Shown piece by piece: positions 1 through 64,000 of a stretch of DNA of 64,000 bases. The stretch lies in NCBI GenBank assembly GCA_031270325.1, contig JAISXW010000006.1:1-64000 (forward strand). The letters run 5' to 3'. Source of the stretch: Streptococcaceae bacterium (GTDB taxonomy: Bacteria; Bacillota; Bacilli; Lactobacillales; Streptococcaceae). Position numbers and translations under genes: made by a program. The notes below the pieces were generated by a model. It was not told the origin of the DNA. It was given only the letters and a program-made list of their open reading frames with translations, and ran no database searches. Position 1 is the first letter of the stretch. Every line of letters starts with the position of its first letter.

Positions 1-40
1 TCAGTTCTTCTTGAAGTTTTATCATGACTCTAGTATATAA

Positions 41-80
41 CAAAAACACTGTAAAGGGTTATGTTCACAGTGTTTTTGTG
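41..80. terminator. Bidirectional intrinsic terminator
   Basis: A 12-bp perfect inverted repeat (CAAAAACACTGT and ACAGTGTTTTTG) encloses a 14-nt loop and has A/T runs at both ends, so it could stop transcription from either side. The gene it serves on the left lies outside the window; the bases to its left show no supportable gene. Confidence 0.65.
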
Positions 81-194
81 AAATGGTAAAGTAGGTTGGC
101 TAGTTTTTCAGCAGTCTCCGTGATGAGAGTAGCCTTTTTTTGTACATAATTTAAGAAACGACCAAGCTATCTTTGAAAAGATTTTTCCTGATTT

Positions 195-495
195 AGGGCA
201 AACTGTACCTTTTGGGTTAAAGTTTCTAGCTTTTAGGTAAAGCATTCTACCTTTCAGGTTAAACTTTCTACCCTTTAGGTTAAACTTCCTACCTTTTAGG
301 TTAAAACTTCTACCTTTTAGGTTAAGCATTCTACCTTTTAGGTTAAGCACTCTACCCTTTAGGTTAAGCATTCTACCTTTTTGGTTAAACATTCTACCTT
401 TTTGGTTAAACTTCCTACCCTTTAGGTTAAGCATCCTACCCTTTAGGTTAAACATTCTACCTATTTAGAGAAACATTCCTCTGATTTAGAGGAAA
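195..495. repeat. 21-bp tandem repeat array 1
   Basis: About twelve 21-bp units, each with a TTAGGTTAA-like core followed by TTCTACC, run in tandem with point variation. Each unit contains the short inverted repeat ACCT-nnn-AGGT. On the minus strand the array is open because 21 is a multiple of three, giving a repeated seven-residue peptide (LNLKGRM-like), but there is no ribosome binding site and the reading frame is best explained as a by-product of the period. The stretch from about 495 to 670 holds no gene I can support. Three other arrays of the same style occur in this window with unrelated unit sequences. Confidence 0.85.
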
Positions 496-670
496 TTGCC
501 GCTTATTAACTGAAACATTGCGCCTCTTTTGACAAACGTCCGTTTCTCAAACACAAGATGGCTGCTTTTGAATAGGGCTGAGCTTGGCGACGACTAGCTT
601 TTAAGCAAGAATCAGCTTTTTTTGGGGGATTTATCACTGCAGAGTTGGCAAAACCTTTAGGTCATCTGTG

Positions 671-1783
671 TTAATTATGTAAAAATTCAAGTGCTTTTTG
701 ATATTTTTTCAACCTTATCTCATCATCTTCTGTCAACTTACCTAGTCGTGACCGATCAGAATTATGTGTTAAATCTGCAAGTTTGACTGTGCGTGCGAGC
801 TTGTTTTGTTTGACATCTTCCAGATAAGTAAAATAGGGTTGATTTTTTTCATGAGTTAAAAGTTTGACTGCTATAATGACCGAACTTGGCATGCCAATTG
901 CTTGTAAATCAGCCTCTGTCACTTCCGTATCTTCAAGTGTATCATGAAGAAAAGCGACAGCCTTTTCCTCATCAGTCGCTACAAAACTTGCAACCTGCTT
1001 AGGATGTTCAATATAGTCAACACCAGCTTTATCTACTTGACCCGTATGAGCTGCTTTGGCTAGTAGATAAGCCCGTCTTGGAAAATCAGTGATATAAACA
1101 CCATGAACGGTATGCTCAACTTCAAAATCAATCATCACACGTTCAATTGCCAAGCGTACATCACTTAAAGGTTGATAATCATCTCGGATGAATTCATTCA
1201 TTTCCTCATCAGTAAATGAATGATCAACTAATTTATGTTTGCGCATCGCCCTACCCCAATCATATTTTGCTGTATCATATTTATGATGCCAATTACTTTC
1301 AACTTGCCATCGCCGAAACAAATAGTAATCTAAACGCTTGATAAATAATAGTTTTAAGTTTTTAGCTAAAGTATCATCAAAAAAATCAGAATAATACTGC
1401 TCTAATACAGGTAGAGGGGAATCTTCATTAATTCCTTCTGGTCGGTTTTGCCATACCTCAAAAGGTTTTTGCCATTCCTTATAAGGTATACCAAAATAAC
1501 AAATTTGATGATACAAAGCTTCATCAAATCGGTTGAGTTTATCCTTCATTTCCTCATAAGACAAATCATAAAAATTCTCTTTTATGATTGATTCATTATT
1601 TAATGACACTGAATCATCATTTTCGGGAGAGTGATGTGTCGTATAGGTTCTATCGGTGCTACTACTTGATGTGATGGTATCTCCATTCAATGACACTAAC
1701 CCACAAATCTCTCGAGACCAATAGGTAGTAATCGTCTGTTTCATCTTTGGTATCTTTGATAAATTTTCTTGACTTTGATCCAT
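671..1783 (-). CDS. HD-domain protein, RelA/SpoT-hydrolase-like
   Basis: A 370-residue protein. The C-terminal half (about residues 205-370) carries an HD-type metal-dependent phosphohydrolase domain resembling the hydrolase half of RelA/SpoT enzymes, with the motifs AHTGQVDKAGVDYIEHP, FLHDTLEDTEV and VKLADLTHNSDRS. The HD pair is in LHDTLED. The N-terminal 200 residues, rich in Trp and Tyr, do not match any domain I recognise, and no (p)ppGpp synthetase domain follows. The start is set by AAAGGA eight bases before the ATG. A hydrolase acting on a nucleotide or alarmone is a reasonable inference; the real substrate cannot be told. It stands alone, divergent from the next small membrane gene. 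Confidence 0.7.
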   Translation of the reverse strand: MDQSQENLSKIPKMKQTITTYWSREICGLVSLNGDTITSSSSTDRTYTTHHSPENDDSVSLNNESIIKENFYDLSYEEMKDKLNRFDEALYHQICYFGIPYKEWQKPFEVWQNRPEGINEDSPLPVLEQYYSDFFDDTLAKNLKLLFIKRLDYYLFRRWQVESNWHHKYDTAKYDWGRAMRKHKLVDHSFTDEEMNEFIRDDYQPLSDVRLAIERVMIDFEVEHTVHGVYITDFPRRAYLLAKAAHTGQVDKAGVDYIEHPKQVASFVATDEEKAVAFLHDTLEDTEVTEADLQAIGMPSSVIIAVKLLTHEKNQPYFTYLEDVKQNKLARTVKLADLTHNSDRSRLGKLTEDDEIRLKKYQKALEFLHN

Positions 1784-1920
1784 GAGTTATCCTTTCAATC
1801 AATTATAGCATAACTCAGCAACAACTTATCGCCAACTAAATGATTAGACAAGGTACGTTTCGAGACGAAAAATAGAAGAGATAGCCTGCGGACAAAGCAC
1901 CCTACACTTGATTAAATGGC

Positions 1921-1950
1921 TTGTAATTGACATCTAATCAGGTGTATAAT
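1921..1950 (+). promoter_or_regulatory. Possible promoter for the small membrane gene at 1972
   Basis: TTGTAA and TATAAT are separated by 18 bp just upstream of the next plus-strand gene. A TTGACA also lies between them but is only 12 bp from the -10, too close to serve as its -35. Confidence 0.4.
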
Positions 1951-1971
1951 GACAGTGAGAGGAGGTTCAAG

Positions 1972-2238
1972 ATGGATAAGTTAGCAAATCTTAAATCATC
2001 AGACGTTAAGGCGTGGCTGCGAAAGCCAGACGGATCAATTATCGCTAAGTTGTTTGTTTTAGGGTTGATTTTTTATTCGGGTATTCTTGTTGGACCTCTG
2101 ATGGTGATTGAGTATTCACTCCGGTTAAAGGAACGGAAACTCAGCGATAGCGAGAGGTTAAACTGCTGGATTAAGTTAGTTTTGCACATCATCTGGTTTG
2201 TCCTCGCTCTAGGCATGTTTATTAAATTTTACAGATAA
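1972..2238 (+). CDS. Small two-helix membrane protein, unknown
   Basis: An 88-residue protein with two hydrophobic segments (about residues 24-45 and 65-85) separated by a basic loop (RLKERK), so probably an integral membrane protein. The start at MDKLANLK is preferred over the longer ORF-track start because GGAGG lies six bases upstream of this ATG. A weak stem followed by a T-run (about 2249-2277) may end its transcript. I do not recognise the family. Confidence 0.6.
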   Translation: MDKLANLKSSDVKAWLRKPDGSIIAKLFVLGLIFYSGILVGPLMVIEYSLRLKERKLSDSERLNCWIKLVLHIIWFVLALGMFIKFYR

Positions 2239-2321
2239 GAGACTAGAAGCACCTTGTAAGTTTAGGGTGTTTTTTTATTACTATTAGGCTAGACATCAAA
2301 AAAAACACTGCCGAGTGCTTT

Positions 2322-2549
2322 TTAACCATATGCAATTATCGCTTCTTGATTTAATTCAGGTTTTGTCCACTTCAACATTACGTTCCGATCGGCACCTTTA
2401 GAAAAAGGCCAGCCGATGTCGCCGTCATCAAATCTTGTTTGGTTTGTTTCTCGATTAATAAAACCACTAACCGTTTTTCCATTAGTAGAAGTTTTAAATT
2501 CATATTCCCACTCAACGCCATTGATTCCTAAAAATTTAATGATTAACAT
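2322..2549 (-). CDS. Small protein, immunity-like, paralogue of the gene at 33963
   Basis: A 75-residue protein starting at MLIIKFLG, chosen because AAAGGAG lies eight bases upstream. It has the same length as the product of the gene at 33963-34190, and the last 17 residues are identical (KWTKPELNQEAIIAYG core), as is the DNA around the stop codon; the first halves differ much more. Because the second copy overlaps a phage-head gene with a toxin-like C-terminus, an immunity or antitoxin role is my inference. A small hairpin with a T-run (about 2298-2322) overlaps the stop codon. Confidence 0.6.
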   Translation of the reverse strand: MLIIKFLGINGVEWEYEFKTSTNGKTVSGFINRETNQTRFDDGDIGWPFSKGADRNVMLKWTKPELNQEAIIAYG

Positions 2550-2718
2550 CTGATTGACTCCTTTCAAAGAGATTGTTTGTTGTAGCGAATGCTTCGTTCG
2601 AGTATTTTATTTAGTAATCATAGTCGGATTTTTTTAACTCTTTCTGTCACTCTTGCCGTTTTTTAAAACTGTCAATCGCTTTTTGCTCTGAAATGCTATC
2701 AGCTTATTCCAAACAATT

Positions 2719-3051
2719 TCAACCCGAAATCCAGCAAGCATATCGCTCACCTTTATCAAACGCTCTAATCGCCGTCAAGATATGATGCGAGCTTAACTGT
2801 GGATAGGTAGATTGATATTCTTGTCCATCTATCGTAGGAAATCTGAGGACTTGGAAATGCGGTTGTAAGTCATATCCCAGCGGTTTTGCTCTTAAGTGTA
2901 ATGGACGCGGGTCATAGGTTTGCCAATCTAAATCAATAACTGCAACACCCCAATTATTATATTTTCCTCGTACTATATCTGGCGACACTGGGGCCCAGTA
3001 GAATTTGAACTTATTGCCTTTTTTATTAATTAAATAATATTGACCATTCAT
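2719..3051 (-). CDS. Hypothetical small protein, possible immunity protein
   Basis: A 110-residue soluble protein rich in aromatic residues (FKFYWAPVSPD, NNWGVAVIDLDW). AAAAGGAG lies upstream of the ATG. No signal peptide or membrane helix. I do not recognise the family. It sits between two other small genes on the same strand; such clusters of unrelated small genes with good ribosome binding sites are typical of orphan immunity genes or phage accessory genes, but nothing in the sequence proves this. Confidence 0.55.
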   Translation of the reverse strand: MNGQYYLINKKGNKFKFYWAPVSPDIVRGKYNNWGVAVIDLDWQTYDPRPLHLRAKPLGYDLQPHFQVLRFPTIDGQEYQSTYPQLSSHHILTAIRAFDKGERYACWISG

Positions 3052-3074
3052 ATCAAACTCCTTTTATGACAAGG

Positions 3075-3374
3075 CTAATAAATATCCCAGAACATATCAT
3101 GCCACTCTTCTTCAGACATCTCGCCAGAAAAAAACAGATTAATTAAGGCTTTGATATTTTTAAAATCACTATTAGCATCCGATTCTAAATCATGAAATAC
3201 AGTTGTGAACATCATACCATAAATCCCACAAGTAATAACAAAAGGAGGACCGCCTTTCGCAATACTCTCAAGCGTTATCCGTGCGCCATCTGTACTTTCG
3301 TCGTCTTTAAGAATAATACCGCCTTCAGAACCTTCCAAGCCAATTGTCAGACCTTCATTATACTTATGCCACAT
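3075..3374 (-). CDS. Hypothetical acidic small protein, possible immunity protein
   Basis: The likely start is MWHKYNEG (about 100 residues), because GGGAGAGAAG lies just before this ATG; the longer ORF-track start adds an unlikely hydrophobic leader. The protein is acidic, with a C-terminal stretch GEMSEEEWHDMFWDIY and an internal GGPPFVITCGIYGMM. Small acidic proteins of this kind are often immunity proteins to nuclease toxins. No toxin gene is next to it, so it would be an orphan. Family not recognised. Confidence 0.55.
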   Translation of the reverse strand: MWHKYNEGLTIGLEGSEGGIILKDDESTDGARITLESIAKGGPPFVITCGIYGMMFTTVFHDLESDANSDFKNIKALINLFFSGEMSEEEWHDMFWDIY

Positions 3375-3437
3375 CAACTTCTCTCCCATAAAGATAACGA
3401 TGACCATCGTAGTAAAACGGTCAACAGCTTAAAATCC

Positions 3438-4055
3438 CTAAGCATTTCTCTGACCAAGAATCCGAGTAAACTCTGTTTTCAAAGTATTATAGATGAGTGT
3501 GGCTTTCTCGCCGAATTGTTTTTGCAATTTGGTGTGAAACTCTGTCTTATCTTGTTCGGTTTTGAACAGGTTGTAAATATATTTGTAGTCTGTCGGTTTG
3601 ATTTTTAAATCTTTGAGGCTGCTTCTGATTGTCTTTTGATCTGCTGTTGTCAAGTGACCGGTTTGTTTGACGGCATTTTTTTCTTTGACCACGGTCTTGA
3701 TTGCTTTGCCTGACAAGGTTTGTTTGACCAAGATTTTAACAGCTGGATTGGCTTGTCGCCAAAAATCAATGACGGCATCATAGCCCCGATCTTTACTGAC
3801 AATCGTAAAAGACTTGTCAGTTTGCGTCACCACTAAGCTACCCAAGAGTGTTGCCAATTGAAAATCAAGATAGTCTGGCTGTGTTTTTTCGGTCACATAC
3901 AGCTTGATGTTTTTTGACATAATCTTTTTCAAATCTACAGCTGGTATTTTGGCTGATTGGCCAATGAACAAATAAATTTCATCAGCAGTTGAAATGGCTT
4001 CAATGCCATCAAAACCGTTCTGATGTACGTTTTCATAATCAATTAAGTAAATCAT
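3438..4055 (-). CDS. PIN/NYN-like RNA-binding or nuclease-fold protein
   Basis: 205 residues starting MIYLIDYENVHQNGF, the hallmark first strand of a PIN-like domain with an acidic Asp (D6) and Asn (N9). Later acidic positions appear in PDYLDFQLATLLG and SKDRGYDAVIDFW, matching the expected layout of PIN/NYN metal-binding residues. The C-terminal 70 residues are basic and helical (KTEQDKTEFHTKLQKQFG). It follows the kinase gene at 4101 on the same strand with a 45-bp gap. A nuclease function is inferred from the fold only. Confidence 0.65.
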   Translation of the reverse strand: MIYLIDYENVHQNGFDGIEAISTADEIYLFIGQSAKIPAVDLKKIMSKNIKLYVTEKTQPDYLDFQLATLLGSLVVTQTDKSFTIVSKDRGYDAVIDFWRQANPAVKILVKQTLSGKAIKTVVKEKNAVKQTGHLTTADQKTIRSSLKDLKIKPTDYKYIYNLFKTEQDKTEFHTKLQKQFGEKATLIYNTLKTEFTRILGQRNA

Positions 4056-4100
4056 AGTTACTTCTTTCTATTTATTGCGAGTCTGTCGCATTCGTCACGG

Positions 4101-4685
4101 TCAGGTCAGATGAAAGGTTGTCACGATTTGATCAGCGACTTGTTGTGCGGCTAAGTGTGTATTGTTGATTTTGAGATAGCTAACGTTGGGGAAGCGGTGC
4201 AAAATTTCACCATCAAGCGAATTTAAGCGATGTATGTCGGCGGCAGCGAGTAACTCGCTTTCCGAAAAGGCAATATCTCGTTTAGAAGGTTTGGCTGCTA
4301 GCCGATCCTCATGCTGATTTCGAGCCAGACGCACATCAAGGTTGGCAACAAGTTCAACAAAATAAATCGCTTGTCCCGCAGACGAGAATATCTGTACGAT
4401 CTCATCAAAGAAGGCCATATCCTCCTCAATATCAAAAGCCATGACGGCGGTAAAAATAAGACTTGTCGTCACATTTGTTGGCGTATTTTCAGTGAAGGCT
4501 TTGAATAAGCCCCGTCGAGTTTGCCTAGATAGCTCAAAAGTCGCTGATGTAAAGCCTAAAAATTTAGAGAAAATATCAATCGTTTCATGATTGAATAAAA
4601 GCCTGCCGTCAATTCTTTTTTCTAGCGCACGACCAACAGTCATCTTCCCCACAGCCTGTGGTCCGAAAATTAAAATCAAGCTCAT
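4101..4685 (-). CDS. P-loop ATP-binding protein, shikimate-kinase-like
   Basis: 194 residues with an N-terminal Walker A motif (IFGPQAVGKMTVG) directly after the start, followed by a helix and the NHETIDIF segment typical of small P-loop kinases that act on metabolites. The middle contains FVELVANLDVRLARNQHEDR, which resembles the LID region of such kinases. Substrate unknown. It lies 28 bp downstream of whiA and probably shares the long minus-strand transcript. Confidence 0.65.
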   Translation of the reverse strand: MSLILIFGPQAVGKMTVGRALEKRIDGRLLFNHETIDIFSKFLGFTSATFELSRQTRRGLFKAFTENTPTNVTTSLIFTAVMAFDIEEDMAFFDEIVQIFSSAGQAIYFVELVANLDVRLARNQHEDRLAAKPSKRDIAFSESELLAAADIHRLNSLDGEILHRFPNVSYLKINNTHLAAQQVADQIVTTFHLT

Positions 4686-4713
4686 CTCTTTCTTCCTACT
4701 CTCTATGCTCAGG

Positions 4714-5634
4714 CTAACGCCTACTCTCGTCAGTCGCCCGAGGCAATTGACTTGCCAGCTCCTTAATTTTTCTCAAGCGGTGGTTGACTCCTGATTTGCC
4801 TAGCGGTGTGGCGAGTGTTTGCCCGAGTGCCACAATTGTTGCATCTGGATTGGCGATTCGAGCTAGGGCAATCTCCCGCAGATTATCCGGTAGTTTATTC
4901 TGACTTTGGAGTAATTTGATGGCCTCGATCACAGCTTGGGCGGCGTTGACTGTTTTGCCAATATTAGCCGCCTCAAAATTGGTTTGTCGGTTCGCCCTGT
5001 TGCGCATTTCCCGCACGATTTTAGCGTCTTCAAACTTAAATCTGGCTTTATTGGCGCCAATCAAACTGAGAAAGTCGATCAACATCTCAGAATTCGATAG
5101 ATAAGTCACGACCCTTGTCTTGCGGACAATCGTCTTGCTGACGATACCGAAAGTTGCCAGTAACTGTTGTAAGTCTAGCGCATGTTCTTCATAATAAGAA
5201 GCGATTTCCAAGTGATATTTGGCGTGTTCAGGATCGCTGACACTGCCGCTGCTGAGAAAAGCACCACGTAGATAATCAACTGCCATCTTCTCATCAAACT
5301 TGACAGAGTCTGGCACACCGTGATCCAATAGCAGACTGTCGGCTAACTCAAAGCGATCCAAAACCTCCGACACCTTGTCGCTAATGACTAGCGTATAAAC
5401 ACGATTCTTAGACAAGGTCGTCTTTTGATGTGTTCGGATACTGGCCTGAATCCCATAGTTTGCAGACAAAGCCTTGTAAATAAAGCGAGCCGTGGTCGTG
5501 TTTTCAGTCGTGATCGACAGGGTCAAGCCATTTGAAATGCCTAACACACCATTCATCCGTAGCAAAGCAATCATCACACCGTCCGTCACAGCGGCTTGGG
5601 TCAGCTCTTTTTTGACTTCAGTTGTAAAACTCAT
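4714..5634 (-). CDS. whiA: Sporulation-type regulator WhiA
   Basis: 306 residues. WhiA is a DNA-binding protein with a degenerate LAGLIDADG homing-endonuclease-like N-terminal domain (RGAFLSSGSVSDPEHAKYHLEI here) and a C-terminal helix-turn-helix (LGQTLATPLGKSGVNHRLRKI). In Firmicutes it affects cell division and chromosome segregation. Length is normal for the family. The start codon overlaps the yvcK stop as ATGA, so the two are translationally coupled. The adjacent rapZ and yvcK give the conserved three-gene block found across Firmicutes. Confidence 0.95.
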   Translation of the reverse strand: MSFTTEVKKELTQAAVTDGVMIALLRMNGVLGISNGLTLSITTENTTTARFIYKALSANYGIQASIRTHQKTTLSKNRVYTLVISDKVSEVLDRFELADSLLLDHGVPDSVKFDEKMAVDYLRGAFLSSGSVSDPEHAKYHLEIASYYEEHALDLQQLLATFGIVSKTIVRKTRVVTYLSNSEMLIDFLSLIGANKARFKFEDAKIVREMRNRANRQTNFEAANIGKTVNAAQAVIEAIKLLQSQNKLPDNLREIALARIANPDATIVALGQTLATPLGKSGVNHRLRKIKELASQLPRATDESRR

Positions 5635-6608
5635 GACGTCTGATGCTCGCTAATTCTCATGATTTCCTCTGTCACCGCATCGCCATTGTGAAAGGCACCG
5701 CCATCGACTAACTTGAGAAAGTTGTTGGAAATTACCCGCACATTTTCGGCCTGTAAGCCTGCAAAATCGTGCTTGACTTGGACGAGGTATTCGTCAAACT
5801 TATTGCTATTCATATAGCTGTCTGGTACGGTCTCGACATTGACCAAGACAGTGTCAATAAAGCCTGCTCCAACGTGTTGGTGTAAGACTTTGACGTGATC
5901 GGCATCGGTAAAGTTTTCTGTCTCGCCACGCTGAGTCATGATATTGCAGACATAGACGACCTGTGCCTCAGTCTTGAGCAAGGCCTCCCGTATCTCCGAA
6001 ATGACCACATTAGGTAAAATCGACGTGAACAAACTCCCCGGCCCCATGACAATCGTATCCGCAGACATAATCGCCTTGACAACGTGCCGTGAAGCTGTCG
6101 GTTCTTCGTCATTGTAGGTATTGGTCACATAGACATGGTCAATCGTCCCCGGATAATCGGCAATATGGCTCTCCCCTACCACTTCTGTCTGGTCTTGAAA
6201 GACAGCGTGTAAGGTCAGAGCCGCTTCGCTTGAGGGTAAGATCCGCCCTTGAACGTGAAAGAATTTAGATAAGATCTGAATCGCATTATAAGTCGAGCCT
6301 TGCATTTCAGAGATACCCGCAATGACCAGATTCCCAATGGGATGACCGCTTAAAGGCCCATCATCCGCACGAAATCGGTATTGAAAGATTTGTTCATAGA
6401 GTCTGGGCATATCACTCATGGCGACCAAGACTTTGCGTAAATCTCCGGGAGGGGCAATATCTAACACGCCCCGAAGTTCTCCAGAACTCCCTCCATCATC
6501 AGCCACTGTGACAATCGCGGTCAAATCCACAAACTCTTGTCTCAAGGAATTGAGAATGACGGGAATACCTGTCCCACCACCAATCACCACAATTTTTTTC
6601 TTTCTCAT
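5631..6608 (-). CDS. yvcK: Gluconeogenesis/cell-wall factor YvcK (GlmR)
   Basis: A UDP-sugar-binding protein of the CofD-like fold that in Bacillus links carbon flow to cell-wall precursor synthesis through GlmS. Motifs visible are [15 protein letters not shown] at the N-terminus, [13 protein letters not shown] and GPGSLFTSI. The start MRKKKIVV is chosen because its ATG overlaps the rapZ stop codon as ATGA; the ORF-track start 20 codons earlier would run far into rapZ and adds a non-homologous leader. The resulting length (325 residues) fits the family. Confidence 0.93.
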
Positions 6609-7498
6609 GAGCGATTCACCGTTTCCTTCCGTCTGTCTTTGTCCCGATGACTGAGATGTACGGGCCACTTGTCAGCTGTCAGCTCCTCGGCTATCCGTTT
6701 GGCAAAGGCGACACTCCGGTGTTGTCCTCCCGTACAGCCGACAGCAATCACTAGGACTGACTTGCCTTCTTTTTGGTAACCGGGAATAATCGGATTGAGC
6801 ATGCCCATCAAGTTCGTATAGAAAGCTTCTGACTCAGGCGCTCCCATGACATATTGGTAGACTGCTTGATCAAGCCCTGTCTGGTTGCGCAATTCTGGGA
6901 TATAGTGAGGATTGGGTAGGAATCTAACATCAAATACCAAGTCAGCGTCTAATGGTAGCCCGTACTTGAACCCGAAACTCATCACTTCGATTCTAAAAGG
7001 AAGGGTCGTGTTCTCAGTCGCAAATTGTTGGCTGATCTGTGTCCGAAGATTGCGAGGTGTTAGCTTGCTGGTGTCGATTACGTGTTGTGAACTAGACTTC
7101 AGAGGCGACAATAAGTCACGCTCCCGAACGATACCGTCTAAGACTCGACCCTCTTCGGCGAGTGGATGACTCCGCCGTGTTTCCTTGTAGCGTGCGACTA
7201 ATTCTTCATCAGAGCTATCCAAAAATAGCAAGCGGAAGTCAACATTGGGGTTATCGGATAAGTCATTGACGATAGCGGATAAGTCATCAAAAAATCTCCG
7301 ACTGCGCATATCCACAACCATGGCAACCTTATCAATGTCGCCGGTTTCAGATGTCGTCAGCAGACTGACAAATTTGTCAATCAGATTGGCGGGCATATTA
7401 TCCACCGTAAAGTAACCCATATCCTCAAAGGATTGAATGGCAACGGTCTTGCCAGCCCCACTCATCCCAGTAATAATCACTAAATTAATTTTTTGCAT
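6605..7498 (-). CDS. rapZ: RNase adapter / nucleotide-binding protein RapZ (YvcJ)
   Basis: 297 residues. N-terminal P-loop ([12 protein letters not shown]) and C-terminal signature [16 protein letters not shown] identify the RapZ/YvcJ family, which binds nucleotides and in Gram-negatives regulates small RNAs for glucosamine-6-phosphate synthase; in Firmicutes it is always found with yvcK and whiA. Also seen are [18 protein letters not shown] and [24 protein letters not shown]. It is the first gene of the coupled rapZ-yvcK-whiA set, 34 bp after the upstream membrane-protein gene. Confidence 0.95.
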
Positions 7499-7532
7499 TT
7501 AAGACTCCTATATTCAGATGTGTCGCAAGCGT

Positions 7533-8159
7533 TTAGTTCAGCCTCCTTTGACCGCCAAAATATCTTTTGCTTTTGACTAATAAAACCAGCCAGAAAGCGA
7601 CATAAAGGAGGCCGAAGATGATAAAGCAGAGCATGAAATAAGTTTCAGGTAGGATGTTAATCACAGGGTCAGTCGCTGGATCAAACAACCAAGTCGTATC
7701 ACGAAAAAAGAGTTGATGAAAGCTGATAAAAATCGGTTCAAAGCCACCGAATAGGGCAATGCCCAAGATGATCAGCGGAATCAGGAGACAAATCTTAAGC
7801 CCTTGATAAAATTGCCGATAAATCCCCTTTTGGATCAAGCGATAAGCCGGTATTGCTAGCAGCACCATGACGACAAAAGCGAGGAGAAACAACTGTTTGA
7901 CGTCCGCAAAATGCTTTAAACCGCCTGCCGAACTCGAAAAGTCTGGCAGCTTTAGTGTGCTAACCCACGGCTTGAGCAGATAGGCCATCAAGACATCAAA
8001 GTTATCATGAATCGTTTGCCGACTCAGATCGGTCAGCTGAGGGAGTTTCAAGACATCAATCAAGCTCAGAAATAGCGGAATCGCTAGCAAGATGGTTAGA
8101 GAGGCGCTGGTCGCAATCGACCACACAATCGTCAAAGAAAAGTGAAGTTTAGCTTTCAT
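7533..8159 (-). CDS. TIGR01906/DUF1461-like integral membrane protein
   Basis: About 208 residues beginning MKAKLHFSLTIVW. I place the start here, ten bases after the stop of the HAD phosphatase gene, because the longer ORF-track start overlaps that gene by 68 bp with an unrelated leader. Four or five hydrophobic segments are visible (near residues 10-30, 80-100, 110-135 and 175-200) with a large extracytoplasmic loop, the layout of the DUF1461 family, whose role is unknown. It sits between the HAD phosphatase and rapZ on a continuous minus-strand run of genes. Confidence 0.75.
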   Translation of the reverse strand: MKAKLHFSLTIVWSIATSASLTILLAIPLFLSLIDVLKLPQLTDLSRQTIHDNFDVLMAYLLKPWVSTLKLPDFSSSAGGLKHFADVKQLFLLAFVVMVLLAIPAYRLIQKGIYRQFYQGLKICLLIPLIILGIALFGGFEPIFISFHQLFFRDTTWLFDPATDPVINILPETYFMLCFIIFGLLYVAFWLVLLVKSKRYFGGQRRLN

Positions 8160-8169
8160 CCTAGCACAC

Positions 8170-8934
8170 TCACAACTGCCAGTCGTCGAGCGAGGCGACG
8201 ACATAGGTTGGTGCAATCGGTAACTGCTGGACATCATCAGCTTTGGTAAAGCCTGTTGTCACGAGCAAGGTGTCGATATCATTATCAATCCCAGCCCGAA
8301 TATCCGTCAGGTAGTTGTCCCCGACCATCAATAGCTCTCGCCGTGGGATACCAATCCGATCGACCGCCTTGCTCATGATGATGGCATTGGGTTTGCCGAT
8401 AAAGATCGGCTTAATGCGTGTCGCAGCTGCCAAGAGTTGATTGATACTTCCAGCCCCCGGCAAGAGTCCCCGTTCTGTCGGAATACTCAAATCAGGATTC
8501 GTCCCGATAAACATCGCCCCATTGGCAATGGCAAGTGTGGCGAGGGTCAACTTTTCATAGGTTAAGTCATTGTCCAAGCCAACCACAACATAGGCTGGGT
8601 GCTCCGTGTCTCGTTGATAGGTCGCATAGATGGCGGACTTGAGCCCAGACTCGCCGATGACATAGGCGGTATCGCCTTTTGCCATGTCGTTCATGTAGTC
8701 CAATGTCGCCAGTGTCGCCGTATAGATCGTTTCCTCGGCTGTGATAATGTCAAACTTGTCCCGCAGACGTGCCTGAACTTGTGCAGGCGTTTTGGTCGTG
8801 TTATTGGTCACGAACAGATAGGGCAGGTTTTGCGCTTGTAGCCGTTTGACAAACCGCGTGCCTGCTTCGATTTTGTCTTCGCCTAGATAGATCGTCCCGT
8901 CTAGGTCAATCAAGTAGCCTTTGTATGTCTTCAT
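8170..8934 (-). CDS. HAD superfamily (TIGR01457, NagD/YutF-like) phosphatase
   Basis: 254 residues. HAD motif I is [13 protein letters not shown] with the nucleophile and acid Asp pair; motif II is FVTNNTTKT; the cap-linked Lys is in [11 protein letters not shown] and the last acidic motif is [23 protein letters not shown]. These mark the HAD-IIA group, which dephosphorylates small sugar or nucleotide phosphates. The gene starts one base after the acyl-ACP thioesterase stop, so they are surely cotranscribed. Confidence 0.88.
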
Positions 8935-8935
8935 A

Positions 8936-9664
8936 TTATTTGCTTCTCCAACTGAGTTCAGCTTGGGCGTGATGGTCGGTGGTCACAATCTCATGATAGG
9001 TCTGACTGCCGTCTACTAGCAGTTTGGAGCTAACATCCACTCCGTACATCACTTCTTTCGTGTATTTCAAATGAATCGTTTGCGGCACATATTGACTCAG
9101 AAAGTCAAAGCCTAAACTATCCGTCATCCAGTCTAAGTACTTGCTATTATTGACATGACCATTGAGATCAATGTCGTTAAAGCGGACATGATAGGTCCGC
9201 TCCAGCATGGTCGCTGACTTGAGGGTCTGGTATTGGTGGCCGCGAATGACCTTGTTGAGCTTGTCGGCTTCAAAAGGCGCTATCAGCTCGTCTGGAATGC
9301 GCGCAACCTTGCGGCGAATCGCATCCATCAAGACAAAGGTCGTGCTAATCGTCAAGAGCTGCTCGCCCTTTGCGCCGTAAACATTAAAGTCTCGGTAGCA
9401 GAAAAACTTATTGTAGGCTCTGGCGACTGTTTCGATCTTGAGCTGTTCATTGGCAAGCGGCAAGCGGCGAATCTCGGCATCATGCGCCACAATCACCCAA
9501 AGACACTGATACTGCGCTCTGACCCAGTCATCACTGACACCTAAGGCATGGGACTGCTCGCCCGAGACCTGTAAGGCAACATTGAACAAGCTGGATAATT
9601 TCATATTGCCATTGGCATCACTTTCATAATAAGGGACGGTATAGTTCTTGCTGTAAGTTAACAT
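8936..9664 (-). CDS. Acyl-ACP thioesterase
   Basis: 242 residues. The protein has two hotdog folds of the bacterial FatA/FatB-like thioesterase family, which release fatty acids from acyl carrier protein. The first hotdog starts [25 protein letters not shown]; the second begins [23 protein letters not shown], containing the conserved N-x-H catalytic pair. It heads a run of minus-strand genes through whiA. Streptococci and lactococci usually encode one copy in this neighbourhood. Confidence 0.9.
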
Positions 9665-9744
9665 ACTCTTATTCTACCAAAAAAACGTCTGAAATGGCGA
9701 GGTAATGGTCAATAGACCGACGACAAAGGTATTTACTAAAAATT

Positions 9745-9772
9745 AAAAAGCGTGGTCTTTAGCCACACTTTC
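9745..9772 (-). terminator. Terminator after the GH25 gene
   Basis: A short stem (GTGTGG/CCACGC type) is followed on the minus strand by CTTTTTAATTTTT. It lies between the GH25 lysozyme gene and the thioesterase gene, so it separates the truB-ribF-hemW-lysozyme transcript from the next one. Confidence 0.65.
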
Positions 9773-9781
9773 TGCTTTGAT

Positions 9782-10591
9782 TTAATTCATTGGATTGCCG
9801 TGATTAAACAGTTTGTTGTAAGCGTCAAGGTTAGTGATCCGATTAAAGTCGAGGTCATGGGCAAAGCCGTTGAGCCGACCCTGACTGGTGTATTGGTGCA
9901 AGTCATAGTCGATATCCGTGTCAGGCGACGCATCCCAATAGCCAGTATCGCGACCATAATGCGCCAACCAAACGGCATCAAAAGCACTGACGTCTATTTG
10001 ATTGGCTGTGACAAACCAATCCTGCGTGTAGATTCCAACCTTTTTGGCGCCGAGCTTGACCAATTCTTCTCGGAAAGCCTGAATGCCCTGATTAAAGTTC
10101 TTTTTCATCGTCACTTCTTCGACATCTACCCACCAAAAAGTCGGGTGATACTTGACAGCACGCTGATAAAACTTCTTCGCCTCCTGTCGCATGGCTGCTT
10201 TTGATGTCCCGTCAATATAAGCATAGACTGCCACAGGCACACCTCGCTTTTGAAAGGCTTTGATGTGTTTCGCCATCGCCTTATCTTGCCCATCTTTATC
10301 TGCGGCAGCATTTGTTTTTTCCAGACTGATGCCATGCTGGACACGGACAATAACCCCATTGACCTGTTGGGCAAGCGCATCATAGTTCATCTCGCTAGGC
10401 AATTGCCAACCCGAAATATCAATGATCGGTTTCTTGATGTCAATCCCGTGATTAAGTGTGACCTTAGTCACAACCTCATCAGTCTCAGGTTGGGCAATCG
10501 TTAAGTTGAGCAATAAGCTCACGATACTTACTGACAGCAAAGTTGCAAATAGGAGCGGTATCGGCTTTAAGTGTTTTCTCATCATGTTCAC
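9782..10591 (-). CDS. Membrane-anchored or secreted GH25 lysozyme
   Basis: 269 residues with an N-terminal hydrophobic segment (about residues 10-33, PIPLLFATLLSVSIVSLLLNL) acting as signal or anchor, then a glycoside hydrolase family 25 barrel. Catalytic acids fit family motifs: IIDISGWQ at the start of the barrel and FWWVDVEEVT. GH25 enzymes cleave the muramic acid-GlcNAc bond of peptidoglycan. The track start is a GTG, six bases before two further ATGs, so the exact start is uncertain by two or three residues. It begins four bases after hemW. Confidence 0.88.
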   Translation of the reverse strand: MNMMRKHLKPIPLLFATLLSVSIVSLLLNLTIAQPETDEVVTKVTLNHGIDIKKPIIDISGWQLPSEMNYDALAQQVNGVIVRVQHGISLEKTNAAADKDGQDKAMAKHIKAFQKRGVPVAVYAYIDGTSKAAMRQEAKKFYQRAVKYHPTFWWVDVEEVTMKKNFNQGIQAFREELVKLGAKKVGIYTQDWFVTANQIDVSAFDAVWLAHYGRDTGYWDASPDTDIDYDLHQYTSQGRLNGFAHDLDFNRITNLDAYNKLFNHGNPMN

Positions 10592-10595
10592 TCAT

Positions 10596-11753
10596 TTATT
10601 GTAACAAAAAATTTTGGTCATCGTCTAACAAAAAAGCTTGAAAAACATCATTACCTAATAGTAAACCTTGTCGTGTCAGAGAAATCTGCTGACCAACTCG
10701 GTTCAGTAACTGACGGTCAATCAAGTCCGCCACGACCTTGCCATAGACTAGGTCAAAGTCTTGACCAAACTTGGTCGTAAAGGCTTGCGTATTGATACCT
10801 GATTGCTTGCGCAACCCTAAAAACAGTTCTTCTTCTATCTGTTCTTTTAGGGACAGCTTGTCACGGACGACCTTTTTATCAGACCGTTCCAGATAATGAT
10901 GAATCGGCACATGATTCTTATAGCGGACACCTGCAACATAGCCACTCGCTCCTGCACCAAAGCCGTAATACTCGGCATTGTCCCAGTACATGAGATTGTG
11001 GGCGCTTTGATACCCCTTCTGACCGAAGTTTGAAATCTCATAATGCGCATAACCCGCAGCTTGCAAGCGATCCATGATGTACGTGTACATCTCAAAATCG
11101 GTCTCCTCACTCGGCAAGTCAAGCCGCCCCCGCCGCATTTTATTCATAAAGATCGTATGGTTTTCCAGTATCAGTGAATAGAGGGCGACGTGTGGGAGAT
11201 TTAAACTCAGCAAGATGTCCAAGTCTTCTTCAACATCAGCTAGGGTCTGACCCGGCAAGGCATAAATGAGGTCAATCGTGATATTGTCAAAACCAGCTGC
11301 ACGCAACTTGGCAATCGTCTCCAACACATCTTCTGGCGTGTGGCTACGACCGATTTTTTTGAGCAAGCGAGGATTGAAGGTCTGAACGCCTAGCGAGACT
11401 CGGTTGACCTGATGGTGTTTGAGAACAGCAATCTTGTCATCAGATAGATCTCCGGGATTTGCCTCGACTGTGAACTCTTGGAGCGCTGACATCTCTAGTC
11501 CTTGCCTTAGGCCAGATAAGAGCCGGTCCAATTGCGCCGCCGACAAGGCAGTTGGCGTGCCACCACCGATATAAAGGGTCTTGAGAGACGTGATCTGCTC
11601 AGCCGCAAACTCCGCCAAAAGCGTTGTGATATAGCGATCGACAGGCTGGTTTTTGATATAAACTTTTGCAAAATCACAGTAATAACAGATTTGGCTACAA
11701 AAAGGAATATGCACATAGGCAGAACTTGGCTTGCGAGTTGTCATAGTTGTCAT
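10596..11753 (-). CDS. hemW: Heme chaperone HemW (radical SAM)
   Basis: A radical SAM protein with the CX3CX2C cluster motif CSQICYYCDF about 20 residues from the start, then LYIGGGTPTALS and VSLGVQTFNPRLL. HemW was formerly called oxygen-independent coproporphyrinogen III oxidase, but family members delivering heme lack the extra Cys of HemN (CX2CX2C then C); here it is a HemW-type motif. I use the internal start MTTMTTRK; the longer ORF-track start is possible. It belongs to the truB-ribF-hemW-lysozyme run. Confidence 0.9.
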   Translation of the reverse strand: MTTMTTRKPSSAYVHIPFCSQICYYCDFAKVYIKNQPVDRYITTLLAEFAAEQITSLKTLYIGGGTPTALSAAQLDRLLSGLRQGLEMSALQEFTVEANPGDLSDDKIAVLKHHQVNRVSLGVQTFNPRLLKKIGRSHTPEDVLETIAKLRAAGFDNITIDLIYALPGQTLADVEEDLDILLSLNLPHVALYSLILENHTIFMNKMRRGRLDLPSEETDFEMYTYIMDRLQAAGYAHYEISNFGQKGYQSAHNLMYWDNAEYYGFGAGASGYVAGVRYKNHVPIHHYLERSDKKVVRDKLSLKEQIEEELFLGLRKQSGINTQAFTTKFGQDFDLVYGKVVADLIDRQLLNRVGQQISLTRQGLLLGNDVFQAFLLDDDQNFLLQ

Positions 11754-11849
11754 GTGGAATCTCGATTTCTTTTGATTGTGTGACATCAGGTTGGTCACTC
11801 AGTATCGACTGCCTGAGGCAGCCCCGTCCAGATCAGGTCATCTGCAAAC

Positions 11850-12746
11850 TCATTCAGCTCGTGAGAGGCGCGCATCATCTTGCATTTGGGCAATCAAGGC
11901 CTCGACACCGTCAAATTTAATCATGCCACGAATAAACTTCAGGAAATAGACGGTGACCGTCTCGCCATAAATCTCATCATGAAAGTCAAAGATATTGACT
12001 TCTAAGGTTTTTGTCGTACCGCCAAAGGTATCATTATAACCGATTGATGCCATCCCCCGATAGCGCTTGCCCGCGACCTCAATGTCAACGACATACACGC
12101 CACTCGCTGGCAAATGCTGATGGGCTTTTGACTCGATATTAGCTGTCGGATAACCAATCGTCCGACCGCGTGCCTCACCATGCACGACCAAGCCGCTGAC
12201 TTCATAAGGATAACCCAAAAGCCGATTGGCAAGGGTCACATCACCTTGAGCAAGCGCTTGGCGAATCCGTGTTGATGAGATTTTCTCGCCACCATCAGAA
12301 ACTTGTGGGACTTGATAGACCTCATAAGCCGATAAAGCCTTTAAGCTCCCATGATCCGAACCAAAGTGGTAATCAAAGCCGGTTACAATCGCTAGGACAT
12401 TGAGTCGTCTCAGGTATTTAACAATGAAATCATGGCTGGTCAACTTGGCAAAATGACTGGTAAAAGGGGTCAAATAAAGAAAGTCAACCCCATTTGCCGC
12501 AAACAGTGCCTGTCGCTTGGCGGTCGAGGTCAGATGTTTGAGTAAACTGGTCTCAAACTTCTTAAAGACCAGTGTCGGACTTTCGGGAAAGGTCAGGACT
12601 GAGATGGTCGCCTGCTTTTCGGCAGCCAGCTCCCGAGCTTTAGTAAACAAGGCTTGGTGCCCGCGGTGTAAGCCATCAAAATAACCCAAGACCAAGACGG
12701 TCGGTGCGCTATCTAGCGCTTGATCATTAAATTCGATTACTTTCAT
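11850..12746 (-). CDS. ribF: Bifunctional riboflavin kinase/FAD synthetase
   Basis: 298 residues. N-terminal nucleotidyltransferase domain for FMN adenylylation starts [16 protein letters not shown]; the C-terminal riboflavin kinase domain has [15 protein letters not shown] and the conserved [20 protein letters not shown]. The enzyme makes FMN and FAD from riboflavin. The ATG overlaps the truB stop by four bases, which is the common truB-ribF arrangement in Firmicutes. Length is typical. Confidence 0.95.
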
Positions 12747-13639
12747 ATCATCACTTTCTTAGGTTTGTAAAGCTTGCCGTCACGTTGCTGCAAAATCGCG
12801 ACTAATTGATTGGCTTGAAACCCTGCCACGATTGCTGCGTCAGTCGCCAAGGTCACGAAACGGCCGAAGCTGATTTCCTTGACCTGTTCTGGTGTGAGGT
12901 CGACCCTTGCTAGGTCAGCCACGCCATACTCAATCGGCAGCAATGCCTCATCAAGTCGATCTTCCGCCTTGAGCTGGGCAAGGTCTGATAAGGTCACAGC
13001 TTGTGCCAAGGTCAGGCCCGCTGACGCCGTGCGCCGGAGGCTAGACATATGACTGGCATAACCAAGCTTTTCGCCCAAATCTACCGCCAAGGTTCTGACG
13101 TAAGTCCCCTTACTGCAAGCCACGCGAAAGTCAAAGCGAAGCAAGCCTTGCGCTGGGTCAAAGATGAGGTCTGAGGTACGTTCAAAGGCTGTAATGGTTA
13201 CCTGACGTTTGGGGCGCTCGACCGTTTCGCCTGCCCGCGCATAGTCATAGAGCTTACGCCCATTCACCTTGACTGCCGAGTACATGGGCGGAATCTGCGT
13301 GATGTCCCCGACAAACTGTGCCATCGCCGCATCGACCTCGGCTTCGGTCGGCGGTGTCACGACAGGTGTCCGAGCCACAATCTTGCCGCTGGCATCCTCC
13401 GTCTCAGTCGCAAAGCCCAGTGTCACCTGTCCCTCATAGACCTTGCCCGCCTCAGTCATGTACTCCACAACACGTGTCGCCTTACCGATGGCAATCGGTA
13501 ACACGCCAGTCACATCAGGATCCAAGGTGCCACCATGACCGATCTTCTTCGTCTGCAAAATCTTGCGCAACTTAAAGACCACATCATGGCTCGTCATGCC
13601 CGCCGCCTTGTCGATTGCTAAAATACCATTATACGTCAT
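12743..13639 (-). CDS. truB: tRNA pseudouridine-55 synthase TruB
   Basis: 298 residues. TruB makes pseudouridine 55 in the T-loop of tRNAs. The catalytic Asp lies in [23 protein letters not shown]; other family motifs are [17 protein letters not shown] at the N-terminus and [15 protein letters not shown]. Length and motif order are normal. It is translationally coupled to ribF through a four-base overlap, and AGAAGAGAAG precedes its ATG. Confidence 0.95.
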
Positions 13640-13739
13640 GTTTCTTCTCTTCTAGTTTTTTTAACGTCTGTACTGATCGACACACGCCAACCAATCGCAA
13701 TGCCAATACCATTTAGCTCATGACCTAGCCATTCAGGCG

Positions 13740-16019
13740 TCACTTCTCAACTTTCTCAATCGGTGCGACCTGTGCCAATAGTCGTTTGAGGCCGATTTCT
13801 GGGAAAGCAATCTTCAGTTCCGTATTGGCACCTGTGCCTGAAACATCAAGGACTGTACCGTCTCCAAATTTTTTATGGTGGACGGTGTCGCCAATGTCCC
13901 AAGTCGCAACAGCTTTTGCTGGCTTTTGCTTGGATGATGGGGCAAACGCTGATTTGCGACCTTTGATGGCATCTGCCAGACTCATCCCAGAGCCAAATTG
14001 GCTTTGCCTAGGGATAGTGCTTGTCGATGTCGTGTAGGTCGCATTATATGCTGTGTTCGCTTTTCTTGCTTGCCCCGCATAAGTCAGGAGGTCGTCATCC
14101 ATCTCAGCTAGGAAACGTGACGGCTGATTATAGCTAGAACGCCCAAACAACATCCGAGAACTAGCATTCGTCAAATACAACACTTCTTCTGCTCGTGTAA
14201 TCCCGACGTAAGCCAGCCTGCGCTCTTCTTCCAGCTCATCGTCAACTTCGGCTTGCCGACTAAGCGGAAAGACTGTCTCCTCCATACCGACCAAAAAGAC
14301 CACCGGAAACTCTAATCCTTTAGCGGCGTGCAAGGTCATCAGCGTGACTTGAGATGTCTCATCCTCACTATCGGTATCGGCAACGAGGCTGAGATCATTG
14401 AGGAAGCGACTGAGTTTATCCAAGCCTGTCTCATCTTCGGACGCCGTATCACTTTCCTTTTTATCAAAGTTTTGGGTAACCGTCAGAAATTCTTCGATAT
14501 TCTCCAGACGGTTTTGCGCTTCGAGACTGGTCTTTTGGTCTGTCAACGCCTTTCGGTAGCCCGTCCTGTCTAACACCGCTTCGACTAATTCGGTCATGGT
14601 GAATTGGTCAATATCAGCAGCTAAATTCAGCAGGATGTGGGCTAGATGATAGAGCTCTGTCACGGCTTTTCCTTTGAGCGGACTCAAGGGGACATCACGC
14701 GCCGACAGTAACAGCGAGCTGTCCTGCTGGGCAGCGAAATCTCTCAAGTTTTCTAAAGCCTTAGGGCCGACACCACGTTTGGGTTCATTGACAATGCGTT
14801 CAAAGGAAATGTTATCTTGTGGATTCGCAATGACATTGAGATAAGCGACGACGTCCCGAATTTCCTTACGTGAGTAGAACTTGGTGCCCCCGACCATCGT
14901 ATAAGGGATATTGGATTTGAGCAAGGCTTCTTCAATCGCCCGTGACTGCGCATTCGTCCGATACAAGACCGCAAACTCTGCATACATGCGATTGTTTTCT
15001 TGCAGTTCCTGATTGATCTGACTGGCAACAAAGTTAGCCTCCTCACGCTCATCACCAGAACGGTAGTAAATAATGGGTTCGCCATCCGGATTTTGGGTCC
15101 AAAGCTTCTTGGGTCTTCTATTTTTATTGTGCCTGATGACCTCATTAGCAGCTTGGAGGATCGTTTTGGTCGAGCGGTAATTTTCTTCTAACAAAACGAC
15201 TTTGGCTTCTGGATAATCTTTTTCAAAGTCTAAAATATTCTGCATATCCGCACCACGCCAACCATAGATAGATTGATCGGCATCGCCAACGACACATAAA
15301 TTTTTGAACCGCTTGGCAAGTAGTTGGACGAGTTGATACTGGGCGTGATTGGTATCTTGATACTCATCAACATGAATATATTGAAACTTGCCTTGATAAT
15401 AAGCGAGGACATCTGGATGCTGGTCAAAAAGCACGATCGTATTCATAATCAAGTCATCAAAGTCCATCGACTCGCTCTGTTTGAGCGCTGCTTCATAGCG
15501 CTTATAGGCTTTAGCAACAGTCTTGGTGTAGAGGTCGTTGGCATTTTTTTGATAGATATCAGCCGTGACCAAGTCATTTTTACTATTAGAAATCGTCCCT
15601 AAAATTGTCCGCTCTGTGAATTTCTTGGGGTCGACATTTAAGTCTTTGAGGATTCGCTTCATCAGCGTGCGTTGCTCACCCGGGTCAATAATCGTAAAGT
15701 TGCGATTGTAACCGATATGGTCTGCATCCCGACGAAGAATCCGCACACACATACTATGGAAGGTGGCAATCAGAGCATCTTCTGCCCGTGGGTTGAGTGC
15801 GATTGCACGTTCACGCATTTCACGTGCTGCCTTATTGGTAAAGGTAATCGCTAAGATATTCCAAGGGTTGACCAGCTTTTCTTCTATCAAATAGGCGATC
15901 CTATGGGTCAATACGCGCGTCTTACCAGAACCAGCGCCCGCCATAATCAGCAATGGGCCTTCTGTTGTCTCTACCGCCTCAGCTTGGCGGTCATTCATAC
16001 CTTGTAATAATGAGTGCAT
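13740..16019 (-). CDS. pcrA: ATP-dependent DNA helicase PcrA (UvrD family)
   Basis: 759 residues of a superfamily 1A 3'-5' helicase used in DNA repair and plasmid rolling-circle replication. Walker A is AGAGSGKTRVLTHRIAYL, Walker B is HVDEYQDTNHAQYQL, followed by GDADQSIYGWRGAD and the motif VTLMTLHAAKGLEFPVVF. The C-terminal 50 residues (GDTVHHKKFGDGTVLDVSG) form the Tudor-like domain that binds RNA polymerase. It is monocistronic as far as the sequence shows. Confidence 0.97.
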   Translation of the reverse strand: MHSLLQGMNDRQAEAVETTEGPLLIMAGAGSGKTRVLTHRIAYLIEEKLVNPWNILAITFTNKAAREMRERAIALNPRAEDALIATFHSMCVRILRRDADHIGYNRNFTIIDPGEQRTLMKRILKDLNVDPKKFTERTILGTISNSKNDLVTADIYQKNANDLYTKTVAKAYKRYEAALKQSESMDFDDLIMNTIVLFDQHPDVLAYYQGKFQYIHVDEYQDTNHAQYQLVQLLAKRFKNLCVVGDADQSIYGWRGADMQNILDFEKDYPEAKVVLLEENYRSTKTILQAANEVIRHNKNRRPKKLWTQNPDGEPIIYYRSGDEREEANFVASQINQELQENNRMYAEFAVLYRTNAQSRAIEEALLKSNIPYTMVGGTKFYSRKEIRDVVAYLNVIANPQDNISFERIVNEPKRGVGPKALENLRDFAAQQDSSLLLSARDVPLSPLKGKAVTELYHLAHILLNLAADIDQFTMTELVEAVLDRTGYRKALTDQKTSLEAQNRLENIEEFLTVTQNFDKKESDTASEDETGLDKLSRFLNDLSLVADTDSEDETSQVTLMTLHAAKGLEFPVVFLVGMEETVFPLSRQAEVDDELEEERRLAYVGITRAEEVLYLTNASSRMLFGRSSYNQPSRFLAEMDDDLLTYAGQARKANTAYNATYTTSTSTIPRQSQFGSGMSLADAIKGRKSAFAPSSKQKPAKAVATWDIGDTVHHKKFGDGTVLDVSGTGANTELKIAFPEIGLKRLLAQVAPIEKVEK

Positions 16020-16140
16020 GTTATTCTCTTTTCCTGTTTGACTATCCTACTCATTATAGCACAAAAGCGACCTGTCGTTCTAGTTGATTGGACGGTAAAA
16101 AGCTCAAAAAACTGTGACGAGTCCGTCTTAGACGAGGAAA

Positions 16141-16173
16141 CAAAAAACAGCTGTCGGGTTGACAGCTGTTTGA
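16141..16173 (-). terminator. Strong terminator upstream of pcrA
   Basis: An 11-bp perfect stem (AAACAGCTGTC/GACAGCTGTTT) with a five-base loop, followed on the minus strand by TTTTTTGTTT. It ends transcription from the membrane-protein cluster that lies to its right and reads toward pcrA. Confidence 0.85.
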
Positions 16174-16208
16174 GCGTTTTTCTTCTTAAATCAACACCCA
16201 CATTAAAC

Positions 16209-17033
16209 CTATTCCACAATGAAAGTCAGATCAAACTCATCATCTCCATTATCCGTGACTGATAAGACCTTTGTAACCTTATGGGTCTTGCTTTCTTCGC
16301 CATAAGACGAAATGTCCTGATTATCAGCTGTTTTGTAAGTGATATAAAAATAAGCACCCTCTACCGACTGTTCTAAATCATCTAGGCTATCATCTGCCAG
16401 TGCCACACTTACACCCACGACTTTTTCAGCTTGTTCTTTGACTTCCTCAAGACTTAACTTTTTTTTACTTTCTGATGTACTTATTGGCGTTGACCCTATC
16501 TTCTGAGTAATTTTTGCCGTTGCTTTTGTTGCTTGTTTCTTTTTGAGTATGACACCAGCAGCGTGATTTTTTAATTTTAAAAGTAGTTTGCCATTTATCA
16601 GTTGATATTTAACAGTGCCTTGATCGCCACCAAAAGCAATCACTCTTTTAGTACGATTAACAATTCCGCTATAACCGCCTTTTATGCCATAGACGTACAC
16701 TTCTAGTAAAGCACGTGAACCTTTGACAGTTAGCGCATATTCCAATTTATCTTCTCCGCTACCCATGCCACCTGACCAAGTCCCAGCTATCCTATTATTG
16801 ACATGACTAAAAACTAGCATTATAATTAGCAAAACACTGATGAATGCTCCGCCAATTAACACTAGCAAGCGATTCGCCTTTAGACGAGTGACGAGTCTGT
16901 GATAAAAACCATTTTGTATCTCAGTTTCATCATCAGCTTCAAACTCACGTTGCGCCTTTTCATGCTTGAGTTGGTCCTCTATCTGGTTTTCGAGCTGGGC
17001 GATTTGTTCTTCTAGCGTTTGATGTTCAACCAT
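16209..17033 (-). CDS. Membrane-anchored protein with N-terminal coiled coil, unknown
   Basis: About 274 residues from MVEHQTLEEQIAQ; GGAAGGAG five bases before this ATG decides the start. A short acidic coiled coil (residues 3-35) precedes a single membrane helix (LLVLIGGAFISVLLIIMLVF), then an extracytoplasmic region with a Gly-rich beta domain (GTWSGGMGSGEDKLEYALTV) and a C-terminal part that looks like a second small beta domain. The same plan (coiled coil, helix, outside domain) occurs in the three neighbouring genes. No family recognised. Confidence 0.6.
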   Translation of the reverse strand: MVEHQTLEEQIAQLENQIEDQLKHEKAQREFEADDETEIQNGFYHRLVTRLKANRLLVLIGGAFISVLLIIMLVFSHVNNRIAGTWSGGMGSGEDKLEYALTVKGSRALLEVYVYGIKGGYSGIVNRTKRVIAFGGDQGTVKYQLINGKLLLKLKNHAAGVILKKKQATKATAKITQKIGSTPISTSESKKKLSLEEVKEQAEKVVGVSVALADDSLDDLEQSVEGAYFYITYKTADNQDISSYGEESKTHKVTKVLSVTDNGDDEFDLTFIVE

Positions 17034-17065
17034 TTCATCTCCTTCCACCAATAGATCAATTCGTT

Positions 17066-17992
17066 TTATCTAATTTTAACGGCATCAGACTTGAGTTTTA
17101 TAGCAGCTGGGTAGGCTGTTTTGAGCCAATCAGCTACCTCTTGATCTGTTTTAAAATTTCTATATGTGTCGTAATCTTCACGGATTATTTCTTTACCAAA
17201 ACCAGGTGTAAGATGAGAATAGCTTTTGTCACCCGAAAGCGTTCCTAGGTTGACCTTGCCATCTACCATCTCAATATTTGAATAACCAAACAATGCTATT
17301 GCGTCACCTTCATCAAAATTGAACTTATAAGCAGCGATCAATGAGAAAGCCTGATCATCAACTGATTTACCATCCTCTGCATCTGAACCCGTATTCGTCT
17401 CAGCAATAAAGCCACTAATAAAGTAAATATCTTGCTGTCGAGTTATTGGCTTTGATGAATTCACATTAAACGCTCTCACCTGACTATCCAAACGATCTAA
17501 CACCTCAGCTAAGTTCGAAATTTTTGGTGTCTTGTCCAGCCCTGATACTATTATCGTTTTTGTAGCTGATTTGATTGGGCTATCTTCCCGTGTCGTCTTG
17601 ACAGTGACCTTAACTTTTTGACCATTATAGAGACCTTGTGACTTATCAAGTGTGACCGTCACATCCTTGATATACTGATTGACTTCTTTCGGCTTTTTAG
17701 CTGCAATAATTTTTTCGATTTCTTTTTCATAATTGCCTGACAAGGTTGCTCTACCGGCGTTATTATAGCCAGAAAAAGTGACTTTTATTGCACCTGTCAC
17801 ATCTTTAGGTTGTTTGGATACGTAGACATAGCTTGCTATCCCTACAACTAGAACAACGATTAAAGCTCCCAAACCTATCCATGTTTTTTTGCTCAATCGT
17901 TTCAACACTGATAATTTTTCTGGTTTCGTTTGTTTGTCAAGCTTTTTTTCAAGTTCAGCGATTTGTTTTTGTAACTTTTTTTGTTCGTCCAT
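17066..17992 (-). CDS. Membrane-anchored surface protein, duplicated and 3'-shortened copy
   Basis: About 308 residues from MDEQKKLQKQ, with AAAGG nine bases upstream. A coiled coil (IAELEKKLDKQ) precedes one membrane helix (WIGLGALIVVLVVGIASYVYV), then repeated beta-rich extracytoplasmic sequence (KDVTGAIKVTFSGYNNAGRATLSG; GLDKTPKISNLAEVLDRLD). It is a close paralogue of the interrupted gene to its right but ends at IKLKSDAVKIR, exactly where the other continues into a peptidyl-prolyl isomerase domain. So this copy lost or never received that domain. Confidence 0.65.
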   Translation of the reverse strand: MDEQKKLQKQIAELEKKLDKQTKPEKLSVLKRLSKKTWIGLGALIVVLVVGIASYVYVSKQPKDVTGAIKVTFSGYNNAGRATLSGNYEKEIEKIIAAKKPKEVNQYIKDVTVTLDKSQGLYNGQKVKVTVKTTREDSPIKSATKTIIVSGLDKTPKISNLAEVLDRLDSQVRAFNVNSSKPITRQQDIYFISGFIAETNTGSDAEDGKSVDDQAFSLIAAYKFNFDEGDAIALFGYSNIEMVDGKVNLGTLSGDKSYSHLTPGFGKEIIREDYDTYRNFKTDQEVADWLKTAYPAAIKLKSDAVKIR

Positions 17993-18063
17993 GTCTAGAC
18001 CTTTCATAAGCGATCAAATAGTCAAAAGGACTTGCCGCATCCTGTGACTGTACGTGTTGTGCG
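17066..18063 (-). repeat. Copy A of a partial tandem duplication
   Basis: This segment matches about 18670-19782 (copy B) at the DNA level, including about 50 bp upstream of the gene start that in copy B is the 3' end of the preceding gene. The match breaks at about 18063 on one side and just before the isomerase domain on the other. Tandem duplication of an internal gene segment is the simplest reading. Confidence 0.7.
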
Positions 18064-18239
18064 ATTCCGATTGCATCTCATTCTCCTAATTCAACTCCCC
18101 CCCTGTTTTAATTCCATCTCTGTACTAAAGTATACAGTAATAAACTCTTTATTCCCGCTATCTCCCTAGTAAGATGGAATGCTATGGTCCTTCGTTATTT
18201 GATTGAGGTGTGTCAAGTGCGCTGACAAGTCAGTTGGCT

Positions 18240-19709
18240 TTATTTTTTAGCGACAATCTCGATCACAAATTGTAGCGGACCAGCGGAGTCCTTAGTCGGT
18301 GGCGTTTCACCATAGGCCAGATCGACTGGAATGGTTAATTTGTAAATGCCGCCGACCTTTTTACCTGCTAAGCCTTTTGTCCAACCGGGGATGACATCTG
18401 ATAAAGGAAATTCGATCGGCGTTGCGGCGCTATCGGCAGTTCTCTTAGTTGTGTCAAAGATAATGCCTTTAGCATTCCAGCCGGTGTAGTTAGCTTCGAT
18501 TATATCGCTCTCAGCGACAACAGCACCCGTCCCAGCTTTAAGTTCTTCAACTTTGAGTTCAGTGACTTTTTCAGCATCAAACTTCTTAGCTTTGACCAGT
18601 TTAGTGAACACTTGATAGTTATCTTGTGCGGTCTTGACAGGATTTTCAGCAGTCGGTTTGTTTGCGATATAAACGGCATCACTTTTGATTTTGATAGCAG
18701 CTGGGTAGGCTGCTTTGAGCCAATCAACCACCTCTTGATTTGTTTTAAAATCCTCCTCCGTGGCTTGTTGTGTAAGATCACGTGTCCAATGCGAATAGAG
18801 TTTGTCAGTCGAAAGGGCACGACAAACGCATGAAGGTTATTTTACTCCTTAGATTTCCTCTTAAATCCTTTTTCATGAAATTTCCTTATTCTTTTTCCCT
18901 GAAAAACGATTTAAATCGACCTCTCACGCTCATAATTTTTTCATGCGTTTGTCGTGAGTCGAAAGGGATGATAGATTGATTTTTCCGTCTATCATCTCGA
19001 CATTTGAATAACCAAATAATGCTATTACATTCGTAAAATCATAAGAGGCAATCAATGAAAAAGCATTCCCATCAGCTGATTGACCATCTACTGAAGTTTT
19101 ATCCCACCTATTCGTATCAGCAATCGATCCGTTAATCAAGTAAATATTGGCCTGTCTTTTTATCGGCGCCTCATAATCTGCATTGATTGTTCTCATTGTA
19201 CTGTCCAAACGATCTAAAACTTCGGCTAAGTTCGAGATTTTTGGTGTCTTATCCAATCCTGAGACTTTGACCGTTTTGGTGGCTGATTTGATTGGGTTGT
19301 CAGGCAGTGTCGTCTTGACACTCACTTTAACTAGTTGACCGTTATAGAGACCTTGTGACTTATCAAGTGTGACCGTCACATCCTTGATATACTGATTGAC
19401 TTCTTTCGGCTTTTTAGCAGCAATAATTTTTTCGATTTCCTTTTCATAATTGCCTGACAAGGTTGCTCTGCCTGCATTATTATAGCCAGAAAAGGTGACT
19501 TTTATTGCACCTGTCACATCTTTAGGTTGTTTGGATACGTAGACGTAGCTGGCTATCCCTACAACTAGGACAACAATTAAAACGCCCAAAGCTATCCATG
19601 CTTTTTTGCTCAATCGTTGCAGCAATGGCAACCGTGTCGTTTCAGTTTGTTTGTCAAGCTTTTTTTCAAGTTCAGCGATTTGTTTTTGTAACTTTTTTTG
19701 TTCGTCCAT
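18240..19709 (-). pseudogene. Membrane-anchored FKBP-type peptidyl-prolyl isomerase gene interrupted by a MITE
   Basis: Two ORF pieces (18930-19724 and 18240-18731) are halves of one gene. The first has the coiled coil, membrane helix and beta-rich extracytoplasmic region; the second, after WLKAAYPAAIKIKSDAVYIANKPTAEN, carries an FKBP-type isomerase domain (VEELKAGTGAVVAESDIIEANYTG, PGWTKGLAGKKVGGIYKLTIP, LAYGETPPTKDS). A 139-bp MITE with an 11-bp target duplication sits between them. Insert plus one duplication is 150 bp, exactly 50 codons, so the frame is kept but a TGA inside the element stops translation. Removing it restores about 439 residues whose junction aligns with the paralogue at 17066. 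Confidence 0.85.
18818..18956. mobile_element. MITE, copy 1 (139 bp)
   Basis: Perfect 17-bp terminal inverted repeats (CACGACAAACGCATGAA) and a directly repeated 11-bp flank AGTCGAAAGGG at 18807-18817 and 18957-18967. It has no coding capacity. A second copy, inverted, is at 47501-47636. Target duplications of 11 bp are known for some IS4-family elements; no autonomous partner is in this window. Confidence 0.92.
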
Positions 19710-20211
19710 GTCTAGACCTTTCATAACTAATCAAATAGCCAAAAGGACTTATCATATCCTGTGACTGTGCGTGTTGTGCGGTAAAGTTAAGGTAATCTTG
19801 AATTTCTTCTCGATCTAAAGTCTTATATAGCTGATAATGCAGCAAGCCGAGTTCATCATCTGACAGCAACTTAAGTTCCTTGAGATAAATCAGATAGTTG
19901 AGCAAGAGTAAAAGTTTGTCAACAGCGGCTTCATTTTCTTCAGCACTGTAACCATTTGCAGCCACAAAGTCATTGAAACACTCATTATCAGTTTGCGTTT
20001 GGTAAAAGCAGTCAGACTCGTAATCAATCTGGTCAAACGCCTGTTTGATCAGCGGATCTGATTGGAATTGATCCAAAATACTTTTGACCAACTCAGCTCT
20101 TTTAAGACAATTAGCTTTTCGATATTGACACAGGGCAAAAACACCTCCGACCAAAGCAGATAGGAGACTAAATAAGGGAAACATATTTTGGATTAGCCAT
20201 GATAGTATCAT
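19672..20211 (-). CDS. Membrane-anchored helical protein, unknown
   Basis: 179 residues with an N-terminal membrane helix (WLIQNMFPLFSLLSALVGGVFALCQY) and a mostly helical cytoplasmic remainder (RAELVKSILDQFQSDPLIKQAFDQIDYE; EEIQDYLNFTAQHAQ). The shape resembles DUF4760-like single-pass proteins, but I am not certain. Its ATG overlaps the stop of the upstream gene (ATGA), so it is coupled. Its 3' end overlaps the start of the isomerase gene by about 40 bp, and part of that end is present a second time at about 18011-18063 because of the tandem duplication. Confidence 0.6.
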   Translation of the reverse strand: MILSWLIQNMFPLFSLLSALVGGVFALCQYRKANCLKRAELVKSILDQFQSDPLIKQAFDQIDYESDCFYQTQTDNECFNDFVAANGYSAEENEAAVDKLLLLLNYLIYLKELKLLSDDELGLLHYQLYKTLDREEIQDYLNFTAQHAQSQDMISPFGYLISYERSRHGRTKKVTKTNR

Positions 20212-20699
20212 TTAACAGGTGTAAAGATCAAGATTGTTTTGGCTTCTTTTGTTTCAATCACATCGCCGTCATTCAATATAATCTCGCTCCAACTATCCTC
20301 AGAAAATTTTTGAGTGTCACTGCTACTGTTAGCTCTCTTAAGGTTGAATTCAAAATAGTGTCCATTTACTTCTGCAACAGTATAGTCCCCAGCAACAATA
20401 TCTTTCCCGACAGTAATCGTTCCTGATAAACGAACCTCTTGAGGTGTTGGCTTGAATAATTCCAATTCCCCACTAGCTACTGGCCTAATGATCGCAAAGT
20501 ACAAAACACCTGTCGTTAATAGACAGCCAATAATAAAGCCAATCAATAAAGATTTAAGTTCAAAAAATGCGTGTTGCTTCTTCTTCGTCTCCTGAACAGG
20601 TTCTAATTGTGCTGCTTTTTCTTTTAATTCTGCAAGTTTTGCTTGTAGCTCCTCAGTATTCCCCAGCTCACTTACAATTTTGTTTTCTTCTTCTGACAT
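20208..20699 (-). CDS. Membrane-anchored protein with N-terminal coiled coil, unknown
   Basis: 163 residues from MSEEENKIV, chosen because GGGGG lies just upstream and the ORF-track leader is not preceded by a site. Coiled coil ELQAKLAELKEKAAQLEP, then one membrane helix (LLIGFIIGCLLTTGVLYFAII), then a small extracytoplasmic beta domain (SGTITVGKDIVAGDYTVAEVNGHYFEFNL) that resembles surface domains seen in other Firmicute membrane proteins. It is the first gene of the cluster. Confidence 0.6.
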   Translation of the reverse strand: MSEEENKIVSELGNTEELQAKLAELKEKAAQLEPVQETKKKQHAFFELKSLLIGFIIGCLLTTGVLYFAIIRPVASGELELFKPTPQEVRLSGTITVGKDIVAGDYTVAEVNGHYFEFNLKRANSSSDTQKFSEDSWSEIILNDGDVIETKEAKTILIFTPVK

Positions 20700-20741
20700 A
20701 GATAACCCCCGCTTTGTAATTAAGGGAGTGATGTCAATCAC

Positions 20742-21192
20742 TTCCTTAATTTAGTGTACTAAATTAGGATTTTCTGAAAATCTTTTTTTTACCAAACAAG
20801 TCGAGTTATATTTAAATCTCCTTGGACTTGTTCAAAATCAAATCATTCACGTTTTTTACAAGCCAATTTTAAACCACCCCTCACAACTCCGCAACAAAAC
20901 TTATCTTGCCGAGGAACTTCGGAACGTGGCTTATTTATTGACACTTGAGAGCTTGCTCGTGTGTGGTCAAAAGTTGATCTCTTGAACGTCGAACCCCCAG
21001 ATTCATCAGCCATCGTCCCTTGATTCTGGACTAAATCATGGTTAAATCATCATCACATTTAGTCCAAAAAAACTTTTTTTATTTTTTTGATACAGTCGGT
21101 CTTTTTTTTGCGTACATAATAGTGAGGGAAAAAACCTCTCATCGTTGCAAGAGCACGATGACGTCTATTACAAAGTCTAGAAAGGACTTCAC
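20742..21192. other. Intergenic stretch without a supported gene
   Basis: Divergent spacer between the membrane-protein cluster and the gene at 21193. It contains an imperfect AT-rich hairpin near 20762-20795 and long T-runs at 21061-21115 that probably belong to the promoter region of the next gene. I see no ORF worth listing and no RNA gene I can name. Confidence 0.5.
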
Positions 21193-21690
21193 ATGAAAAA
21201 ATTACATCACACTCAAATCCCAGCCGATGTGCTGGCGGATGCACAGGAGCATATTGATCGCACCAATCAACTCCTCGCGCCTTACATCATCTCGCTTTCA
21301 ACTCATGAGCGCAAAGAGATGGCAAAAATGGGCGATAAATCGCTAGGTTTTGTCTCAAAAGCCTACGATTTTGCCAAAAAATATCCCAACTGGGCGCCGG
21401 CTTACTTAAACATGACGGAATTTGCGATTGACCTCGCCGATGCGACCAACCTCCGCACCCTCCTCGTGAGCTGTCAAGAACTGACCCATAATATTGACAA
21501 CACAGTGACAGCTGCCGGTAGCGAAGCCTATAACGCCTCACTCGTCTTTTATCAAGCTGCTAAAACTGCTGATAAACAACAAATGTCTGGGGCAAAGGAA
21601 GTTGCTCTGGAATTAAAAGAACGGTTCCCGAGACACAACCGTCACGCTGCTAGTGTCACAACTGGCACAGCAACCCCTGATGTCGACTAA
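21193..21690 (+). CDS. Conserved-looking hypothetical helical protein
   Basis: 165 residues with GAAAGGA a few bases before the ATG. It is predicted to be helical and soluble, with SLGFVSKAYDFAKKYPNWAPAYLNMTEFAIDLADATNLRTLL and an Ala/Thr-rich C-terminus. Similar proteins of this size with the PxYLNM-type segment are familiar from several bacteria without known role; I do not assign a function. A strong terminator follows 40 bp later. Confidence 0.65.
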   Translation: MKKLHHTQIPADVLADAQEHIDRTNQLLAPYIISLSTHERKEMAKMGDKSLGFVSKAYDFAKKYPNWAPAYLNMTEFAIDLADATNLRTLLVSCQELTHNIDNTVTAAGSEAYNASLVFYQAAKTADKQQMSGAKEVALELKERFPRHNRHAASVTTGTATPDVD

Positions 21691-21731
21691 GTTCACACAA
21701 GTCTGTCAATCTTAAGCAACACATTGCCAAG

Positions 21732-21764
21732 CAAAAGCTGCGCTTATCATGGGCGCAGCTTTTG
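21732..21764 (+). terminator. Terminator after the gene at 21193
   Basis: Perfect 12-bp stem CAAAAGCTGCGC/GCGCAGCTTTTG with a nine-base loop. The T-run is short (TTTTG), but the stem is GC-rich at the loop side. Confidence 0.75.
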
Positions 21765-21780
21765 TCATGTCCATTATTGA

Positions 21781-21838
21781 GGGCGCCTTCCATCATTCAG
21801 CTTGCCATCTCTGGTTAGATGAGTGATTGGGGGCGCCC
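21781..21838. other. Long GC-capped inverted repeat
   Basis: GGGCGCC and GGCGCCC close a 58-bp hairpin whose inner part also pairs (ATCATTC with GAGTGAT, one G-U). It is just after the terminator of the previous gene and before repeat array 2, and ends with CTTTA on the plus strand. It could be a second terminator or a structured RNA. Confidence 0.45.
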
Positions 21839-21911
21839 TTTACTTGTTGATTCTAGTCTGCCAATTCATCTACTTCTCTATGAACGACAGACATCAGACT
21901 GATTTCGAGGG

Positions 21912-22266
21912 TGGTCTCACTTTTTATGAGGTCGTCCTAGTTTTTTACTAGGTTATTCTAGCTTTTTTCTAGGATGCTTTCACTTTTTACTAGAACGCCC
22001 TAGTTTTTTTCTAGGATGCTTTCACTTTTTACTAGAATGCCCTAGCTTTTTTCTAGGATGCTTTCACTTTTTACGAGAATGCCCTAGCTTTTTTCTAAGA
22101 CGCTTTCACTTTTTACTAGAATGCCCTAGCTTTTTTCTAGGATGCTTTCACTTTTTACGAGAATGCCCTAGCTTTTTTCTAGGACGCTTTCACTTTTTGT
22201 GAGAACGTCCTAGCTTTTTACTAGGACGCTTTCACTTTTTACTAGAATGCCCTAGCTTTTTACGAG
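21912..22266. repeat. 21-bp/42-bp tandem repeat array 2
   Basis: About seventeen 21-bp half-units alternate between a CCCTAGCTTTTTTCTAGGATG type and a CTTTCACTTTTTACTAGAATG type, giving a 42-bp higher-order period. Each half holds short inverted arms around CTAG (CCTAG...CTAGG; TTCTAG...CTAGAA). It fills the convergent gap between the gene at 21193 and srtA. The rest of the gap to 22617 holds only a hairpin (CCCCCACGCT/AGCGTGGGGG near 22491-22519) that may end the srtA transcript. Confidence 0.9.
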
Positions 22267-22617
22267 GGCAGCGGCATTTGAAAAGAGAGTCGTCACACTA
22301 TTTTGGGCCAATTCCCCAAACAAAACCTCCCCTATCATGCTCCTAGTCGAATGGCTTTTAAAGCGAGTCGGCACTGATGAGTATCTCAGGCGTGTGGCCT
22401 TATCTGCCACGCCGGCGAGCTTATCTGGCGTGACTGATGCCTTGGTCAAATGGGCAAGACTTCTGTCTCATACTTGCCCTCAAACTCAAACCCCCACGCT
22501 CGTGTCTGAGCGTGGGGGTTTGGAGTCATGCGACATGAGGCCGACGTGCTCAGCTGTGAGCTTGCTTGGCTTGTCGGCTTGGGTTTGCGCTCAAGTCTTT
22601 TGCTTGCCTGCCAGTCT

Positions 22618-23346
22618 TTAAAAATTACTAAACTGATTGTAGCGCGTTTCAAAGGCTTTTTTGACATTACTTTGAGCTGTCGCAAAGTCAATTGTCTGGA
22701 CATAGTCTGCCGAGACGATAATTCTTTTCACGGCTTCAATATCATCACAGGTCACCAAGGTCAATTCTTTTTTGCCGGGATGATCATCAATGACTTCGAC
22801 ATGTTCAGGTGTCACGAGCTTGACTTCCTTAATCTGATATTGATAAATTTTTTCCTTGTCAGTGATATAGATGACCATGTTGTTTTTGGCACGTTCTAAG
22901 GGTGTGAAGAGCAACTGCGGCGCTCCGGTCACACCGGTCACATGGTGACTGGCAAGGGCATAGTTACCCTCGCCCATGACCTGATCGTCTTTCATTGTCC
23001 CTGCGCCATACATCAGTTCGACATTGCCCACGCCTCGAAAGATGGGGAGGTTAATCCCCAAATCAGGAATGGCAATCCCGCCAATCACGGGGAGTTTTTG
23101 GGCTTTCCACTGGTTCTTCATCACATCTTCAAAGGAGATCGATTCGACTGTTGAAAAGTCAAATTCGCCGATCCCTTTTTGATTATTCTTTTTCAGGACT
23201 TTTTTGTCGACCTTAGACACCTGATATTGATTGGTCCGCCACGACATCAGCATATTTCTGAAGCCTTTGTTAAAGATTAAGACGAGACCTAGCAGCAAAA
23301 GCAAGACTAAGAACACATTAACCAGCCAACGCCAAATTTTTTTCAT
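22618..23346 (-). CDS. srtA: Class A sortase
   Basis: 242 residues. An N-terminal membrane helix (residues 5-28) anchors the catalytic domain. The active-site residues are visible: His in LASHHVTG, Cys in LTLVTCDD and Arg in EAVKRIIVSADY. Housekeeping sortase A cleaves LPXTG-type proteins and attaches them to lipid II. Its place downstream of gyrA is the usual position of srtA in streptococci; here apbE lies between the two. No LPXTG substrate is encoded in the window. Confidence 0.93.
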   Translation of the reverse strand: MKKIWRWLVNVFLVLLLLLGLVLIFNKGFRNMLMSWRTNQYQVSKVDKKVLKKNNQKGIGEFDFSTVESISFEDVMKNQWKAQKLPVIGGIAIPDLGINLPIFRGVGNVELMYGAGTMKDDQVMGEGNYALASHHVTGVTGAPQLLFTPLERAKNNMVIYITDKEKIYQYQIKEVKLVTPEHVEVIDDHPGKKELTLVTCDDIEAVKRIIVSADYVQTIDFATAQSNVKKAFETRYNQFSNF

Positions 23347-23487
23347 ATAAACTCCTTTAAGATGATGGGGCGACTACTGTGGGCTGTCAAAGAGTCGGGC
23401 GTGTCCGCCACAGGCCTCTTTTCCTCTAACGCCTAGCAGCCGAACATCCTTGACTCCGCATTAGTGCTAGCCACTCAACCAGTCCAC

Positions 23488-24564
23488 TCAGGACTTGAGG
23501 TCGCTAATTTTCCCCATTTGATAACGAGACCCTTTCTCTAGGGTAAAGCGATCCCGCAGATGTTTCGTGACATAGACTTTATTATCTTTGTCAACAAAGA
23601 TCGCCTCAATATCGGGCTGTTTGTCGATAAAGGCATAGCCTTTTTTAGTCCCGAGGGCAAATAAGGTGGTCGATAAGGCATCGCCATCGACACCTTTGGG
23701 ACTGACAATCGTCACACTTTGAATGTCATTGTCAAAAGGATAGCCGGTCTCAGGGTTGAGGATATGCGGATAAATCTTGCCGTCTACCTCTAAATAGCGT
23801 TCATAAACGCCAGATGTCGCCACGGATTCATTTTGTGCAGCCAATAAACCGATTTGGGCTGACACATCTTGATTGGGATCTTTGATCCCGATAGACCACG
23901 GGGTCTTGTCGCCACGATAGGACGTCCCAATCAAAGATAAACTAGACGAGCCCAGATCGACAATGGCAGTCGTGACCCCGTTTTGTTTCAGGTAGTCAGT
24001 CATGCGATCAGCCACATAGCCTTTGGTAATCGCCCCCAGATCGAGCTTGACACCTTTTTGGGTCAAATAAACGGTCTGCTTTTGATCATTAAACTGAATC
24101 AACTGATAGGCAACGAGGGGCAAGGCTTGATCAATCTCAGCCTGACTGGGCTTTCTCGCATCGTCAAAACCAATCCGCCAGAGACTCGTCAGGCTGCCAA
24201 TCATCATATCGAACCCTGTCCCCTGCGCCGAATACTCGTAGGCTGTTTTTAGCAGTTGATAGACCGACTTTGATACCTTGACCGGTTGAATGCCGGCTTG
24301 GTTATTGACCTCGTCTAACTCACTACCGGCTTGATTGACCGTTGTTTTTTTATCGTAGTCTTTGGCAATCTCAAGTGCCTTAGCAATCGCTTTCTCGTGA
24401 CCTTGATCATAGGCGGTAATCTTGACATAAGTCCCCATGGTAAAGGTTTCTTTGACATAGGGTTTGCGGCGCAAAGCCCTTTGCTTTGTCCCACATGATG
24501 TCAGGAGTAGGCAAAGGGCTAAAAGTAGGGCAAGCGAGCTTAGCCTTTTATTCAACTTCGTCAC
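23488..24564 (-). CDS. apbE: FAD:protein FMN transferase ApbE (lipoprotein)
   Basis: 358 residues with a lipoprotein signal peptide and lipobox LLTSCGT, so the mature protein is attached outside the membrane. ApbE attaches FMN to Thr in target proteins. Family motifs seen: [52 protein letters not shown] and the metal site around [11 protein letters not shown]. The start overlaps the end of gyrA by 17 bp, so the two are cotranscribed. Confidence 0.9.
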
Positions 24565-27025
24565 TTGTGATTACCTCTGTGCCATTTTCTGCTCCATCAG
24601 TGTCTGATTCTGGTTCTACTAGGGCAAAAGTCACAATATGCGCTGCCTTATCTAATCGCATGACTTTGACACCTTGAGCGCTCCGACCGGTTTGAGAGAC
24701 GTTGCTCACGTGTGTCCGGATAATCACACCCGTGTCTGTGATCAGCATCAGGTCTTCATCGCCATTGACAGTCACGAGACCGGCTAATTTACCCGTCCGT
24801 GCGGTCACATTCATGACCTTGATCCCTTTACCACCACGACCTTTGGTTGGGTAATGCTCGGCAGCTGTTCGCTTACCAAGACCATTTTCACTGATGACGA
24901 GGACTTCTTGTTGATTGTTGATCGTGCTTGAGCCGACAACATAGTCACCATCACGCAAGTTCACACCTTTGACACCTGTCGCCGTCCGCCCCATATCTCG
25001 TAAGATATTTTCTTTAAAGCGAACAGAGTAACCATTATGTGTCCCAATGATTAATTCTTCGTCGCCAGTCGTCAACAAGACATTGACCAGTTGGTCATCT
25101 TCTCGCAAGTTTAGGGCAATCAAGCCATTGGTGCGGATATTGGCAAAGTGTTGGGCATTGGTTCGTTTGACGACCCCACGCAAAGTGGTAAAGAGGAGGT
25201 AGCGTTCTTGATCAGAATGGACGACATTGATGACCGTCTGAATCGTTTCTCCCTCGTCCAATTTAAGTAGATTGACAATCGGTAACCCTTTTGCTTGACG
25301 ACCGTACTCTGGAATTTCATAGGCTTTAAGGCGGTAGACACGGCCTTTGTTAGTAAAGAACAAGAGCTGATCGTGCGTTGAGGTGGAAATCATCTGCTTG
25401 ATGAAGTCCTCATCTGAGACACCAGAGCCTTGAATTCCACGACCGCCACGATTTTGCGCTCGGAATTCATCTTGATTGAGGCGCTTGATATAGCCTTTGT
25501 TGGACAAGGTAATCAAGACATCTTCTTCCTCAATCAAATCTTCATCTTCAACACTTAGCACTTCGCCTACTAACAGCTCCGTCCGCCGTGCATCTGCGAA
25601 TTTACGCTTAATCTCATCCATTTCTTCCTTGATGATCGTGACCACACGCTCAGGTTTTGCCAAAATATCAATCAAGTCTGCAATCAATGCCACTAAGTCG
25701 TCGTATTCTTTTTGAATCTTATCACGTTCCAAACCAGTCAAGCGGCGCAAACGCATATCCAAAATAGCTTGGGACTGCCGTTCTGACAGTTGGTAACGTG
25801 CCATCAATTCGGCTTGGGCAAGGGCATCTGTCTCTGAGCCACGAATAATCTTGATTATCTCATCAATATTATCTAAGGCAATCAGCAAGCCCTCTAAAAT
25901 ATGGGCACGTGCTTCAGCTTTTTCCTTGTCAAACTGCGTCCGCCGTGTGATGACTTCTTTTTGGTGGGCGATATAATGCGTCAGAATTTCCTTAACGGAT
26001 AAAATCTTCGGCGCCCCATCAACGATTGCCAGCATATTAAAGCTGAAATTCGTCTGCACGCTGGTTAGTTTGTAGAGATTGTTGAGGATCACATTGGCAG
26101 AGGCATCACGGCGAACTTCGATGATAAAGCGGACACCGTCACGGTTGGACTCATCACGGACTGCTGTAATCCCCTCAATCCGTTTTTCCTGTGCCAAACG
26201 CACGATATGTTCATGCAGTTTGGCTTTATTGACCATATAAGGAAACTCAGTGATGACGATCCGTTCCTTACCAGACTTGGTCAGCTCAATCTCAGACTTG
26301 GCCCGAAGTGTGATACTGCCTTTGCCTGTTTCATAGGCACGGTGAATCCCGCTGCGCCCCATGACCAAAGCACCAGTCGGAAAGTCTGGACCAGGCAAGA
26401 CTTCCATAATCTCACGAGTTGTCGCGTCAGGCTTATCCAAAATCAGCTTGACCGCATCAATCGTTTCGCCTAAATTATGTGGCGGAATATTCGTCGCCAT
26501 GCCGACAGCAATCCCTGTTGTTCCATTGACCAAGAGGTTAGGGAAACGAGCGGGTAAGACGACCGGCTCACGCTCTGTGCCATCATAGTTGTCGATAAAG
26601 TCAACCGTCTTTTTATTGATGTCACGCAGCATTTCCAGCGCAATCTTGCTCATGCGGGCTTCAGTGTACCGCATCGCAGCCGCCCCATCGCCGTCCATTG
26701 AACCAAAGTTCCCATGACCGTCAACAAGCATGTGGCGGTAGCTCCACCATTGCGCCATCCGAACCATTGACTCATAGATCGCCGAATCGCCATGTGGGTG
26801 ATATTTACCCATGACATCCCCTGTGATCCGCGCCGATTTTTTATGCGGCTTGTCCGGTGTCACACCGAGTTCATTCATCCCATAAAGAATCCGACGGTGA
26901 ACGGGCTTTAAACCATCCCGAACATCTGGTAATGCCCGCGCCACGATAACGCTCATGGCATAGTCGATGAAACTTGTTTTCATTTCACTGGCCAGATTGA
27001 CACTGACTAAATTTTTGTCTTGCAT
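24548..27025 (-). CDS. gyrA: DNA gyrase subunit A
   Basis: 825 residues from MQDKNLVSV, where AAAGG lies ten bases upstream. The breakage-reunion domain has the active Tyr in [13 protein letters not shown] and the quinolone region [18 protein letters not shown] with the usual Ser. The C-terminal pinwheel carries the GyrA box (QNRGGRG), which separates it from ParC. An acidic tail follows (SDTDGAENG). The neighbours apbE and srtA follow on the same strand. Confidence 0.97.
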
Positions 27026-27076
27026 TGATTTACAGCCTTTCAAATACGAATCATGTATGGTTACCATTATAGCAAA

Positions 27077-27100
27077 AAAACTAGGATTTTCCTAGTTTCA
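27077..27100. other. Hairpin and -10 element upstream of gyrA
   Basis: Stem AAACTAGG/CCTAGTTT sits directly beside TATAAT (minus strand, about 27063-27068) upstream of gyrA. It may be a terminator of weak strength or part of gyrA promoter control. No clear -35 is seen because the stem occupies that place. Confidence 0.35.
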
Positions 27101-27232
27101 GACTGCTATGTGAACGCCGTGGATAGCCAAAGTTCGCAAGCCCCCAAAACTTCATGAGCATTCAAGGGCTTTAACAACCGCACCAGCTCGCACGCCTTGT
27201 CATCCCTTTATCGTGAGCGTTTAGCGCTAACA

Positions 27233-27256
27233 CAAAAAGCAGGTCTCGACCTGCCA
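27233..27256 (-). terminator. Terminator of the arginine operon
   Basis: Stem GCAGGTC/GACCTGC with a two-base loop followed by TTTTTG on the minus strand, 12 bases after the argB stop codon. Confidence 0.8.
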
Positions 27257-27267
27257 AAGCTATTGGT

Positions 27268-28107
27268 TTATTTCTTAATCAGCGTGCCGAAGCCTTCGCT
27301 TGTAAAGAGTTCAAAAATCAGGGAGTTCTTCATCCGACCGTCTAATAGCACCGCCTCATTTAAACCGTTTTGCATGGCATATTTGATGGCTTCGAGCTTG
27401 GGAATCATGCCGCCAGAAATCTTCCCTGCTTTGATCAGTTGATCAATCTCAGCGAGGGTCGTCTCTTGCAGAAAAGAGGTTTCATCAGGGAAGTCCGCAT
27501 ACAAGCCACGCACATCAGATAGAAGGATAAAACGCTCAGCCTGTAACTCGCCCGCAATCCGACTGGCTGCTGTATCGGCATTGACATTATAAATCTCGCC
27601 AGCCGCATCAACACCTGCAGTCGCCACGACCGGAATCGCTGATGTTTTAGCGATACGCTCGATAATTTCGGGGTTAATCTTAGTAATCTCCCCGACATAG
27701 CCTAGCTCCTCGGATAACTGTTGAACTTCAATCATTCGCCCGTCAATGCCTGAGATACCAATCGCTTCGCCACCCAAACGCTGAATATCACGCACCAGTC
27801 CTTTATTGACCATACCTGATAACGCCGCCAAAGCCAGATCCGCCGTTTCCTCGTCCGTATAGCGCAAGCCACCGATAAAGGTCGAAGTCTTACCATACTT
27901 GTCCAAAATCTCATTGATCGCAGGTCCTCCACCATGCACCAGCACGACATTGATCCCCAAGGTTTTCAATAATAAAATATCACTCAGAACAGATTGCTTG
28001 ATTGTCGCATCAGTCATGGCGTTGCCACCATATTTGATAACCACGGTCTGCCCTTGATATTTGAGCATAAAAGGGAGCGCTGCTGTCAGCGTTTCTGGCA
28101 TATTCAT
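27268..28107 (-). CDS. argB: Acetylglutamate kinase
   Basis: 279 residues of the amino acid kinase family, phosphorylating N-acetylglutamate. Motifs: VIKYGGNAMTD at the N-terminus, VLVHGGGPAINEIL, and ILLSDVRGLYAD. The loop typical of arginine-sensitive enzymes cannot be judged by eye. Last gene of argC-argJ-argD-argB; its ATG overlaps the argD stop by four bases. Confidence 0.95.
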   Translation of the reverse strand: MNMPETLTAALPFMLKYQGQTVVIKYGGNAMTDATIKQSVLSDILLLKTLGINVVLVHGGGPAINEILDKYGKTSTFIGGLRYTDEETADLALAALSGMVNKGLVRDIQRLGGEAIGISGIDGRMIEVQQLSEELGYVGEITKINPEIIERIAKTSAIPVVATAGVDAAGEIYNVNADTAASRIAGELQAERFILLSDVRGLYADFPDETSFLQETTLAEIDQLIKAGKISGGMIPKLEAIKYAMQNGLNEAVLLDGRMKNSLIFELFTSEGFGTLIKK

Positions 28108-29240
28108 AAGATCGCCTCCAATAACTCAACGCCTTCAGTCAACTGCGCTTTGGTCATGACCAATGGCGGCAGGAGTCTGATGACATTATGACCTGCTGAT
28201 AAGACCAATAATCCGTGTTTCCGTGCCTCCGCCAAGACCTGAGCCACTTGGTACTCATCTGATAAGGCAATCCCGACCGTCAAGCCTAGCTGCCGAATCT
28301 CCTTAACACTTGCCTTGCCAGACAGATGTTGCTGAAGGGCATGACTGAGAAAGTCGGCTTTGTCTCTTACCTCTGCCAAGAAGTCAGCTGAGGTCAAGAC
28401 ATTCAACACAGCTTTGGCACTCGCCATAGCCAGCGGATTACCACCAAAGGTCGAGCCATGTTTGCCGGCACTAAAATAAGGCGCATAGTCCCGCTTGGCA
28501 AGCATGACGCCAACTGGCAGGCCATTGCCCAAGCCTTTGGCTGACGTGATGATATCAGGCAGGAGACCAAAATGCTCAAAAGCAAAGAGTTTGCCCGTCC
28601 GACCATTGCCCGTCTGAACTTCATCAACAATCAGCAGAATGCCTTGTGCTTGATAGGCTTTGAGTGCTGCCGCAAAGTCTGCTGTGATCGGCGTCACCCC
28701 ACCTTCGCCTTGGACGATTTCAACTATAATCGCACCGGTATCTGCCGTCACTGCAGCTGCCAGGCTCTCGACATCATTGTAGATCGCCTTAACAAAGCCT
28801 GGCAACAATGGTGCAAAACCGTTTTGAATCTTATCTTGCATTGTCGCAGACATCGCACCAAAGGTCCGCCCGTGAAAGCCATCAACAAAGCTTAAAATAG
28901 TTTGCTGAGGTTTGATTAAGCGCACTAACTTGAGCGCAGCTTCATTGGCCTCCGTGCCTGAGTTGGCAAAAAAGGCTTGATACTGACCGTCAAAATCCAG
29001 CAAGGCAGCCACGTCTTCTTGCAGGGGATTCTCATAGAGATTGGACAGATGAGCCAGCGCATCAACTTGCGCCTTGACCGCAGCTTTGCCAGCCTCAAAA
29101 GAATAGCCCAGATTCATAACCCCGATACCACTGGTGAAATCAAGATATTGCTTACCCGTCTGATCATAAAGGTAAACATCCTCGCCATGCGTGAAAGTCA
29201 GTGGGATTCTGCTACCATAGTTTTGTAGTAAATGTGTCAT
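28104..29240 (-). CDS. argD: Acetylornithine aminotransferase
   Basis: 378 residues, class III PLP aminotransferase. The PLP lysine is in ITSAKGLGNGLPVGVMLAKRD, the Asp binding the pyridine nitrogen is in LLIVDEVQTGNGRTG, and GSTFGGNPLAMASA is the usual Thr-containing loop. It converts N-acetylglutamate semialdehyde to N-acetylornithine. Nine bases separate it from the argJ stop. Confidence 0.95.
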   Translation of the reverse strand: MTHLLQNYGSRIPLTFTHGEDVYLYDQTGKQYLDFTSGIGVMNLGYSFEAGKAAVKAQVDALAHLSNLYENPLQEDVAALLDFDGQYQAFFANSGTEANEAALKLVRLIKPQQTILSFVDGFHGRTFGAMSATMQDKIQNGFAPLLPGFVKAIYNDVESLAAAVTADTGAIIVEIVQGEGGVTPITADFAAALKAYQAQGILLIVDEVQTGNGRTGKLFAFEHFGLLPDIITSAKGLGNGLPVGVMLAKRDYAPYFSAGKHGSTFGGNPLAMASAKAVLNVLTSADFLAEVRDKADFLSHALQQHLSGKASVKEIRQLGLTVGIALSDEYQVAQVLAEARKHGLLVLSAGHNVIRLLPPLVMTKAQLTEGVELLEAIL

Positions 29241-29249
29241 GTCAGCTCC

Positions 29250-30446
29250 TTAACTGTGATAGAGGGCATTGATTTCGACATATTTGTAGGTCAAATCACA
29301 TCCCCATGCTGTTCCCGATTGCTCGCCTTGATTGAGGTCAGCCTCGATGACTACGACCTTTTCTTTTAATTTCTCCGAAAGGTCGGCTTGATCAAAGGCA
29401 ACAGGTGTCGCGTGTAGCAAGACCAACTCGCCCTGAATCGTCAGCTCAATATCTGGCACCTCAAAGGGCGACACCTGACCAATAGCAGAAATAACCCGTC
29501 CCCAGTTGGGATCAGCGCCAAAAATCGCCGTCTTGACCAGACTAGAACCGACGATATGCTTGGCAATCATCCGAGCCGCAACCGCATCCGGTGCACCTGC
29601 CACCGTCACTTCGATTAGTTTCGTTGCCCCTTCACCATCAGCCGCAATCTTCTTGGCCAAAGTCTGACAAACCAGAGTCAGTGCTGTTTTAAAAATTTGG
29701 TAATCAGCTGTTCCTGCTAGGAGCTCCTGATTCTCAGCTAAACCATTGGCTAAGACAAGTACCGTATCATTGGTCGACGTATCGCCGTCTACTGTGATTT
29801 GGTTGAAAGTCGTCTCGATAATCTCTGACAAGGTCTCTTGCAGTAAAGGTTGAGCGATCTTCGCATCTGTTGTAATGAAGCCTAGCATGGTCGCCATATT
29901 GGGATGAATCATGCCCGATCCTTTACACACACCGGCAATCGTGACGGTTTCCCCACCGAGTTCGACTTGATAAGCGACTTCTTTTTCAACCAAGTCAGTC
30001 GTTAAAATCGCTTGGGCGAAACCAGCTGGATGGCTATTTTCTGCGGATAATTTACTAATCCCTAAGGCAATCTTATCCATGGGCAACTGTTTACCAATCA
30101 CACCTGTCGAGCAAACAGCCACATGATTTGGATTTAAATCAAACTTTTCTGCGACTAAACGCTGGGTCGTTTTAGCATTCCTGATGCCCTCGTCTCCAGT
30201 CACCGCATTGGCAATAGCCGAGTTGACAATGACAGCTTGGGCGACACCACCTGCTACAAGCGCTTGATCTAGCTTAACCGGTGCAGCTGCTACTTTATTG
30301 GTCGTAAAGACACCCGCCACTGCTGCTGGGACTTGAGATAAGATGACACCCAAATCCAACTTCTGAAACTTCAGCTCCGCATGCGTTGCGTCTGCTATAA
30401 ATCCTTTAGGAGAGGCGATATGCCCCTTAATTTCTTTTATTGTCAT
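29250..30446 (-). CDS. argJ: Bifunctional ornithine/glutamate N-acetyltransferase ArgJ
   Basis: 398 residues. ArgJ recycles the acetyl group from acetylornithine to glutamate. It is made as a precursor cleaved at a conserved Ala-Thr bond; here CKGSGMIHPNMATMLGFITTD carries that site with Thr as the new N-terminal nucleophile, and QITVDGDTSTNDTVLVLANG lies on the second chain. Having argJ without argE in the operon indicates the cyclic acetyl pathway. It starts immediately after argC. Confidence 0.95.
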   Translation of the reverse strand: MTIKEIKGHIASPKGFIADATHAELKFQKLDLGVILSQVPAAVAGVFTTNKVAAAPVKLDQALVAGGVAQAVIVNSAIANAVTGDEGIRNAKTTQRLVAEKFDLNPNHVAVCSTGVIGKQLPMDKIALGISKLSAENSHPAGFAQAILTTDLVEKEVAYQVELGGETVTIAGVCKGSGMIHPNMATMLGFITTDAKIAQPLLQETLSEIIETTFNQITVDGDTSTNDTVLVLANGLAENQELLAGTADYQIFKTALTLVCQTLAKKIAADGEGATKLIEVTVAGAPDAVAARMIAKHIVGSSLVKTAIFGADPNWGRVISAIGQVSPFEVPDIELTIQGELVLLHATPVAFDQADLSEKLKEKVVVIEADLNQGEQSGTAWGCDLTYKYVEINALYHS

Positions 30447-31484
30447 TTAATAAATCGGCACAAGATCAAGTCCAGCTTTTTCGTCAAAATCGAAAAAGTG
30501 ATTCATGTTTTGAATCGCTTGTCCCGCCGCTCCTTTCACGAGATTATCAATCACGGTCACGACCGTCAAAGTATGCGTTAAAGTATTGTAGCCCAGACCA
30601 ATGTCAGTAAAATTCGTCCCCACAACACTGTGCAAGTCAGGTAACTGACCATCAGGATAGACCCTGACAAAATAGGTGGCCGCATAAGTCTGCTGATAAG
30701 CTGCTAACACCTGTTCAAAATTAACCCCAGCTGCTAACTTAGCATAAGTAGAGACAAAAATACCACGATTAACCGGAATCAAAGAAGTTGAAAACTGAAT
30801 CGGCTGAGCCTTAGCATTCCACCTGAGCAGTTGATTGGCAATCTCTGGAATATGCTGGTGTTGATTGAGCTTGTAGAGACTGACATTTTCATTGGCATTA
30901 ACAAAATGACTGGCATCGCTCAACTTCTTACCCGCACCAGATAGACCCGACTTGGCATCAATGATGACACTATCATATTGAATCAAATCTGATTGGTATA
31001 AAGGGGCTAGACTCAAAAGTGTCGCCGTCGCATAACAGCCCGGATTTGAGATATAGGTTTGCTTGGGCTGATCAAAATCAGCTAAAATATAGTCCGTTTT
31101 AGGCAATAATGCGGCGTGCTGCGCTGTTTTACCATACCATTTTTCGTATTGGGCAGGGTCTTGCAAACGAAAATCACCAGACAAGTCGATAACTGGAAAA
31201 TCCGCCGCAATAAAGTCCGCCGCATACTGAGCCGCAATTCCTGCTGGTGTGGCAAAGAACACAAGATCAGCCGCCGCCATAATCGCTTCAGAAGAAAAGG
31301 CCTGAATCGTTAGGTCAGCGTATTCTGGGAAAGCTTGTAATTTCGGGAAAAGATCGGTCAACTTGCTGCCAACACTTGACGTCCCATAAACACTTACGAT
31401 TTGAACCTCTTGATGACTATGAAGCAAGCGCAAAAGTTCCAAACCAGAATATCCCGAAATACCAATGATTGCTATTTTTTTCAT
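30447..31484 (-). CDS. argC: N-acetyl-gamma-glutamyl-phosphate reductase
   Basis: 345 residues with an N-terminal NAD(P)-binding motif (IIGISGYSGLELLRLL) and the catalytic Cys in ISNPGCYATATLLSL. The conserved SGLSGAGKK loop follows. It is the first gene of the arginine operon; argJ starts one base after its stop. Confidence 0.95.
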   Translation of the reverse strand: MKKIAIIGISGYSGLELLRLLHSHQEVQIVSVYGTSSVGSKLTDLFPKLQAFPEYADLTIQAFSSEAIMAAADLVFFATPAGIAAQYAADFIAADFPVIDLSGDFRLQDPAQYEKWYGKTAQHAALLPKTDYILADFDQPKQTYISNPGCYATATLLSLAPLYQSDLIQYDSVIIDAKSGLSGAGKKLSDASHFVNANENVSLYKLNQHQHIPEIANQLLRWNAKAQPIQFSTSLIPVNRGIFVSTYAKLAAGVNFEQVLAAYQQTYAATYFVRVYPDGQLPDLHSVVGTNFTDIGLGYNTLTHTLTVVTVIDNLVKGAAGQAIQNMNHFFDFDEKAGLDLVPIY

Positions 31485-31504
31485 AAATTGTCCACTCCAA
31501 CTTT

Positions 31505-31570
31505 GAATATATATACAATCTTAATGTATATTGTTGCAATTGTCAAGCGATATTGCAATTAAATTGTAAG
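31505..31570 (-). promoter_or_regulatory. argC promoter with overlapping ArgR-like operator sites
   Basis: On the minus strand TTGACA (31541-31546) and TAAGAT (31518-31523) are 17 bp apart. AT-rich, partly symmetric boxes overlap and flank them: TTGTATATATATTCAAA at the -10 side and TTGCAACAATATACAT inside the spacer, with a further TTGCAATAT copy upstream. These resemble ARG boxes of Gram-positive ArgR/AhrC. Arginine-dependent repression is inferred. The 200 bp from 31575 to 31780 contain nothing I can name. Confidence 0.7.
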
Positions 31571-31780
31571 TTTATGCAGGTATATTTGGAGTGAGTCGTG
31601 TTTTTATACAGAAGTTGGTCGAGATGACACTCGGAAACAACAGTTCCGGATTTTATTACACTCAAAAAGCCCGCACATTTTGCGAGCAATTCCTTGAAAT
31701 GTTATGAATTTTGAAGCCTATCTGCTGTGATTGCAAATTCTTTATGATGACTGAAATCATTTCTTGCCTTTTAATCATAC

Positions 31781-32302
31781 CTAAACTTCACTTCTCAAAA
31801 TGCCGAATTTGACTGAATCATAATACTGTTCGTTCCAATACCGGACTTTTCGGATGACACCTTCTGCTTTCATACCCGTTTTTTCGCCAACTTTAATCAT
31901 GCCAGGATTTCCTGACCACGTGGTAAAAGCAAGATGTTCAATGTCAGCATGCAACTCAAAGAGATATAAGATCCATTCTCTTAGCGCAGTAGTCGCAATC
32001 CCTTTCGCCCAATCCTCACACTTATAAATCACCACACCCATCTCTAGCCACTTCTGCAATTCCCCATCTTCCCAATGAGCAGACAGCTCACCCTTGATCT
32101 CATTGTCGACCAGAATTATTTTTCGATGCGGATTTTCAATCGAAGTATGTGATGACTTTTGATATTCAAGCCATGATGGCACGCTATCTCGAAAATACGG
32201 CCCATTAAATTTCAGCCATTCTAAATCCGCACCTTCTCCATATTTAATATCGAAAAGTGGACGTATCATCTCTTTTTGAATTAACTTTAGCTCTATTTTC
32301 AT
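31781..32302 (-). CDS. GNAT-family acetyltransferase
   Basis: 173 residues from MKIELKLIQ, with GGGGG upstream. GNAT fold: acceptor region PLFDIKYGEGADLEWLKF, acetyl-CoA site around CEDWAKGIATTALREWIL, then EHLAFTTWSGNPGMIKVGEKTGMKAEGVIRKVRYWNEQYYDSVKFGIL, the classic C-terminal part of RimJ/RimL-like enzymes. Substrate unknown. It marks the left border of the phage-derived accessory region. Confidence 0.8.
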   Translation of the reverse strand: MKIELKLIQKEMIRPLFDIKYGEGADLEWLKFNGPYFRDSVPSWLEYQKSSHTSIENPHRKIILVDNEIKGELSAHWEDGELQKWLEMGVVIYKCEDWAKGIATTALREWILYLFELHADIEHLAFTTWSGNPGMIKVGEKTGMKAEGVIRKVRYWNEQYYDSVKFGILRSEV

Positions 32303-32600
32303 GTCGTAATCCCCCATGATTCATCAGCCCCTGCCTTAATATTCTTCAACCTCAATTAAATCTCATACCATACCCTCGGCTATCTTCAAGTAATTGGATT
32401 GAACGGCTTAAACGTTCTCTATTAGCTTCAGATAATATCTTCTTGCCACGAATTATAATCGTCTTGACTCATCATTAAACGTGACAAGCAACCGCTCAAC
32501 ATCAATATTAAGACTTCGCAAATTTTGCCTAAAACTACTATAATGTTACTGATTCCATCGGCTTGCCTTTTTTCTTATTGTACAGTAACATTGTGCAACA

Positions 32601-33002
32601 CTAAAAGAGATAAGTCAAATCATCACGATTTAAGGGGTTCGAATATGATAACCAACAGCTATCTACTTGGATATTTTGAAATTGCAACTCCTCTATCTTG
32701 ATGTATTTCTCATCAATTGGCAAAGCTAGCACCTTATCGTGCAGTATTTTTATCTCAGAATTGCCACCCAGCTCTAAATAGCGCTCATACAACGCTTTAT
32801 AAACTTCAAGCTGACCGGTTAAAGAAGCGCCTGCGTCAATCATATTGACCGACTTCTCCTGCAATGTCGAACGCAAAGCTAAAAGCTCACGCACATCATC
32901 AGCACGTTCCTTTTTGCGTGTCTCCAGTATCTGTTTTAACGTCGTTAGAATAATCGGCAACGTGCCTGCGACCACGACCAGAATTGCATTTAAATCTTTC
33001 AT
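32601..33002 (-). CDS. Hypothetical membrane-associated protein
   Basis: 133 residues. An N-terminal hydrophobic segment (AILVVVAGTLPIILTTL) is followed by helical, charged sequence with no family I recognise. Its ATG overlaps the stop of the upstream phage-like gene (ATGA), so it belongs to that small accessory operon. Confidence 0.5.
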   Translation of the reverse strand: MKDLNAILVVVAGTLPIILTTLKQILETRKKERADDVRELLALRSTLQEKSVNMIDAGASLTGQLEVYKALYERYLELGGNSEIKILHDKVLALPIDEKYIKIEELQFQNIQVDSCWLSYSNPLNRDDLTYLF

Positions 33003-33259
33003 AGCACCTCGTATGTCTTTTCAAAAATATCAGGCTTACATGGATAGAGCTCGCCATTTACACCCTTGATGATGTAATCGCCTAATTCTCCCCGCATCGT
33101 GCCTTCGAGTGTTTCGATTTCGAGATAGAGCACCTCCCCACCATACTGCGACACAAGGCAAACATCTGGATGTTGCCGCACCCAACTGTCAGGCTCTTTC
33201 AAGTTCTTCCGAGTGAATTGCCATGCTTCGATTACTACTGGTTTCTTACGTGCTTTCAT
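32999..33259 (-). CDS. Phage-type hypothetical protein (MKARKKPVVIEAWQ family)
   Basis: 86 residues from MKARKKPVVIEAW; AAGGAG six bases before this ATG decides the start. Proteins beginning with this basic motif and containing a GELGDYIIKGVNGELYPCKPDIFEKTY segment are common in prophages of Firmicutes, role unknown. Together with its neighbours it points to prophage ancestry for 31.8-36.9 kb. Confidence 0.75.
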   Translation of the reverse strand: MKARKKPVVIEAWQFTRKNLKEPDSWVRQHPDVCLVSQYGGEVLYLEIETLEGTMRGELGDYIIKGVNGELYPCKPDIFEKTYEVL

Positions 33260-33276
33260 TTTCTTCTCCTTAATTT

Positions 33277-33426
33277 TCAATACAAGATGCGACCACATTT
33301 CGAACACTCACTGTAAAATTTGTCGTATGGTGGCAACCCTCTTTGTTGTTTTGTCTCATAGATGTGATAGCAAGTAATTTGTTGCTTGATGAACCGCTTA
33401 ATGAACAACATTATATCCTCTATCAT
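33277..33426 (-). CDS. Very small phage-like zinc-finger protein
   Basis: 49 residues from MIEDIMLF, with GGAGGAGG five bases upstream; the longer ORF-track start is not supported. The pattern CYH...CSKCGR is like the zinc-binding small proteins found in phage genomes. Confidence 0.5.
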   Translation of the reverse strand: MIEDIMLFIKRFIKQQITCYHIYETKQQRGLPPYDKFYSECSKCGRILY

Positions 33427-33455
33427 AATAACCTCCTCCTTAATTTTCCGTACTA

Positions 33456-33484
33456 AAAAAGCACCGCCCCAAAAGGTTGTGCTT
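33456..33484 (-). terminator. Terminator in the phage-like region
   Basis: AAGCAC and GTGCTTTTTT (minus strand) pair around an internal loop directly after the stop of the small membrane gene. Confidence 0.55.
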
Positions 33485-33671
33485 AAAGTATATCTGTAAT
33501 ACAATCTATCGCATAAAGCGCAAGGATAAGAATACCAAAAACCGCCAACGGTATCCATATCGGCGCTAACACCCAAACCCACGACCAATCAATCACATTT
33601 AATAGTTTCAGCACAATAAAGACAATTGTCAATAAACCACAAAAGCCAATCCCATCTCGTTCGTTTTCCAT
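33483..33671 (-). CDS. Small phage membrane protein
   Basis: 62 residues with two membrane segments (FCGLLTIVFIVLKLLNVI and WVWVLAPIWIPLAVFGILILAL). The GIGFxGLLTIVFIVLK...IDWSW pattern is frequent in small membrane proteins of lactococcal and streptococcal phages. AAAGGACGG precedes the ATG. Confidence 0.7.
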   Translation of the reverse strand: MENERDGIGFCGLLTIVFIVLKLLNVIDWSWVWVLAPIWIPLAVFGILILALYAIDCITDIL

Positions 33672-33694
33672 GCGTCCGTCCTTTCACTGAGTAA

Positions 33695-33865
33695 CTAAAA
33701 AAGCAGTGCCTGGAGCCGTTTTTTAAAGGCTTCTTTGTTTTCTATTTTTTGAGTAGTCAGATTATCCTGAAAACTTTTATCAGTTATCTCTTTTATCGTT
33801 AGCCATTCGTAAAATTTAAGACTTGCTAAAAACTCCGCTGTCTTATCAATTTCTGTCATCTTCAT
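33695..33865 (-). CDS. Short ORF, 56 residues, unknown
   Basis: Below the track cutoff. ATG with AAAGGAG eight bases upstream, encoding MKMTEIDKTAEFLASLKFYE and a basic C-terminal half ending KKRLQALLF. It lies between the phage-like membrane gene and the immunity-like gene. Soluble helical protein; no family recognised. Confidence 0.5.
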   Translation of the reverse strand: MKMTEIDKTAEFLASLKFYEWLTIKEITDKSFQDNLTTQKIENKEAFKKRLQALLF

Positions 33866-33935
33866 TGCATTGCTCCTTTCAAAAAAAGCCCACCGTATGA
33901 TATACAGTGAACCGTAGACAAGTCTATTTTAACAC

Positions 33936-33964
33936 AAAAAGCACTACCGATGCGGGTGCTTTTT
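33936..33964 (-). terminator. Terminator overlapping the stop of the gene at 33963
   Basis: AAAAAGCAC and GTGCTTTTT form a nine-bp stem around an 11-base loop, with T-runs in both directions. Confidence 0.7.
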
Positions 33965-34190
33965 AACCATATGCAATTATCGCTTCTTGATTTAATTCAG
34001 GTTTTGTCCACTTCAACATTACGTTCCGAGCGGCACCTTTAGAAAACATTCCTCCGGGATCCTCACCTCTGAAAAATATTTCACCCGTTTTACGATTGAT
34101 AGAACCTGTCAAAATTGGACTAGTTTCTGAAACTCTAAACTCATAATTCATTAAACCATCTATGATTCCTACATATTTAATTTTAATCAT
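33963..34190 (-). CDS. Immunity-like small protein, partner of the phage-head gene
   Basis: 75 residues. The ATG overlaps the last eight bases of the phage minor head gene, so it is translationally coupled to it. The last 17 residues and about 90 bp of DNA including the stop region are nearly identical to the gene at 2322, while the first half has diverged. A gene in this position after a head protein with a toxin-like C-terminal domain is normally an immunity protein; this is inference from context. Confidence 0.6.
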   Translation of the reverse strand: MIKIKYVGIIDGLMNYEFRVSETSPILTGSINRKTGEIFFRGEDPGGMFSKGAARNVMLKWTKPELNQEAIIAYG

Positions 34191-35430
34191 GTTTTTTCAA
34201 GCTCCTTTCCCATTTTTTCCGTTCAAATTCATAATTATATTTCAAGTTTGTTTTCTTGTGCGCTGGATCATACGCCATTCCTAACTCGTCCATATAATAT
34301 GCTTCTAAATTTTCATGTTCCAACATCAAGACATCATGCTTTAATGGTTTTGATGTGTTGAGACGAATTAACGACTGCGTCATATCGAACGAAGGGTCAA
34401 AATGTCTTACCTTTTCGATATACTCGCCATTTTCCCATATACCTAACATATATTGACTATCTAGGATATGAGATAACGCTGTCGAAACAACCTTTTTATC
34501 AAGATTAGAAACCTCAGAAAATTTATTAACTAAGCGTTCTCTATCTGAGTTTCTCAGTTGATCATAATAACGTTCAGCAACTTCTATGCGTTTTGTCTGA
34601 TACGGGTCATTCTCATCATTCAAAGCACCACTCGACCTATTTTTATTATAACCCTTTTCTCCTAAATTATCCAGCCGTTCATCTTCATCCACCGCAGCCA
34701 TCACAGCACATCGACAATTCGGGTGCATCGGGAACATATTCACGCCGTACTCAGCCTTATCCCTGTCAAACGTCTTACCGTCTAAAGGGCTACAAATCGA
34801 ACAAGCACCCGGCTCTGCTATCCACTCGTATTTATCAATGCCAGCCTGTTTGTAGCTGTCCATAGTCACGTCAGCTTGCACACGAGCGCTTTCGGTTCTC
34901 ATCAGCCGTTCAGCTTCCGCACGGCTCACATCAAACATCTTACGCACATCACGAGCCACATCATTAGGATGCCTGCCGTTAATAATTGACTGCGTCAGGA
35001 AAGTATCCAAACGATTATTCAAAGCGTTCGTGCTAGACCATATCCGATCGCTAAACGTCGCATTATGAAACGACCCGTTGATGATATGCTTGACATCGCT
35101 TGTGTCCAACGTTTTCAGCGTATCACCTAAGATACCAGCCTGCCGTCGATACTCAGCCTTAGCCTCATCAGTCAACGTCTTACCGAAATACTTCTCGACA
35201 TAGACACCGTTGGCAAATAAATCCAAACGTATCTCATCTTTGAGCAACTCAAGCCGAGACACCTTCATCTTCATGTTGTACATCGACATGAGCTGATTGG
35301 CGTACTCTGAAAAATCCTTATCCTCAACCATACGCTTGGTAACATCAGCCAAGGCCTGAACGTCTGTGTGCTTAGCTATTTGCTTGACTGTCGAAAGGCT
35401 TATCTCGTTATCTATCGCATATTTCTGATA
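34183..35430 (-). pseudogene. Phage minor head (MuF-type) protein with toxin-like C-terminus, 5' end lost
   Basis: Open on the minus strand from about 35440; the ORF track starts at an internal TTG, but the homologous frame continues upstream (GFYQKYAIDNEISLSTVKQ) until a stop at the junction with the next gene. The MuF/head-morphogenesis domain is clear: RTESARVQADVTMDSYKQAG, then CSICSPLDGKTFD and FPMHPNCRCAVMA. The last 140 residues form a separate domain (KVRHFDPSFDMTQSLIRL, HDVLMLEHENLEAYYMDELGMAYDPAHKKTNLKYNYE) of the type fused to phage head proteins and LXG-like toxins. A start codon and the N-terminus are missing. Confidence 0.7.
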
Positions 35431-35446
35431 AAATCCCGCAATACTC

Positions 35447-36613
35447 GTGGCTATTCATCCGGCTCTACCTTCTGTATCCGGTATGAAATCGCCGCAACAG
35501 GCGCTGAATGAGACGGTCATGAAGTGGTTCGACAAGGGGTTCTATGGCTTTACAGATAAAGCTGGACGCAAGTGGCGGGCAGATGTCTATGCCAGAAACA
35601 TCATTACATCAACCAGCTACCGTGTCTATAACGAAATGCGGACACGGGCGAGCGAGGAGATGGGTGTTGAGACCTTTTACTACTCGAAAAAAGCGGCGGC
35701 TCGTCCAGCCTGTGCTGGTTTGCAGCATCGGATCGTGACGAAAGGTGCAGCTTTTACCGAAAAAGGTGTCGAGGTATTGAGTTTGCTTGACCACGGTTAC
35801 GGAGAAGCTGGTGGGTGCTTGGGTATCAACTGCAGGCACACGCTCACACCGTTCATCATTGGTGTAAATCAGCTACCTGATCAAGCCGAACACCTGAAAG
35901 ACATCACGCCTGAGCAGGCGATTGAAAACGGCAAGCAGCAGGCAAAGCAACGAGCGTTCGAGCGAGAAATCCGCAAGAATCAAGAGCGCCTGAATGTCGC
36001 AAAGCAGCTGGATTATGTCGATATGATTGATAAGTTCAAGGCGAGAGCGAGTTATCTGCAGGGTGGCTTGAATCAACTTTTGAAAGATAATCCCTTTCTT
36101 TATCGGGATACGATGAGAGGGCGGTTGTTCAAAGGCGATTATCTCGAAGAAGTGCGCAAAAACCTACAAATCAGGCGTGAAAAGATGTATAATAGGTTTA
36201 ACGAACGAATGGACTCGCCTGTGACTCGAGCGCAGTTTGAAAACTTGATGAGTCGGGATCTCATGCGCATCTCTAAAGTGATGGACGAACATCAAGAAAT
36301 TGGCGATCGTTTGCAGTTGAGGGAATATAAGCAACGGCAACATGCGTTAGACACGACGGAGTACTTGAAACGCGTGGATAGCGGCGGAACGCCGAGTTAT
36401 TTTACGATTAGCGAGGAAGAAGTTTACAATATGACATTGGAAAACATGAATATGATGAGACTGTTTTCTGATTTTCAATATTTTAATTCAGATGTCTATG
36501 GCGGATTTGATGCCAAAAGTCAAACTGTCACCAATCGAATTAAAGTCCATCAGGCATACGGCAAAAGAAAAGGACTTCACATGGCACCGACAGAAATAAA
36601 GGAGAGAAAATGA
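35447..36613 (+). pseudogene. Phage minor capsid protein 2-like C-terminal part with variable tail, 5' end lost
   Basis: 388 residues open from a GTG, with a stop codon a few codons upstream and no ribosome binding site. It resembles the C-terminal part of phage minor capsid protein 2: TSTSYRVYNEMRTRASEEMG, RPACAGLQHRIVTKG, YGEAGGCLGINCRHTLTPF and the helical segment DITPEQAIENGKQQAKQRAFEREIRKNQERL. The last 70 residues (YFTISEEEVYNMTLENMNMMRLF ... NRIKVHQAYGKRKGLHMAPTEIKERK) look like a separate basic effector-like domain. It is joined head to head with the MuF fragment. The following small gene overlaps its stop (ATGA). Confidence 0.65.
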
Positions 36614-36852
36614 CATTTAAAGAGCTATGGGAATTGACTAGCGATCCATTTATTCACGTTGGGGATCATATCAAGGTAACGCTAGTCAACGGAGCGGAAA
36701 AAACAGGGTACTATGCGGAACTTGAGTACGAGTTTGATAACGATGTGGCAGATGGTCTAAGGTTTGAAAAAAGAAAAAACGAGGATACTTGGGGGAATGG
36801 TATTGTCATCCCCGCAACCGACATCCAAAACGTCGAACTATTACCTGATTAA
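36610..36852 (+). CDS. Small acidic protein, immunity-like
   Basis: 80 residues, ATG overlapping the stop of the phage-capsid gene. The first part is an SH3-like beta barrel-type sequence (GDHIKVTLVNGAEKTGYYAELEYEF), the whole is acidic (pI low by composition). Overlap with a basic C-terminal domain suggests a toxin/immunity pair; function not shown. An AT-rich stem with a T-run follows at 36861-36885. Confidence 0.6.
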   Translation: MTFKELWELTSDPFIHVGDHIKVTLVNGAEKTGYYAELEYEFDNDVADGLRFEKRKNEDTWGNGIVIPATDIQNVELLPD

Positions 36853-36961
36853 AAAAGAGGAAAAATACCAAAAACGGTGTTTTTTTCTTTTCTGGGAGAT
36901 GGTTTAAAGCCAGACCCCCTTTTAAAAACTTAGTAGACCCTTTTAAAAATCATTCTAGGGG

Positions 36962-36989
36962 CTGTCGGGTGTGCCTATGCGGGTAAAAG
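36962..36989. repeat. Degenerate outlying CRISPR repeat
   Basis: Seventeen bases (GCCTATGCGGGTAAAAG) are identical to one half of the CRISPR repeat; the other half is lost. It lies 190 bp before the first perfect repeat. Read in the likely crRNA orientation (minus strand) it lies past the leader-distal end of the array, where a decayed last repeat is expected, but the gap is far longer than a spacer. Confidence 0.75.
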
Positions 36990-37017
36990 CGTGATTAACT
37001 CGTTAAGATCTAGCTGT

Positions 37018-37046
37018 TTGATTGTTTTTTGTTTTAGTGCTATAAT
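37018..37046 (+). promoter_or_regulatory. Promoter between degenerate repeat and CRISPR array
   Basis: TTGATT and TATAAT with exactly 17 bp between them on the plus strand. No ORF follows, but a terminator-like structure does. Confidence 0.65.
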
Positions 37047-37052
37047 GAATTT

Positions 37053-37147
37053 ATAAAAGAGCGTTGCGTATACGTGATCCCCTGATTGTATGAATAGAAC
37101 ACATTCACACATACGGATTGCGCCATGCCAACGCTTTTTTTATTTTT
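37053..37147 (+). ncRNA. Candidate small RNA next to the CRISPR array
   Basis: Starts about seven bases after the -10. AGCGTTG (37060-37066) pairs with CAACGCT (37129-37135), which is followed by TTTTTTTATTTTTTT, giving a closed RNA of about 90 nt with a Rho-independent end. Inside, TGATCC can pair with GGATTG and GTATGAAT with ATTC/ATAC around a short loop. No known family recognised. Confidence 0.55.
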
Positions 37148-37179
37148 TTCTTTGGAATACGTCCTTCAAATCATCCCCA

Positions 37180-38246
37180 GGATCACCCCCGCCTATGCGG
37201 GTAAAAGTCCAATATCTCAATCTCAATCGCATAGCACTTAAGGATCACCCCCGCCTATGCGGGTAAAAGAACGGGGCTAGTGTCTGGAATGGAAGTGGCG
37301 TGGGATCACCCCCGCCTATGCGGGTAAAAGATTCTTTGTTGGAATACGGCGTTAAAATGGGTAGGATCACCCCCGCCTATGCGGGTAAAAGGAATTGCTG
37401 ATAGTCATACTTGAGTTCAATTCAGGATCACCCCCGCCTATGCGGGTAAAAGTAGCATAACTGACCGGTACACTTGGCACGCTCGGGATCACCCCCGCCT
37501 ATGCGGGTAAAAGTTCAGCAGTTAGTTTCTGTAATGCCTTGCCACGGGATCACCCCCGCCTATGCGGGTAAAAGTAAACTTGCCATTAGCAAATGTCCCA
37601 GAGAGCAGGATCACCCCCGCCTATGCGGGTAAAAGCAACTAACAATCGTTCATTTACTGGTTAGAAAAGGATCACCCCCGCCTATGCGGGTAAAAGGGTA
37701 AGTTTGGCGTGAAAATCTTGTCCATCTCAGGATCACCCCCGCCTATGCGGGTAAAAGAATTCTAACCTACCGTCTTTAAGCTCGACGACAGGATCACCCC
37801 CGCCTATGCGGGTAAAAGTACAAGTATACAGGTTTTTGACGACCTAGACCAGGATCACCCCCGCCTATGCGGGTAAAAGCCGTCGAAGAGAAAGCCAACG
37901 CAGACCAACGCAGGATCACCCCCGCCTATGCGGGTAAAAGTCCTCCCTATCGCGGTAATATCTGACGACCTGAGGATCACCCCCGCCTATGCGGGTAAAA
38001 GTTGATAGACTGAATAAGCGTTTTGGCTTGAACGGGATCACCCCCGCCTATGCGGGTAAAAGTTAGACGATATGAGAATTATTCAGCAAAAACTAGGATC
38101 ACCCCCGCCTATGCGGGTAAAAGAAACACCTAGACAAATATCCTGATGACAATGAGGGATCACCCCCGCCTATGCGGGTAAAAGCAAACTATCATTAACA
38201 GCGGCTTCGCTACTGGCGGGATCACCCCCGCCTATGCGGGTAAAAG
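37180..38246 (-). CRISPR. Type I-E CRISPR array, 18 repeats
   Basis: Eighteen apparently identical 28-bp repeats (plus strand: begins GGATCACCCCCG, ends GCGGGTAAAAG) with 17 spacers. Repeat starts are 61 bp apart (33-bp spacers), except the first interval of 62. The repeat has the I-E stem (CCCGC/GCGGG) and closely resembles the S. thermophilus CRISPR4 repeat read in reverse complement, so crRNA is most likely made from the minus strand with the newest spacer near 38246 beside cas2. Only 20 bp separate that repeat from the cas2-dnaQ stop codon. No spacer visibly matches this window. Confidence 0.97.
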
Positions 38247-38266
38247 ACTAATCGATCCCTTGATAA

Positions 38267-40541
<2,275 letters not shown>

Positions 40542-41403
40542 CTCCTTAAATGATTGTCTTTTTTATCTAACCACACAAGTGTGCCGTCAACTTGATAGTT
40601 CAAGTGTCATGATAAAAAAGACTTTATTTGTTGTGCTGTGCAAACAGATGAGTCATGAGTGCCGTCTTCTTTCTATTTTTCCTATCCTGTACCAAATCAT
40701 GATACACCTCACCTGTCACACATCGCACCCCGCCAATTTACTTTTTGACGGCATTTCTTGACTTCTTCGTTGGTAATTCTGATGTTTACCGACGATTACG
40801 GCATTTTAATTTTGCAAATGGAAAAGACTGATGTTTCTGCTTTCAAGTGCAACAGACCTCCTCCACCATGGCAATATTAAAACTTACCGTTTTATTTTGC
40901 TTGATACTATAGTGTGCATTCTTAACCTCCGTGATTAAGAGTCTCTGAAAACTCAATGTCTCGCCCTGATCGCTTGATTGACCTCTAGTTAGGTAAGTGA
41001 TAAAAGTCATATCCTAGGCGACTCAGGAGTTTTTCAGATTCCCTCAAGTAAATTTGAACCACTTACCTTATCCCATTATTCATTTTTTTAAACTTTTTTT
41101 CAACTATTTTGACTTGACACCCCATTAACCCCTTATTTATGGTGATTTTTTTGAAAAACACGCCACTTCATCGTATAGAAATGGATAATAAAACAGCTCA
41201 ACCTTTAGATGATAGCTGCTATAAATAAAAGGTCGCTTGTGATTAAAAGATTCAGCTAATAATTCCTGTCAGTCCTGATTTGCCTGTGGTCAGATTTATC
41301 TCCCGAAATCTTATCGCCCGCACTCTTTACCTTATCTTCGACGATATTTAAAGCATCAACGATAACATTTTTGACCAGCTATCTCTTTATTGACGTTTTT
41401 TAG
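40542..41403. other. Long intergenic stretch, probably decayed DNA
   Basis: No ORF with homology or a ribosome binding site. A good Shine-Dalgarno (AAGGAGG) next to 40541 belongs to the truncated DUF916 gene. The rest appears to be remnant sequence between that gene and the IS66 fragment. Confidence 0.5.
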
Positions 41404-41655
41404 TTGCACCTCAAGCGATACAATCTGTCATTATTGGTCGCAAAAACTGGCACTTTTCCGCCAACAAAGCTGGCACTAAGGTTGGCTTGTATTATCTACA
41501 ACATCACTCAAACTGCCAAAGCAAACAGATTAGATACGTACGTTTATTTGCATTACCTTTTTAAATCCTTAGCCAATCAACCATTCCAGATCAATCCCAA
41601 TCTCCTTGAAGACTACTTATCTTGGTCACCGAAGATGGAACAGTGCAGCAAACAA
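41404..41655 (+). pseudogene. IS66-family transposase, C-terminal remnant with frameshift
   Basis: One frame reads QAIQSVIIGRKNWHFSANKAG, matching the NAIRPFVIGRKNWLFS-type block of IS66 transposases; after a frameshift the next frame reads TQTAKANRLDTYVYLHYLFKSL and LLEDYLSWSPKM, the usual C-terminal end. No start, no terminal repeats found. A hairpin with T-runs both ways follows at 41658-41698. Confidence 0.75.
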
Positions 41656-41656
41656 T

Positions 41657-41699
41657 ACAAAAAGGCAATCAATTCTAGTGGCTCGATTGCCTTTTTGGC
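41657..41699. terminator. Bidirectional hairpin after the IS66 remnant
   Basis: AAAAAGGCAATC and GATTGCCTTTTT form a 12-bp stem around a 14-base loop. Confidence 0.7.
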
Positions 41700-41808
41700 T
41701 GCATCATACTATTTCCCGCTTACATTTTTTATATCCCACTCGGTAATACGCCATCAATAAACCTCTCAACTTTCGACCGGCTCATACTTATGACACTCCC
41801 ACAAAGCC

Positions 41809-41849
41809 AAAACCACCCCATCTCGACTGAGAGATGGAGTGGTTTTTTA
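41809..41849 (-). terminator. Terminator of the pyrB-carA-carB operon
   Basis: CCACTCCATCTC pairs with GAGATGGGGTGG around a six-base loop, followed by TTTT on the minus strand; a longer T-run is on the plus-strand side. It is just after the carB stop. Confidence 0.85.
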
Positions 41850-41856
41850 CTGTGCT

Positions 41857-44800
41857 TTAGATGGCTTGTGTCACGAAAGAACGACTTTCTAAGACTTTTA
41901 GCATAGCAGCAATCGTATCGAGTGAGGTAAAGAGTGGGACACCGTGTTCGACAGATTCACGACGAATGGTCATGCCATCTGTATTATGGTCATTTCGATC
42001 TTTGCCCATGGTATTGACAACGGCTTGAATCCGACCGGCACGAATACAGTCCACAATGTTGACTTGCTGATCAAGATTTTCGCCAATTTTAGCGATTACT
42101 TCAGCATAGACACCATTTTTCTCGAAAAACTCAGCCGTGCCAGCGGTCGCATAGATGCCATAACCAATTTCATGGAAACGTTTGGCTAGGACTAGCGCTT
42201 CCGCTTTGGCATCATCAGCCACTGTGAACAGAACATTCCCAAAGGTTGGTAGGTGCAGATAAGAAGCTTCAAATGCCTTATACAAAGCCTTTTCAAGTGT
42301 CACATCTGAACCCATGACTTCCCCTGTTGACTTCATTTCGGGCGACAGATAGGCATCGACTTTTTGCAATTTAGTAAAGCTAAAGACCGGTGCTTTGACG
42401 TGGACTTTGTCGTCTTCTGGGAAAAGCCCGTCTTCATAGCCTAACTCAGCCAATGTTTTGCCCAAGATAAGCTGTGTTGCTACCTGTGCCATCGGAATGC
42501 CCGTAACCTTGGATAAGAAAGGCACTGTCCGAGAGGCACGTGGGTTGACTTCGATGACATAGACGGTCTCATCAAAGATGACAAACTGCACATTCATCAT
42601 CCCGATACAATTCAGGCCAATCGCCAGACGTTTGGTATAGTCTGCAATCGTGGCTTGAATCGTCGCTGAGAGATTTTGCGGTGGATAGACTGCCATCGAA
42701 TCCCCAGAGTGAACGCCGGCACGCTCAATATGCTCCATAATACCAGGAATGAGGACATTTTCACCGTCACAGATGGCATCAACCTCACACTCTCGACCGA
42801 GCAGATAAGAGTCGACCAAGACAGGATGATCTGGACTTGCTTTAACCGCTGTCTGCATATAGTTCCGTAAGTCAGCCTCGTTATCAACGATTTCCATGGC
42901 ACGACCGCCCAAGACATAGGACGGGCGAACCAGTACCGGATAGCCGATAGCATTGGCATTAGCAACTGCTTCTTCTTCATTTGTCGCTGTTGCGCCCACA
43001 GGTTGTGGAATGTCTAGCGCTTGCAGTGCTGCTTCAAATAGTTTGCGATCTTCGGCACGATCCAGCGCCTCAACCTGAGTCCCGAGTATCTTGACGCCAG
43101 CTCTTGACAAGGGTTCTGCCAAATTAATCGCGGTTTGCCCCCCAAACTGAACAATCACACCCTTAGGTTGCTCCAGATCAATCACATTCATGACATCTTC
43201 AAATGTCAATGGCTCGAAGTAGAGTTTATCTGAAACAGAAAAGTCTGTGGAGACCGTCTCAGGATTGGAGTTCATGATAATCGCTTCATAACCCGCTGCC
43301 TGAATTGCCTTGACCGAGTGAACCGTTGCATAGTCAAACTCAACCCCCTGACCGATCCGAATCGGACCAGAACCCAGCACCAGTACAGAGGCTTTCTCTG
43401 AGCGAATTGATTCGTTTTCAAACTCATAGGTGCTGTAAAAATAAGGGGTTGCCGACTCAAACTCAGCTGCACAGGTATCGACCATCTTAAAGACAGGAAC
43501 AATGCCATTGTCTAAACGACGTTTGCGTACTTCTGCCGCATCTGTCTGCCAGAGATCAGCAATTTTACGATCGGCAAAGCCATTGCGTTTGGCTTCTTTC
43601 AATAACTCCGGATTGAAGACATTAGTCGCCAATGCTTGCTCGATTTCAAAAATATGCAACAATTTATCAAGGAAAAAGAGGTCAATTTTAGTCAAACTAT
43701 GCAATTCTTCAATACTGTAACCTCGGCGAATCGCCTCAGATAAGTAAAACAAGCGATCATCTTGCGCTTTGACAATCTTCTCAACCAAGGCATCATCCGT
43801 GACTTCTGAAAGCTCCGGCATGTCATTGTGGTAGACCCCAACTTCTAGTGAGCGGACTGCCTTGAGGAAGGACTCCTCAATATTCCGGCCAATCGCCATG
43901 ACTTCGCCTGTCGCTTTCATCTGTGTCCCGAGGCGGCGCTCCCCTGATTCAAACTTATCAAATGGAAAACGTGGAATTTTAGACACGACGTAGTCCAGTG
44001 CTGGTTCAAACATGGCATAGGTCGTCCCTGTGACCGGGTTAATCATCTCATCCAAGGTCAGACCAACGGCGATTTTAGCAGCTAATTTCGCAATTGGATA
44101 GCCCGTCGCTTTCGAAGCAAGCGCAGATGACCGCGAAACCCGTGGGTTGACTTCGATCACATAGTAATTAAAGCTATCAGGATCAAGCGCCAATTGCACA
44201 TTACAGCCGCCTTCGATTTTCAGCGCACGGATAATTTTCAAAGAGGCGTCCCGAAGCATTTGGTATTCAATGTCACTCAAGGTCTGACTAGGCGCAAAGA
44301 CGATAGAGTCTCCTGTATGAATCCCGACAGGATCGAAGTTTTCCATGTTACAGACAACAATCGCATTATCCGCTGCATCACGCATCACTTCATATTCGAT
44401 TTCTTTAAAGCCGGCAATTGATTTCTCAATCAAACACTGGGTCACTGGCGATAATTTCAGACCATTCTCAGCAGTCTCGCGTAGCTCTTCTTCATTGTCA
44501 CACATCCCCCCACCAGTACCACCGAGGGTAAAGGCTGGCCGTACAATAATCGGATAACCAATTGAGTTGGCAAAAGTGACTGCTTCCTCAACGGTGTTGA
44601 CGATTTCAGATTCTGGGATTGGCTGTTCCAATTCTTCCATCAGTTTTTTGAACAAATCCCGATCTTCTGCTTGATCAATGGCTGAGAGTTTAGTACCGAG
44701 CAATTCAATATTGAGCTCATCTAGGATACCTGTTTCAGATAGGGCCATTGCCATATTCAAACCGGTCTGACCACCTAGCGTTGGCAGCAGGGCATCCGGA

Positions 44801-45045
44801 CGCTCTTTGCGCAGGATTCGGGTAACAAATTCAACCGTAATTGGCTCGATATAGACCTTGTCGGCAATTTCCTTGTCCGTCATAATCGTTGCCGGATTTG
44901 AATTGACTAGGACAACACTGTACCCTTCCTCTTTTAGCGCAAGGCAGGCCTGTGTCCCAGCATAGTCAAATTCAGCCGCTTGACCAATAATAATCGGGCC
45001 AGAACCAATGACCATAATTTTTTTAATATCGTTACGTTTTGGCAT
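41857..45045 (-). CDS. carB: Carbamoyl phosphate synthase large chain
   Basis: 1062 residues, the normal length. Two homologous ATP-grasp halves are seen, beginning [26 protein letters not shown] and [24 protein letters not shown]. Each has an ATP site ([12 protein letters not shown] and [14 protein letters not shown]) and an [20 protein letters not shown] or [18 protein letters not shown] block. The C-terminal 130 residues ([35 protein letters not shown]) form the allosteric MGS-like domain. It shares the last base of its ATG with the carA stop. Confidence 0.97.
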
Positions 45046-46133
45046 TAGAAGTCACCTTTCTCAAGCTTGGTTGCGTCAATCATTTCCATAAATTCATCGA
45101 AGAGATAGGCGGCATCATGTGGTCCTGGCGCAGCATCTGGGTGAAACTGAACCGAAAAGGCTGGCAAATATTTGTGGCGAACCCCTTCGACCGACTGATC
45201 GTTAATCTCGATATGCGTGACCATCAAATCTGTCTGTTCAATCGACGCCGTATCCACTGCGAAACCATGATTCTGCGAGGTAAAGTCAACACGTCCTGTC
45301 GCAATCTCGCGCACAGCATGGTTAAAACCACGGTGACCGAACTTCATCTTGCTTGTGGTCGCACCATTGGCCATGGCAAACAACTGATGCCCTAGACAAA
45401 TCCCAAAAATCGGAAACTTATCTTGAATCCCACGAATCATCTCTAGCGCTTGTGGGACATCTGTCGGATCGCCCGGTCCATTGGTCAACATGACACCGTC
45501 AGGATTCATCTCGATAATTTCCTCAGCCGTCACGGTATGTGGGACAATCGTTAAGTTACACTCCCGTTTGGAGAGCTCCCGTAGGATAGAATGTTTCAGG
45601 CCAAAGTCAACAACCACAATGTTACGGCCTGTCCCCGGACTTGGATAAGCGGTATTAGTCGACACTTGCGCCACTTGATTAGTCGGTAACACCGTAGCCC
45701 GCAGTTGATCTTGGATATGTCTGAGGTCATCTCCAGGATTAACCAACGTCGCTTTCATTGTGCCGTGATGGCGGATAATCCGAGTCAAAGCACGTGTATC
45801 AATGCCTGAAATACCTGGAATATTCTTACGCTGTAAAAATTCATCCAGTGACATCTGGTTGCGCCAGTTGCTTGCTAGTCTGGCATTTTCACGCACCACA
45901 ACCCCTTTACAAGTCGGGATAATTGATTCATAATCATCACGATTGATCCCATAGTTACCGACCAAAGGATAGGTAAAGGTCAGAATTTGTCCATTATAGG
46001 ATTGATCCGTGATTGATTCTTGATAACCTGTCATGCCTGTGCTAAAGACGACTTCTCCAGTTACCTCTATATCTGCACCAAAGGCCGTCCCCTCTAAAAT
46101 CGTACCATCTTCTAATATCAAAAGTCGTTTCAT
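45045..46133 (-). CDS. carA: Carbamoyl phosphate synthase small chain
   Basis: 362 residues. The N-terminal part is specific for CarA ([44 protein letters not shown]); the C-terminal class I glutamine amidotransferase has the catalytic Cys in [11 protein letters not shown] and His in [14 protein letters not shown]. It supplies ammonia to CarB. Lies 55 bp after pyrB with no attenuator between, so the three are one operon. Confidence 0.97.
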
Positions 46134-46188
46134 TGCAATCCTCTTTCATTGCTGATTCTCATCAGTCAGTTGTGACACTTTGCCATTG

Positions 46189-47118
46189 TTAAGCTTTACC
46201 ATTGAGGATGGCTTCTAAAATCGCCATCCGCATAAACATGCCATTAGTCATCTGAGCAGTAATCCGAGAGCGAGGTGCTTCGACCAAGTCACTCGAGATT
46301 TCTACGCCACGATTGACAGGGGCTGGGTGCATGATGATGGCGGTATCTTTCATCCACTTATAGCGTTCATGGGTCAAGCCGTACTGGGCATGATAGGTTT
46401 CTTTAGAAAATGATGCGCCTGAATCATGCCGTTCATGTTGGACACGAAGTAACATCAGGACATCCACCTGCTCAATCATCTCATCCAGAGCAACATAGCG
46501 ACCGTAGACATCAAAGCTTTTTGAATACCAGCTCTCAGGACCGGTAAAATAAAGTTCAGCACCCAAGCGTTTGAGCATTTGCATATTGGATTTGGCGACA
46601 CGACTATGGGTAATATCCCCTGCAATCATGATTTTCAAACCTTGAAAGGTGCCAAATGCTTCGTAAATCGTCAATAAATCTAGTAAAGATTGACTGGGGT
46701 GTTGACCCGACCCATCACCACCATTGACGATAGCCGACTGAATCGTGCGACTATCGACCAATTCTTGATAGTAATGTTCATCAGGATGGCGAATGACACA
46801 GACATCAACCCCGATGGCGCTCATTGTCAGAACTGTGTCATATAGCGTCTCGCCCTTATTGACCGAACTGCTCGCGGCATCAAATTCAATGACTTCTAAG
46901 CCTAATTTTTTCTCCGCTACCTCAAACGACTTGTGCGTTCGTGTTGAGTTTTCAAAAAAAAGATTGGCCACAAAGAATTGGCGTTTAAAGACAGGTTTGA
47001 TCTGCTGATGTTTAAAGGCTTGGGCACGTTTGATCAGGCCGATAACTTCATCATTGCTCAATAAGGCCATGCTTGTTAGGTGTTTAATGGAGACGATACC
47101 GTCAGGTGAAATTGTCAA
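46189..47118 (-). CDS. pyrB: Aspartate carbamoyltransferase catalytic chain
   Basis: 309 residues. Carbamoyl phosphate is bound by [18 protein letters not shown] and by [14 protein letters not shown]; the aspartate side has [10 protein letters not shown] and [12 protein letters not shown]. It performs the first committed step of pyrimidine synthesis. The leader upstream contains a PyrR-type attenuator. Confidence 0.96.
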
Positions 47119-47447
47119 ATCAGATTCCTTTCACAACTCTTTTAAGAGCACCTCTATTAACTGGCAACTGGATTTTTGCTCTGTGAGACAGATGTCTCGT
47201 CTGACGAGGAGCTTAACGATTTCAGACATAAAATCTGGCCACAGGCGAATCATGAGTTAATAGAAGTGTCCTTAAGTGTGTTGGCAAGCACAGACAGTTC
47301 CCGAAGAAAAAGTTGCTAATTGCCAACTCGCATCAAAAAATGGCTACCTCAAAGGCAGCCATGACATTGCTGCGCCAAAAAGCACAGATGTTTTACTGGA
47401 CAGCCTTCACAGCCTCACGGGACTGTTTTTAAAGGGCTTTATTCATT
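47119..47447 (-). promoter_or_regulatory. pyrB leader with PyrR-type attenuator
   Basis: A leader of about 330 nt. Near its 5' end AGTCCCGTGAGGCT (47411-47424) resembles the PyrR-binding loop of lactic acid bacteria. Downstream, TGGCTGCC pairs with GGTAGCCA followed by TTTTTTG (47335-47362), a clear terminator. The remaining 200 nt before pyrB hold more short stems, including AGTTGGC...CAACT-type pairs followed by T-runs, whose role is unclear. Confidence 0.75.
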
Positions 47448-47453
47448 TTTTCC

Positions 47454-47482
47454 ATTGTAGCAAATTTCGAGTCACTTTTCAA
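47454..47482 (-). promoter_or_regulatory. pyrB-carAB promoter
   Basis: TTGAAA (47477-47482) and TACAAT (47454-47459) on the minus strand with exactly 17 bp between. The MITE copy 2 ends 18 bp upstream of the -35. Confidence 0.75.
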
Positions 47483-47500
47483 CCGTTTTTGGTAATAAGA

Positions 47501-47636
47501 CACGACAAACGCATGAAAAATGAAGAGTGTGAGAGGTCGATTTAAATCGTTTTTCAAGAAAAGGATAAGGAAATTTCATGAAAAAAGATTTAAGAGGAAA
47601 TCTAAGGGATAAAATAAGCTTCATGCGTTTGTCGTG
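47501..47636. mobile_element. MITE, copy 2 (136 bp, inverted)
   Basis: Same terminal inverted repeats as copy 1 and nearly the same interior when reverse-complemented. No clear target duplication: the flanks GGTAATAAGA and ATTCATTTAT do not match, so it is older or has been altered. Located directly upstream of the pyrB promoter. Confidence 0.9.
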
Positions 47637-47757
47637 ATTCATTTATTATGAAAAATAGCGGCTATTCAGCAGTCTATTTTATTTTAATTTGACAAACGAA
47701 ATTTTATTTTCATGTCCTTAATTTTTTCAAAAAATGTACTGACTTTTCTCCGTGCGA

Positions 47758-48303
47758 TTAAATCAGCGACGAGAGGATTAAATCAAAACTATTCTGCTGC
47801 GTATCACCATAATAATCAATTTTAATTCCAGCCGAAGGGATAGTGTAAGTATCTTCAACTTCTGCTTCTTCTTTTTTAGGTATTGGCTGCTTGAGTTTAT
47901 CTAACTTATCCAGCTGGTCGTCAAGATTTAATGCCTTAAATAAACCACTTGCAAATTGATACATCCCCTCACGACATTCTAGCGTATACTTGCCTTCTAA
48001 TTTAACTTTTTGAATGCCAACGCTTGATTGTGTAATCAAAACTTTAAAGGGAAATGCCCCTGTGTAAACTTGTTCCTCTGAATCAAAATTGACATTACTA
48101 AATTGTTTTTTTAAAACATCACTAATTTGTATTTGTGTTAAATTTGGAATCACGCCATTATCTTTTGGACTAGAAGAACTCGATTTAGCATGGCTTGTTT
48201 TTGGATCAGATTCTTGTCTGGAATCTTTTGTTTTACTACTTGCACAACTTGTCAAGGTAAGCAATGCTATGATAACAAATGTTAAGTTGATTATTTTTTT
48301 CAC
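47758..48303 (-). CDS. Putative lipoprotein, unknown
   Basis: 181 residues. Signal peptide with lipobox LLTLTSCAS, then a Ser/Lys-rich linker (KTSHAKSSSSSPKD) and a small folded domain containing LTQIQISDVLKKQFSNVNFDSEEQVYTG. It is likely anchored outside the membrane. Family not recognised. The gene follows the VanZ-like gene with a 15-bp gap. Confidence 0.7.
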   Translation of the reverse strand: MKKIINLTFVIIALLTLTSCASSKTKDSRQESDPKTSHAKSSSSSPKDNGVIPNLTQIQISDVLKKQFSNVNFDSEEQVYTGAFPFKVLITQSSVGIQKVKLEGKYTLECREGMYQFASGLFKALNLDDQLDKLDKLKQPIPKKEEAEVEDTYTIPSAGIKIDYYGDTQQNSFDLILSSLI

Positions 48304-48318
48304 CTTATTCTCCTTATT

Positions 48319-48957
48319 TTAACTAATAAATGTATTGACAAAAGCAGTCATCGCAATGATTATCGGCAACCAATAACTATCTGTCATGCCATTTAAAAAG
48401 TAATCTTGCGTAGGTTTAAATAACCCAATTTTGACAAGTATTTTAAAACATAACCAGCCAAGCAGTGTCCCTAGACCATTCGTAATCAAATCATTAATAT
48501 CACTTTCTCGGTACAAAGTAAACAATTGGCTGAGTTCGATGAAAAAAGAAATACTTAAACCAATTAAGAGTATTGATTTCAAATTGTTATATTTGCGACT
48601 GATTATGGGCAACAAGAACCCCAAAGGTAGAAAACAAAGTACATTTAAAATAAAATCAATATGAACGCCATCAACAAATGGGATGAGATTAATATTTGGA
48701 TTAAATATCGCTTTTCCAAAATGCATCAGACGTTGCCATTCAGTAAATGTTGGAATACCAACTACCCCTGAAAAAAGCACACTAAAGTAATAAAACAAGA
48801 TAAAAGATAACAAAATGGTACTGATTCTCGTCCTCAGAGTAGAATCTTTAGCAAACCATATTCCCAGTGCAATCACAATCATAGAACCTATCAGATAAAT
48901 AGGCTGCGGAGTCAATAGCTCCAGAAAAACTTGAAACAACGTGGCATTCTGTATCAT
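48319..48957 (-). CDS. VanZ-like integral membrane protein
   Basis: 212 residues from MIQNATLF; AAGGAAGG lies ten bases upstream, better than for the longer track start. Several membrane helices; the VanZ-family signature is present in NLIPFVDGVHIDFILNVLCFLPLGFLLPII and SISFFIELSQLFTLYRESDINDLITNGLGTLLGW. VanZ-like proteins affect teicoplanin response in some species, but most chromosomal copies are of unknown role. Confidence 0.85.
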   Translation of the reverse strand: MIQNATLFQVFLELLTPQPIYLIGSMIVIALGIWFAKDSTLRTRISTILLSFILFYYFSVLFSGVVGIPTFTEWQRLMHFGKAIFNPNINLIPFVDGVHIDFILNVLCFLPLGFLLPIISRKYNNLKSILLIGLSISFFIELSQLFTLYRESDINDLITNGLGTLLGWLCFKILVKIGLFKPTQDYFLNGMTDSYWLPIIIAMTAFVNTFIS

Positions 48958-49187
48958 AAAAAAATAACACCTTCCTTTTAATAACTTCACCAATCATCAA
49001 GAGCGTTCCTCTGACATTTACGGCAAAAATTTCATCATTTACATTTTGTGTTAGCATTTCGATTGTAACATTATTACCCATTTGCCGCAAATCCAAAACT
49101 TTGCCTATTAGGTACTTTGGTTTTGCTCCTAATTCTCTTACGCTAGGTTTACTAAAAAACGCAACTGAATCCTAGAAAAAATTAAAG

Positions 49188-49220
49188 TTCGTTGCAAGTG
49201 AACCACCCACTTGCAACTCT
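49188..49220 (-). terminator. Terminator after pyrP
   Basis: GTTGCAAGTG and CACTTGCAAC form a ten-bp stem; on the minus strand a T-rich stretch (TTTAATTTTTT) follows after a few bases. Confidence 0.6.
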
Positions 49221-49247
49221 GTCAAATTTTTCTATTTCAGAATTATT

Positions 49248-50519
49248 TTATTCTTTTGGTAATAAGAGGTGCATCAAAATACCTAGAATTGTCGAGAATG
49301 CTACACCAGAAATGGCGACGCCAGCAATGTTCAGCGTTAAGCCGCCAATACCTGAGACTAAAATCACACTGGCAATCAAGAGATTGCGTTTGTCATCGAA
49401 ATCAACCTTGTTTTCGACTAAAATCTTCAGACCACTAGAGGCAATGACACCAAAGAGCGCAATTGACACACCACCGATTACTGGCGTTGGGATAGAATGA
49501 ATGAGAGCAGAGATTTTACCAATGAAACTCAGGACAACCGCAAAAACAGCGGCACCGGCAATGACATAAACCGAATGAATTTTGGTAATTGCCATCACAC
49601 CAATGTTTTCACCGTAAGAGGTCACCGGCGGTGCACCAAAGACACCGGCAATGATTTGTGCGAAACCGTCACCGGTCAGCGTGCGTTCCAAGCCGGGATC
49701 TTTAAAGTAATCCTGACCTGTCAAAGAATTTAAAACCATGAGATGACCGAAATGTTCCGTCATCGTCACAAAGGCAATCGGTGCCATTGTCAAAATCGCT
49801 GACGGATAAAGTTTAAAGGCATAATCAACCCCTAAAATATCAAATCTCGGCACTTCAAACCACGGCTTGTGGGCTATGTCCGCAAAAGAAATAATTGACA
49901 TCCCCGTCAGCTGTTGGACGACCAGTGTGAACAGATAGCCCACAATAATTCCAAGTAAAATCGGAATCAAACTGGTCAAGCCCTTGCCAAACATATTAAA
50001 GGCTAAAACTGAAAATAAGGTCACGAGTGAAATGATTAGGAAAGTCAGATTATAGACACCATTTCGATTCATGGCATCATTGACCGCAGTTCCTGCCAAG
50101 CTCAATCCAATCACCATGACGATCGGCCCGACCACAATCGGCGGCAAGACCTTATCAATCCAACCCTTGCCCACAAACTTGACAATCACGGCAACAAGCA
50201 GATAGACCAACCCACCAACAATCGCACCTTGGGCAACTGCTGCAATACCATCTGATTTCATCAGGCTTTGCATAGCTAAAATATAGGCAAAACTCGAACC
50301 CATGTAGGCTGGAATTTTATAGTTGGTTACGGTCAGATGTGCCAAAGTCCCCAAGCCACTGGAAAAAAGGGCAATCGCTGGATCAATACCGACTAATATC
50401 GGCACTAGAACAGTCGCACCAAACATGGCAAAGAGATGTTGGAAAGAAAGCCCAAACCACATGGCTAGGGGCGGTTTGTCCTGAACATCATAAATGACAT
50501 CAGCTTTAGAAGTTGTCAT
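49248..50519 (-). CDS. pyrP: Uracil permease (NCS2 family)
   Basis: 423 residues with about 12-14 membrane segments. Family blocks: LSFQHLFAMFGATVLVPILVGIDPAIALFSSG at the N-terminus, FVTMTEHFGHLMVL with the Glu that contacts uracil, and TSYGENIGVMAIT. It imports uracil with protons. The start directly follows the pyrR stop codon, so the two are one operon under the attenuator upstream of pyrR. Confidence 0.93.
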   Translation of the reverse strand: MTTSKADVIYDVQDKPPLAMWFGLSFQHLFAMFGATVLVPILVGIDPAIALFSSGLGTLAHLTVTNYKIPAYMGSSFAYILAMQSLMKSDGIAAVAQGAIVGGLVYLLVAVIVKFVGKGWIDKVLPPIVVGPIVMVIGLSLAGTAVNDAMNRNGVYNLTFLIISLVTLFSVLAFNMFGKGLTSLIPILLGIIVGYLFTLVVQQLTGMSIISFADIAHKPWFEVPRFDILGVDYAFKLYPSAILTMAPIAFVTMTEHFGHLMVLNSLTGQDYFKDPGLERTLTGDGFAQIIAGVFGAPPVTSYGENIGVMAITKIHSVYVIAGAAVFAVVLSFIGKISALIHSIPTPVIGGVSIALFGVIASSGLKILVENKVDFDDKRNLLIASVILVSGIGGLTLNIAGVAISGVAFSTILGILMHLLLPKE

Positions 50520-51044
50520 CTAGGCCTCCTTCTTAATCAAAATACTATCCGCACCATCAATTTCAGAGACCTGAACAATGATCGCTTCATTCCGCGCAGT
50601 CGGGATATTTTTACCCACATAATCCGCACGAATCGGTAATTCACGGTGACCACGATCGACTAGCACTGCTAAGCTGACCTTGGAGGGACGACCAAGTGCC
50701 ACTAAACCATCAATCGCCGCACGAATAGTCCGACCGGTATAAAGGACATCATCAACGAGGATAATCTCCCGATCTGTAATTGATACTGGTATCTCTGACG
50801 TATTATCAGCCGTCTTGACATCATCACGAAAAGGCTTGGTGTCCAGTGCTCCGATTGGAATATCAATATTTTCCAATTGTTTGAGCCTTTCTTGAATCCG
50901 TTTGGCGATATAGACACCACGTGTTTTAATCCCAACAATAACCAACTTATCCAGCTCTTTATTGCGCTCAATAATTTCATAAGTGATCCGTGTAATCGCA
51001 CGTTTCATCGTCACATCATCAATAATTTCTTTTGTCTTTGACAT
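50520..51044 (-). CDS. pyrR: Bifunctional pyr operon attenuator / uracil phosphoribosyltransferase PyrR
   Basis: 174 residues. The PRPP-binding loop is [21 protein letters not shown]; the N-terminal part [31 protein letters not shown] is typical. PyrR binds uridine nucleotides and then RNA stem-loops in pyr leaders, favouring the terminator. It controls its own leader and, by inference, that of pyrB. Confidence 0.96.
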
Positions 51045-51067
51045 ACACTCTCCTATCCTATCTTCAA

Positions 51068-51168
51068 TAAAAAAACCCCACCATAATCACAGGCAAGGGA
51101 ATGATAAACGATAGTCATTGTGCCTTGCCGCCTCTCTGGACGATTTAAAGGTTTACTTTACAATCAAT
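51068..51168 (-). promoter_or_regulatory. pyrR leader with PyrR attenuator
   Basis: On the minus strand GTCCAGAGAGGCGGCAAGGC contains the standard PyrR-binding loop CCAGAGAGG. GGCAAGG can pair with the later CCTTGCC to form the antiterminator, while the competing stem ends in GGTGGGGTTTTTTT (about 51069-51100). Position and motif make attenuation near certain, although the terminator stem is imperfect. Confidence 0.8.
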
Positions 51169-51175
51169 TGAATTT

Positions 51176-51184
51176 ATTATATCA
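51176..51184 (-). promoter_or_regulatory. Extended -10 promoter of pyrR-pyrP
   Basis: TGATATAAT on the minus strand (TGnTATAAT) lies 8-10 bases before the start of the leader stem. No good -35 is seen, as usual for extended -10 promoters. Confidence 0.55.
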
Positions 51185-51412
51185 AAATTTTAAGGGTTTG
51201 GCTATCTATTTTGAATTTTACACGGCAGTCTCACGGATTGTTACAAAACTATTTCAAACACTCCTGCCAAACTGCTCGTGGTATGAGACATTATCCTGCC
51301 ATGAATGAAAACCTTAGGAAACTATCTAGCGATTATCGACGACCTATGTTCAACTTGTGGTGTCACATGACAATCCCACTTACCATCGTTTGATTACCTG
51401 CTTACAATGAAA

Positions 51413-51600
51413 CAAGTTCTGCAAAACATAGAACGGGTTCCACAAAACATAGAACGAGTTCTATAAATAATAGAACGAGTTCTATAAATAATAGAACGAG
51501 TTCTATAAAAAATAGAACGAGTTCTATAAAAAATAGAATGAGTTCTATAAAAAATAGAACCAGTTCTATAAATAATAGAACTTGTTCTATCAACTCGGAT
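51413..51600. repeat. 21-bp tandem repeat array 3
   Basis: Eight full and one partial 21-bp units of the type CGAGTTCTATAAATAATAGAA. Two overlapping inverted repeats are present: GTTCTAT/ATAGAAC inside the unit and AGAAC/GTTCT across unit borders. It lies in the divergent gap between the pyrR leader and ymfF. The remaining sequence to 51800 has a track ORF (51599-51802) without a ribosome binding site or recognisable family. Confidence 0.9.
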
Positions 51601-51770
51601 GACACTTAATAGCTTAAGGAAGCTAGTTTTTTGCGTTTTGAAAAACTATCAATTGCAATCATATCGTAAGAAATCTTTGAAGGCGTTGATGTTACGACCA
51701 CTCATGAAAAATCAGGTTTTAGTAGACTTTTTAACAATCCATGAGATTACCGTGTCTCGTGAGAGCGTGC

Positions 51771-51788
51771 TTCATGCTTTTGTCGTGA
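51771..51788. repeat. Isolated MITE-end-like sequence
   Basis: CTTCATGCTTTTGTCGTGA differs by one base from the terminal repeat of the MITE family. No partner end or interior is nearby; it may be a relic. Confidence 0.4.
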
Positions 51789-51803
51789 AATCTAATGCCT
51801 GAG

Positions 51804-51834
51804 TTGATACAGTGTGCCTTAATTTTGGTATAAT
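51804..51834 (+). promoter_or_regulatory. Promoter of the ymfF operon
   Basis: TTGATA (51804-51809) and TATAAT (51829-51834) with 19 bp between, about 65 bp upstream of the ymfF start. Confidence 0.55.
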
Positions 51835-51900
51835 AGAAAAAGATATCAGGCGCTTTGAATGCACATGAGCTGTGTTGAGGGTGGCTATAAAAGGACAACT

Positions 51901-53163
51901 ATGAAATTAAAAGATGGCGTCAACTTACATATTATTCAAGAAAAGAAATTCAAAACAGTACAGATCCTGCTGCGTTTTCGTAGTAAAATGTCTCGGCAGA
52001 CTGTCGCTAAGCGGGTGCTAATCTCTAGTCTTTGGGAGACCTCCAATGCTGCCTTGCCGACCAATCAGCAATTTCAAAGCAAGTTATCGGAGCTGTATGG
52101 GGCTAATTTTGCGACGGGTGTGTCTAAAAAAGGCGATAACCATTTGTTGAATATTGCCATGAGTGTCGTCAATCCCAAATATGTCGGGAGTGATACGGTG
52201 ACAGAAGCCATTGCCCTCATTCATCAGGCTGTGTTCATGCCGCTGATTGACGAGATTGGCTTTGATGAGGCGACCTTTGCACGAGAAAAGAAGAATTTGT
52301 TGGCTTATTTGGACACGACTCGTGAGGATAAGTCCTATGTGGCTTCGACGCGCTTGAGCGAACTGTTCTTTGAGGATAAAAATCTGGCGACACCGAGTAT
52401 CGCGACCGTTGCCTTGATGACCCACGAAACGCGTCAAAGTGTTTTTGATTATTACAAGCGGATGCTTGTGACCGATACGATTGATATTTCAGTTTTAGGA
52501 GATTTGACGGATGCGGAGGTCGAGACGATTCAGGCGCGTTTTTCAGAAATGCCGTTTACCGATCGCGATCCCTTGACGACTATTTTTTATGATCAGGCGA
52601 AGTCCAATGTGGTGCGTGAAAAAACAGAAAAAGAAGCCGTCAACCAATCCATTTTACAATTAGCTTACAGTCACTCTGTCAAATATGGCGATGCAGATTA
52701 TCTGACCATGCAGGTCTTAAATGGTTTGCTCGGCGGCTTCTCACATTCTAAATTATTTACCAATGTCCGAGAAAAAGAGAGTCTGGCTTATTACGCAACC
52801 TCACGTTTTGATACCTTTACGGGCTTTCTGAAGGTGTCAGCGGGTATCGATGCGAGTCAACGCAGCAAGGCCTTGACGATTATTCGGGCACAGGTGCGGG
52901 CATTGGCTCAGGGGGATATTTCAGAGACAGAGTTTCAGCAAACCAAAGAAATGCTGAGAAATGTTTATTTTCTTTCACTAGATTCGCCGTCAAATTTGAT
53001 TGAGCAAGCCTATATTCGCACTCTTTTGCCAGAGCGCTACTTGACGACGGAGGCGTGGTTGGAGAAGTTGGCTGCGGTTACCAAAGATGACGTGATCAGA
53101 TTGGCACAAACCTTGACTTTGCAAGCCTTGTACTTTATGGAGGGAGAAACGCTTGGAGATTAA
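51901..53163 (+). CDS. ymfF: M16-family peptidase-like protein, inactive partner (YmfF)
   Basis: 420 residues from MKLKDGVNL, set by AAAAGGA just before the ATG. It has the M16 fold but not the HxxEH zinc site; the corresponding region reads LISSLWETSNAALPTNQQF. The second half contains GLLGGFSHSKLFTNVREKESLAYYATS, typical of M16 C-terminal domains. Such degenerate subunits pair with an active one, here YmfH, whose gene overlaps its end. Confidence 0.88.
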   Translation: MKLKDGVNLHIIQEKKFKTVQILLRFRSKMSRQTVAKRVLISSLWETSNAALPTNQQFQSKLSELYGANFATGVSKKGDNHLLNIAMSVVNPKYVGSDTVTEAIALIHQAVFMPLIDEIGFDEATFAREKKNLLAYLDTTREDKSYVASTRLSELFFEDKNLATPSIATVALMTHETRQSVFDYYKRMLVTDTIDISVLGDLTDAEVETIQARFSEMPFTDRDPLTTIFYDQAKSNVVREKTEKEAVNQSILQLAYSHSVKYGDADYLTMQVLNGLLGGFSHSKLFTNVREKESLAYYATSRFDTFTGFLKVSAGIDASQRSKALTIIRAQVRALAQGDISETEFQQTKEMLRNVYFLSLDSPSNLIEQAYIRTLLPERYLTTEAWLEKLAAVTKDDVIRLAQTLTLQALYFMEGETLGD

Positions 53164-54442
53164 AAAATATCCTAAAGTTGGCGAAACACTCTATCAAGAT
53201 GTGCTAGAAAATGGTTTGCGTGTTTACTATTTGCCTAAGCCGGACTTTAATAAAACCTACGGCCTCATGACAACGAATTTTGGTAGTTTGGATACGACTT
53301 TTGTGCCACGTGGTGCGTCAGAGATGAAGGCTTTCCCAGAAGGGATTGCACATTTCTTGGAGCACAAGTTGTTTGAAAAGGAAGATGGCGATGCCATGAA
53401 CTTTTTTGGTGCTTTGGGTGCGACTGCCAATGCCTTTACAAGTTTTACACGGACGTCTTATCTCTTTTCAACGACAGCGCATATTGAGCCTAATGTCGCC
53501 TTGTTGTTAGACTTTGTGCAAGAGCCTTACTTTACACAGGCATCAGTCGAAAAAGAACAAGGGATTATCACACAAGAAATTCAAATGTATCAAGATGATG
53601 CAGAATTCCGTTTGTTGTTTGGTCTCTTGCAAAATCTTTATCCTAATTCGCCTATGGCTTCTGATATTGCTGGAACACCGCAGAGTATTCGGCAGATTAG
53701 GGCTGAGGATTTATACGAAAATTACCACACCTTTTATCATCCAGCCAATATGTCGCTCTTTTTGACAGGACCTTTTGATGTCGCAGCAATGTCAACCTTC
53801 GTTCAACAAAATCAAGCAGAAAAACATTTTGCGCCGATTGAACCGATTAAACGTCAGTTTTTTGAGGCAAGTGCTCCGATATCATCAGGGACGTTGGCTT
53901 TTGATGTCGCCATTCCCAAATTGGCGATCGGTTTTCGGGGTTACGACCGGCTGTCATCGGACGGTCTGCGCCGCTTTGAGTACAAGTTAGCCATCCAATT
54001 GATGTTGACGATGATTTTGGGGACGGCCAGTCATAAGTATGAAAGTTTGTATAATCAAGGGATGATCAATGATTCTTTTGGCTTTGACTTTGAGGTTGGA
54101 CCAAGCTATCATTTTATAAGCATAACTGGAGATACAGTTTATCCAATAGAACTCGCAAAAATTTTGCGTGATACGCTAAAAAGTTATAAAATAGAAAGTG
54201 ATTTCAATTTAGAACAGTTGGCCCTTGTCAAAAAAGACATGTTGGGCGATTATTACCGGTCGTTAAATTCTTTGGAGTTTATCGCCAATCAATTCTCGTC
54301 TAATCTGTTTGAGGGTGTGACTTTCTTTGAATTTCCGATACTGCTATCGGCATTGACTTTGGAGAAGATTGGGCAATATGCAGATAAGTTTGTCAGCGAG
54401 ATGGTTGTCAGCGACTTCATCATGACGCCTAAATCAGTTTGA
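53153..54442 (+). CDS. ymfH: M16-family zinc peptidase (YmfH)
   Basis: 429 residues starting at a TTG that overlaps the end of ymfF, with GGAGGGAG in front. The zinc site is intact: FPEGIAHFLEHKLFEKEDGDAMNFF, with the second Glu in the downstream helix (EKEQGIITQEIQMY). Together with YmfF it is expected to act as a two-subunit peptidase. In streptococci this pair precedes rodZ and pgsA, as here. Confidence 0.9.
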   Translation: MEIKKYPKVGETLYQDVLENGLRVYYLPKPDFNKTYGLMTTNFGSLDTTFVPRGASEMKAFPEGIAHFLEHKLFEKEDGDAMNFFGALGATANAFTSFTRTSYLFSTTAHIEPNVALLLDFVQEPYFTQASVEKEQGIITQEIQMYQDDAEFRLLFGLLQNLYPNSPMASDIAGTPQSIRQIRAEDLYENYHTFYHPANMSLFLTGPFDVAAMSTFVQQNQAEKHFAPIEPIKRQFFEASAPISSGTLAFDVAIPKLAIGFRGYDRLSSDGLRRFEYKLAIQLMLTMILGTASHKYESLYNQGMINDSFGFDFEVGPSYHFISITGDTVYPIELAKILRDTLKSYKIESDFNLEQLALVKKDMLGDYYRSLNSLEFIANQFSSNLFEGVTFFEFPILLSALTLEKIGQYADKFVSEMVVSDFIMTPKSV

Positions 54443-54488
54443 GGATAAGCGGTCTGAGTTAAAAGCAAAATAACAGAAAGGAGTTCTC

Positions 54489-55361
54489 GTGGTAAAAAAA
54501 ACAGTGGGACAAGTCCTGCGCGATGAGCGTGCGAAACTTGATATGACGCTAAATGAAGCGGAAGAACTGACACACATTCAGAAGATGTATATTGTTGCCT
54601 TGGAGCAAGATGATTATGACGCTTTGCCTGGGGACTTCTATGTGAAGGCTTACCTGAAGCAATACGCTGATCGTTTGAATCTTGATTACGATCGGTTACT
54701 GACGGCCTATGAAACTGGTCGGATGGTTGAAGTCCGAGAGCAGCGAGAGACGACAGATTTTGCTGATAATTATCGCTTTGTCAAACCTTCAGAACGTTTG
54801 GCAGCAGAGGCAGATGAGGTGGGCGAAAAGACTTGGCGGCACTACCTGCCGATTGTCTTATTAGGCACGGTCGCTACCTTGATTGTGATTAGCATTTCAG
54901 CAGCAGTGATTTTAAATAAACCAGCTAGTAGTCAGATTGCAGATAACTTATATCGCATCTCAACAAGTACTAAGAGTACGACATCTAGCTCATCAGTCTC
55001 TCAAACCAGTAGCACGTCTGCATCAAAAGTAGCAGAGCCACCTAATCCTGTGGTGACTGTGACGGGAAGTGGTCAAGTACTTGTGGCAACAGTGAAAAAT
55101 GCGCCCAATCCTGCGGTGGTCAACATGAGTGTTGCCAACGGAGGTACGGTTTGGATTGGCATGACAAATTCAGACTTGCCAAGTGGGCAAGTGACCTTAA
55201 CAGAAGCAACACCGACAAAAGCAACTTTAACAGGGCATCAAACGGTTTTAACACTGGGTAGAACAATCGGCTTGACGGTTAAAATCGGGGAGACACCGAT
55301 TGATTTATCAAGTATTTCAGCGCCTGAAAGTCCTGCAACTTTGACTATCACAATAGAATAG
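54489..55361 (+). CDS. rodZ: Cell-shape/division protein RodZ-like
   Basis: 290 residues from a GTG with AAAGGAG upstream. An N-terminal helix-turn-helix of the RodZ type (LRDERAKLDMTLNEAEELTHIQKMYIVALEQDDYDALPGDFYVKAYLKQYA), one membrane helix (residues 115-138), a Ser/Thr-rich linker and a C-terminal DUF4115-like beta domain (VWIGMTNSDLPSGQVTL). RodZ connects the elongation machinery to the membrane. Confidence 0.9.
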   Translation: MVKKTVGQVLRDERAKLDMTLNEAEELTHIQKMYIVALEQDDYDALPGDFYVKAYLKQYADRLNLDYDRLLTAYETGRMVEVREQRETTDFADNYRFVKPSERLAAEADEVGEKTWRHYLPIVLLGTVATLIVISISAAVILNKPASSQIADNLYRISTSTKSTTSSSSVSQTSSTSASKVAEPPNPVVTVTGSGQVLVATVKNAPNPAVVNMSVANGGTVWIGMTNSDLPSGQVTLTEATPTKATLTGHQTVLTLGRTIGLTVKIGETPIDLSSISAPESPATLTITIE

Positions 55362-55368
55362 AGACCAG

Positions 55369-55914
55369 ATGAAATTTACGAAAGAAAACTTACCCAATAA
55401 CCTAACCATCGCTCGGATTTTTGCCATTCCGCTGTTTATCTTGATTTTGGCAGTAGCTGGTCACTCACATATTTGGCAAGTCATCGCAGCTGTTTTATTT
55501 GCCATTGCTTCAGCGACAGATTGGCTGGATGGCTATTTGGCACGGAAGTGGGAAATTGTCTCAAATTTTGGTAAATTTGCTGATCCCTTAGCAGATAAAA
55601 TGCTCGTGATGTCTGCTTTCATCATGCTTGTGCCTTTAAAATTAGCGCCAGCATGGGTGATTGCCATCATCATCTGCCGAGAGCTAGCAGTGACTGGCTT
55701 ACGGTTACTCTTGGTCGAACAAGGCGGTGTTGTATTGGCGGCAGCTTTACCCGGTAAAATTAAGACATTCACACAGATGTTGTCGATTATCTTCTTATTA
55801 CTGGGACTTCAGATCATCGGAACGGTTTTCTTATACATCTGCTTGCTTGCGACCATTTATTCAGGTTATGATTATTTTGTCAAAAATAAAACAGTTTTTA
55901 AAGCTGCAGATTAA
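55369..55914 (+). CDS. pgsA: CDP-diacylglycerol-glycerol-3-phosphate 3-phosphatidyltransferase
   Basis: 181 residues of the CDP-alcohol phosphatidyltransferase family. The active-site motif is DWLDGYLARKWEIVSNFGKFADPLADKML, with all the metal-binding Asp residues. Four to five membrane helices. It makes phosphatidylglycerol phosphate. Only seven bases follow rodZ. Confidence 0.94.
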   Translation: MKFTKENLPNNLTIARIFAIPLFILILAVAGHSHIWQVIAAVLFAIASATDWLDGYLARKWEIVSNFGKFADPLADKMLVMSAFIMLVPLKLAPAWVIAIIICRELAVTGLRLLLVEQGGVVLAAALPGKIKTFTQMLSIIFLLLGLQIIGTVFLYICLLATIYSGYDYFVKNKTVFKAAD

Positions 55915-56093
55915 TTAGTTAGGTAGATAAAGGCGGCACCACGATATGATCGGCCTTGAGCGGATTGTTTTGCGCTCTGGGTCGTTTTCTTATAGGGAAG
56001 ACTTTGAGCGGCCAAGGGTCGCTCATGGCCACGCTCGGCGCCAGTCGAGTTTCAAGGTTTCGTGACATGAGACCGCAGAAAGGAAAGAAGTAA
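55915..56093 (+). other. Leader upstream of hisS
   Basis: A 180-bp gap with several GC-rich inverted segments (GAGCGG/CGCTC pairs). GGCGGCACCACG near its start resembles part of the T-box signature but no specifier stem can be found. It ends with AAAGGAAAG before hisS. Confidence 0.4.
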
Positions 56094-57380
56094 ATGAAAT
56101 TACAAAGACCTAAGGGTACAAATGACATTTTACCGGGCGAGAGTGAGAAGTGGCAATTTGTCGAGGAAACGATGCGGCGTGTCTTTAGCAACTATCATTT
56201 TAGTGAAATTAGAACGCCGATTTTTGAATATTATGAGGTTATCTCACGTTCGGTTGGCGATACGACAGACATCGTGACCAAGGAAATGTATGATTTTTAT
56301 GACAAGGGAGACCGGCATGTGACCTTGCGACCTGAGGGGACTGCGCCGGTTGTTCGGTCTTATGTTGAAAATAAAAAGTTCGCACCAGAGGTTCAAAAGC
56401 CATTTAAGGTCTACTACACTGGCCCGATGTTTCGTTATGAACGCCCGCAGGCTGGTCGCTTGCGTGAGTTCCATCAGATTGGCGTTGAAAACTTTGGTTC
56501 AAAAAATCCTGCGACTGATGTCGAGACGATTGCCATGGCAAAAGCCTTTTTCGATCAACTAGGCGTGCAAGAAATCAAGCTCGTCATCAATTCGCTAGGC
56601 GATAGTGAGACACGGCAACGGTATCGAGAAACATTGATTGCCTATCTGGCACAGCATGAGACACAGTTGTCAGCAGACTCAAAACGTCGCCTATATGAAA
56701 ATCCGCTACGTGTGCTAGATTCTAAGGATCAGGCTGATATTGAGATTGTCAAAGCAGCACCATCGATTCTGGATTTCTTGAGTGAGGCAAGTCAGCAGCA
56801 TTTAGAGACGGTCAAGGAGATGTTAGCAGCACTTGACATTAGCTATACGATTGATGCTAATATGGTTCGAGGATTGGATTATTATAATGATACGATTTTT
56901 GAATTCATAACTGAAATCAAGGGTAAAGCGCTGACGATATGTGGCGGTGGTCGTTATGACGGCCTCGTGAGTTACTTTGATGGTCCTGATACGGCAGGTT
57001 TTGGCTTTGGTATCGGGCTGGAGCGCTTGTTGCTAGTCTTGGAGGAACAGGAGGTGGCTTTGCCTGTGATCCAGACACTCGATGTCTATGTTGTCGTCTT
57101 AGGCGAGACTGCCAATGTCGCAGCGCTCAAATTAGTCCAGTCGCTACGCCATCAAGGCTATTCAGCAGAACGTGATTTCTTGGACCGCAAAATCAAACAA
57201 CAATTCAAATCTGCCGAAGAATTCGGTGCCAAGACAATCATCACGCTGGGAGAGTCAGAAATGACCTCTGATGACATCGTTGTCAAAAATAATCTGACCC
57301 GTCAGACTGTTCAAACGACTTTGACAGCTATTCAGCAAGATTTCACGGCGGTCTTTGCAGCAGTGACGGCAGACCAATGA
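56094..57380 (+). CDS. hisS: Histidyl-tRNA synthetase
   Basis: 428 residues, class II synthetase. Motif 2 region [23 protein letters not shown], the HisA and HisB-type segments ([30 protein letters not shown] as motif 3) and the C-terminal anticodon domain are present. The N-terminal [11 protein letters not shown] is typical. Confidence 0.96.
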
Positions 57381-57409
57381 ACAGGGACTCAAATAGATAA
57401 AGGAAATAA

Positions 57410-59161
57410 ATGATGAAACGTACAGTATATGCGGGCGATGTCCGCTCTGAACATATCGGTCAGACCCTGACACTCAAGGGTTGGGTGGCACGCCGGCGAG
57501 ACCTTGGTGGCTTGATCTTTATTGACTTGCGTGACCGTGAGGGGATTATGCAGTTGGTCGTTAATCCTGAATTAGCCTCAAAAGAAGTGCTTGAAACAGC
57601 TGAGCGCCTGCGCAGTGAATTTGTGATAGAAGTCAGGGGTGTGGTGGTCGCTCGGAGTCAAGCTAACGACAAGTTAGCGACAGGTCAAGTGGAGCTTGAA
57701 GTAGCTGAGCTCCATATTTTAAACCATTCTAAGACGACACCTTTTGAAATCAAAGATAAGCTGGAGGCTAGCGATGATATCCGGATGCGTTATCGCTACC
57801 TTGATTTACGCCGGCCAGAGATGTTGGCTAACTTCAAATTACGCCATCAGGTGACCAAGTCAATCCGCCATTATTTAGATGATCTGGACTTTATTGATGT
57901 TGAAACACCGATCTTGACCAAGTCAACACCAGAAGGGGCGCGGGATTACCTCGTACCGAGTCGGCTGTCGGCAGGGCATTTTTATGCCTTGCCTCAGTCG
58001 CCACAGATTACCAAACAATTGTTGATGGCGGCAGGATTTGATCGCTATTATCAAATCGTCAAATGTTTCCGAGATGAAGATTTACGAGGAGACCGTCAGC
58101 CTGAGTTTACCCAAATTGACTTGGAGACCTCTTTCTTGGATGAACAAGAGATTCAAGATTTGACGGAAGGGTTGATTGCCAAGGTTATGAAGGCTAGCAA
58201 AGGGATTGAGGTGACATTACCGTTCCCACGGATGCGTTATGATGATGCCATGAACGACTATGGCTCAGATAAGCCAGACACACGGTTCGATATGCGGCTT
58301 AAAGACGTCTCAAGTCTTGCCAAAAAAGTCGACTTTAAAGTCTTTTCCGAGGCTGAAGTCGTCAAGGCAATCGTGGTTAAAAACGCTGCCGACCAGTACT
58401 CACGCAAAGCGATTGATGGCTTAACGGAATTTGCCAAACAGTTTGGCGCTAAAGGCTTAGCATGGGTCAAGTTTACTGATCAGGCTTTTGCTGGACCGAT
58501 TGCCAAATTTCTGCCAGAGATTACGGAGGCTTTGTCTGAAAAACTTGACTTGGCAGACAATGACTTGGTACTGTTTGTGGCAGACGAGCTAGAAGTTGCC
58601 AATGCGACCTTGGGGGCCTTGCGCACCCGACTGGCTAAAGAACAAGACCTCATCGACCAGAATCGCTTTAACTTCCTTTGGGTCATTGACTGGCCAATGT
58701 TTGAGTGGAGCGAGGAAGAAGGTCGTTACACCAGCGCCCATCATCCGTTCACCTTGCCGACAGCAGAGAGTGCGCATGAGCTAGAGGGTGACCTGTCGAA
58801 AGTTCGCGCTATTGCCTATGATATTGTCCTCAATGGCTATGAACTTGGCGGTGGCAGTCTAAGGATTAACCATCAGGACTTGCAGGAACGCATGCTCAAA
58901 GCGCTCGGTTTTAGCCAAGAAACTGCTAATGAACAGTTTGGCTTCTTACTAGAAGCGATGACTTATGGCTTCCCACCACATGGTGGGCTAGCGCTTGGTC
59001 TTGATCGCTTCGTCATGCTTTTGGCTGGCAAGGAGAATATCCGAGAAGTTATTGCCTTTCCTAAGAACAACAAGGCGGCAGATCCGATGACGCAAGCACC
59101 TAGCTTGGTTTCTGATCAGCAATTGGCAGACTTGAACCTGGAAATCGGGAAAACACTATGA
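57410..59161 (+). CDS. aspS: Aspartyl-tRNA synthetase
   Basis: 583 residues, the bacterial form with the GAD insertion. N-terminal OB fold ([27 protein letters not shown]), motif 2 [18 protein letters not shown] and motif 3 [15 protein letters not shown]. The start may be either of two adjacent ATGs after AAAGGA. Usual partner of hisS. Confidence 0.96.
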
Positions 59162-60033
59162 TCAAAGTCATTCGGCACCTATCCATTGAGAAGCTGATGT
59201 ACAAACTATCGGCATCAGTCGTTTATGCGATTCTATCCGCAGTCGCCCTCAACCTTTTTTATCAACCGGGGCACGTCTACTCTAGTGGTATCACTGGTCT
59301 GGCACAAATCTTTACGACCCTTTCCCATCAACTCTTGGGGCAAACGATTCCAGTCTCGATCACGCTATACTTGCTGAATCTGCCCTTGTTGGTCTTGGCT
59401 TGGCTGAAGATCGGTAAACCGTTTACCATTTATACGGTGATTACGGTTACCTTGAGCTCGGTCTTTATTCATATGATTCCGGAGCATACGTTGACAACAG
59501 ACCCGATTATCAATGCGGTCTTTGGTGGTGCGATTATGGGTTCGGGGATTGGTTTCGCCTTGAAGAGCGGGATTTCTAGTGGCGGTACGGACATTTTTAG
59601 CCTCTATATTCGGAAAAAAACAGGTCGACAGGTCGGTCATATCAGCCTAGCTTTTAATGCTGTGATCATGGTCATGGCGGGGATTTTGTTCGGCTGGCAA
59701 TATATGTTTTATTCCTTGCTGACGATTTTTGTGTCAAGTCGCGTAACAGATGCCATCTATACCAAGCAAAGAAAAATGCAGGCAATGATTGTGACCAAGA
59801 ACCCTGAGGCCGTTACTGAAGCCCTTCATAGCAGATTACATCGGGGCGTGACGGTGGTTAATTCTGCTGAGGGAGCCTATACCCATGTGACGATGACGAT
59901 TTTGATCACCATCATCACCCAAGCGGAATATCAAGAATTCAAATATATCATGACCAAAGTCGACCCGACAGCCTTTGTCTCTATCGCTGAAAATGTCAAG
60001 GTTTTGGGTAAGTTCGTAGAAGAAGAGGATTGA
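59158..60033 (+). CDS. YitT-family membrane protein, copy 1
   Basis: 291 residues. Five or six membrane helices form the N-terminal 190 residues (DUF161/YitT) with [25 protein letters not shown]; the C-terminal 80 residues form the DUF2179 domain ([25 protein letters not shown]). Its ATG overlaps the aspS stop. The family is of unknown transport or structural role. Confidence 0.88.
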
Positions 60034-60160
60034 GCAAAGTGCTGGTTGCCAATGATGATTGGGCGAACGCAGTGCGCAGCACACAAACACCGCATGTCAA
60101 TCATCCGCAGCAAAAAAAGAGGCCGTGCAGTCGCCTTAAACGCTTAGTAAAGGAGAGGAT

Positions 60161-61009
60161 TTGAAAGCAAGCAAGTTTCCAGTCATTAACTTTTTGATGA
60201 TTGCCTTTGGGACGGCGATTTATGCCTTTGGTTTTGTCAATTTTAACATGGCCAACCATTTGGCAGAGGGTGGCGTGAGTGGCTTGACCCTGATCGGCCA
60301 TGCCTTGTTCAAGATTAACCCTGCCTATTCACAGATTGTCTTGAACCTGCCATTATTCGTGCTAGGGATGAGGATTTTCGGTAAACGTGGCATGATTTAC
60401 ACGATTCATGGGACTGTCTGCCTGTCCGTCTTCATCTGGTTATTTCAAAGGATCAGCTTCTCGATTGATATTAGCCAAGATCCCTTGATTGCAGCACTAC
60501 TTGCAGGGACTTTTGCTGGTGTGGGGAGTGGGATTGTCTTTCGATTTGGCGGCACGACAGGAGGTGGCGACATCATCGGCCGTTATTTTGAGCAAAAAAA
60601 AGGCATCGCCATCGGCCATACCCTCTTTGCCATGGATCTGCTCATCTTGCTGCTTTCCCTGACCTATATTGATATTCAGCACATGATGTATACGGTCATT
60701 GCCAGCTTTGTCTTTAGTCAAGTCGTGGCGCTCGTGCAAAATGGTGGTTACACGGTACGGGGCATGCTGATTATTAGTGAGCAACATCAGCTGATTGCCC
60801 AACGGATCATGGCTGAAGTTGATCGAGGCGCGACCTATCTCAAGGGAGAGGGCGTCTACTCGACTCAAGACAAGAAGATTATCTATGTTGTGCTCAGCCC
60901 AACACAAGTCCTAGTTGTCAAGGAGATCCTTGCAGAAGTCGATCCCAATGCCTTTGTCGCCATCACCAATGTCCATGAGGTCATGGGCAGCGGCTTTACT
61001 TATGACTGA
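60161..61009 (+). CDS. YitT-family membrane protein, copy 2
   Basis: 282 residues from a TTG preceded by GGAGAGGA. Same architecture as the gene before it: membrane part with RFGGTTGGGDIIGRYFEQKKGIAIGH, then DUF2179 (RGATYLKGEGVYSTQDKKIIYVV). The two are diverged paralogues in tandem, as often seen in lactic acid bacteria. Confidence 0.88.
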   Translation: MKASKFPVINFLMIAFGTAIYAFGFVNFNMANHLAEGGVSGLTLIGHALFKINPAYSQIVLNLPLFVLGMRIFGKRGMIYTIHGTVCLSVFIWLFQRISFSIDISQDPLIAALLAGTFAGVGSGIVFRFGGTTGGGDIIGRYFEQKKGIAIGHTLFAMDLLILLLSLTYIDIQHMMYTVIASFVFSQVVALVQNGGYTVRGMLIISEQHQLIAQRIMAEVDRGATYLKGEGVYSTQDKKIIYVVLSPTQVLVVKEILAEVDPNAFVAITNVHEVMGSGFTYD

Positions 61010-61030
61010 AGCGAACAGCTGACAGTGTCC

Positions 61031-61053
61031 AAAAAGCGCTGGCGCTTTTTTTT
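61031..61053 (+). terminator. Terminator after the YitT pair
   Basis: Stem AAAAAGCGC/GCGCTTTTT with a two-base loop and eight T's. Confidence 0.85.
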
Positions 61054-61055
61054 AA

Positions 61056-61205
61056 CTTGCCATGGTGTTTGGGCCAAATTACCATGGTAATTTCGGCAAA
61101 CTACCATGGTAATTTCGCCAAACCCCCATGGGAATTTAGGCAAATCCTCATGGGAATTAGGACAAACCCTCATGGGGTTTTAGACAAATCCCCATGGGGG
61201 TTTGA
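61056..61205. repeat. 22-bp tandem repeat array 4
   Basis: Seven palindromic cores (CCATGG or TCATGG) lie exactly 22 bp apart, at 61060, 61082, 61104, 61126, 61148, 61170 and 61192. The flanking arms also pair in several units (TTACCATGGTAA; CCCCCATGGGGG). It fills the convergent gap between yitT copy 2 and dus. With a 22-bp period it cannot be a coding repeat. Confidence 0.92.
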
Positions 61206-61251
61206 GAAAGGCTGTGGGCGGCCTGTTGCAGCCTTTTTGGGCAGCCGGTTA

Positions 61252-62238
61252 TCATTGCTTGAGATAGGCATCAAAGATTGCTGAGATTTCCTCTGCCGAG
61301 TTGGCTTGATTGATAGCGACCTTGACTTTGGCTGCACGGGGTGCACCTTTGAGATAATAAGCGGCGTGCTGGCGAAATTCGCGGGCGCCGTTTTGATTGC
61401 CTTTGAGGGCGACCAGTCGTGCCAGATGAACCTTAGCAGTCTCAAGTTTTTCAGCAACAGTTGGTTGCGGGATTGCCTCGCCAGTTGCTAGGAAATGGGC
61501 TGTTTGCTTGAGCATCCACGGGTTGCCTAAGGCTGCCCGACCAATCATGACGGCATCAACACCTGTTTCATCAAGCATCCGTTTGGCATCTTCAGGCGTT
61601 TTAACATCGCCATTCCCGATAAAAGGAACGCTGAGTTGGCTGGCGACTTTGGTTAGCCACGTCCAGTCTGCCTTGCCCTCATACATCTGAACCCTCGTCC
61701 GAGCGTGCATGGCAATGGCAGCAGCACCAGCTTTTTCAGCAGCTAAGGCATTTTCGACTGCAAACAGGTGATCATTATCCCAGCCAATCCGCATTTTGAC
61801 GGTCAGTGGTAGGTCAATGGCAGCTGAGACGGCAGAAACAACGTCGTAAATTTTGTCTGGGTCTAGTAATAAACGAGAGCCGGATTCATTTTTAGTGACT
61901 TTGGGGACAGGACAGCCCATATTGATGTCGATCATATCCGCTGTCGTGTGTGCGGCGACAAACTTTGCGGCTTGCACCAGCGTCTGAGCATCTCCGCCAA
62001 AGATTTGGATTGACAAGGGATTGGGAACGCCATCAAAATCTAGCATTGACAAGGTTTTGGCATTGCGATACTCGATACCCTTGTCTGAGATCATCTCAGT
62101 CACGACAAGGCCAGCCCCAAACTCTTTGGCAAGGCTCAGGAAGGCTTTGTTGGAAATCCCAGCCATTGGCGCAAGGACAATCCGGTTTTGAATGGTAACG
62201 TCACCAATTTTCCAAGGTGAGTGATAGTTAGTGGTCAT
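61252..62238 (-). CDS. dus: tRNA-dihydrouridine synthase
   Basis: 328 residues, FMN-dependent TIM barrel. N-terminal NRIVLAPMAGISNKAF and the active-site Cys in INMGCPVPKVTKNESGSRLLLDP identify the Dus family; GNGDVKTPEDAKRML and MIGRAALGNPW bind FMN. In Firmicutes it lies next to hslO; here the start overlaps the hslO stop by 11 bp. Confidence 0.95.
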   Translation of the reverse strand: MTTNYHSPWKIGDVTIQNRIVLAPMAGISNKAFLSLAKEFGAGLVVTEMISDKGIEYRNAKTLSMLDFDGVPNPLSIQIFGGDAQTLVQAAKFVAAHTTADMIDINMGCPVPKVTKNESGSRLLLDPDKIYDVVSAVSAAIDLPLTVKMRIGWDNDHLFAVENALAAEKAGAAAIAMHARTRVQMYEGKADWTWLTKVASQLSVPFIGNGDVKTPEDAKRMLDETGVDAVMIGRAALGNPWMLKQTAHFLATGEAIPQPTVAEKLETAKVHLARLVALKGNQNGAREFRQHAAYYLKGAPRAAKVKVAINQANSAEEISAIFDAYLKQ

Positions 62239-63100
62239 GTTTTAAAAGTTCTTTCAAATCAGTTTCGGAGAAGTGGTAGGCAGTTTGACAAAACTGGCAG
62301 ATGACTTCAGCACCGTGGTTTTCAGTGATTAAGGTGTTAATTTCGGTCTTGCCCAAGCCTTGAATGCTTGCAGCAAAACGCGCCTTGGAACAATCACAGC
62401 GAAAGGCTAGGGGCGATGTGTCTAAAATCTTATATTGATCCTGACCATAGATGGCATCGAGGATGGCTTTGGACTGGTCGTGTGAGCGCAATAGTTTAGA
62501 GATGGCGGGCATTTGTTGGATGCGTGTCTCAAAGGCGGCAATCTCAGCTTCGGGCGCATCAGGCATGACTTGCACTAAAAAACCGCCTGCCACTTTGACC
62601 GTCTCGTCTTCATTGAGGAGGACATTCAGCCCGACAGCAGAAGGGGTCTGCTCAGAAGTCGTCAAATAATAGGCGAGGTCTTCGCCTATTTCACCAGAAA
62701 TCAAGGGTGTTTGACCGGTATAAGGGGTTTTCAGCCCCATATCTTTGACGACAGAGAACCAGCCTTGGCCGACTAAGTCGCCGACCAATACTTCGCCCGT
62801 TGATCCACGTTTGTAGTCGACATTTGGCTCTTTGATGTAGCCTTTGACATTGCCATGCGTATCGGCTACGGCGATCATCATCGTGATTGCACCGTTACTC
62901 TGCACTCGAACGGTAATCGTGTCGTCGCCTTTTTGATTGGCAGCCAACATCTGCGCAGCAATCAAGGTGCGACCAAGGGCAACAGTTGAGCTTGCCCAAG
63001 TTTGATGCCGCTTCTGAGCCTCGGAAACGGTCTCTGTCGCTTCCAACGCATAGGCTCTGAAATGCCCGTCCTTTGAAATTGTCTTGATGAGTTTATCCAT
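62228..63100 (-). CDS. hslO: Redox-regulated chaperone Hsp33
   Basis: 290 residues. The four zinc-binding Cys are in FRCDCSKARF and EVICQFCQTAYHF. They hold zinc in the reduced, inactive form and form disulfides on oxidation, turning on holdase activity. The N-terminal domain (FRAYALEATETVSEAQKRHQ) is typical. Confidence 0.96.
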   Translation of the reverse strand: MDKLIKTISKDGHFRAYALEATETVSEAQKRHQTWASSTVALGRTLIAAQMLAANQKGDDTITVRVQSNGAITMMIAVADTHGNVKGYIKEPNVDYKRGSTGEVLVGDLVGQGWFSVVKDMGLKTPYTGQTPLISGEIGEDLAYYLTTSEQTPSAVGLNVLLNEDETVKVAGGFLVQVMPDAPEAEIAAFETRIQQMPAISKLLRSHDQSKAILDAIYGQDQYKILDTSPLAFRCDCSKARFAASIQGLGKTEINTLITENHGAEVICQFCQTAYHFSETDLKELLKHDH

Positions 63101-63158
63101 AGCTTATATTCTAACACAAATCAGTTGGCGCTGTGAGGTCATTGACTTTCAAAAAGAA

Positions 63159-63183
63159 CCAAAAAAAACGCAAAGAGCGTTTT
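63159..63183 (-). terminator. Terminator of murE
   Basis: AAAACGC/GCGTTTT with a five-base loop, followed by a T-run on the minus strand. Eight bases after the murE stop. Confidence 0.8.
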
Positions 63184-63191
63184 GAATGAGG

Positions 63192-64000
63192 TCACAGATA
63201 TTTCTCGGCAATGTTGCGATCGCCTGCGTAGGCTTCGTGGTTACCGTTGACGATTTGGTAGGCATCAACACCTTTTCCAGCAATAATGACAGCATCAGTA
63301 GGGCCAGAAGTCTGGGCTAAGGCAGTCTGGATTGCTTGCTCTCGATCGACGATAATTGCGACATCACGTGTGATAAACTGCGCAATTTCACGGGCGATGT
63401 CTGCTGGATCTTCAAAGTTAGGGTCATCAGCGGTCAAAATCACGTCAATTTCAGGCAGTCGTTCTAACAGTTCGCCAATTCCTTGACGGCGGCTCTCGCC
63501 TTTATTGCCAGTTGTCCCGATGATGACAGTGACCCGACCAGTTTGATGAGGTGTGACGACAGCGATCAATTTCTCCAGACTATCAGCATTGTGGGCGTAA
63601 TCGACAAAAACCTTAGCACCATTGATCTGGGTTAGCACTTCCATCCGACCGGGGACAGTCGTTTGGGCAATGCCTTGCTTGATAGTTGTCGGATTTGCCC
63701 CTAATCGAAGTGTCGCAAGTGCGGCAGCCACAGCGTTTTCTTGATTGAAGTGACCGATTAACTGAATCTCAAAATCTTGACCAAGGGCTGTAAAGCTGAA
63801 TGCATCAGACTGTGTAATTGGATACTCAGACCCAGCGCCATAGCTGACATAATCTGTCTTGAGTTGAGATTTGACAAAGTCAACATGTGCCATGCCGGCA
63901 TTGACCACAGCAAACCGTGCATTTGCCAATAGTTGTCGCTTACAATAAAAGTAATCTTCAAAAGTAGGGTGTTCGATTGGTCCGATGTGATCGGGGGAGA
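63192..64000 (-). CDS. murE: UDP-N-acetylmuramyl-tripeptide synthetase MurE, partial (5' end outside window)
   Basis: Open to the right edge; the ORF-track start is an internal TTG and the frame continues upstream as [24 protein letters not shown], the conserved block of lysine-type MurE in streptococci and lactococci. Further motifs: [39 protein letters not shown] and [13 protein letters not shown]. It adds the third residue of the peptidoglycan stem, L-lysine by inference from the organism group. Confidence 0.93.

What the first reader, a model, noticed from the sequence alone, without database searches (positions are those of the whole stretch)
36962..37179. Candidate small RNA gene between a degenerate repeat and the CRISPR array
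A promoter with ideal 17-bp spacing, no ORF, and about 90 nt later a closing stem plus strong T-run. It lies between a half-conserved repeat and the first perfect repeat, so an element of about 190 bp occupies the place of a spacer. Known: CreTA-type RNA toxin-antitoxin pairs in type I loci use degenerate repeats near small RNA genes, but those lie inside cas operons and need Cascade. Here only the arrangement is similar. Other possibilities: a relic insertion, or a regulator of array transcription, convergent with the crRNA.
Basis: partly seen in the sequence, partly recalled or inferred. Interest (0 to 1): 0.62.

Follow-up and report, generated by a model that had tools for sequence, protein, structure and literature searches.

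The report
Orphan hairpin-RNA unit ending dead CRISPR
A 190-base stretch carrying a real-looking promoter and a terminator hairpin sits where the oldest CRISPR spacer should be, in a Lactococcus-like array that has lost most of its cas genes; it could make a 95-base RNA, but it has no relatives, fails the tests for a CRISPR-controlled toxin RNA, and is probably a captured bit of DNA.

Summary
The observation largely holds. A sigma-70 promoter (37018-37046, TTGATT-17-TATAAT, extended -10), a rod hairpin (37055-37140) and a T-run form a compact unit that could encode a ~95-nt RNA. It lies between a degenerate repeat (36962-36989) and the array's outermost perfect repeat. By orientation (crRNA on the minus strand, leader beside cas2) this is the oldest, leader-distal end, not the start. 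The host is a Lactococcus piscium-group MAG. Its I-E locus is a relic: the cas3-to-cas6e operon and the first ~73 residues of cas1 are missing, and Cas7e and Cse1 were not found in the 70%-complete genome.

CreTA-type biology is not supported: no Cascade found, no pseudo-spacer, no PAM-supported seed match to the promoter, no similarity to the repeat above chance. No homologue appears in the genus, the 337-genome family set, Rfam, phages or plasmids, so base-pair conservation cannot be tested. The hairpin is no stronger than ordinary terminators in the window. Related I-E arrays show over-long repeat-flanked intervals holding phage DNA. The best reading is a captured or inserted piece of DNA that happens to carry a promoter-hairpin-terminator unit, possibly transcribed, of unproven function. 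Low interest.

The parts
36962..36989 (-). degenerate terminal CRISPR repeat; crRNA-sense 5' 17 nt intact, 3' 11 nt diverged
   Evidence: the same kind of 3'-degenerate terminal repeat ends arrays in L. piscium-group relatives
36990..37179 (.). 190-nt interval in the place of one 33-nt spacer; unique in the genome, no homologue found
37018..37046 (+). sigma-70-type promoter, TTGATT-17-TATAAT with extended -10
   Evidence: near-identical promoter stretches before a tRNA gene (L116) and before other genes (L111, L010) in relatives
37053..37147 (+). predicted ~95-nt hairpin RNA (start inferred from the -10 position; not shown to be transcribed)
37055..37140 (+). imperfect rod hairpin, 32 pairs including 4 G-U; closing stem and T-run act as a predicted terminator
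37147..37179 (-). 33 nt next to the last perfect repeat, similar to the spacer at 37331-37363 (possible remnant of a true spacer)
   Evidence: family D3; 0 of 2000 shuffles as similar
37180..38246 (-). I-E CRISPR array, 18 perfect 28-nt repeats, 17 spacers of 33-34 nt
38267..39169 (-). cas2 fused to a DnaQ/DEDDh exonuclease
39173..39919 (-). cas1 lacking its first ~73 residues, joined to a WxL-interacting-protein fragment (39858-40541); rest of the cas operon lost here
35447..36852 (+). phage minor-head gene fragment and the small gene after it, abutting the distal end of the array

Best explanation
A 190-bp piece of DNA occupies the leader-distal spacer position of a decayed type I-E array. 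It carries its own promoter, a rod-like hairpin and a terminator, so it could make a ~95-nt hairpin RNA on the plus strand that stops before the array. Most likely it is captured or inserted DNA: either an over-long spacer or a small insertion in the last spacer. Its source would be a mobile element or chromosome that carried a short regulatory or antisense RNA, or an attenuator leader. In its present place it acts, if at all, as a free-standing small RNA and incidental convergent terminator, not as part of the CRISPR machinery. Shown: anatomy, uniqueness, decay of the cas locus, over-long phage-derived intervals in related arrays. Inferred: transcription, origin by capture, any function.
For: Interval of 190 nt where 33-34 nt is the rule. 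Compact promoter-hairpin-T-run unit with promoter stretches of the same kind before a tRNA gene and other genes in relatives. Closest relatives (L. piscium group, G002) step 61 nt to the degenerate terminal repeat and have no such element, so it is probably a later addition here. Precedent in related Cas2/DEDDh arrays: a 102-nt AntA antirepressor fragment between two perfect repeats (L051), a 368-nt excisionase-like segment (L067), a 318-nt phage-protein segment (L022). The 33 nt next to the repeat resemble another spacer.
Against: No source sequence found in phages, plasmids or IMG/VR. No target-site duplication or convincing terminal inverted repeats. The Cas2/DEDDh trimmer is described as measuring a 23-bp duplex (PMC10284694), which argues against easy capture of 190 bp. 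No conservation to support function.
Confidence: 0.45

Rival explanations
1. No RNA gene: a bidirectional terminator hairpin at the end of the array with a fortuitous promoter beside it; it ends the pre-crRNA on the minus strand and any convergent transcript on the plus strand.
For: Both strands fold well (z about -6 plus, -3.75 minus over the hairpin) and the minus-strand stem is followed by UCUUUUAU. Hairpins this strong are common in the window. My rough estimate is about 0.3 such promoter-terminator pairs per window by chance; three with an extended -10 were seen.
Against: The loop is far larger than in a normal intrinsic terminator (0 terminators by the simple scan). The promoter is a good one whose close relatives drive genes elsewhere.
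Confidence: 0.3
2. Leader-attenuator fragment: promoter plus terminating leader of a gene whose body was lost when the array end and phage fragments were rearranged.
For: Promoter directly followed by a terminating structure is the layout of attenuators; both sides of the locus are deletion-scarred.
Against: No Rfam riboswitch or leader match; repeats flank the unit on both sides.
Confidence: 0.1
3. A regulator of the array: an RNA fully complementary to the pre-crRNA tail that limits read-through or promotes processing.
For: Geometry: it is transcribed convergently to the array and would be perfectly antisense to any read-through transcript.
Against: The complementarity follows from position alone. 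Relatives with fuller systems lack it. The array has no processing machinery at this locus.
Confidence: 0.07
4. A CreTA-like RNA toxin-antitoxin: the hairpin RNA is a toxin repressed by Cascade guided from the array.
For: Degenerate repeat nearby; the adjacent spacer (37208-37241) matches 10 of 11 seed bases at the -10 box.
Against: Seed mismatch at position 3; flank TGT instead of the AA seen in two protospacers of a sister array. Such 10/11 sites occur 14 times in the window, about the number expected. No Cascade found and its operon is deleted, which should have released a toxin. No pseudo-spacer and no repeat similarity.
Confidence: 0.03

Closest known systems
CreTA RNA toxin-antitoxin modules of type I CRISPR-Cas (PMC8501985, PMC9458426)
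   Same: small RNA gene near a degenerate repeat at a type I locus
   Different: no pseudo-spacer, no PAM-supported seed match, no Cascade, at the distal array end rather than at the cas operon, no repeat-like sequence in the RNA
Type I-E arrays with Cas2/DEDDh (trimmer-integrase, PMC10284694)
   Same: the array and cas2 are of this kind; relatives also hold over-long intervals near or inside arrays
   Different: here cas1 is truncated and the effector operon is gone; the over-long interval is non-coding with a promoter and terminator
Stand-alone rod-hairpin small RNAs such as plasmid antisense control RNAs (from general knowledge)
   Same: strong promoter immediately before a single rod hairpin ending in a U-run, 80-100 nt
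   Different: no sequence match to any plasmid or phage, no target gene on the opposite strand

Membership tests
CreTA (CRISPR-regulated RNA toxin-antitoxin) | pseudo-spacer flanked by one or two degenerate repeats, transcribed as a crRNA-like guide | tested here: not met
   the half repeat has no repeat-like partner within reach; the 190-nt interval shows no repeat similarity above shuffles
CreTA (CRISPR-regulated RNA toxin-antitoxin) | guide seed (nt 1-5, 7-11) pairs with the toxin promoter next to a PAM | tested here: not met
   best site 10/11 with a mismatch at nt 3 and flank TGT; sister-array protospacers have AA; 14 such sites in 64 kb, about chance
CreTA (CRISPR-regulated RNA toxin-antitoxin) | functional Cascade in the same cell | tested here: not met
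   Cas7e and Cse1 families absent from the genome and operon deleted at the locus; caveat: genome 70% complete
CreTA (CRISPR-regulated RNA toxin-antitoxin) | RNA is toxic when derepressed | not testable with these tools
   needs an expression test
Type I-E CRISPR array | 28-nt palindromic repeats, ~33-nt spacers, cas1-cas2 next to the leader, Cascade operon | tested here: inconclusive
   repeats, spacers and cas2-DEDDh met; cas1 N-terminally truncated, Cascade missing
Known Rfam small RNA | covariance-model match at the gathering score | tested here: not met
Small insertion element (MITE-like) | terminal inverted repeats, target duplication, several copies in the genome | tested here: not met
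   single copy; no duplication, only a 9-nt 8/9 inverted match
Structured non-coding RNA under selection | compensatory changes in homologues | not testable with these tools
   no homologue in genus, family or order samples; the one weak order hit is an ordinary terminator next to a gene

The most novel reading that the evidence does not exclude
A dedicated small-RNA module stationed at the leader-distal end of a I-E array, regulating or addicting the cell to the array, possibly one case of a wider habit of placing toxin-antitoxin or RNA modules between the terminal repeat and a solitary outer repeat (protein toxin-antitoxin pairs lie there in L013 and L017).
Probability: 0.04. Interest if true: 0.7.

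Novelty: new member of a known kind. Interest (0 to 1): 0.2.

Why it matters
If transcribed it would be one more orphan small RNA. The more general point is that I-E arrays with Cas2/DEDDh can carry over-long, repeat-flanked foreign intervals, so a structured element in a spacer's place need not be a CRISPR regulator. If the RNA did act on the array, it would be a new kind of array-end control, but nothing found here requires that.

Tried and rejected
CreTA: rejected on seed, PAM, pseudo-spacer and Cascade tests. Repeat mimic / crRNA-like RNA: the shared GTGATCC heptamer is chance level. MITE or IS: single copy, no duplication or useful inverted ends. Conserved RNA: covariance model from the single sequence, two identical rows, searched in genus, family and order; only an ordinary terminator beside a gene at E 0.009. 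Phage or plasmid source: nothing convincing. Type I toxin-antitoxin: read by eye, no hydrophobic peptide; only a 28-codon minus-strand frame without a Shine-Dalgarno. The 23-nt match to G009 is a shared promoter before an unrelated gene. The structure scan of the window used a 20-nt grid and few shuffles; it did not list this hairpin at its -4.5 cut although direct tests give -4.6 to -6, so its counts are approximate. Literature searches for over-long spacers found nothing directly relevant.

Full report
Setting. The window belongs to a 1.47-Mb, 40-contig, 70%-complete genome. The Cas2 protein is closest to Lactococcus piscium (68%), L. reticulitermitis and L. plantarum. The array 37180-38246 has 18 perfect repeats and 17 spacers of 33-34 nt. 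The repeat reads CTTTTACCCGCATAGGCGGGGGTGATCC on the minus strand, the crRNA sense of I-E repeats, and cas2 with its DnaQ/DEDDh domain (38267-39169) lies at the high-coordinate, leader side. The finding at 36962-37179 is therefore at the oldest, leader-distal end.

State of the CRISPR system. Compared with L. piscium (L012), which has a full cas3-to-cas2 operon, cas1 here starts at about residue 73 and is joined to a WxL-interacting-protein fragment. Families for Cas7e and Cse1 are not found anywhere in the genome (caveat: 70% complete). The array is an orphan or relic.

The observation. The degenerate repeat 36962-36989 keeps 17 of 17 nt of the crRNA-sense 5' part and is the only repeat-like site outside the array in 64 kb. 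Degeneration of the 3' part of the terminal repeat is the normal end of these arrays. The promoter is TTGATT-17-TATAAT with an extended -10. Several weak family-wide matches to its sequence are themselves promoters: one directly precedes a tRNA gene (L116), others lie just upstream of genes (L111, L010). The hairpin 37055-37140 has 32 pairs (11 G-C, 17 A-U, 4 G-U), -30.4 kcal/mol, z about -6. The minus strand is weaker, -2.1 to -3.75 depending on frame. Stable structures are not rare here: 25 clusters reach -4.5 in a coarse scan (see Tried and rejected for its limits), and other promoter-terminator units exist. It is a good candidate unit, not an exceptional one.

Conservation. DNA searches of 60 relatives and of 337 genomes of the family, and the covariance model over the genus, 198 family genomes and 398 order genomes, found no homologue; nor did Rfam, phages, plasmids or exact IMG/VR scans. 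Related arrays in the genus (L096, L098) step 61 nt to the terminal repeat and lack the element, as does L099, which has a solitary outer repeat; L014 ends with near-normal repeats. As far as sampled, the element is specific to this lineage.

CreTA test. In CreTA a guide with degenerate repeats pairs through nt 1-5 and 7-11 with the toxin promoter (PMC8501985). I tested all 17 spacer seeds against the element: two reached 9 of 10 where 0.14 were expected. One, the spacer next to the element, covers the -10 box with 10 of 11 matches. But it mismatches at nt 3, lacks a PAM (flank TGT; two sister-array protospacers have AA), and such 10/11 sites occur 14 times in the window, about the chance number. 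With Cascade gone a CreT-like toxin would be unrepressed. I do not file it as CreTA.

Origin. No copies, target duplication or terminal repeats. The 33 nt beside the last perfect repeat resemble another spacer (0 of 2000 shuffles), in a register shifted by about 3 nt, so it may be a remnant true spacer cut by an insertion. A survey of related Cas2/DEDDh arrays shows over-long repeat-flanked intervals: L051 (102 nt, AntA antirepressor, between perfect repeats near the leader), L067 (368 nt, excisionase-like), L022 (318 nt, phage protein), L032 (2363 nt, PBECR4/LPD25 protein), and beyond the terminal repeat L013 and L017 (RelB-toxin pairs) and L054 (phage head/Ntox50). Foreign DNA in or at such array ends is thus not unusual. 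The trimmer-integrase is described as measuring a 23-bp duplex (PMC10284694), so whether such intervals arise by integration of untrimmed DNA or by later insertion is open.

Conclusion. A captured or inserted promoter-hairpin-terminator unit, possibly a small RNA gene, in a dead array; function unproven and CRISPR-related function unlikely.

Noticed in passing
L013:12540-13495 and L017:11309-11953: RelB-type antitoxin plus toxin (PemK/MazF-like; YafQ) lies between the terminal repeat and a solitary outer repeat of I-E arrays in two genera; by eye a HicB-like gene lies just past the array in L043. Possible toxin-antitoxin niche at array ends; not tested against the genome-wide density of such genes.
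   Followed up: partly
L051:11019-11120: A 102-nt spacer encoding an AntA antirepressor fragment sits between two perfect repeats at the second position of a Cas2/DEDDh I-E array: a real over-long spacer.
   Followed up: partly
L032:12970-15332: 2363 nt encoding a PBECR4/LPD25 polyvalent protein lie between two perfect I-E repeats in Streptococcus ratti.
   Followed up: partly
window 34183-36852: Two phage minor-head gene fragments in opposite orientation, both lacking their N-terminal parts, abut the distal end of the array; L054 has a similar phage head fragment at its array end.
   Followed up: partly
window 39173-40541: cas1 lacks its first ~73 residues and is joined to a WxL-interacting-protein fragment, marking a deletion of the whole upstream cas operon.
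   Followed up: yes
window 41159-41169 (+): An 11/11 seed match of the spacer at 37270-37302, preceded by AAA, with no match beyond the seed; 0.5 such seed matches expected by chance in the window.
   Followed up: partly
window 47482-47312 (-): Another promoter followed by a strong terminator hairpin, upstream of the carA/carB region; probably a pyrimidine-operon leader.
   Followed up: no
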